DNA of 31,114 bases from a virus. The notes below the pieces were generated by a model. That model was given only the letters and a program-made list of their open reading frames with translations. It had not been told where the DNA came from and did no database searches. Positions within the stretch are counted from its first letter, which is position 1; the number at the start of each line of letters is the position of its first letter. A program made the position numbers and the translations under genes. This document shows positions 1-31,114 of this stretch, piece after piece. The DNA lies in IMG/VR virus record IMGVR_UViG_3300008108_000311, positions 1-31,114 of that record; one strand, given 5' to 3'.

Positions 1-1
1 T

Positions 2-886
2 AAGACAGAAGATGAGTTTGGAAATCAAACTGAAGTAGGTATCAATGGTTTCCGTGCTTATAGAGCATATTGGAGTGAACATCCTGAGCGTGACGAAACA
101 TGGGCACGTGAAATGCGGGCTCAACTTGGTGAAGAGCGTTTCCGTCGTGAAATGGATTGTGAATTTATTATTGCTGATGAAACATTAATTAATCCTGTGG
201 CACTATTTGAACTGGAAGGAATTGAACCTATTTTTAAGCATGGTCAAATACGTTGGTACAAAAAGCCTGTAGCAGGAAATATATATGTAGTCGCATTAGA
301 TCCTAGTCTAGGTACAGGAAGTGACCCAGCAGCGATACAGGTATTTGAAGCAAATACAACTACACAAGTAGCTGAGTGGAAACATAATCAAACTGTAATT
401 CCTGAACAGATAAGATTGATTAAACAAATTACAGACTTTATTGTTGAATGTACTAAAGAACCAAACAATATATATTATAGCTTAGAAAATAATACTATAG
501 GCGAAGCAGCGTTGATTAGTTTAAACGAATACGGTGAACACAATATTCAAGGTAACTTTATTACAGAATCCGGAGTAAAGAAAAGAAAGGGTTATAACAC
601 TACTCAAAAAAGTAAATTAGCTGCTTGTGCCAAACTTAAACATCTCATCGAATCCAAAAAAATGAAGGTAAACAGTAAATCCTTTGTATCGGAACTTAAA
701 AATTTTGTAGCAGTAAGCGGATCCTATAAAGCTAAAATCGGAGAAACAGATGATTTAGTTATGGCTAGTCTGCTAGCTACAAGGATAATGCAAGATTTGG
801 GGGAATATGTTGTAGAATTAGAGAGTCAGATACGAGATTACGACGAATTTTTACCCCCATTACCCTTTTATGCTGTATTATCCTGA
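2..886 (+). CDS. Terminase large subunit, C-terminal part (gp17-like)
   Basis: Packaging motor and nuclease subunit that cuts concatemeric DNA and drives it into the prohead. The frame is open to the left edge, so this is the C-terminal 294 codons only; the ATPase domain lies outside the window. The visible part is the RNase H-like nuclease domain. The first catalytic acid is in VVALDPSLGTGSDPAA, the second probably in YYSLENNTIGEAA, and the third in IGETDDLVMAS, the same order as the D/E/D triad of T4 gp17. An ATG at 113 lies within the open frame and is not a credible start, because the upstream codons read as the same conserved protein (GFRAYRAYWSEHPE). The stop is followed by a GATAAATAC late-type promoter for the next gene. 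Confidence 0.88.
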   Translation, partial: KTEDEFGNQTEVGINGFRAYRAYWSEHPERDETWAREMRAQLGEERFRREMDCEFIIADETLINPVALFELEGIEPIFKHGQIRWYKKPVAGNIYVVALDPSLGTGSDPAAIQVFEANTTTQVAEWKHNQTVIPEQIRLIKQITDFIVECTKEPNNIYYSLENNTIGEAALISLNEYGEHNIQGNFITESGVKKRKGYNTTQKSKLAACAKLKHLIESKKMKVNSKSFVSELKNFVAVSGSYKAKIGETDDLVMASLLATRIMQDLGEYVVELESQIRDYDEFLPPLPFYAVLS

Positions 887-893
887 TAAATAC
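885..893 (+). promoter_or_regulatory. Candidate late promoter, GATAAATAC
   Basis: GATAAATAC overlaps the terminase stop codon and lies 22 nt before the ATG at 916. It resembles the T4 late promoter element TATAAATA and recurs in front of other virion-type genes in this window. Confidence 0.5.
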
Positions 894-915
894 AATTTAT
901 TAAGAGATAATCAAC

Positions 916-2580
916 ATGCCTATAAAAGAAGAAGCCCTTCAGGACGAACTATACAACTTTTTGAAAACCCATGGGTTAAAACCAGTCAGACTAACTTCAG
1001 ACGGTAAAATAGTTGCCCTAAGTAAATTAGCGGATGTTTTCAAATTTAGTTTTATTATGGATGACACTAATTATGGATTAGTTTATGCAGCTATTATTGG
1101 AAAAGATGTAGTACTTTGGGCAGGAGATGATGTTTACGGTAGTCCTAATCATAGTAAAGGTGACGATCTACCATTTAATAAAATATCTAATTACATAAAG
1201 AATTGGGCACATGATCATCAACTTGGATTTGAGCGTGATGATATTGAAAATTTGGAAGATGAAATGGCTAAAAGACAAGAAACTAAAAAAATAAATGAGG
1301 GTTACCATCCTTTAGGCAGAAAGGCTAGTTATAATGATAGCGTTCCTAATGTAAAAATTAAAATTCAACATAGTAAAAACATGGAAGAGGGAATGCAACG
1401 TTTTAGAAATGTAGAAAGAATATACTTAGAAAATGTTGAGGGTGAAAGATTTCTTTTAGATACTAAGAGACCAGGCTTAGCTAGAGTTTATGCAAGACAT
1501 ATTGCTGAAGGTGGCAAAGTAAATGATGATCGTTGGAACCACATTCACTCACTTGTTGAAGAATACACGAATATGGCAGGGTTCGTTCGTGCAACACGCA
1601 ATGGACAATTTAATGAAAGCACTCAAAGTTTGGTAAATGAAGGTACAAACCACTATCTTAATATTAGAGAAACATTGCATAAACTAGCAGGTAAAAAAGG
1701 ATATAATACTTATTTTGAAAACTGGACACCAACACTTAATGAAGATATGGGCATAGGTCAACCGGATCTTGCAGAAATGTTTATGAGTAGCAGTATTGAT
1801 CCAAGAATTGAAAGAGCTATGCCTATATTGCTAAAAATACATAAGGCATCAGGTAAAATTGATGAAATTACCGAGCTGGAAGAATGGTCTAATACAATTA
1901 TTAGTGAAAAATTAAAACCAACTGACAATATAGCAATAAAAGATTTGGCAGCAGAGTTTGCAGAAGAAATACCAGTAGGCGATGATGCTATTAATATAAT
2001 GAATTTGTTATCAAATTATAACTTAGAAAATGAAAAATTATTTGCAGAGTTAAATGATTTAGCAAATCAGGATGTTAACGCAGATGCACGTGATGTTGTT
2101 TTAAGTTGGGCACAAAGAAGTGATGATCATGATTTACATGCACTTGCTAATGAAATTAAGGATGTAATGAGTGGTCAAAACGTAGCCGCCCCACCACAAC
2201 AAGTGCAACAACCAATGATGGAAGAAGGTTCGGACGAGTTCGATGAAAACACCATACTGCAAATTCTTACATTAGCAGCAGAGGGTAACCGTGATCCTGA
2301 AATAGCAAAAGCTTTAGGATTAAAACTTTCATTAGTGCAGGAAGTTTTAGACATGTATCTTGAAGATTTAGAATCAATGATTGATCAAACTATTGATGAA
2401 GGTATAGATAGTGATCAAACAAAAGCAAAACAATTAGGTCCTACTGAAAAAGCTAAATCAATAAGTCCCGTAATAGGTAAAGATTCAAAACAACATCCTT
2501 TTAAAGGAAAATTAGTGGGTGCTAGCGAAAGCATTGATCCATTAATCAAGATTAAAAAATTATCCGGTTTGGATAAATAA
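916..2580 (+). CDS. Conserved-looking phage protein of unknown function, 554 aa
   Basis: Not recognised by function. The protein is mostly helical and hydrophilic, with no signal peptide or membrane segment. Residues about 130-290 form a well-ordered region containing RNVERIYLENVEGERFLLD and a run ending near MFMSSSIDPRIERAMPIL. Residues about 443-482 (ILQILTLAAEGNRDPEIAKALGLKLSLVQEVLDMYL) resemble a helix-turn-helix, after a short Pro/Gln linker (APPQQVQQP). The C-terminus is lysine-rich and ends KIKKLSGLDK. Its place directly after terminase and behind a late-type promoter suggests a late product (virion, scaffold or internal protein), which is inference. The Shine-Dalgarno is weak (AAGAGA, 9 nt before ATG). 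A regulator is the alternative because of the HTH-like segment. Confidence 0.75.
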   Translation: MPIKEEALQDELYNFLKTHGLKPVRLTSDGKIVALSKLADVFKFSFIMDDTNYGLVYAAIIGKDVVLWAGDDVYGSPNHSKGDDLPFNKISNYIKNWAHDHQLGFERDDIENLEDEMAKRQETKKINEGYHPLGRKASYNDSVPNVKIKIQHSKNMEEGMQRFRNVERIYLENVEGERFLLDTKRPGLARVYARHIAEGGKVNDDRWNHIHSLVEEYTNMAGFVRATRNGQFNESTQSLVNEGTNHYLNIRETLHKLAGKKGYNTYFENWTPTLNEDMGIGQPDLAEMFMSSSIDPRIERAMPILLKIHKASGKIDEITELEEWSNTIISEKLKPTDNIAIKDLAAEFAEEIPVGDDAINIMNLLSNYNLENEKLFAELNDLANQDVNADARDVVLSWAQRSDDHDLHALANEIKDVMSGQNVAAPPQQVQQPMMEEGSDEFDENTILQILTLAAEGNRDPEIAKALGLKLSLVQEVLDMYLEDLESMIDQTIDEGIDSDQTKAKQLGPTEKAKSISPVIGKDSKQHPFKGKLVGASESIDPLIKIKKLSGLDK

Positions 2581-2603
2581 AATTATTATTTACCCGTAAC
2601 AGG

Positions 2604-2612
2604 GATAAATAC
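2604..2612 (+). promoter_or_regulatory. Candidate late promoter in front of gp32, GATAAATAC
   Basis: GATAAATAC sits 2 nt before the TTGACA box of the sigma70-type promoter, giving a tandem arrangement that could keep gp32 expressed early and late. It matches the element at 885 and 20257. Confidence 0.45.
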
Positions 2613-2614
2613 TA

Positions 2615-2642
2615 TTGACATGTTTGAAACAAGTGTTATAAT
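2615..2642 (+). promoter_or_regulatory. Perfect sigma70-type promoter of the recombination operon
   Basis: TTGACA (2615-2620) and TATAAT (2637-2642) are both exact consensus with a 16-bp spacer. The predicted start is near 2649, leaving a leader of about 77 nt before gp32. Confidence 0.85.
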
Positions 2643-2652
2643 TGTTTCAATG

Positions 2653-2676
2653 TGTCAGTTGTCTCCGTACAACACA
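2653..2676 (+). promoter_or_regulatory. Leader hairpin and TAGGC repeats upstream of gp32
   Basis: At the predicted 5' end of the transcript, GTTGT (2658-2662) pairs with ACAAC (2669-2673) around CTCCGT, and TGT (2653-2655) can pair with ACA (2674-2676) across a CA bulge. Three TAGGC words follow at 2677, 2687 and 2699, before a strong AAAGGAG. T4 gp32 represses its own mRNA through a 5' structured element plus an unstructured repeat region, so an analogous operator is plausible here but unproven. Confidence 0.35.
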
Positions 2677-2725
2677 TAGGCATACTTAGGCTCAAATTTA
2701 GGCACATTTTTAAAGGAGAAATACA

Positions 2726-3718
2726 ATGGCAAGTCTAGCAGAAATCCGCGCACGTATTGCGGCGCAAGAAAACAAATCAAACTCTGGTTCAACAACTCAA
2801 TCAGATAACGCAATTTATCCCCACTGGAACATGGACGAAGGCACTAGTGCTACTATTCGTTTCCTCCCAGATGGTAACTCAACTAATACATTCTTTTGGG
2901 TAGAGCGTCAAATCATCAAACTTCCATTTAATGGTGTTAAAGGTGATAGCGCAGTCAAACAAATTCAAGTACAAGTTCCTTGCGTTGAAATGTATGGTGA
3001 TAACTGCCCTATTCTCGCAGAAGTTCGTCCTTGGTATAAGGACGAAAGTTTGAAAGAAATGGCAAATAAGTATTGGAAAAAACGTAGTTATCTATTTCAA
3101 GGTTTTGTTCGCCAGAACCCACTAGGTGATGATAAGACTCCTGCGAATCCTATTCGTAGATTTATCATTAGCCCACAAATCTTCACAATCATCAAATCTA
3201 GTTTGATGGATCCTGAGATGGAAGAAATGCCAACTGACTATGTTCGTGGTCTTGATTTCCGTGTCACTAAAACTAGCAAAGGTGGTTATGCAGATTACAG
3301 CACAAGCACATGGAGTCGTAAAGAATCTGCACTTACTCAAGCAGAGCAAGATGCAATTCAGGCACATGGTCTTTTCAATTTGGCTGACTTCTTACCTAAG
3401 AAGCCAAGTGAAGCAGAACTACGCATTATCAAAGAAATGTTTGAGGCAAGCGTAGATGGTCGTCCTTATGATCCAGATCGTTGGGGCGCATATTATCGTC
3501 CTTATGGTCTTGATGTACCGGCAGGTGCAAAGGTGGAAGAACAGGCTACAGCAGTTCAAGCTACTGCTGCCACAACCGCACCCGTAGCTGAACCAGCTCC
3601 TTGGGATGACGAACCAGAAACTGCATCACAACCAGTTAAAGTTCCAACAACACCAACAAGCGACAAAGCACAAGACATTCTAGCAATGATTCGTGCTAGG
3701 CAGAATAAAGCTGCCTAA
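2726..3718 (+). CDS. 32: Single-stranded DNA-binding protein gp32
   Basis: Coats ssDNA during replication and recombination and works with UvsX, UvsY and gp41. Recognised by the core with WNMDEGTSATIRFLPDG (residues about 34-50), FFWVERQIIKLPF, VPCVEMYGDNCPI and the KYWKKRSYLFQGFV block. The 330-aa length is close to T4 gp32 (301 aa). Only two cysteines (C86, C94) sit where T4 gp32 has its His-Cys3 zinc site, so classical zinc binding is doubtful. The Ala/Pro/Thr-rich linker (about 265-310) carries a mild acidic patch (PWDDEPE) rather than a long acidic tail. The C-terminus (DILAMIRARQNKAA) resembles the N-terminus (LAEIRARIAAQENK). The start is fixed by AAAGGAG 6 nt before ATG. First gene of the operon. 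Confidence 0.93.
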   Translation: MASLAEIRARIAAQENKSNSGSTTQSDNAIYPHWNMDEGTSATIRFLPDGNSTNTFFWVERQIIKLPFNGVKGDSAVKQIQVQVPCVEMYGDNCPILAEVRPWYKDESLKEMANKYWKKRSYLFQGFVRQNPLGDDKTPANPIRRFIISPQIFTIIKSSLMDPEMEEMPTDYVRGLDFRVTKTSKGGYADYSTSTWSRKESALTQAEQDAIQAHGLFNLADFLPKKPSEAELRIIKEMFEASVDGRPYDPDRWGAYYRPYGLDVPAGAKVEEQATAVQATAATTAPVAEPAPWDDEPETASQPVKVPTTPTSDKAQDILAMIRARQNKAA

Positions 3719-3730
3719 ATAAATAGGTAT

Positions 3731-3756
3731 GGTAGGGAACACAACCGTTCCCTACC
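3731..3756 (+). repeat. Perfect 10-bp hairpin after gp32
   Basis: GGTAGGGAAC (3731-3740) and GTTCCCTACC (3747-3756) form a perfect stem with a 6-nt loop, 12 nt after the gp32 stop and directly before the next gene's ribosome-binding site. There is no T-tract, so it is a poor terminator. It may stabilise or process the gp32 mRNA end, or partly attenuate downstream expression. Confidence 0.7.
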
Positions 3757-3770
3757 GTAGGAGAATAATT

Positions 3771-3998
3771 ATGACACTACCTGACGAAAGATACCTAGCC
3801 ATAAAGCAAGGGAAAAAGTTGCTTGAGGAACTTTGTGATCCGGGCAAAACACCAAGAGTACCTAGTATTGTTAGAGATCGGGCAAGAACAGCATTAAAAC
3901 ATTTCCCAAATGACTGGGACATTGATATTATTGCTGAAAGGTGCCCTGAAATCATTGACAAGAAAGCCAATGGCGTGTATCGTACTACAAAACAATAG
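3771..3998 (+). CDS. BPSL0761-like small protein, 75 aa
   Basis: The sequence MTLPDERYLAIKQGKKLLEE followed by a DPGKTPRVPSIVRDRARTALKHFP segment fits my recollection of the BPSL0761-like small proteins found in proteobacteria and some phages; the function is unknown. It is short, basic and helical, with no membrane segment. An upstream in-frame ATG at 3729 exists, but it would translate through the hairpin and lacks a ribosome-binding site, whereas the ATG at 3771 has TAGGAG a few bases upstream. It sits between gp32 and uvsX, so a role in DNA transactions is possible by context only. The match to the family is from memory of its N-terminal pattern. Confidence 0.75.
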   Translation: MTLPDERYLAIKQGKKLLEELCDPGKTPRVPSIVRDRARTALKHFPNDWDIDIIAERCPEIIDKKANGVYRTTKQ

Positions 3999-4007
3999 GA
4001 GACTATT

Positions 4008-5075
4008 TTGGTTAAGCCATTTGATGTAAGTAAATTTAGAAAAGAAATAACTAAGTCCATTGACGGGCTTAGTATAGGTTTTAATGATCCGACCGACTGG
4101 ATCAGTACAGGAAATTATGCACTCAATTATCTTATTAGTGGTGATTTTAGCAAAGGCGTTCCTCTTGGTAAGGTCACTGTATTTGCTGGAGAAAGTGGTT
4201 CCGGCAAAAGTTATATCTGTTCTGGCAACTTGGTACGTCATGCTCAGCAACAAGGTATATTCGTTGTACTCATTGATAGTGAAAACGCACTTGACGAAGA
4301 TTGGTTGCAGGCGTTAGGTGTTGACACCAGTGAAGATAAACTGTTAAAATTAAACATGGCCATGATTGATGATGTGGCAAAAACTATTAGTAAGTTTATG
4401 GTTGACTATAAGGCTCAACCCGGTGAAGAAAGACCAAAGGTCTTGTTTGTAATTGATAGCTTGGGAATGCTGTTAACTCCCACAGATGTAAATCAGTTTG
4501 ATGCAGGTGACTTGAAAGGTGATATGGGACGTAAGCCTAAAGCACTTACTGCATTAGTGCGTAACTGTGTGAATATGTTTGGTAGTTGCAATGTTGGATT
4601 GATTGCAACAAATCACACTTATGCAAGTCAAGATATGTTTGACCCAGACGATAAAATTTCTGGTGGACAAGGATTTATCTATGCAAGTTCAATTGTTGTA
4701 GCAATGCGTAAATTGAAACTTAAAGAAGATGAAGATGGTAATAAGGTAACTGATGTACTTGGCATACGTAGTGCGTGTAAAGTTATGAAAACACGTTATG
4801 CAAAGCCATTTGAAAGTGTTCAAATTAAAATACCTTACTCAACTGGTATGAATCCATATAGTGGATTGCTTGATTTGTTTGAAAAGGTAGGATTGCTTAC
4901 TAAAGAAGGTAATCGTCTTGCATACACGACCGAAGATGGTGAGGTTATTAAACTTTTCCGTAAAGGTTGGGAAACAAATGATAACGGTTGCCTTGACAAA
5001 GTGATGGTTGAGTTTAGCAAAAAAGAATCAAATAAGCTAAGTACTGTTGCTACTGTTGAGGAGGAAGCAACATGA
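4008..5075 (+). CDS. uvsX: RecA-like recombinase UvsX
   Basis: ATP-dependent strand-exchange protein that forms filaments on ssDNA with UvsY help and starts recombination-dependent replication. Walker A is GESGSGKS (residues 61-68), Walker B is about 145-150 (VLFVID), and the L2-like region includes LIATNHTY and KISGGQGFIYASS. At 355 aa it is slightly shorter than T4 UvsX (391 aa). The start is TTG with AGGAG 6 nt upstream; no ATG fits better. The C-terminus ends in a short acidic stretch (VEEEAT). It overlaps the next gene by ATGA, indicating translational coupling. Confidence 0.94.
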   Translation: MVKPFDVSKFRKEITKSIDGLSIGFNDPTDWISTGNYALNYLISGDFSKGVPLGKVTVFAGESGSGKSYICSGNLVRHAQQQGIFVVLIDSENALDEDWLQALGVDTSEDKLLKLNMAMIDDVAKTISKFMVDYKAQPGEERPKVLFVIDSLGMLLTPTDVNQFDAGDLKGDMGRKPKALTALVRNCVNMFGSCNVGLIATNHTYASQDMFDPDDKISGGQGFIYASSIVVAMRKLKLKEDEDGNKVTDVLGIRSACKVMKTRYAKPFESVQIKIPYSTGMNPYSGLLDLFEKVGLLTKEGNRLAYTTEDGEVIKLFRKGWETNDNGCLDKVMVEFSKKESNKLSTVATVEEEAT

Positions 5076-5332
5076 CAAGTAATTTAGATACCATTGCAGA
5101 AGTTTGGGAAGCATTGCGTATGCACATAGACCTAAACGAAAGAAAAGAGGCAGCAGAAACACTAGTTAATTATTTGATGGAAAACAATTATGAAGCTAGT
5201 GAAATTAAAACTGAGTTTAGAGGTGATAAAGATATTGCCAAAGCACTTACTTACTATGATGATCATAATCTACATGATGAGGAAGAAGATGATTATGATG
5301 ATGATTATGATTATGACGATGACCGTTACTAA
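5072..5332 (+). CDS. Small protein with extreme acidic tail, 86 aa
   Basis: No function recognised. The first 60 residues are predicted helical (IAEVWEALRMHIDLNERKEA), and the last 20 are almost all Asp, Glu and Tyr (DEEEDDYDDDYDYDDDRY). Acidic tails of this kind occur in ssDNA-binding proteins and DNA mimics, where they compete with DNA or dock partners. Lying between uvsX and uvsY with an ATGA overlap to uvsX, it is a reasonable candidate for modulating the recombinase, but that is inference. Confidence 0.8.
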   Translation: MTSNLDTIAEVWEALRMHIDLNERKEAAETLVNYLMENNYEASEIKTEFRGDKDIAKALTYYDDHNLHDEEEDDYDDDYDYDDDRY

Positions 5333-5343
5333 ATAGGACAGAC

Positions 5344-5799
5344 ATGACTTGGTACACCAAAGTTTCAACTGATTTATCATCTATACCCGATTTTATTGCA
5401 CACTACGATGCCGAACTATTACAAGCAAAAGTTGATGTAAAGATTTATGGAAACCTAGAAAAGAATATTTCAGCACTACCTGGTATCACTGAACATAGAT
5501 TTAACCAGCTTCAAGAAATTGAGGCTGTGTTAAATTATCTTAACATTCGTTTGCGTAAGATTCGCCGAACTCATTTTCAAAAGTATTTAGAAGCGTATAA
5601 TAGAGTCTTAACTAGTCGTGATGCTGAAAAGTATGTAGACGGTGAAGAAGAAGTAATTGATTTTGAAACTATAATCAACGAAGTAGCATTGTTGCGTAAT
5701 CGTTGGTTAGGTGTACTTAAGGGTCTTGATGCTAAACAATGGCAGATGGGACATATCGTTAGACTTAGAACTGCTGGAATGGAAGATGTAACGCTATGA
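5344..5799 (+). CDS. uvsY: Recombination mediator UvsY
   Basis: Helps UvsX displace gp32 and load on ssDNA. The helical layout, the size (151 aa against 137 in T4) and the C-terminal pattern LLRNRWLGVLKGLDAKQWQM followed by HIVRLRTAGMEDV fit the UvsY family. The long central helices (residues about 60-100) would carry the oligomerisation surface. It lies in the gp32-uvsX neighbourhood, as expected. AGGA lies 6 nt before the ATG. It overlaps the next gene by 4 nt. Identification is from family pattern, without alignment. Confidence 0.82.
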   Translation: MTWYTKVSTDLSSIPDFIAHYDAELLQAKVDVKIYGNLEKNISALPGITEHRFNQLQEIEAVLNYLNIRLRKIRRTHFQKYLEAYNRVLTSRDAEKYVDGEEEVIDFETIINEVALLRNRWLGVLKGLDAKQWQMGHIVRLRTAGMEDVTL

Positions 5800-6506
5800 G
5801 TTATTCATATCAAGGTAAAGGTTTGTTGCAAGTTACTGGTAGAACTGGTGGATATAATATATCTTCATTAGATGATCTATTTAATGAAGTAACGCCTCCA
5901 GCTGAACGGTTAGTTGATCACAGTATCGATTCGTTAATAACGAGTTGTAAGAATTATCGTGTAAGGCAAACTTTAGACCATGAAAAGTATTATAGTATTA
6001 CGGATGCTGATAGACAAATGGCTAATGATATCCGTGACTATTACAGTAAGAAACTAATGGTGCGTACTCTTAAGGGTAAGCCAATGAGTAAGTTCAGACA
6101 GGATTTGTCTACTTACCTAACAAATAATTATACTGTAAGATATCCGGAAAAGTATGAAGGTATGATTTATCGTTTACCTGAGTTTTATGCATACGATCAG
6201 GAAATTGATAAGTTACGAATAGATTCTAACAACGCAGAGCAACAAACTGGGATTGGAGTTCGCACACTTACTCCAGTTAAAAAATTAGTGTCTACTAACA
6301 AATCTGGTACTGTGTTCCATTATTGGTTCCATGACGCTAAAAAGTATTTGTATAAAATGTATGTCAGTAAAGATAACGAACTACAGCCGTTATTTGATGG
6401 CATCTTCGAAAAGACTGAATTGTTGGTTAATGCACGTTTCGTGCCCAATATCCAAGATGATTTACATTTTAGCAACATTAAGAACTTTAAGTTGCTAAAT
6501 TTGTAA
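5796..6506 (+). CDS. Unknown protein coupled to uvsY, 236 aa
   Basis: Function not recognised. It is a soluble, Tyr/Lys-rich protein. The N-terminus contains a flexible Gly/Ser stretch, the centre has DRQMANDIRDYYSKKLMVRTLKG, and the C-terminal half looks alpha/beta (VFHYWFHDAKKYLYKMYV). ATGA overlap with uvsY makes it the last gene of the recombination operon; the next gene has its own promoter. An accessory role in recombination or replication is suggested by position only. Confidence 0.8.
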   Translation: MSYSYQGKGLLQVTGRTGGYNISSLDDLFNEVTPPAERLVDHSIDSLITSCKNYRVRQTLDHEKYYSITDADRQMANDIRDYYSKKLMVRTLKGKPMSKFRQDLSTYLTNNYTVRYPEKYEGMIYRLPEFYAYDQEIDKLRIDSNNAEQQTGIGVRTLTPVKKLVSTNKSGTVFHYWFHDAKKYLYKMYVSKDNELQPLFDGIFEKTELLVNARFVPNIQDDLHFSNIKNFKLLNL

Positions 6507-6509
6507 CAT

Positions 6510-6538
6510 TTGACAATAAATCCAGTAGGCTATATAAT
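6510..6538 (+). promoter_or_regulatory. Perfect sigma70-type promoter of the AAA+ gene
   Basis: TTGACA (6510-6515), 17-bp spacer and TATAAT (6533-6538), both exact consensus. The predicted start is near 6545, and the leader carries TAGGAGC before the ATG at 6568. Confidence 0.85.
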
Positions 6539-6567
6539 AGCTTCATTATGTCAGTTAGGAGCTAATT

Positions 6568-7602
6568 ATGAGTACAGTTCTTGTCAAATTCGGTGAGTAT
6601 CGTAACAAGCCTGTTGTCAATCAAACATTTACCCTAGTGAAAGATTTTCAGACGGGTAAAAAAGGTAATTATATTACAGTAAAAAATGACGGTCAATTTG
6701 ACATTGCTATTGATGTTGTCAAAGTGAAAATTAATTCTATTAACGATATTACATTTGTAGATGGAGAGCCTAACGTGAGTGAAAACGCAATTGCTTTTAA
6801 AGCAAAAGAAGTAAAACAAGTAGAGACTGATGAAGAAGCAATGGATCGCATTGCTACTCGCTTTGCTGTACTTGATGAAATGACAAAAGCAGCAATCAAT
6901 AGCGATATTCGGGCTATGATTGTATCAGGTCCTCCCGGTGTCGGCAAGAGTTTCGGTGTTGAAACTCAACTAGAAAAAGCAAGCATGTTTGACAAGCTTG
7001 CAGGTAAACGTGTTCGCTTTGAGATTGTCAAAGGTGCAATGACTGCACTGGGTCTGTATGCACAATTGTACAAATATTCTGACAAGAAAAACGTACTGGT
7101 GTTTGATGACTGTGATTCTGTATTTCAAGATGATCTGTCACTGAACATTCTTAAGGCAGCACTTGATTCAGGCAAACGTCGCCGTATCTGCTGGAACAGT
7201 GATAGTTCTATGCTGCGCCGTGAGGGTATCCCTGATCAGTTTAACTTTGAAGGTAGTGCTATCTTCATCACTAACTTGAAGTTTGAAAACGTCAAGTCTA
7301 AGAAATTGCAAGATCACCTCGAGGCATTGCAGTCACGTTGTCACTTTCTTGACCTGACGATTGACACAGAGCGTGACAAAATGTTGCGCATCAAGCAAGT
7401 GCATCGTGATAGCGATGGTGGTCTGTTCCGCGACTACAATTTTGATGAAGGTGTTGCAGAACAGATTTTCGAGTTCATGCAAGATAACAAAGGCAAGTTG
7501 CATGAGTTGAGTCTGCGTATGTGTCTGAAGATTGCGGATCTGGTCAAGATCAGCCCGAACTGGAAGATGCTTGCAAGCACTACTTGCATGAAGCGAGGGT
7601 AA
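6568..7602 (+). CDS. AAA+ ATPase, 344 aa
   Basis: ATP-driven remodelling protein with unknown substrate. Walker A is GPPGVGKS (residues 121-128), Walker B is VLVFDDCD (176-183), a sensor-1-like Asn is in AIFITNLKF (about 236), and R257 in LQSRCHF is the likely arginine finger. The first 100 residues are a separate basic, beta-rich domain of unknown role. It differs from the clamp loader gp44 in lacking the usual clamp-loader N-terminus. Transcribed alone: consensus promoter upstream and strong terminator downstream. The 3' half is clearly richer in G+C (about 47% in sampled 60-base lines near 7200 and 7320) than the 5' part (about 28-38%). Confidence 0.85.
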   Translation: MSTVLVKFGEYRNKPVVNQTFTLVKDFQTGKKGNYITVKNDGQFDIAIDVVKVKINSINDITFVDGEPNVSENAIAFKAKEVKQVETDEEAMDRIATRFAVLDEMTKAAINSDIRAMIVSGPPGVGKSFGVETQLEKASMFDKLAGKRVRFEIVKGAMTALGLYAQLYKYSDKKNVLVFDDCDSVFQDDLSLNILKAALDSGKRRRICWNSDSSMLRREGIPDQFNFEGSAIFITNLKFENVKSKKLQDHLEALQSRCHFLDLTIDTERDKMLRIKQVHRDSDGGLFRDYNFDEGVAEQIFEFMQDNKGKLHELSLRMCLKIADLVKISPNWKMLASTTCMKRG

Positions 7603-7614
7603 GATTCGCAACTA

Positions 7615-7642
7615 GGCAATGGGAGCTTCGGCTCCCATTGCC
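7615..7642 (+). terminator. Strong hairpin terminator with UUCG loop
   Basis: GGCAATGGGAGC (7615-7626) and GCTCCCATTGCC (7631-7642) form a perfect 12-bp stem closed by a C(UUCG)G tetraloop, followed by a T-rich stretch (ATTTGTATTGATTTTTAG). It ends the AAA+ transcript and insulates it from the next promoter. Confidence 0.88.
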
Positions 7643-7649
7643 ATTTGTA

Positions 7650-7677
7650 TTGATTTTTAGTTTAAAAAATATATAAT
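7650..7677 (+). promoter_or_regulatory. Promoter for a leaderless transcript (7684 gene, uvsW)
   Basis: TTGATT (7650-7655), 16-bp spacer and TATAAT (7672-7677). The ATG at 7684 follows after exactly 6 nt, where transcription should begin, and there is no Shine-Dalgarno. The -35 box lies within the T-rich tail of the terminator. Confidence 0.75.
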
Positions 7678-7683
7678 ATTACT

Positions 7684-8727
7684 ATGCACAAAATTTTAAA
7701 TGCCGAAGAAGTGTTAGACCTTATGCTGAATAGTGTAAGCTTGTCTAGGTATGACCAAAAGTTTTTTGCCAATTTACAAATTTTAAATGTACTTCCTAGA
7801 AAACCTATTACAAGTAATCAAGTAGCCTTGTTTAAAAAAATAGTGCAAAAGTATAAAAATCAATTACAAAAGTTAAATTATGATTCTTTAGAACTAAGTG
7901 AAGTTCAGTGGTCATTAAAGGTTGTGCCTAGCGACCCCACTTACACTGCTGCCCACATTGAAATTACAAACAATCAAATTATACTCAAGTGTCCTTATAA
8001 GACATCCTTTCAGCAAAATTTTAGGCAAGAAATGCTTATGAAATGGAACAGAGAATTAAAACAATATCAAACTGAGTTTGGTTTATATACTTTTAAAAAA
8101 GTTCTACAGATAGTAGATAAGCATTATGAAGATATTCATTTGTGTACTGAAAGTCAATCCATAGTTAAGGAAATTGAGTTTTTTAAGGATTGTGATATTT
8201 GGAATCCAACTCTTTGCAGAAAAAATAATTATCTGTATATTGCAGGAATCAATGAGTCATTATATAAGAATATTTCTGAAATACCATTAGACATTGATTT
8301 AAAAACCTTATCTATCCTATCATCTTATGGAATAGAAATTGAAAAAAAATTAAAACAAGAACTTCTATCAATGTATGATAAAGATACCTTACAGTTTGCA
8401 ACTCAAAGAGTTTTGTATTATGATATAAATGATGTTACAGGATTGACAGAAAAACTTAAAGCAATAGGCTGTGATATATTGTGTTTCGGAATGCATTTTA
8501 CTAAAAATGTTTCGGAAGATTTTTTTCTTAAAAAACAAATTCTAGATAGATTAAATGTTTCAAATTATGTCGTAGAGAAATCTGATAGTGGGGTACCTGA
8601 TGACCTGCAAAATTATTCACTACCAGTTTTTATAAAATTTAATAGCTTTAGTTACTTAGGAAAAGGAAGTGGTTTCTTTTCTAAAGTTATTGAATTAAAA
8701 AATAATAATCCTATAAATTTAAAATGA
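7684..8727 (+). CDS. Unknown protein coupled to uvsW, 347 aa
   Basis: Function not recognised. Residues 25-65 (FFANLQILNVLPRKPITSNQVALFKKIVQKY) resemble short helical modules I have seen in phage helicase-associated proteins. The rest is an alpha/beta protein rich in Lys, Asn and Ile, with no NTP-binding motif. The start sits at the predicted transcription start, so translation is probably leaderless. The stop overlaps the uvsW start (ATGA), so the two are made together, and it is a candidate partner or regulator of UvsW. A degenerate helicase-like domain is another possibility. Confidence 0.78.
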   Translation: MHKILNAEEVLDLMLNSVSLSRYDQKFFANLQILNVLPRKPITSNQVALFKKIVQKYKNQLQKLNYDSLELSEVQWSLKVVPSDPTYTAAHIEITNNQIILKCPYKTSFQQNFRQEMLMKWNRELKQYQTEFGLYTFKKVLQIVDKHYEDIHLCTESQSIVKEIEFFKDCDIWNPTLCRKNNYLYIAGINESLYKNISEIPLDIDLKTLSILSSYGIEIEKKLKQELLSMYDKDTLQFATQRVLYYDINDVTGLTEKLKAIGCDILCFGMHFTKNVSEDFFLKKQILDRLNVSNYVVEKSDSGVPDDLQNYSLPVFIKFNSFSYLGKGSGFFSKVIELKNNNPINLK

Positions 8728-10181
8728 AACCATGTAAAATAATAATAAAAGATGAGGTAAACTGTAAGATAGAAGGTCTTGAGTTAGCCGAACGCAAAAA
8801 ACTAATGAAGATGTTTGAATATGAGGTGCCGGGTGCAAGGTATCTCCCTTCTGTTAAGCTAGGTAGATGGAACGGTAAGGTAAGTTATTTCAGTCTAGGT
8901 GGTAGTTCATATATCAATCTATTAGACAAAATTATTCCTGTAGTTGATGGTGCAGGATATGATATTGAATTGGACGATTTGCGTGAAACAGTTCATAGTT
9001 TCGATTTTACTCAAGTGTCCGAGGATACATTTTCTGATAAGGTATGGCCTGTAGGTCATCCAATGGCAGGACAACCTATTCTATTACGTGACTATCAAAT
9101 AGAAATTATTAATGGCTTTTTAGAGAACCCACAAAGTATTCAAGAGGTAGCGACTGGTGCAGGTAAAACGTTAATGACTGCTGCATTGAGTAAAAGTGTA
9201 GAAGAATATGGTCGTAGTATCGTTATCGTTCCTAACAAGTCACTAGTTGTACAAACAGAAGCAGATTATATAAACCTTGGACTTGACGTAGGTGTATACT
9301 TCGGTGATAGAAAAGAGTTAGGCCATACACACACTATCTGCACGTGGCAAAGTCTTAATCACCTTATTAAAACAAGAGAAGAATCAACCTCTCAGGAGAA
9401 AATTGAGTCCTTCATGCAAGATTTAATTTGCGTGATGATTGATGAGGTGCACCAAGCAAAGGCAGATGTACTTAAAACTATGTTGACTGGTGTATTTGCA
9501 AACGTTCCTATTCGTTGGGGATTAACAGGAACCATACCCAAAGAGTTGTTTGCTAGCCAATCGTTGTTTGTGAGTATAGGTCCTGTAATTAATAAACTAG
9601 CAGCTAGTGAATTACAAGATCGAGGAGTTCTAGCAAACTGTCATGTTAACATTGTACAACTACAAGATCATGTAGAGTTTACAAACTACCAAAGTGAATT
9701 AAAACATCTTTTGGAAGATGCAAAACGTTTAGACATGATGGCACAACTTGTATTGAATATTAAAGAATCAGGTAATACACTTGTACTTGTTGATAGAGTT
9801 AATGCTGGCAAAGAATTACTTGATAGGTTACCTGGTGCAGTTTTTGTAAGCGGGGACACTAAATTGACAGAAAGAAAAGAAGAATATGATGAGTTTGCGA
9901 CAAGCAATGATAAGGTTGCGATTGCGACATATGGTGTTGCTGCTGTTGGCATTAACATACCTAGGATATTTAATCTTGTTTTGTTGGAGCCGGGAAAGAG
10001 TTTCGTTCGGGTTATCCAAAGTATTGGACGTGGAATTAGAAAGGCAGAGGATAAAGACTTTGTTCAAATATGGGACATCACAAGTTCATGCAAATTTGCC
10101 AAAAGACATTTAACCAAACGTAAAGAGTTTTATAGGGAAGCTAACTATCCTTTTAGTATTGAAAAGTTAGACTATAAATGA
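8724..10181 (+). CDS. uvsW: Superfamily 2 helicase UvsW
   Basis: DNA/RNA helicase that reverses forks, branch-migrates joints and removes origin R-loops in T4. The N-terminal ssDNA-binding-like domain (about 1-95) contains YEVPGARYLPSVKLGRWNGK. Motif I is ATGAGKT (143-149), motif II DEVH (240-243), motif III LTGT (267-270), and motif VI QSIGRGIRK (432-440). The 485 aa are close to T4 UvsW (503 aa). ATGA overlap with the preceding gene. The -35 box for the next gene lies inside its last codons. Confidence 0.93.
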   Translation: MKPCKIIIKDEVNCKIEGLELAERKKLMKMFEYEVPGARYLPSVKLGRWNGKVSYFSLGGSSYINLLDKIIPVVDGAGYDIELDDLRETVHSFDFTQVSEDTFSDKVWPVGHPMAGQPILLRDYQIEIINGFLENPQSIQEVATGAGKTLMTAALSKSVEEYGRSIVIVPNKSLVVQTEADYINLGLDVGVYFGDRKELGHTHTICTWQSLNHLIKTREESTSQEKIESFMQDLICVMIDEVHQAKADVLKTMLTGVFANVPIRWGLTGTIPKELFASQSLFVSIGPVINKLAASELQDRGVLANCHVNIVQLQDHVEFTNYQSELKHLLEDAKRLDMMAQLVLNIKESGNTLVLVDRVNAGKELLDRLPGAVFVSGDTKLTERKEEYDEFATSNDKVAIATYGVAAVGINIPRIFNLVLLEPGKSFVRVIQSIGRGIRKAEDKDFVQIWDITSSCKFAKRHLTKRKEFYREANYPFSIEKLDYK

Positions 10182-10187
10182 TATAAT
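10159..10187 (+). promoter_or_regulatory. Promoter for a leaderless transcript (10194 gene)
   Basis: TTGAAA (10159-10164), 17-bp spacer and TATAAT (10182-10187), directly after the uvsW stop. The ATG at 10194 again follows after exactly 6 nt with no Shine-Dalgarno. Confidence 0.75.
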
Positions 10188-10193
10188 GACAAG

Positions 10194-10694
10194 ATGAAAA
10201 TATTAACCTTAGACAATACAGTTTATAACTTAGAAACATTACCAGAAGAAATAGACGATTTACGTTTTGCAATTCTAGATAATAGTAATCCTGCAAACGT
10301 TGACTATAGGTACATTCCTTTAATTTTTTTAGAAAGCTTTAACAGTCCTGCATTAGTATTAAGAATAAATGATTGTATCATAAAAATGCCTGTTGATTGG
10401 CAAATCCTAATAGGAGAACCCGAATTAGGTGATTTAGAAACATTACCATTGACGAGCATAAATGACCGTGGGTTCAAAGCATTTGAGTTTAATCCATTGA
10501 GTAGCTTTAAACCCACATTCTGTGAAATAGAAGTGATGGATATATATCATGATGTTGTTTGGTATGCACCTAGATTAAAGAATGGTCAATTCTTATGTGT
10601 ACCTATCGAAGAAAGCGAAAAACCTAGATGTGTGTATTTTGTAAAAGAGATAAGCCGAAATTGTGAGATTGTTGATTATAAACAGGCATTCTAA
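10194..10694 (+). CDS. Unknown protein, 166 aa
   Basis: No function recognised, though NDRGFKAFEFNPLSSFKP (about residues 89-106) and the following DIYHDVVWYAPRLKNGQFL block match a pattern I associate with conserved hypotheticals of marine T4-like phages. It is acidic, soluble and probably beta-rich. First gene of a dense cluster: its stop overlaps the next start by one base (TAATG). Probably translated from a leaderless mRNA. Confidence 0.8.
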   Translation: MKILTLDNTVYNLETLPEEIDDLRFAILDNSNPANVDYRYIPLIFLESFNSPALVLRINDCIIKMPVDWQILIGEPELGDLETLPLTSINDRGFKAFEFNPLSSFKPTFCEIEVMDIYHDVVWYAPRLKNGQFLCVPIEESEKPRCVYFVKEISRNCEIVDYKQAF

Positions 10695-11281
10695 TGGCAA
10701 AAGCAAAAACAGCAACAGACGAAAAATTTACTGATATTGATTTTCCGTTGTTTCAAGCAATTGAGGCATTAGATAAAAAAGACTATGATTTTTTTGATAG
10801 ACTTACTATAGAACAGCAAAAAGGTTTTGTACCGTTTTTGTTGTTGACCTACATGAGCAACGTTTCAGGAAATAAAAATCTACAAAGTTATTATTTACAA
10901 AGTACAGAATATGCAGCAAATGTAAACATATTTCATGAAAATATAATAAAGCATAACAAACTTCAATGGTTAATGCTTTGTGCAATAAGCCCTAATATGG
11001 GAAAACAATATCATAAATGGATACCGCATTTAAAAAGAAATTATGCTTTATTAACAGAAGAAGCTAAACTTAAAGATGTACAAGATTATTTTAGTAAAGT
11101 ATACCCTAATACTGACAAAGATTTACTTAATGAAGTAAGTGCAGAGTATGTTAAAATACAAAAACGAAAAGTAAAATTAGGACAATACTTTCCTAATCTA
11201 AAAATTTCAGACATAGAAATTCTAAGCGAAATAATTTCTGACGAACAAATAATTGAATATGAAAAAGAACACGGAAATTAA
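10694..11281 (+). CDS. Helical protein, possibly clamp-loader small subunit (gp62-like)
   Basis: 195 aa, all-helical by composition. The order of a hydrophobic helix (FVPFLLLTYMSNVSGNK), then LQWLMLCAISPNMGKQYHKW, then a basic C-terminal helix resembles T4 gp62 (187 aa), where a similar NYLMAAVPRGKRYGKW segment occurs. Size and position among replication genes fit. The resemblance is short and was judged by eye, and gp44 and gp45 are not in this window, so the assignment is tentative. The gene is certain from its tight packing (TAATG start, 23-nt overlap with the next gene). Confidence 0.7.
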   Translation: MAKAKTATDEKFTDIDFPLFQAIEALDKKDYDFFDRLTIEQQKGFVPFLLLTYMSNVSGNKNLQSYYLQSTEYAANVNIFHENIIKHNKLQWLMLCAISPNMGKQYHKWIPHLKRNYALLTEEAKLKDVQDYFSKVYPNTDKDLLNEVSAEYVKIQKRKVKLGQYFPNLKISDIEILSEIISDEQIIEYEKEHGN

Positions 11282-11951
11282 TTTTGGATGTGAGTTTTGT
11301 AATCGTACTTTTGTTAGAGAAAGTACAATGCTTAAGCATATCTGTGAGTACAAACATCGTTGGCTTGAACGAGATCGTAGGGGGAATCAAATAGGATTTC
11401 AAAGCTTTGTCCAGTTTTATAAAAAACATAGTACTGCAAAGAAAGAAAAAACTTATGAAGAATTTATTAAATCTGCTTACTATACCGCCTTTGTAAAGTT
11501 TGGAAATTATTGTTTAGAGATTAATGCGTTAAATGTACCTCGATTAGTAGAATACTATCTAAAAGAAAACATAAAAATTGACAACTGGACTAGTGATTTA
11601 AATTATAATTCTTACTTAATTGACTATTTAAAAACGGAGGATTATTTAGATGCAGTGCATCGTAGTATAGAAGTGTGCATCGAATGTGCCGAGGAAGAGA
11701 AAATTCAAAGCAAAGACTACTTACGTTATGGAAATAGGAATAAAATTTGTCATTTAATTGTTGCAGGAAGAATTAGTCCATGGGTTCTGTATCAAAGTGA
11801 AAGCGGAACTCAATTTTTGGATGACATACAAGAAGATTTGATTAAGTTTATATACGAATATATCAATCCCGTACAATGGGCAATAAAGTTTAGTAAAGAG
11901 ACAGATAAGGTTACGGAGGTAAAATCACTGCTTAAAGAATTAAAATGGTAG
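11259..11951 (+). CDS. C2H2 zinc-finger phage protein, 230 aa
   Basis: The N-terminal finger is C11-x2-C14-x12-H27-x5-H33 (CEFCNRTFVRESTMLKH...H). The helical remainder includes KSAYYTAFVKFG and GRISPWVLYQSESG, patterns I associate with conserved hypotheticals of marine T4-like phages. The function is unknown; nucleic-acid binding is likely from the finger. A TTG at 11253 is in frame, but the ATG at 11259 is preferred. It overlaps the previous gene by 23 nt and the next by 7 nt. No good Shine-Dalgarno, so translation is probably coupled. Confidence 0.8.
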   Translation: MKKNTEINFGCEFCNRTFVRESTMLKHICEYKHRWLERDRRGNQIGFQSFVQFYKKHSTAKKEKTYEEFIKSAYYTAFVKFGNYCLEINALNVPRLVEYYLKENIKIDNWTSDLNYNSYLIDYLKTEDYLDAVHRSIEVCIECAEEEKIQSKDYLRYGNRNKICHLIVAGRISPWVLYQSESGTQFLDDIQEDLIKFIYEYINPVQWAIKFSKETDKVTEVKSLLKELKW

Positions 11952-12169
11952 ATAGCAATAGAACATATATTGTTAGTCCTTTTGCAACAGAAGATGATTT
12001 TACATTTTACGCAGTTTTAACTGATTTTAGATATTGGGCTGAACGTGAAAATGAATTACGTGAATGGTGCCACAATCATTTGTCATTAAAAGAAAACTCT
12101 TTTGAAGGAAGTGTCGTTGTTTTTAAATCTGAACAAGAATATATTATGTTTGAATTGAGATGGGGATGA
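11945..12169 (+). CDS. Small protein 1 of a tandem trio ending FxLRW, 74 aa
   Basis: Function unknown. The C-terminal half has WCHNHLSLKEN, then a beta strand (GSVVVFKSEQE), then the ending FELRWG. The same plan (a strand of aromatic residues, a short helix, F-x-L-R/V-W at the end) appears in the next two genes, so they are probably tandem duplicates. The start overlaps the previous gene by 7 nt, and the stop forms an ATGA junction with the next gene. Confidence 0.78.
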   Translation: MVDSNRTYIVSPFATEDDFTFYAVLTDFRYWAERENELREWCHNHLSLKENSFEGSVVVFKSEQEYIMFELRWG

Positions 12170-12384
12170 AAGAAATAGTATTAAAACATCGTAATCCCAC
12201 AGAAATAGTTGAGATTGTAAGGGAGATGAGAAATAATGGTATGGTTCAGGGAAAAGATTTCGACTTTAGATACAACCAAGCAAAATATCAAGATTGGAGT
12301 GGTGATGCAGTAGACCCTGAGCATACAGTTTTTATTTTTTATACTGAAGCCTGCGCAACTTGGTTCGTGTTGAGGTGGGTATGA
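12166..12384 (+). CDS. Small protein 2 of the FxLRW trio, 72 aa
   Basis: Begins MKEIVLKHRNPTEIVEIVRE and ends with TVFIFYTEACATWFVLRWV, matching the strand-helix-FxLRW ending of its neighbours. The ATG at 12166 is chosen over 12160 because it forms the ATGA overlap used throughout this operon. Function unknown. Confidence 0.75.
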   Translation: MKEIVLKHRNPTEIVEIVREMRNNGMVQGKDFDFRYNQAKYQDWSGDAVDPEHTVFIFYTEACATWFVLRWV

Positions 12385-12710
12385 ATAAATCAGAATTGGA
12401 AGAATGGGTAGCCCAACAAGTTGCTGAAGAAATTCAAAACGAAATCGATGCAAATTTATTAGCAGACCTTCTTAGAACAATGGAAAAACCTAAATTAATT
12501 TGGAAAGAACATGAACATAGACCCTTGGTATTACATGCAGCATTAGAATATACACATGGAGCAGTGACACAAACTGGTCTACGTGAAACAGATATGGATC
12601 CGGTACAAGAGTGGTGTGAAAAATCCAAATGCGGTGTTAGAATATCATTTGATATGTTTAAATTTAAGAGTCGTGCTGAAATAACTGCTTTCTTACTTGT
12701 ATGGGCTTAA
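12381..12710 (+). CDS. Protein 3 of the FxLRW trio, with N-terminal extension, 109 aa
   Basis: The C-terminal part (VQEWCEKSKCGVRISFDMFKFKSRAEITAFLLVWA) lines up with the trio pattern: WC, a strand with F-x-F-K-S, then a helix and F-L-L-V-W. An extra N-terminal helix (ELEEWVAQQVAEEIQNEID) is added. The ATG at 12381 overlaps the previous stop (ATGA) with GAGGTGGG upstream, so it is preferred to the in-frame TTG at 12360. Function unknown. Confidence 0.75.
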   Translation: MNKSELEEWVAQQVAEEIQNEIDANLLADLLRTMEKPKLIWKEHEHRPLVLHAALEYTHGAVTQTGLRETDMDPVQEWCEKSKCGVRISFDMFKFKSRAEITAFLLVWA

Positions 12711-12711
12711 T

Positions 12712-12864
12712 ATGAGTATTTGGATACTAACAATTTATTTACTTACCAGTAATCCTATTAAAACCTATAAAATAGAAATTTATAATTCTGAGGAAGAATG
12801 TTTAAGATGGGCTAACTTTTATAATGAGTACCCTTTCAAACCTATTTGCACTAAGGAGAAGTAA
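12712..12864 (+). CDS. 50-aa protein with hydrophobic N-terminus
   Basis: Reads MSIWILTIYLLTSNPIKTYK and continues to EEECLRWANFY, then PICTKEK. It starts 1 nt after the previous stop, and its TAA overlaps the next ATG (TAATG). The short hydrophobic N-terminus (about 11 residues) could be a weak signal or membrane anchor. The order hydrophobic start, then EEC, W/F, and a C-terminal CxK/CSP motif is shared with the next gene, so the pair looks like another tandem duplication. Function unknown. Confidence 0.68.
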   Translation: MSIWILTIYLLTSNPIKTYKIEIYNSEEECLRWANFYNEYPFKPICTKEK

Positions 12865-13052
12865 TGGAACCTATTATAGTTTGGTTATTAATAGTTCAGC
12901 TTTGGGATGACCCTCCGCCTACAATGAAGTTTATTTATAAAAAAGAATATCCTACGAGAGAAGAATGCTTTGTGGCAAAAGAAGAATGGGAGAAAAAGTT
13001 TGTAACACTTTGTAGCCCAATAGTAAAGAAAGATCATACTAATGGCAAATGA
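12864..13052 (+). CDS. 62-aa paralogue of the preceding small protein
   Basis: MEPIIVWLLIVQLW is a hydrophobic N-terminus, followed by TREECFVAKEEWEKKFVTLC, the same Cys-W-Cys layout as its neighbour. The two conserved cysteines could form a disulphide if exported. AAGGAG is 5 nt before the ATG. The 3' end overlaps the exonuclease gene by 11 nt. Function unknown. Confidence 0.72.
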   Translation: MEPIIVWLLIVQLWDDPPPTMKFIYKKEYPTREECFVAKEEWEKKFVTLCSPIVKKDHTNGK

Positions 13053-13608
13053 CATTATGATTGACATTGAAAGTCTTGACACAAGCCCGTATTGTGTCAT
13101 ACTTACTATTGGTGCAGTTCGATTTGATCCTAGAGGTGATGGGATCGTAGAGAAATTAGAACTACGCCCTACACTGGAAGATCAAACAGAGCAATACAAT
13201 AGAATTATCAATGATGATACTATACGTTGGTGGAGTACACAAAATTCTTCAGCAATGGAAGAAGCAATGGGTGATTGGGGTAGAGAATCACTTAAAGATT
13301 GTATGGAAAAGTTATATAGTTTTTGCTGGAACAGAAAAGCAATATGGAGTCATGGTGCACCATTTGACGTGGTGGTAATGGAAACAGCTATGCGTCAAAC
13401 ATTAACTGATCGCCCCAATCCTATTCCCTGGCCTTTTTATACAGTGCGTGATACTAGAACACTCTTTGAAATTGCAGGTGTTAATCTAAAAGATAAAAGG
13501 TATGGTACTAAAACTACACACAAAGCGGTAGAAGATGCAGAGCATCAAGCAGTAGTTGTACAGGATGCATATAAAAAATTGATGGACAAAGGATTTGTTT
13601 TAAAATGA
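13042..13608 (+). CDS. DEDDh 3'-5' exonuclease (DexA/Rv2179c-like)
   Basis: Hydrolyses nucleic acid from the 3' end with two metal ions. Catalytic motifs are D8-x-E10 (MIDIESLDT), D109 in WSHGAPFDVVVM, and H160...D165 in THKAVEDAEHQA, a complete DEDDh set. The 188 aa are a little shorter than T4 DexA (227 aa). Substrate (DNA or RNA) cannot be told from sequence. It overlaps the start of the next gene by ATGA-type coupling, pairing a proofreading-type nuclease with a DnaE-like protein. Confidence 0.88.
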   Translation: MANDIMIDIESLDTSPYCVILTIGAVRFDPRGDGIVEKLELRPTLEDQTEQYNRIINDDTIRWWSTQNSSAMEEAMGDWGRESLKDCMEKLYSFCWNRKAIWSHGAPFDVVVMETAMRQTLTDRPNPIPWPFYTVRDTRTLFEIAGVNLKDKRYGTKTTHKAVEDAEHQAVVVQDAYKKLMDKGFVLK

Positions 13609-14189
13609 ACTTTAAGTCAGATATTGATATTGATTTTGGTAATCGTGATTTGATACTAAAGCATATCAAACATATTCCTGCAGCGATGCGCAATGTCACT
13701 CCCATACGTAAACACAATACAGGAGTATATGTTACAGAAGTGCCATACGATGCACTTAACGATATGGCAAACATTGATTATACTGAAGCTGAGGAACGCG
13801 GATACATTAAATTAGATTTTCTTAACGTACACGTGTACGAACAAATAAAATCAGAACATGAACTTATTGAATTGATGCGTGAGCCAAATTGGAATCTACT
13901 ACAGAAAAGAGATTTTGTAGAACAGCTAGTTCATTTGGGAAATCATTACAATAATTTGCAGAAAATGCCTGAGCCCGTAAATAGTATTCCTAGACTTGCG
14001 ATGTTTTTGGCTTGCATTAGACCTGCCAAAAAGCATTTATTAGGAAAAACATGGTCTGAAATATCTAAAACGGTTTGGGACAAAACTGACGATGGATATA
14101 GTTTTAAGAAAAGTCATAGTGTTGCATACGCACAATTAGTAGTTGTACATATGAATTTATTAGAAAAGTCAAGTCATTCTTTGGACTAA
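13605..14189 (+). CDS. Miniature DnaE-like (family C polymerase palm) protein, 194 aa
   Basis: Residues 5-11 (SDIDIDF) match the bacterial PolIII alpha active-site motif PDFDVDF, so D6 and D8 align with DnaE D401/D403. RKHNTGVYV (35-43) matches the R-x-H-A-G-V motif. YIKLDFLNVHVYEQI (68-81) matches KFDFLGLRTLTII, D71 aligning with D555. LAMFLACIRPAK matches the ALxRPGP motif, and YSFKKSHSVAYAQL (165-178) matches YGFNKSHSAAYALV. The motif order is preserved, but the protein is a fraction of DnaE (about 1160 aa): no PHP, tau-binding or OB domains, and the long fingers segment between RPGP and FNKSHS is nearly gone. Whether it still polymerises is unclear. The start overlaps the exonuclease stop (ATGA). 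The last 21 bp overlap a convergent minus-strand gene. Confidence 0.82.
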   Translation: MNFKSDIDIDFGNRDLILKHIKHIPAAMRNVTPIRKHNTGVYVTEVPYDALNDMANIDYTEAEERGYIKLDFLNVHVYEQIKSEHELIELMREPNWNLLQKRDFVEQLVHLGNHYNNLQKMPEPVNSIPRLAMFLACIRPAKKHLLGKTWSEISKTVWDKTDDGYSFKKSHSVAYAQLVVVHMNLLEKSSHSLD

Positions 14190-14546
14190 AGTAATACTGC
14201 GCCTTTTGGTTTTTTTCTTGCTAAGATCACTAATACTACAAATTGGTCCATGTATAATTTCTAAACTTTTGTTATTAAATGTGCGTAAATAAGGCCTAAA
14301 CGTAGCCCATTCTACTCTCAAAAACATATTAATTGGAATAAGTCTGTTACTTTCCCACCACCAAATTTCTCCTAACTCTAGGAATTTTTCTCTAAGTTCG
14401 GATTCCACAATTGACCCATAATCGTATAAAGTAGTAACAATATCATCTCTATTCTGAATTATTCCAACATAATCCTGACCGGAGTAGGAGCACACTGTTA
14501 TAAAAGGGTGATTTTCTGATAATTTCTTAAAAAAGTCGTTTTTCAT
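14169..14546 (-). CDS. Minus-strand protein with WWWESNR motif, 125 aa
   Basis: The only credible minus-strand gene; the plus strand has no open frame here. ELREKFLELGEIWWWESNR, then IPINMFL, and near the end GPICSISDLSKKKTKRRSI fit a pattern I associate with conserved hypotheticals of T4-like cyanophages. The N-terminal half looks like a small beta domain (FITVCSYSGQDYVGIIQNRD). Function unknown. It has its own TATAAATA element on the minus strand at 14571-14564. Convergent with the mini-DnaE gene, overlapping it by 21 bp. The next plus-strand gene is divergent from a 99-bp spacer. Confidence 0.83.
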   Translation of the reverse strand: MKNDFFKKLSENHPFITVCSYSGQDYVGIIQNRDDIVTTLYDYGSIVESELREKFLELGEIWWWESNRLIPINMFLRVEWATFRPYLRTFNNKSLEIIHGPICSISDLSKKKTKRRSITLVQRMT

Positions 14547-14563
14547 TTTTATAATTCTTGGTA

Positions 14564-14571
14564 TATTTATA
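14564..14571 (-). promoter_or_regulatory. Minus-strand TATAAATA late-type promoter
   Basis: TATAAATA on the minus strand (an exact match to the T4 late element) lies 17 nt before the ATG at 14546, predicting a short leader of about 12 nt. Confidence 0.55.
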
Positions 14572-14619
14572 TTAGGATTTTATCCAAAATATTTATTAAA
14601 CTGTAAGCTTATTTATAAG

Positions 14620-14627
14620 AATAAATA
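14620..14627 (+). promoter_or_regulatory. Candidate late promoter, AATAAATA
   Basis: GAATAAATAAAA lies 18 nt before the GTG at 14646. The same GAATAAATAAAA word lies before the 18886 gene. Together with the minus-strand element it forms a divergent late promoter pair. Confidence 0.45.
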
Positions 14628-14645
14628 AAATAAAGGATTGAGATT

Positions 14646-15389
14646 GTGTACTCTACATCTGTTTATAATTACATCCCTAGATATCAGGTAGTTTTATACT
14701 CTGGACAATCTAATAGGAGATATCAAATCGTGTATGCTAAAAATATAACTTTAAATAAGGGAGTTGATAACAGAATTCAATTTCAATTCCTAAATCAGGA
14801 GCAAAAATCTGTTGATATTACCGGAAAACAAATAACGTTCAGATTTATTGACTCTAGTGGAGCTGAAATTCAGTTACAGAAAACAGTTGAAAGTTTTCTT
14901 CCTCTAACCGGATTGGCAAACCTAACTATTACCCAATCAGATTTATTTGATATAAATGCTCAGCTAGGAAGTTATAGTTTAGAAATTACCGACGGTAATT
15001 TAAATTTACCAGCTTTTGTTAACAGTGAAGCAGGAGCGCGGGGAGTTTGTCAAATAGTTGATAGTGTATTACCAAAACATCTTCCTAGTGTTACAATAAC
15101 TATACCATCTCACGGCGAAGTATCCAACACTGGAACAACATATTATAGCAGTGTATTAAGTTTATATGGTGCAAAATATTTAACTTTACAGACTAATTTG
15201 GCAAACTACTCAGGTAACATAAATGTATTGGGTTCAACCGAACCTGATTCAGATTGGTATACGATTGAATCACTAAACTTTAGTACAAGCAATCTCACAA
15301 TCGGCACGACAATAGAAGGTTTCCATCCATATATTAAACTAGAGTTTGTATCTACTGGCGGAAACGTAGATTCAATTTTAGCTAGATAA
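14646..15389 (+). CDS. Probable virion protein with BppU-like N-terminal beta domain, 247 aa
   Basis: Residues 32-80 (KNITLNKGVDNRIQFQFLN, then VDITGKQITFRFIDSSG) resemble the beta-sandwich at the N-terminus of BppU-type baseplate and fibre proteins. The rest is Ser/Thr/Asn-rich and beta-strand-like, including VLGSTEPDSDWYTIESLNFS, typical of virion surface parts. The start is GTG with AAAGG about 9 nt upstream; no ATG is available nearby. A late-type element and monocistronic position support a structural role. Exact role (baseplate, tail or head decoration) cannot be told. Confidence 0.68.
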   Translation: MYSTSVYNYIPRYQVVLYSGQSNRRYQIVYAKNITLNKGVDNRIQFQFLNQEQKSVDITGKQITFRFIDSSGAEIQLQKTVESFLPLTGLANLTITQSDLFDINAQLGSYSLEITDGNLNLPAFVNSEAGARGVCQIVDSVLPKHLPSVTITIPSHGEVSNTGTTYYSSVLSLYGAKYLTLQTNLANYSGNINVLGSTEPDSDWYTIESLNFSTSNLTIGTTIEGFHPYIKLEFVSTGGNVDSILAR

Positions 15390-15403
15390 TAATTACCAAA
15401 CTC

Positions 15404-15432
15404 TTGCTTTTACAATAATAATATGCTATAAT
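15404..15432 (+). promoter_or_regulatory. Extended -10 promoter for a leaderless primase transcript
   Basis: TTGCTT (15404-15409), 17-bp spacer and TATAAT (15427-15432) with an extended TGC just before it. The ATG at 15439 follows after exactly 6 nt, with no Shine-Dalgarno. Confidence 0.75.
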
Positions 15433-15438
15433 TATAGT

Positions 15439-16404
15439 ATGTTTGATATCCTATCAATACTTCCTAATCGAAAAAAGCTTACTCAAGGTGGTTGGTATAG
15501 CTTTAACGCAGTGTGTTGTGACAAAAGAGGTCATAAGCCTGATCGCAGGCAAAGAGGAGGAATCAAGATAGATGGAAACAACTGGACGTATAATTGCTTT
15601 AACTGTTCTTACAGTTGTCATTACGAGTTAGGTAGAAGTTTATCCAAACGAGTGCGAGAATTACTTAAGTGGTGTGGTATAGACGAATCACAAATTCAAA
15701 GATGGAATTTAGAAAGCTTACAAAATAAAGATTTACTCGACTTTACTAAAAAGTTTACAAGAGAAAAACCACTTCAGTTTATACAAAAACGATTACCTGA
15801 CTGTGAATTATTAGATGATAAAAATTCTAATCACAAAAAATACATTGATTACTTGATAGCTAGAAAAATAGACTATACTTCTTATCAATTTTATGTTGCA
15901 CCATTTGATGAGGGTAGAAATGCAAATAGAATTATAATTCCATACTACTACAACAGTGAAATTGTAGGCCATACGAGTAGGTTTTTAGATGATAGAGCTC
16001 CAAAATATATCAATGATCAACAGTCAGGTTATGTGTTTGGATATGATAGGCAACAGTCTGATTGGCAAGTAGCAATACTTATGGAAGGGATATTTGATGC
16101 CTTATCTATTGATGGATTGGCTTTAACTCATAATACAATTAATGATGATCAGGCAAGACTAATAAAACAATTGAACAAGCAGATTATTTTTGTTCCTGAC
16201 AGGGATAAAACAGGATTTGAAACGTGTGACAGAGCCTTAGAATTAGGTTATCAAGTAAGTATACCTAATTGGGGACCTGACGTAAAGGACGTAAATGATG
16301 CAGTAATAAAATATGGCAAACTAGCTACATTGTTAAGTATAATACAGAATACGACAACGAGTAAAATAAAAATAGAAATGATGAGGAAACGAATTGGTAA
16401 CTGA
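15439..16404 (+). CDS. DNA primase (gp61-like)
   Basis: Makes RNA primers with the gp41 helicase. An N-terminal zinc-binding region contains C26/C27, H32, C53 and C56 (the NCFNC motif, with C60 nearby). The TOPRIM core is ILMEGIFDALSI with E216, then FVPDRDKTG with D254 and D256, and a final DVKDVNDAV. The 321 aa are similar to T4 gp61 (342 aa). It overlaps the helicase gene by 11 nt, so primase and helicase are co-translated. Confidence 0.9.
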   Translation: MFDILSILPNRKKLTQGGWYSFNAVCCDKRGHKPDRRQRGGIKIDGNNWTYNCFNCSYSCHYELGRSLSKRVRELLKWCGIDESQIQRWNLESLQNKDLLDFTKKFTREKPLQFIQKRLPDCELLDDKNSNHKKYIDYLIARKIDYTSYQFYVAPFDEGRNANRIIIPYYYNSEIVGHTSRFLDDRAPKYINDQQSGYVFGYDRQQSDWQVAILMEGIFDALSIDGLALTHNTINDDQARLIKQLNKQIIFVPDRDKTGFETCDRALELGYQVSIPNWGPDVKDVNDAVIKYGKLATLLSIIQNTTTSKIKIEMMRKRIGN

Positions 16405-17812
16405 TTATAATATAGATGTTCAAAAACTTTTCTTGCGCATGATGGTAACTAATGGAGAATTATACACAAGAGTAAGTAACATCATGAATGCTGAAAACTT
16501 TGACAAGTCGTTACGACCTGTTGCAAAATTTTTTAAAGAACATTCAGAAAAATATAATGTGTTACCTGAACCAGATCAAATACAGGCCACATGTTCTATA
16601 GAAATTATACCAATTCCTGAATTATCAACAGGGCATTATGAATGGTTTTTGGATGAATTTGAAAAGTTTACTCGCAGACAAGAATTAGAACGTGCAATAT
16701 TAAAAGCAGCGGATCTATTGGAAAAAGGTAATTACGACCCAGTTGAAAAATTGGTGAAAGATGCAGTTCAAATTAGTATAACAAAAGATATGGGTACTGA
16801 TTATTTTGCTGATCCTCGCGGTAGATTAATGGCACTAAAAAGCAATAATGGACAGATCAGCACTGGTTGGCCCACTGTTGATAGTAAGTTATATGGCGGA
16901 TTCAATCGAGGTGAACTACAAATCTTTGCAGGTGGTTCGGGATCAGGTAAGAGTCTGTTTATGCAAAATCTTGCTGTCAACTGGAGTCAAGCAGGACTTA
17001 ATGGTATCTATGCTACTCTTGAACTTGCTGAGGGCTTATGTTCAATGCGTATAGATAGCATGATGACAGAAACTAGCAGCCGTGATATTTTTAAAAGCAT
17101 TGATGACATTGAAATGAAAGTCAGAATGTTGGCAAAAAAAGCCGGTAAGTTGCAAATCAAATATTTGCCGGCACAGAGTACAGTAAATGACTTACGAGCA
17201 TATTGTAAGGAGTATGAGATTAAGACTGGTGCAAAGATTGATTTTCTTTGTATTGACTATCTTGATCTCCTTATGCCCGTCAGCGCAAAGGTCAGCCCAT
17301 CAGACTTGTTTATTAAGGACAAGTATGTATCGGAAGAATTGCGTAATTTGTCTAAAGAATTGAACGTGCTGCTAGTTACAGCCAGTCAATTGAATCGTAG
17401 TGCAGTCGAAGAAATTGAATTCGACCATAGTCATATCTCAGGTGGTATTTCTAAGATTAACACAGCAGATAATGTATTTGGTATATTCACAAGTCGCAGT
17501 ATGCGAGAGCGTGGGCAATATCAGATTCAGCTTATGAAAACACGTAGTAGTTCAGGGGTAGGGACTAAAATTGAACTTGAGTTTAATGTAGAAACGCTGC
17601 GTATTACAGATCCGGGCGAAGATAGTCAGAGTGCTAATGTAAAATATAATAACCCTCAGCCCAGCCCTAATGATATAATGTCTAGGTTAAAACCAACGGC
17701 AAAGGTCAGCCCTACGCATGAAAGCGAGGTTATAGACGAACACGTTCCTAAAGTAATAGCTGATGTACAAAGTGCTAAATTAAAAGCTATGCTTAATAGT
17801 CTTAAAAAGTGA
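16394..17812 (+). CDS. 41: Replicative DNA helicase gp41 (DnaB family)
   Basis: Hexameric 5'-3' helicase moving on the lagging strand. The N-terminal helical domain (about 1-130) is followed by a RecA-like domain. Walker A is GGSGSGKS (180-187), the catalytic Glu lies in YATLELAEG (E211), Walker B is FLCIDYLDLL (284-293), and SQLNRSAVEE (382-391) matches the DnaB motif 3 region. A Pro/Ser-rich C-terminal tail follows about residue 415. The start is TTG, with GAGGA about 7 nt upstream inside the primase gene. Confidence 0.93.
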   Translation: MVTDYNIDVQKLFLRMMVTNGELYTRVSNIMNAENFDKSLRPVAKFFKEHSEKYNVLPEPDQIQATCSIEIIPIPELSTGHYEWFLDEFEKFTRRQELERAILKAADLLEKGNYDPVEKLVKDAVQISITKDMGTDYFADPRGRLMALKSNNGQISTGWPTVDSKLYGGFNRGELQIFAGGSGSGKSLFMQNLAVNWSQAGLNGIYATLELAEGLCSMRIDSMMTETSSRDIFKSIDDIEMKVRMLAKKAGKLQIKYLPAQSTVNDLRAYCKEYEIKTGAKIDFLCIDYLDLLMPVSAKVSPSDLFIKDKYVSEELRNLSKELNVLLVTASQLNRSAVEEIEFDHSHISGGISKINTADNVFGIFTSRSMRERGQYQIQLMKTRSSSGVGTKIELEFNVETLRITDPGEDSQSANVKYNNPQPSPNDIMSRLKPTAKVSPTHESEVIDEHVPKVIADVQSAKLKAMLNSLKK

Positions 17813-17819
17813 TAAATAT
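17811..17819 (+). promoter_or_regulatory. Candidate late promoter, GATAAATAT
   Basis: GATAAATAT overlaps the helicase stop and is 16 nt before the ATG at 17836. It marks the switch from replication genes to late-type genes. Confidence 0.5.
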
Positions 17820-17835
17820 TAAGGGGAACTCTATT

Positions 17836-18069
17836 ATGGAACGCAAAACTAAAAGTTTATTAGAAGAATTGGAGGCACTAGGAAACAACCGTGACACCAA
17901 ACACATCATAGAGAGTCGTGCCCACAATATTATTACCAGCGCAATTAATCTTGTAGAGATGATTAATAAGCACTATGATCCTGAAAAAGCTGCTATTCTT
18001 GAGAAAAAACTGCTGAGTGCAATTAAAAGCAAAGATCAAGAAAGATTTACAAAAAGCATAAGAAAATGA
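17836..18069 (+). CDS. Small helical basic protein, 77 aa
   Basis: Function not recognised. MERKTKSLLEELEALGNN, a central helix (AHNIITSAINLVEMINK) and the ending KKLLSAIKSKDQERFTKSIRK make a compact two- or three-helix protein. The ATG at 17836 is chosen over a GTG at 17809 because AAGGGGAA lies 7 nt upstream. ATGA overlap with the next gene. The C-terminal AIKSKD is weakly reminiscent of prohead core protein gp67, which is not enough to name it. Confidence 0.78.
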   Translation: MERKTKSLLEELEALGNNRDTKHIIESRAHNIITSAINLVEMINKHYDPEKAAILEKKLLSAIKSKDQERFTKSIRK

Positions 18070-18800
18070 GATTACAGGATGTAAGTACAAGAGTAGATGA
18101 AGCAGTTCTTGACCTTGTACAGGGCCAAGTAGACCCAAACGGAAACAGTCTTTCAAAAACCCAATCAAAAAACATACAGGCTAAAATGAATTTTAGAAAC
18201 ATTTTTGTAAAAAAAATGATCGGAATTCTACAGGGACAATGGCCTGAGGTAGATAAAAGACAACAGGAATTACAGCAACAGGCTGAACTAGTTCAACAGC
18301 AGATGCAAGCAAAAGTCAAAAACTATCAGTTTAATAAAAATCCAGCTGCTGCAGAAGCAGAAAGGTATGCAGCGCAAACCCCTGCTCCTGGAGTTGTTCA
18401 GTCTGAGTCATATGACTTTAATGAAATGTTTAGGAAAGCAATTTTTGAAGCAGAAGCACCTGCTCAGCCACCGCAAACTGTAAAACTTACAATGGCTGAT
18501 TATATTATAAAAGTTGTGCAGCAATATATGCAGGGAGTTGATTTGACTCAAAGTATGAAGCAAATTACAGACTTAGCTAAGATGATTGAATTTACGTATA
18601 GGAAAAATGGAGGTGTGCCTGCTTTAAGACAACTAGGGGATTTACTCTATGATCTAGCTGCTGCACGTAAGGCTGAGACCCAACCGCCCGAAGAAAAAGA
18701 ACCAGAATCACAAGAAGTTCAAGAAATACTATACAAATTTAAATTATTGGACCAAAATGAGAGAAAAGAACTTATGGCCCAATTACAAAAACTAACTTAA
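18066..18800 (+). CDS. Gln-rich helical late protein, 244 aa
   Basis: Function unknown. The N-terminal half (about 70-100) is a Gln-rich coiled-coil-like helix (QQELQQQAELVQQQMQ). Two further helical blocks surround an Ala/Pro linker at about 110-120 and at 135-145. The C-terminal part (FKLLDQNERKELMAQLQKL) is again helical. Such composition fits a scaffold, core or internal virion protein. Coupled by ATGA to the preceding small protein and in the same late-type unit. Confidence 0.75.
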   Translation: MRLQDVSTRVDEAVLDLVQGQVDPNGNSLSKTQSKNIQAKMNFRNIFVKKMIGILQGQWPEVDKRQQELQQQAELVQQQMQAKVKNYQFNKNPAAAEAERYAAQTPAPGVVQSESYDFNEMFRKAIFEAEAPAQPPQTVKLTMADYIIKVVQQYMQGVDLTQSMKQITDLAKMIEFTYRKNGGVPALRQLGDLLYDLAAARKAETQPPEEKEPESQEVQEILYKFKLLDQNERKELMAQLQKLT

Positions 18801-18834
18801 AATTAGCATAAGATACCCATTTTTTTATAAAAGG

Positions 18835-18842
18835 AATAAATA
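18835..18842 (+). promoter_or_regulatory. Candidate late promoter, AATAAATA
   Basis: GGAATAAATAAAAG lies 43 nt before the ATG at 18886, matching the word before the 14646 gene. AAGGAAT provides the ribosome-binding site. Confidence 0.45.
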
Positions 18843-18885
18843 AAAGTAGAGCCTTTGTGCTCACATTTTATAAGGAATAGATATC

Positions 18886-19260
18886 ATGGCATATTTTACA
18901 AAAGTACACGGTGACTTTAAACAATTAATGAACTACGATGCTCCTAGTTATACAGTAGGATCATTAAACGCAATTACAGCAAACGTTACAGTACAACCAC
19001 AAGGTCCAAAACTAGACTTCTTTACTATCACAGGTAATGGAACACAAGTTTTAGACAACATCTCTACTGTTTTTCAAACAGTTCAGCAATTAGCTACAAT
19101 TCATATATATGAATTCAGCGATGCTGGAGATGATGATAGTTTAGCAATCGCTATTTACCCAACTGGTGCATGGACTACAGTAACATTAGACAATGAGTTG
19201 TCAAATGCTTGGACAAGTGCTAACGTTTCAGTATCATCAAGCGCAACATTCACAAACTAA
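18886..19260 (+). CDS. Probable virion protein, own promoter and terminator, 124 aa
   Basis: Ser/Thr/Asn/Val-rich, all-beta sequence with no Cys and few charged residues, e.g. ITANVTVQPQGPKLDFFTITG and SDAGDDDSLAIAIYPTGAW. It is a compact single-domain protein. Transcribed alone between a late-type element and a strong hairpin terminator, an arrangement typical of an abundant virion product such as a decoration or tail component. No homologue was recognised, so the structural role is inference. Confidence 0.75.
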   Translation: MAYFTKVHGDFKQLMNYDAPSYTVGSLNAITANVTVQPQGPKLDFFTITGNGTQVLDNISTVFQTVQQLATIHIYEFSDAGDDDSLAIAIYPTGAWTTVTLDNELSNAWTSANVSVSSSATFTN

Positions 19261-19280
19261 TTTAATTTAGTTTACAACAA

Positions 19281-19306
19281 AGCCCGCAAATTCTGCGGGC
19301 TTTTTT
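19281..19306 (+). terminator. Intrinsic terminator after the 18886 gene
   Basis: AGCCCGCA (19281-19288) and TGCGGGCT (19294-19301) form an 8-bp GC-rich stem with a 5-nt loop, followed by TTTTT. It is 20 nt after the stop codon. Confidence 0.92.
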
Positions 19307-19311
19307 ACCTT

Positions 19312-19319
19312 TATAAATA
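19312..19319 (+). promoter_or_regulatory. Late promoter TATAAATA abutting a start codon
   Basis: TATAAATA, the exact T4 late element, ends 5 nt before the ATG at 19325. T4 late transcription starts 6 nt after the element, so the transcript would start at the ATG itself. Confidence 0.6.
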
Positions 19320-19324
19320 ACGTT

Positions 19325-19777
19325 ATGACGAAATTAAGATGTTATACATTGTTCGATATAACAAAAAGCAATGTCACCAATAAAAAAAGTGTACTTTTTG
19401 GTTCAGAAGAAGAAAATTTATACTGGCAAAATCGAAGAAATACACAGTGTAATCTAGATACCATTGTTCAGGTAATTTCATTAAGGGCACAACCTGAGGA
19501 TATAACTGAGCCTGTAAAACAAGATTTGTCTACAACAGAACATGAATTTGGATTTTTCTACAATAATGAAGAAAATTTGTCATACTGGTCTTTTGAGTTT
19601 TCTGTAAACTATAAAGGGGTATTTTCTGATGGTGAAGAAGATTTGGGAGCTTTATATTCTGACTGTCAATCTGTACCAATGATTAAGAGTATTAATGACA
19701 TTAAACAACTTCCGTCTTTTTTAGACGTTAGTCCTGAATTACGAAACATATATTTTAGGGTTTTTACAAATGAATGA
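19325..19777 (+). CDS. Conserved-looking late protein, 150 aa
   Basis: RCYTLFDITKSNVTNKK, then WQNRRNTQCNLDTIVQVISL, with LYSDCQSVPMI and LDVSPELRNIYFRV towards the end, match a pattern I associate with conserved hypotheticals across marine T4-like phages. An alpha/beta protein with three Cys and no membrane segment. Function unknown. Overlaps the next gene by 8 nt, so translation is coupled. Confidence 0.82.
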   Translation: MTKLRCYTLFDITKSNVTNKKSVLFGSEEENLYWQNRRNTQCNLDTIVQVISLRAQPEDITEPVKQDLSTTEHEFGFFYNNEENLSYWSFEFSVNYKGVFSDGEEDLGALYSDCQSVPMIKSINDIKQLPSFLDVSPELRNIYFRVFTNE

Positions 19778-20246
19778 CATTGATTTATATGAAGTTTTTA
19801 AAAAGATGCTTGATCAAAATACGGTCAACAGTCTTAAAAAATATATCATTCTCCCCGATCATGATAGTTATCAAGTTTTTGAAAAATATAACATAAAAAG
19901 AACTAAAATTGGTTTTAAAGTCACTTCAAATACATCTGATAAAACACACATATTTTCATCAGCCAAATATGCTCTTGCATACTGTACAATGGACAATAGA
20001 AATAAAGTAGTTGAAAGTCAGCGCATTTGTTTTTTGGATTCTACCCTAGCATCAATTAAAATTTCACTAAAATTATACGAAAAATACAGCAAACAGACTA
20101 AATTACAGGACAAAAAACATATCTATCATAACAAAATTTTAGAGGGTAAACTTAAACAAAAGCTAATCTTAAAAGAATTAGACGATTTTTCATTAAAGGC
20201 CAAACAATATCACCTAAGCTCTATACCCAAAAGTTCCTACAAATAA
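19770..20246 (+). CDS. Basic conserved-looking phage protein, 158 aa
   Basis: Function unknown. The N-terminal half has FEKYNIKRTKIGFKVTSNTS and the SSAKYALAYCTMDNRNKVVE block, followed by a long Lys-rich C-terminal helix. The layout fits conserved hypotheticals of cyanophage-type genomes as I recall them. Lys-rich composition could reflect nucleic-acid or virion contact. Coupled to the preceding gene. Confidence 0.8.
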   Translation: MNDIDLYEVFKKMLDQNTVNSLKKYIILPDHDSYQVFEKYNIKRTKIGFKVTSNTSDKTHIFSSAKYALAYCTMDNRNKVVESQRICFLDSTLASIKISLKLYEKYSKQTKLQDKKHIYHNKILEGKLKQKLILKELDDFSLKAKQYHLSSIPKSSYK

Positions 20247-20256
20247 TTTAATTTAA

Positions 20257-20265
20257 GATAAATAC
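20257..20265 (+). promoter_or_regulatory. Candidate late promoter, GATAAATAC
   Basis: GATAAATAC lies 23 nt before the ATG at 20289. The sequence after it (CTATATCATCTTT to ACTATG) closely matches the leader of the giant fibre gene. Confidence 0.52.
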
Positions 20266-20288
20266 TATATCATCTTTCGGGAAAAACT

Positions 20289-21005
20289 ATGAAACTTACA
20301 GAATTTAACCAAAAGCCCTATACAATGGCAAAAAAAGCTCTAAAAGAGAACTTTAACACAGACTTAGCATTAGAAAAATTAGATTTAAGTGCTACCAAAA
20401 GCATGTTGGGTAGGGTAAGATCCTTAATGAGTGAAGTTAAGGACAGCGACAGAATGTACTATTCTAGCGAAAACAATCCACAATATCTAAAGCTAGTTTT
20501 TATGGAGCAGGCACTTTCTGACTACTATAATGAGTTAAAATCTCAGCCAAAATATAATGCCAAAATTGTTTTAGAAGATGAGGCAATTGAAGAAGCTCAG
20601 GTAATATTAGCAGCAAAAGATATGATTGACAGCATTCAAAAAATGATTGAAGATGTATCTGATATGTTAGTAAAAGAATTACCAGCTGTTGTTGAAAGTG
20701 TAAGCGGAGAAAAGGGCGATGAAGTTGGTGAGCAGTTCAATAGTGCCGCAACAGAATCATTAACTGGATTACAGGCTGCATTAACTCAGTCCAAAGCTGG
20801 ATTACAAAGCGCCCTAAGTATAGTAAAAGGTGATGGTATGGGATTTGGTGGCATGCCAGGTATGGGAGCAGATATGGGCGCTGATATGGCCGCACCTGAC
20901 ATGGGCGGTGAAGTTGATGCAATGGCGCAGGACGCAGAAGAATTACCAACACCACCTGAAGATGAAGAAGTGCCTGCACCAAGTATAGGTCGCGGAAAAA
21001 GATAA
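20289..21005 (+). CDS. Putative virion or scaffold protein with Met/Gly/Ala tail, 238 aa
   Basis: The helical body (about 1-180) contains LDLSATKSMLGRVRSLMSEV and AAKDMIDSIQKMIEDVSDML. The tail (about 182-238) is Gly, Met, Asp, Ala and Pro-rich (GGMPGMGADMGADMAAPDM) and ends SIGRGKR. I associate this with a family annotated as virion-associated in cyanophages, but I cannot confirm it. The flexible acidic tail is consistent with a scaffold or core component. The Shine-Dalgarno is weak (GGGA). Confidence 0.78.
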   Translation: MKLTEFNQKPYTMAKKALKENFNTDLALEKLDLSATKSMLGRVRSLMSEVKDSDRMYYSSENNPQYLKLVFMEQALSDYYNELKSQPKYNAKIVLEDEAIEEAQVILAAKDMIDSIQKMIEDVSDMLVKELPAVVESVSGEKGDEVGEQFNSAATESLTGLQAALTQSKAGLQSALSIVKGDGMGFGGMPGMGADMGADMAAPDMGGEVDAMAQDAEELPTPPEDEEVPAPSIGRGKR

Positions 21006-21007
21006 TA

Positions 21008-21337
21008 ATGCGTTTATTTGAATTTGTAAACGACGATCCTTTAAGAGTTAAGTTGGTCGCTATAACCGACCAACTTAAAGATCGATATTCACATTCTAAT
21101 AAACCAATGTCAGTGGATTCATTTTTACAATTACTTAATAATAATGATATTAGTGTAGATATAAGTGATTTACGAGATATGATTTCAAAAGAACCTTTAG
21201 TAAACATAATAGATGACATTAAAGGTGATGAAGTATTTTTTAAAGGGCAGAAACAATCAGACAAAATGCCAACTAGCCCAGATGAGAAAGAAAAAACTGT
21301 GGCTAAGATGGCTCAACGTGCAAGCGACAATCGATGA
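21008..21337 (+). CDS. Small late protein, 109 aa
   Basis: Function unknown. The conserved-looking end is NIIDDIKGDEVFFKGQ, then a Ser/Pro/Asp/Glu linker and KTVAKMAQRA. The body is helical, probably a partner of the preceding gene product. Only 2 nt separate it from the previous stop, and its stop overlaps the Fe-S carrier gene (ATGA). Codons 14-24 are spanned by a perfect 12-bp inverted repeat. Confidence 0.8.
   Translation: MRLFEFVNDDPLRVKLVAITDQLKDRYSHSNKPMSVDSFLQLLNNNDISVDISDLRDMISKEPLVNIIDDIKGDEVFFKGQKQSDKMPTSPDEKEKTVAKMAQRASDNR
21048..21078 (+). repeat. Perfect 12-bp inverted repeat inside a coding region
   Basis: TTAAGTTGGTCG (21048-21059) and CGACCAACTTAA (21067-21078) pair perfectly around the loop CTATAAC. 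It lies 40 nt into the 21008 gene, without a T-tract. Confidence 0.85.
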
Positions 21338-21660
21338 TTACACTTACAGAAACAGCAGCAAAAAAAGTCAAACAAAAATTAACAAACAGAGGTAAAGGCA
21401 TAGGTATAATGATAGGAGTGCAAACTACTGGATGTAGTGGTTTAGCATATAAACTTGAATACATCGATGTTCTTCCTGAATCTGGTAGTTATATGAGTTA
21501 TCAAACCAATGATGTAATAGTCATTGTCAGTCAAAAAGACCTTCCTTATGTTGAAGGTCTTACTATGGAATACAAGCGTGAAGGACTTAATGAAGGATTT
21601 AATTTTATAAATCCAAACGAACGTGATCGCTGTGGTTGCGGGGAAAGCTTCAGAGTTTAA
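21334..21660 (+). CDS. A-type iron-sulfur cluster carrier (IscA/ErpA/HesB-like)
   Basis: Carries Fe-S clusters to apo-proteins. All three cluster-binding cysteines are present: C34 in TTGCSGLAY, and C100 and C102 in the ending DRCGCGESFRV, and the spacing is typical of the family. At 108 aa it is full length. The N-terminus ITLTETAAKKVKQKL is also typical. It may supply clusters to a phage or host enzyme during infection; the target is unknown. Start overlaps the previous stop (ATGA). Marine T4-like phages are known to carry such genes. Confidence 0.93.
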   Translation: MITLTETAAKKVKQKLTNRGKGIGIMIGVQTTGCSGLAYKLEYIDVLPESGSYMSYQTNDVIVIVSQKDLPYVEGLTMEYKREGLNEGFNFINPNERDRCGCGESFRV

Positions 21661-21669
21661 CCGAAAGTT

Positions 21670-21698
21670 TTGTATTATTATTTTTATAATGATACAAT
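21670..21698 (+). promoter_or_regulatory. Possible promoter for a leaderless nuclease transcript
   Basis: TTGTAT (21670-21675), 17-bp spacer, TACAAT (21693-21698), then 6 nt to the ATG at 21705. A TATAAT at 21685-21690 is an alternative -10 but lacks a -35 at 17 bp. Confidence 0.45.
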
Positions 21699-21704
21699 GT
21701 CTTG

Positions 21705-22391
21705 ATGTATAATCCTAATAAATTTAATTACTCACGTTTTGGCAAGGAAAGTGTAGGTGGCAAGCGTTTATATGCAACACCAGATGGTGAAAAACTTCCT
21801 AGTGTGACAACTATACTAGAGGCAACAAAATCAGAAGAAAGTAAAAAAGCACTTAACGAATGGCGTAACCGTGTGGGTCATAAACGTGCGCAAGAAATCA
21901 CAACTGAGGCCGCTGGTCGAGGCACACGTATGCACAAGTTTATTGAGGATTATATCAAAGAAGGTATCTTAAAAGAACCGGGCAGCAACCCCTATAGTAT
22001 ACAAAGTCACACAATGGCAAAATCAATTATTGAAAAAGGATTGTGCAACGTAAATGAAGCGTGGGGCGTTGAAGTACCATTATATTTTCCTAAAATCTAC
22101 GCAGGTACAACTGATCTTTGCGGTATACATGATGGTGATGAAGCTATTATGGATCATAAGCAAAGTAATAAAGTAAAAAAACGTGAATGGATTGAGGATT
22201 ATTTTATTCAATCAGCAGCGTATGCAAACGCACACAACGAGGTATACGGTACAAGAATTCGCAAAGGCGTTATCTTTATGTGTACTGCAGATAATCAATA
22301 CTTAGAATTCATCATTGAAGGTGTTGAATTTGACAAGTATACTGACGTTTGGTTCAACAAATTAGACCAATATTATTCAAAATTCCTATAG
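21705..22391 (+). CDS. PD-(D/E)XK exonuclease (RecB/MGME1-like)
   Basis: Single-stranded or end-processing DNA nuclease. Motifs in order: GRGTRMHKFIE with H77, AGTTDL with D137, MDHKQS with D150-x-K152, and YFIQSAAYANA (Q169, Y173), a complete set for the RecB-like family. At 228 aa it is about the size of phage members of the family. The ATG at 21705 is preferred over the TTG at 21702 because of its position at the predicted transcription start and because no Shine-Dalgarno supports either. Likely to act in DNA repair, recombination or host DNA breakdown. Confidence 0.88.
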   Translation: MYNPNKFNYSRFGKESVGGKRLYATPDGEKLPSVTTILEATKSEESKKALNEWRNRVGHKRAQEITTEAAGRGTRMHKFIEDYIKEGILKEPGSNPYSIQSHTMAKSIIEKGLCNVNEAWGVEVPLYFPKIYAGTTDLCGIHDGDEAIMDHKQSNKVKKREWIEDYFIQSAAYANAHNEVYGTRIRKGVIFMCTADNQYLEFIIEGVEFDKYTDVWFNKLDQYYSKFL

Positions 22392-22411
22392 TTTCCAATC
22401 TATTTTAGATT

Positions 22412-22420
22412 GATAAATAG
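22412..22420 (+). promoter_or_regulatory. Candidate late promoter of the giant fibre gene
   Basis: GATAAATAG lies 29 nt before the ATG at 22450. The leader contains TCATCTTT, as at 20277, and no clear Shine-Dalgarno. Confidence 0.52.
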
Positions 22421-22450
22421 TATAATCATCTTTTCTTAAGAATTATACTA
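22418..22450 (+). repeat. Inverted repeat covering the fibre gene start
   Basis: TAGTATAAT (22418-22426) and ATTATACTA (22442-22450) are perfectly complementary over 9 bp with a 15-nt loop. The last base is the A of the start codon, so folding would affect initiation. The stem is AT-rich and weak. Confidence 0.5.
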
Positions 22451-25400
22451 TGGCTATTATACAGATTTCTAAGATTCAACACCGTACAGGGGCTAACGTT
22501 GATTTGCCCCAACTAGCTGAGGGCGAACTAGGATTTGCGACAGACGAGCGCAGATTATACATAGGAAACGATCCTAGTTTATATCCACCAGAGGGGCTAA
22601 ACACTACAACCCAAACAGAAATATTGACTGAGGTTTCACAGTTAAACTGGTCAAAAATTGCAGGAACGGCCAACACTCAGATAAATTTAAATTCCCCTGT
22701 TCAAAATGGACAATTATTAGTCGCTAATGCAAATACATGGGTTAATGCTGGTGCAAATGCTAACATAGAAATTGATTTAGGATCCGCTAATAATCTAACC
22801 ATACGTGGCGGTCTAAATGGTTACGTATTAACTACCGACGGAACAGGCAATGTATCTTGGGAAAGCACAGGTGTTTTTACCTTTGAAATTGAAAGTGTAA
22901 CAAAAGCTTTAATAGCTGTTTTAAAAACTAAGGACGATAATAATATTACATCTGGCGTTCCCATAACAATAGTTGGTGTTCTAGGAATGGACCAACTGAG
23001 TAATTCAGGAGTGGACGGTACTAACAAATATTATGCTAAGAAAATTAGTACTAAAGAAGTTGAACTTTACACAAATTCAAACTTAAGTACTGCACTTAAT
23101 AGTTACGGATTCACTCCGGCTGTAGGAAATACCGGTAATGCAATTGTTTCATTCTATCAATCTGGTAATGGAAATCCAGGTGGTGCTAATACGCAAATTC
23201 AGTTTCAGGACACTGGCGGAGCCTTTGGTGGAAGTGGTAATCTAACATTTGATAAAACTACAAGTAATTTACGTTTAGTTGGCAATGCAAACATACAAGG
23301 CATATTAAGCTCATCTGGTAATGCAAACTTAGGTAATGTGTACACTGGGTTAATTTCAGCTACTGGAATAGCTAATGTAGGCTCACTCAACGCCAATGGA
23401 GCAATTAGTGCGACTGGAAACGTAACTGGTAATAATTTAAGAACAGTTGGGCAACTTAGTGCAGGTGGTACAGCAACAGTTGGAAATATTAATACCGTTG
23501 GTACCGCAAACGTAGGTAATTTAAGTGTAACAGGATCCGTTAGAAGTAATTTAATTCCTCAGGTAGATATTGAGTACGATTTAGGAAGCCCAACTAACAG
23601 ATGGAAATCACTTTACTTATCAGGTAATACAATATATTTAGGTAATACATCAATTTCAAGTGATCAAGATGGTATTGCAAGTAATACTTTAACTGCAAAT
23701 AATGCGTTAATATTTGATAATATAACATCAAACACGATTACATCAACAATTACTTTTGCAGCATCTAATCAACCTAATATTACAACATTAGGTCCATTAA
23801 CAGGATTAACAGTTGATGGCATCACTAATTTGGGTGATGTAAGCCAATTAAAAATAAACGGTGGTTATCCAGATTACACATTGACTACAGATGGTTTAGG
23901 TAATTTGAGTTGGGCACCAGGAGGCGGAAGTGGCTCTGCAGAGGCGGCAGGTGAAAACAACTGGATACAATATAACTTTAATGATGGTTTTGCTGCAAGT
24001 GCTAATCTCACATACAATCCATTAACAACAACATTACAAGCACCATTTGTTACTGCAACAAGTAATGTTCAAGCAGGTAATCTAAGGACAACAGGTCTAG
24101 CATCTGTAGCAGGCAATGTTATAGCTAATAATTTAAATGCAAGTAATATAATAAGTGCTGCAGGTACAGTTTTTGGCGGTAATATTAGCACAACAGGAAA
24201 TGTGACTGGTGCTAATTTATTTACAGGTGGACAAGTAAGTGCTACAGGCAATTTACGTGGTTCAAGTATATTTGCAGCAGTTGGTATAAGCGCAGTAGGA
24301 AATGTAGCCGGTGGAAACTTATCTACAGCTGGTAATATTTTTAGTCAAAATTTATCAGCGACAGGAAATGCGAATGCTACTACAGTAAATGCGACTACAG
24401 TTCTAGCAGCAAACGTTTTTGCTACTAACTTAATAAGTTCAACAGGTAATGTAGAAGGTGGTAATATATCAACTGCAGGAAGTGTTTCAGCAAACCTAGT
24501 TGCAGCGAATTTAATTACAGCAACAGGAAATATTGCAACTCAAAATTATTTTGTAGGTAATGGTTTCTATTTAACAGGCATTAATCCATCCGCAGTTACA
24601 GCAATAACTAATGGTACAAGTAATATATCCATACCAGATTTAAATGGTGCAGTAAGAGTGGGTGTAGGTGGAACTCCTAGCGTACTTAGTGTAACTAACA
24701 CAGGAATATCAGTTGCTGGCAACGTAGTAATGACCGGTAACGCAGCAAACATTAATACAGGCGGGATAGTTAGTGCAACTGGAAATGTTGTAGGTGGAAA
24801 CTTAACTACTATTGGAAACGTTACAGGAAACTATATTTACGGCAATGGTGCTTTCCTAACTGGTATACTAACTGGATCAACAGGTCAAATTAATAATGGT
24901 ACAAGTAATATCAGTATTGATCCTAACGGCAATGTGAGAACAAGTGTTGCAGGCACAGCTAACATACAAGTTGTTACTAGTACAGGAGTTAGTGTATCTG
25001 GAAATATTGCGACTTCAAATAATATAAGTGGTGCTAATTTAACCCTAACAGGACAAATTACAGCAGCGGGTAATGTCACAGGTCAGAATATTTTAACTGG
25101 TGGAATTATAAGTGCAGTAGGTAATGTTGCAGGTCAAAATGCAAATATAGTTGCTAATGCAAACGTCGGTAATAACTTAATCAGTGCTAATGTCATAACT
25201 GGAATCGTAAGCGCATCTGGAAATATAATTGGTCAGAACTTGAATGTGTTTGGAAACGCTAATGCTGTGACTGCTAATATAACTAGCAACATTAACGTCG
25301 GTAATAACGTTTTAACCTCTAATGTAACTGCAATAGGAAATGTCGTTGCAAACAACGTTCAAACTACAACTAATATAAGTGCGGCTGGTAACATCACAGG

Positions 25401-28400
25401 AAATAATTTATTAGGTAATTCTGTATCTGTTACAGGTAATATTTCTTCTGGTGCAAACGTAACTGCTTCAAACTTTGTTGGAAATCTCAGAGGTACTGTA
25501 TTCAACGGTACGTCTAATATTGCTATACCGACCTCATCAGGTAATATTGGAATTTCTATCAATGGTGCTCCTAATGTTGTATTAATTACCGAAACAGTCA
25601 CTAGTGTTACCGGTAATTTATCTGTAACTGCTAATGCAACAATCGGTAATGTACTATCTGCAGCACAAATAAATGCAGCAAATGCAAATATAGGAAACAT
25701 TGTTGGAGTACAATGGACAGGAAATGTTGTTACTGCTAATGCCAATATAACTGGTGGTAATTTAAATACCTCCGGTGTAGTAAGTGCCACTGGTAATATA
25801 ACCGGCGCTAATGTAAATACAGGAATATTAAGTGCAACCGGTAATGTACAAGCTGGTAATTTAAGAACTGCAGGAATAATTTCTGCGACTGGTGCTTTAA
25901 CCAGTGGTAGCATCAATACTGGATTAATAAGCGCTAGTGGTAATGTCACAGGCGCCAACTTATTAACTAGCGGTGTAATAAGCGCAACTCAATCAATTTC
26001 TGGTGCATCATTGTCTGTTTCAGGCAACATAAGTGCAAACAATGAGACTATTGGTAATTCAACAATTACATCTAATTTGAGTGTAGGCGGACTAGCAAAT
26101 GTTGGCAATCTAATTTCAACTAGTAATATCAGCGCATATTCCACAGTTAAGAGTGATATTGGAGTTGCCAATACTGTTACCGTAAATGTTTTGGCAAACG
26201 TAGGTAACCTAATAGTTAATACATTTGTACAATCAAACTTGTTGCCTAATGTCCCAAATGCGTATAACATAGGTAATGTAACTAACCCATGGAATAGAGT
26301 TTTTACTAGTACATTGGGTATTGCTATTGGTAACGCAAACATTCAAAGTAATGTAAATGGTGTAATTGTAACGGCAAATAACACATATGTTTCAAACGTA
26401 GTTGCTTCTAGTAATGTCAATGCTGCAGGAATAGTGAGTGCTACTGGAAATATTATAGGTGGTAATATTAGCACCGCAGGATTGATAAGTGCAACAGGTA
26501 ATATAGTAGGTAACGCACATTTAGGTAATACAGTTTCAGTTAGTGGAAACATAAATGCAAACTCATTAGTTGCAGTTGGCTTAATTACAACTACTGGAAA
26601 TGTTGCTGCGAATAATTTAAATGCGGTTAGCTTAATAAGCTCTGCTGGTAATGTAGTTGGTGCTAATTTATTAACAGCTGGTCAGGTTAGTGCTACTGGA
26701 GCGATTTTAGGTTCTTTAGTATCAGTACCAGGTAATATAACTGGTAATAATCTTGCTATTGGTAATGCTAACGTTACAGCAAACTTAAGCGTAACAGCTA
26801 ATGCTAATGTAGGTAATTTAAATGTTGCTGGCATTATAAGCGCAGTAGGTAATTTAACAGCAGCAAATGTTACTACTGGTATTGTTACTGCTACTGGTAA
26901 TGTGTCAGGTGCTAATATTAATACAACAGGTAATGTTAGTGCAATTGGTAATATAATAGGTAACTCGCACGTAGGTACAAGCGTATCAGTAACAGCAAAT
27001 ATAGCCGGTGGTAATATTAACACATCAGGAAATGTACTTGCTACTGGTAATGTGTCAGGTAACAATGCAACATTTGGTAATACAATAGTTGCAGGTGGTA
27101 ATATATCAGGCGCAAGTATCAATGCAACAGGCATCGTTAGTGCAACAGGCAACATAATAGGTAACGCACATCTAGGTACAAGTGTTTCTGTAACTAGTAC
27201 CATTGTAGGTGGCAATTTATTAACAGGTGGTATAGTTAGTGCAACAGGTAACATTACTGGTAATAACCTTAATATTGGTAATGCTATAAGTGCAACTGGT
27301 AATGTTGTAGGTGGTAATATACTCACTACTGGAGTTTTAAGTTCTGTAGGAAACTTGTCTGGAAGTAATTTAAATGCAACTGGTGTAGTTAGCGCAAGTG
27401 GTAATGTAAGAGGTGGAAATCTTTTAACAAATGGTTTCGTAAGTGCATTGGGCAATGTTACTGGAAATATTATTAACGCAACTCAAGCAAATATATCAGG
27501 CACTTTAACTACAGGTATACTTAGCGTAGTTACTACCCTTGCAGGATCAAATTTATCAGTTTCTGGTAACGTCACAGCTTTAAGTTTAATAGGTACTAAT
27601 GGTAATATCAATAATAATCTAAGAGTTGGAAATAATGCAACTGTTGGAAATCTAAGTTCATTAGGAAATATTACAGCAGTTGGTACTGTTAAATCTAATG
27701 TAGTTCAAGCCAACTATACAAACACAAGTAATTTGCAGGTTTCAGGATCGGTTCAATCTAGCTTAATTCCTGACGCATCATATAGTTTAGGTAATGCAGC
27801 AAATCCTTGGGAAACAATTGCTGTTTCTAATTCTGGTATTTCTGTTGGTGTTAACTCAATTACAAGTAATTTAGATGGCCTTGTTTTAGGAGCTTCCACA
27901 ACTTTTGCAAATACTGCAAACATTTTTGATTTAAATGTAGCGAACAAAGCATATTTAGGATCTATTGACAATGTTAAAATTGAAGGTGGCGCACCTGATT
28001 ACTTACTAGCAACTGACGGTGCAGGTAACTTACGTTTTGATACTTTTAGTGCATTATTAAATGCTGCAGGTAGCAATGGAGAAATTCAATATAATTTAGA
28101 TGGAAAATTCGCTGCATCAAGTCAATTACAATTTACAGCAAATGGATTTACATTAGGTAAATTTGCTGGTAATGGAGCAGGTTTATTTAATATTGCAGGT
28201 GCTAACATAGCAGGTTCTGTACCAAACGCAATAGTTGCAGGAACAGTTTCTATACCATCACAGGCTAATATCACTGCTGTTGGTAATTTGGCAAGTCTTT
28301 CTGTAGTTGGTAATATACGTAGTCAAAATGCAAACTTAGGAAACTTAGCTTCTGCTAATTTCTTCCAAGGTGTATTTACAGCATTTGCTTCTAACCAACC

Positions 28401-31114
28401 TAATATTCGTAGCTTAGGTAGTTTAACAGGTTTAACGGTAAGTAATATTGCAGGCATTGTTAATTTTGAGTTTACCTCAAATGTAAGTTTGGGTCAAGTA
28501 AGTAATTTACGTATAACAGGTGGTAGTAACGGTCAATTTTTAAGAACTGATGGTTTTGGTGGATTGAGTTTTGCTAACCCAGTCGCTATTTCTGTTGCGA
28601 ATGGTATCAGTAGTATTACCATAGCAGGTAATAGTAATATTTCATTTAATGTTGCTGGTTTCAACGATGTAGTAAATTTTGGTCCTGCATCACAAACTGT
28701 TAATGTAACCGCAGTCTTTAATCAGGGCGCAAGTTTCTTTAATCAAGTAAGTTTAGGAACAGTAAATAACCTACAAATTTTAGGTGGATCAGTTGGTCAA
28801 GTATTAACCGTAAGAAATACTTTAGGTGGTGTTGAATGGCAAAATGCACCAGCAGCTACAAGTTTGATAAATGGTAACAGCAATGTTATAGTCCAAGGTA
28901 ACAGTGATGTTAGGATTGGTTCTAATGGTATACCAAACGTTGGTGTGTTTAGTAATTTAGGATTGCGTACAACAGGATTAAGTGTAACAGGTACTTCTAA
29001 TTTAGGACCAATTGGTAATGTAAAAATATCAGGTGGAAGTGCTGGATTTGTACTAACAACAGATGGTGCAGGTACTCTTTCGTTTACTGCACCACCTCAA
29101 GGAACACAAATATTTAATGGCAACAGCAATGTCGTTGTCAATGCCAACGCCAATATTGACATATATTCTTCTAGTACATTAAGTGCAAGATTCACACCTA
29201 ACACTCAAGCATCATTTATTTCTAATTTACAAGTAAATGCATTTAATAGTACAGGTGTAGCTACATTAGGACCAATAGGTAATATTAAGGTTATAGGTGG
29301 CAATCCTAATGATATTATAAGCACCGACGGTTTAGGTAATTTATTCTTTACAAGTGCACCAATAGGTACACAATTAGTAAGTGGTAATTCAAACGTTATT
29401 GTAGATAACGGTGGAAACATTCGTTTCAGTTCAAACAATGTAGCTAACGTTGCTAGATTCACTCCAAATGGTTTAGTTACAAATAACATCACTGTAAATT
29501 CTATTTTTAACAGTGGATTAGCAAATCTAAACAACATTGCTAATGTACAAATATTTGGCGGATCAGCAGGACAACTCATTGTCACAGACGGTGCAGGAAC
29601 ATTGTCATTTGCAAATGTACCAAACAGTGCTGCAATCGCAAATGGTACAAGTAATTTATTCATACCTGCAGCAAATGGTAACATTAGAGTTAGCGTAGGT
29701 GGAACAGCAAATGTAACTACATTTAGTAATATAGGTCTACAAACACAAAACTTATTTTCAAGTTCTATATTCAACACAGGATTAGCTAACTTTACAGGTG
29801 GTATTTCTAACGTTAAGATTCCAGGCGGAAGTAACAACCAAGTCATTGTAACTGATGGTGCAGGTAATTTATCCTTTAGTGATGTGCCAATTGTTTCTAC
29901 ACTAGCAAATGGTGTAAGTAACATAGCAATTGCAAATGGTGGATTTATAAGATTTGCAGTAGCAGGAACAGCAAACGCTACAGTATTTACGAATGTAGGA
30001 ATTCAGACTGGTAATGTTACATCAAACAATTTATTTAATAATGGTATAGCAAATCTTAACAACATAAGCAACGTTAAGATATTTGGTGGCAGCGCAAACA
30101 ATATTATAATGACAGACGGATTAGGTAATTTGTCTTTTGTAAATGCCCCAATCGCACCATCTATAGTCAACGGATCAAGTAATGTTGTCATTGATGTTAA
30201 TGGTAATGTTAGAACAAGTGTTTCTGGTGTAAGCAACGTATTAGTTGTTTCTAATACAGGAATTACTGTAACTGGTAATAGTTTCTTAGGCTCAAATGCT
30301 AACGTAAGAATAACAGGTGGTCTTGCAAATTACATACTCAGTACGGATGGCACAGGTAGTTTGACTTGGATAGCACCTCCAATTGACAATAGAATTAGTA
30401 ATGGAACTAGTAATGTAACTGTAGATAATAATTCCAACATTAATATGAGTGTTGCAGGAGTATCTGGTATATTTAGAGTAACCAATATAGGTGCTAATAC
30501 AAATACATTTACTGCAAATAGTATCTTCGTATCTAATGTAAGTAACTTACGTGTACCAGGTGGTGTTGCTAATCAAATATTAGCAGCAACAGACAACTTA
30601 GGTAACTTAGGATATATCAATATCCCTTCACCGTCATCTATTGCAACAAGTAATGGTTCAATAACAATAGGAACAAGTCCAAATATTACGTTTACAGTTG
30701 GTGGACTAACTACTGGTGTTATGCAGCCTCCTATATCAACTGAATTCTTTGATGTGAGCGACTATGCTGCAGCAACAACAAGAGTAGGAAACCCTAATCC
30801 TCTGAACACAGGACCAATGTCAGGAAGTATTACTCTAAATCTTAATGATAATGTTAGTTATCTTGCAGTAACCACAGGCAATTCGGCATTAACTATAGGT
30901 TTAAATCAGTTTACGTTAGAAATGTGGTTTGTAGCATACAATCCAAACGGTTTAAAACAAACACTATTTACATATGGAAATGTTGGAACAGATGCAGTTA
31001 ACAATAGCTTTGAGTTATATATACAAGGAAGTGTTGTATATTTTGTCGGATATCCAATAGCTTCAAGCACTACTTTCATTACCCTTGCAACAAACTTTAA
31101 TTATTATAATTGGA
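22450..31114 (+). CDS. Giant repetitive tail fibre / adhesin, at least 2888 aa, 3' end outside
   Basis: I read the frame codon by codon: no stop from the ATG to the right edge. Residues 1-42 (ISKIQHRTGANVDL, then LAEGELGFATDERRLYIGN) match the short N-terminal module of many phage fibre and structural proteins. The body is made of three repeat types listed separately: a 16-17-residue unit, an about 87-residue unit, and rarer LIP...LGN..NPW segments. It is dominated by Gly, Asn, Thr, Ser, Ala, Val and Ile, with very few charged residues and no Cys seen, as expected for a beta-solenoid or trimeric beta fibre. From about residue 2798 a LamG-like lectin module begins. Host attachment is inferred. 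The full length is unknown. Confidence 0.9.
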   Translation, partial: MAIIQISKIQHRTGANVDLPQLAEGELGFATDERRLYIGNDPSLYPPEGLNTTTQTEILTEVSQLNWSKIAGTANTQINLNSPVQNGQLLVANANTWVNAGANANIEIDLGSANNLTIRGGLNGYVLTTDGTGNVSWESTGVFTFEIESVTKALIAVLKTKDDNNITSGVPITIVGVLGMDQLSNSGVDGTNKYYAKKISTKEVELYTNSNLSTALNSYGFTPAVGNTGNAIVSFYQSGNGNPGGANTQIQFQDTGGAFGGSGNLTFDKTTSNLRLVGNANIQGILSSSGNANLGNVYTGLISATGIANVGSLNANGAISATGNVTGNNLRTVGQLSAGGTATVGNINTVGTANVGNLSVTGSVRSNLIPQVDIEYDLGSPTNRWKSLYLSGNTIYLGNTSISSDQDGIASNTLTANNALIFDNITSNTITSTITFAASNQPNITTLGPLTGLTVDGITNLGDVSQLKINGGYPDYTLTTDGLGNLSWAPGGGSGSAEAAGENNWIQYNFNDGFAASANLTYNPLTTTLQAPFVTATSNVQAGNLRTTGLASVAGNVIANNLNASNIISAAGTVFGGNISTTGNVTGANLFTGGQVSATGNLRGSSIFAAVGISAVGNVAGGNLSTAGNIFSQNLSATGNANATTVNATTVLAANVFATNLISSTGNVEGGNISTAGSVSANLVAANLITATGNIATQNYFVGNGFYLTGINPSAVTAITNGTSNISIPDLNGAVRVGVGGTPSVLSVTNTGISVAGNVVMTGNAANINTGGIVSATGNVVGGNLTTIGNVTGNYIYGNGAFLTGILTGSTGQINNGTSNISIDPNGNVRTSVAGTANIQVVTSTGVSVSGNIATSNNISGANLTLTGQITAAGNVTGQNILTGGIISAVGNVAGQNANIVANANVGNNLISANVITGIVSASGNIIGQNLNVFGNANAVTANITSNINVGNNVLTSNVTAIGNVVANNVQTTTNISAAGNITGNNLLGNSVSVTGNISSGANVTASNFVGNLRGTVFNGTSNIAIPTSSGNIGISINGAPNVVLITETVTSVTGNLSVTANATIGNVLSAAQINAANANIGNIVGVQWTGNVVTANANITGGNLNTSGVVSATGNITGANVNTGILSATGNVQAGNLRTAGIISATGALTSGSINTGLISASGNVTGANLLTSGVISATQSISGASLSVSGNISANNETIGNSTITSNLSVGGLANVGNLISTSNISAYSTVKSDIGVANTVTVNVLANVGNLIVNTFVQSNLLPNVPNAYNIGNVTNPWNRVFTSTLGIAIGNANIQSNVNGVIVTANNTYVSNVVASSNVNAAGIVSATGNIIGGNISTAGLISATGNIVGNAHLGNTVSVSGNINANSLVAVGLITTTGNVAANNLNAVSLISSAGNVVGANLLTAGQVSATGAILGSLVSVPGNITGNNLAIGNANVTANLSVTANANVGNLNVAGIISAVGNLTAANVTTGIVTATGNVSGANINTTGNVSAIGNIIGNSHVGTSVSVTANIAGGNINTSGNVLATGNVSGNNATFGNTIVAGGNISGASINATGIVSATGNIIGNAHLGTSVSVTSTIVGGNLLTGGIVSATGNITGNNLNIGNAISATGNVVGGNILTTGVLSSVGNLSGSNLNATGVVSASGNVRGGNLLTNGFVSALGNVTGNIINATQANISGTLTTGILSVVTTLAGSNLSVSGNVTALSLIGTNGNINNNLRVGNNATVGNLSSLGNITAVGTVKSNVVQANYTNTSNLQVSGSVQSSLIPDASYSLGNAANPWETIAVSNSGISVGVNSITSNLDGLVLGASTTFANTANIFDLNVANKAYLGSIDNVKIEGGAPDYLLATDGAGNLRFDTFSALLNAAGSNGEIQYNLDGKFAASSQLQFTANGFTLGKFAGNGAGLFNIAGANIAGSVPNAIVAGTVSIPSQANITAVGNLASLSVVGNIRSQNANLGNLASANFFQGVFTAFASNQPNIRSLGSLTGLTVSNIAGIVNFEFTSNVSLGQVSNLRITGGSNGQFLRTDGFGGLSFANPVAISVANGISSITIAGNSNISFNVAGFNDVVNFGPASQTVNVTAVFNQGASFFNQVSLGTVNNLQILGGSVGQVLTVRNTLGGVEWQNAPAATSLINGNSNVIVQGNSDVRIGSNGIPNVGVFSNLGLRTTGLSVTGTSNLGPIGNVKISGGSAGFVLTTDGAGTLSFTAPPQGTQIFNGNSNVVVNANANIDIYSSSTLSARFTPNTQASFISNLQVNAFNSTGVATLGPIGNIKVIGGNPNDIISTDGLGNLFFTSAPIGTQLVSGNSNVIVDNGGNIRFSSNNVANVARFTPNGLVTNNITVNSIFNSGLANLNNIANVQIFGGSAGQLIVTDGAGTLSFANVPNSAAIANGTSNLFIPAANGNIRVSVGGTANVTTFSNIGLQTQNLFSSSIFNTGLANFTGGISNVKIPGGSNNQVIVTDGAGNLSFSDVPIVSTLANGVSNIAIANGGFIRFAVAGTANATVFTNVGIQTGNVTSNNLFNNGIANLNNISNVKIFGGSANNIIMTDGLGNLSFVNAPIAPSIVNGSSNVVIDVNGNVRTSVSGVSNVLVVSNTGITVTGNSFLGSNANVRITGGLANYILSTDGTGSLTWIAPPIDNRISNGTSNVTVDNNSNINMSVAGVSGIFRVTNIGANTNTFTANSIFVSNVSNLRVPGGVANQILAATDNLGNLGYINIPSPSSIATSNGSITIGTSPNITFTVGGLTTGVMQPPISTEFFDVSDYAAATTRVGNPNPLNTGPMSGSITLNLNDNVSYLAVTTGNSALTIGLNQFTLEMWFVAYNPNGLKQTLFTYGNVGTDAVNNSFELYIQGSVVYFVGYPIASSTTFITLATNFNYYNW
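23536..23670 (+). repeat. LIP...DLG..NRW fibre segment, copy 1
   Basis: SVRSNLIPQVDIEYDLGSPT, then NRWKSLYLSGNTIYLGNTSI, a motif familiar from many phage fibres. Related copies are at 26224-26361 and 27748-27882. Confidence 0.75.
26224..26361 (+). repeat. LIP...LGN..NPW fibre segment, copy 2
   Basis: FVQSNLLPNVPNAYNIGNVT, then NPWNRVFTSTLGIAIGNANI. Same order of elements as the copies at 23536 and 27748. Confidence 0.72.
27748..27882 (+). repeat. LIP...LGN..NPW fibre segment, copy 3
   Basis: SVQSSLIPDASYSLGNAANP, then WETIAVSNSGISVGVNSI. It ends the main block of short repeats and precedes the long-repeat region. Confidence 0.72.
28870..30654 (+). repeat. Array of about 87-residue long fibre repeats
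   Basis: Seven units begin with NG-x-SN or its variants near 28870, 29116, 29380, 29641, 29908, 30169 and 30400 (spacings 231-267 nt). Each unit runs NG-x-SN, an R/V-rich strand, F-S-N-x-G, a linker, NV-K-I-x-GGS and TDG-x-G-x-LSF, then a P-rich turn. The TDGxGxLSF element also occurs singly at 22831, 23884, 28009 and 28546. Confidence 0.85.
30841..31114 (+). other. LamG-like (concanavalin A-type lectin) module, start
   Basis: After the repeats the composition changes: SYLAVTTGNSALTIGLNQFT, then LEMWFVAYNPN, LKQTLFTYGN, SFELYIQGSVVYFVG. The F-T-x-E-x-W-F, I/L-x-x-x-G and F-x-L-x-I pattern fits the laminin G/concanavalin A-like fold used by fibre tips to bind glycans. Cut off by the window edge. 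Confidence 0.65.

Follow-up and report, generated by a model that had tools for sequence, protein, structure and literature searches.

Cultured jumbo phages of the RaK2/121Q/CBB/PA5oct type encode, behind an exonuclease gene, a short Mtd_N-like virion protein of 190–400 aa. This protein is gp31 in 121Q, gp473 in PBECO4, ORF139 in RaK2 and CBB_302 in CBB, and the same locus holds a short orthologue in GAP32 (GAP32_297), XaC1, SCTP-2 and PA5oct (gp243), the last of which sits farther from its helicase gene, behind the exonuclease. The record annotations read 'structural protein' for 121Q gp31 and CBB_302 and 'virion structural protein' for PBECO4 and RaK2, and that of PA5oct gp243 carries an ESI-MS/MS note; RaK2 ORF139 has been listed among the tail proteins, and not as a tail fibre or spike (PMC3622015). 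Two hairy jumbo phages in or near this group bear long unexplained filaments: the tail hairs of CBB measure 119 nm (PMC5259590) and the hairy filaments of phAPEC6 form three rings on the sheath (PMC7247149).

T4-type long tail fibres (gp34/gp37, and that of KP179) resemble the protein described here in having a charge-poor modular shaft, predicted to be beta-rich in our case, and, presumably, a distal tip. They are composed of several subunits on an unrelated anchor, whereas the giant consists of a single polypeptide, at most 4.9 kaa long, whose modules are not assignable to gp34 domains. In T4, residues 744–1289 of gp34 (545 residues) span just over 30 nm, or 0.055 nm per residue (PMC5537660). 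In-frame lengthening of a tail fibre by repeated segments has been obtained in the laboratory for EfV12-phi1 under selection by resistant hosts (PMC6365445); those were fresh duplications of 1.8 kb arising during coevolution, whereas the units considered here are old and diverged ones of 16–17 aa and 88 aa.

We analysed a window of 31,114 bases, which is an entire virus record (IMGVR_UViG_3300008108_000311) and in which a giant fibre gene is left incomplete at the contig edge (Table 1). From its ATG the frame runs through 2,888 codons to the contig end with no stop, as proposed in an earlier sequence-only reading, and the rarity of charged residues remarked on there holds equally: DEKR make up 4.8% of the product, compared with a mean of 25.3% for the 19 other ORFs of the window. 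The exonuclease that adjoins the gene upstream is, by our computation, 36–45% identical to those of 121Q, PBECO4, Munch, XaC1, SCTP-2 and PA5oct. Used as a query, it yielded a set of 80 loci in which the next gene nearly always encodes an Mtd_N-type fibre. Across the Mtd_N-like family the position is directly behind the exonuclease or, in some members, one gene farther on. Two genes upstream of the fibre gene lies that of a small Fe-S cluster assembly protein (21334–21660; IscA-type, PF01521). Two other small proteins of the window (14646–15389 and 18886–19260) look beta-rich and may be further surface proteins; the product of the former matches phrog_1084, whose function is unknown.

Table 1. 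Positions in the window of the fibre gene, its parts and its upstream landmark (residue numbers are those of the fibre product)
Feature	Position	Strand	Basis
Exonuclease (phrog_298), locus landmark in relatives	21702..22391	+	PHROGs match, 80 loci
Giant fibre gene, 5' part	22450..31114 (frame 22450-31113)	+	Complete orthologues of 4,486-4,925 aa in L086, L087, L089, L091
Mtd_N-like N-terminal domain, presumed virion anchor, residues 9-40	22474..22569	+	PF18454, E 2e-7; profile-profile match
First LIP...LG...NRW module, residues ~368-399	23551..23646	+	
16-17 aa repeat region, ~residues 540-1760, predicted all beta	24067..27729	+	Autocorrelation, motif census, AlphaFold model
Junction of a 52-aa (156-bp) gap in the window relative to L002, L003, L004	24742..24743	+	
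Second LIP-type module LLPNVPNAYNIGNVTNPW	26239..26340	+	
Junction of a 33-aa (99-bp, two-unit) gap in the window relative to L002	27346..27347	+	
Third LIP-type module LIPDASYSLGNAANPW	27763..27850	+	
Array of ~88 aa units, residues ~1980-2700, TDGxGNLSF / NGxSN	28387..30549	+	Autocorrelation
Unassigned last part of the visible product (LamG in the sequence-only reading), residues ~2755-2888	30712..31113	+	

The fibre module that had been noted at the N terminus corresponds to the Pfam domain Mtd_N, with a score above the curated cut-off. When compared with the cultured jumbo-phage virion proteins, this region aligns over 66 columns with an hhalign probability of 98.1 (E 1e-13). The homology between giant and short forms is restricted to these first ~66 residues: the profile match ends at column 66, where the repeats take over, and the compact C-terminal domain of the short forms (...RGWD in those of 190 aa), which have no repeat shaft, is absent from the giant. 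As judged from this alignment, the giant gene is an extended homologue of the Mtd_N-like virion family and not a typical member of it. The strongest argument for a virion location of the giant product comes from the cultured orthologues; a baseplate position does not follow from them. Bordetella phage Mtd, with which the domain is shared, is short and contains a variable domain of the C-type-lectin kind. No such domain was matched in the window protein, where Mtd_N alone was found and the C terminus lies beyond the contig edge.

The three repeat systems proposed from the sequence were recovered as periods of 17 and 88 aa and three LIP/LLP...NPW/NRW modules, the latter near residues 368, 1264 and 1772. 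By autocorrelation, lags 17, 33, 50 and 67 exceed every shuffle in residues 540–1760 (identity at lag 17 of 0.218, compared with 0.160 in the best of 200 shuffles) and lags 88 and 176 do so in residues 1980–2700 (0.207 versus 0.150). A motif census counted 67 anchors of the 16–17 aa unit, against a shuffle mean of 10.5 and maximum of 18. The repeats are similar to the tail fibre of T4-like Klebsiella phages such as KP179 at E values of ~1e-6 to 2e-6; low-complexity repeats can resemble one another in BLAST even when they share no ancestor. A match to Synechococcus phage S-CAM7 at the first LIP module (E 6e-6) is local, extending over 54 residues, and was set aside. The window fibre protein has no match in PHROGs, and a PDB search with the whole protein was likewise without a match.

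An AlphaFold monomer model of residues 548–745 is all beta with strands about every 8 residues, at middling confidence (pLDDT 64, pTM 0.62). It has no PDB match at E <= 0.001 in Foldseek, and its matches in BFVD are uncultured phage proteins. The model of the C-terminal stretch, with three relatives as alignment, has a pLDDT of 36 and is not interpretable. The LamG tip suggested for this stretch is accordingly unsupported: it has no match in Pfam, NCBIfam, PHROGs, PDB or the phage database at E limits of 1 to 10, the fragment has no match in IMG/VR, and the resemblance is by eye only.

As for the phage itself, the DnaB helicase of the window is 53% identical to the helicases of two jumbo myoviruses, PA5oct (287 kb) and Atu_ph07 (490 kb), and between terminase and helicase the genes are arranged as in PA5oct. 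Contigs of relatives reach 352 kb, and in one of them (G003) genes for a head-tail adaptor, sheath and tube lie ~8–14 kb downstream of the fibre gene. On the reading favoured below, the phage is probably a jumbo myovirus, so far uncultured, with relatives in the RaK2/121Q/PA5oct assemblage. Although it fills more than a quarter of the window, the fibre gene would make up only ~4–5% of a genome of ~300 kb. We assign no host: the sole match in genome_contigs (L100) is a Flavobacterium single-cell contig with a 49% identical nuclease and no fibre, and that exonuclease stands in a different gene context. Two further observations concern relatives. One encodes a tail sheath of 1,191 aa (L090:3546–7118, minus strand) in which residues ~640–1180 match sheath families best; the ~640 extra residues ahead of this conserved part are a possible sheath decoration. 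In Atu_ph07 (L007:25385–36493), about twelve consecutive hypothetical genes, mostly of ~260 aa, follow the helicase, and those that were read have a common YRGM motif and look like paralogues.

The full gene was sought among the relatives and found complete, with a clean single stop, at 4,486 aa (L086), 4,921 aa (L087 and L091) and 4,925 aa (L089), or ~14.8 kb in close relatives. The L087 and L091 genes are identical base for base, in contigs from different datasets. The complete giants are 68–71% identical to one another with few indels; the shortest, L086, lacks blocks near alignment columns 3,900–4,400. dN/dS among them, computed over 4,400–4,800 codons, is 0.18–0.19 and does not reach 0.25 in any of five segments, and it is ~0.09 between the window and relatives that are 87–91% identical. 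The giant gene is under purifying selection throughout. Residues 2546–2750 of the window, in the 88-aa array, align to residues 1743–1949 of the complete relatives at 50% identity. Past the array (residue ~1949 of the relatives) the window diverges into a stretch without a counterpart, and its last ~135 residues have none in any fibre of the set.

Lengths at the locus vary widely. The uncultured relatives have 44 distinct complete proteins of 254–4,925 aa, and length ratios are as high as 2^3.53 = 11.6-fold (425 versus 4,921 aa) at 85–90% exonuclease identity. In a tree of the exonucleases, which is unrooted with respect to the direction of length change, the giants fall in one group with support of 95/98 (the window, L003, L009, L010, L011, L012 and L015), nested in an eleven-member group (100/96) that contains forms of 397 and 425 aa. 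A conserved C-terminal domain (...ATYADLAEYY...GVIEVAVGRL; phrog_22593/19602) is found in most of the shorter forms, and the giants have another; the domain at the end of L031 also occurs in PHROGs tail fibre 19602. In an orthologue of 1,864 aa (L079:10739–16330), collagen repeats occur in seven stretches and matches to PHROGs tail fibres are numerous; by these features it is a different shaft on the same locus. The anchor is thus kept, and shafts and ends are exchanged. From 190 residues in cultured relatives to almost 5,000, fibre length at one locus has changed ~25-fold.

Within the clade, the picture is different. The idea that the repeats permit length change was borne out in part by two in-frame indels of close to whole units: L002 is 99.75% identical to the window in protein over 2,408 residues, yet has 52 and 33 extra residues. 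The NGTSN/NGNSN spacing is 147 aa in L002, L003, L004, L009, G001 and G003 versus 95 aa in the window, and the 52 residues are present in L003 and L004, which differ from the window by 13% in DNA, so that a derived deletion in the window is the most likely explanation there. Adjacent units are 53% identical in DNA, the longest exact repeat is at most 22 nt and the indel junctions have 0–2 common bases, features that argue against a collapse of repeats during assembly as well as against plain homologous recombination of one unit with another. Fibre length looks constrained inside the clade, the big changes falling between clades. A role for the recombination genes of the phage, like host capture at low cell density, is speculation.

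The data show a conserved reading frame, its place at the locus, homology of its anchor to virion proteins and a series of product lengths. They point to a giant virion fibre, probably a tail fibre, on a conserved jumbo-phage anchor. We regard this as the likely explanation, and it is supported by the complete relatives of 4.5–4.9 kaa and by the virion-protein orthologues at the locus. The first ~70 residues would serve as the conserved anchor, which in cultured relatives is part of a short virion protein (190–400 aa). Several charge-poor beta-repeat families would extend it into a shaft, ~4,900 residues at its longest, and each clade would cap this with a C-terminal domain of its own. Most likely the fibre would hold a receptor-binding tip far from the particle, for first contact with the cell surface or for reach through surface polymers. 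On the T4 gp34 scale, 4,925 residues in a trimeric shaft would measure ~270 nm and the 2,888 residues seen here ~160 nm. A single-chain solenoid advances 0.48 nm per coil; if the shaft were of this kind, with 17 residues per coil, the estimate would be ~140 nm.

One alternative is that the product is a whisker or hair, present in many copies on the tail sheath, collar or capsid for loose entanglement, rather than a receptor-binding fibre. In its favor are the hairs of CBB and phAPEC6 (PMC5259590, PMC7247149), the presence of the short orthologue in CBB and the 121Q group, and the placing of RaK2 ORF139 under tail and not under tail fibre or spike (PMC3622015). However, the orthologue of CBB itself, at ~192 aa, is too short for its hairs, and a distinct domain forms the C terminus of the complete giants, as in a tipped or capped fibre, which leads us to consider a whisker unlikely. 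Another alternative has the product released or expressed in the cell, as an adhesin or matrix component outside the virion. Same-locus orthologues are virion proteins in several cultured phages, and we give this almost no credence.

Two other concerns relate to length. The giant frame or the length differences might be assembly artefacts, since the data are contigs and 27 of 84 loci end inside the fibre gene, as expected where assembly is hard. However, two contigs of different datasets carry the same 4,921-aa gene, a third contig has an identical protein over the first 1,506 codons, no stop interrupts three genes that are ~70% identical, and collapse is unlikely given exact repeats of no more than 22 nt and junctions that share 0–2 bases. 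An artefact is very improbable. A question specific to the window is where its copy ends. The sequence-only reading had the frame continue beyond the window: the longest complete relatives have no early stop, and the window's own copy is open at the edge. It is conceivable, if somewhat doubtful, that this copy is a shorter fibre with its own tip that ends soon past the edge at ~2.9–3.1 kaa, which would be compatible with a giant fibre. The divergence past the 88-aa array favors this, as does L013, which is complete at 2,613 aa and whose truncated near-relative L012 is in the giant group, but the other complete members of that group have 4,486–4,925 aa.

We found no literature on giant phage fibre genes that describes this gene, which is weak evidence of novelty, and the moraphage paper has no mention of PA5oct or giant fibres. 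As far as our searches reach, the fibre is of a known kind and new in size, origin and length range. We suggest, more tentatively, that lineages may have grown fibres of any length between 0.2 and 4.9 kaa on the socket of a conserved small tail protein, so that this gene would set the reach of the particle; at ~270 nm the longest form would exceed the contractile tail and would be tuned to how thick the host's surface layer is. A single anchor at one orthologous locus, with a 25-fold range of lengths and differences of more than 10-fold between phages whose neighboring gene is 85–90% identical, makes a rare system in which to test the benefit of a longer fibre. The results also point to a likely function, that of a fibre socket, for a so far nameless core structural protein of RaK2-type jumbo phages.
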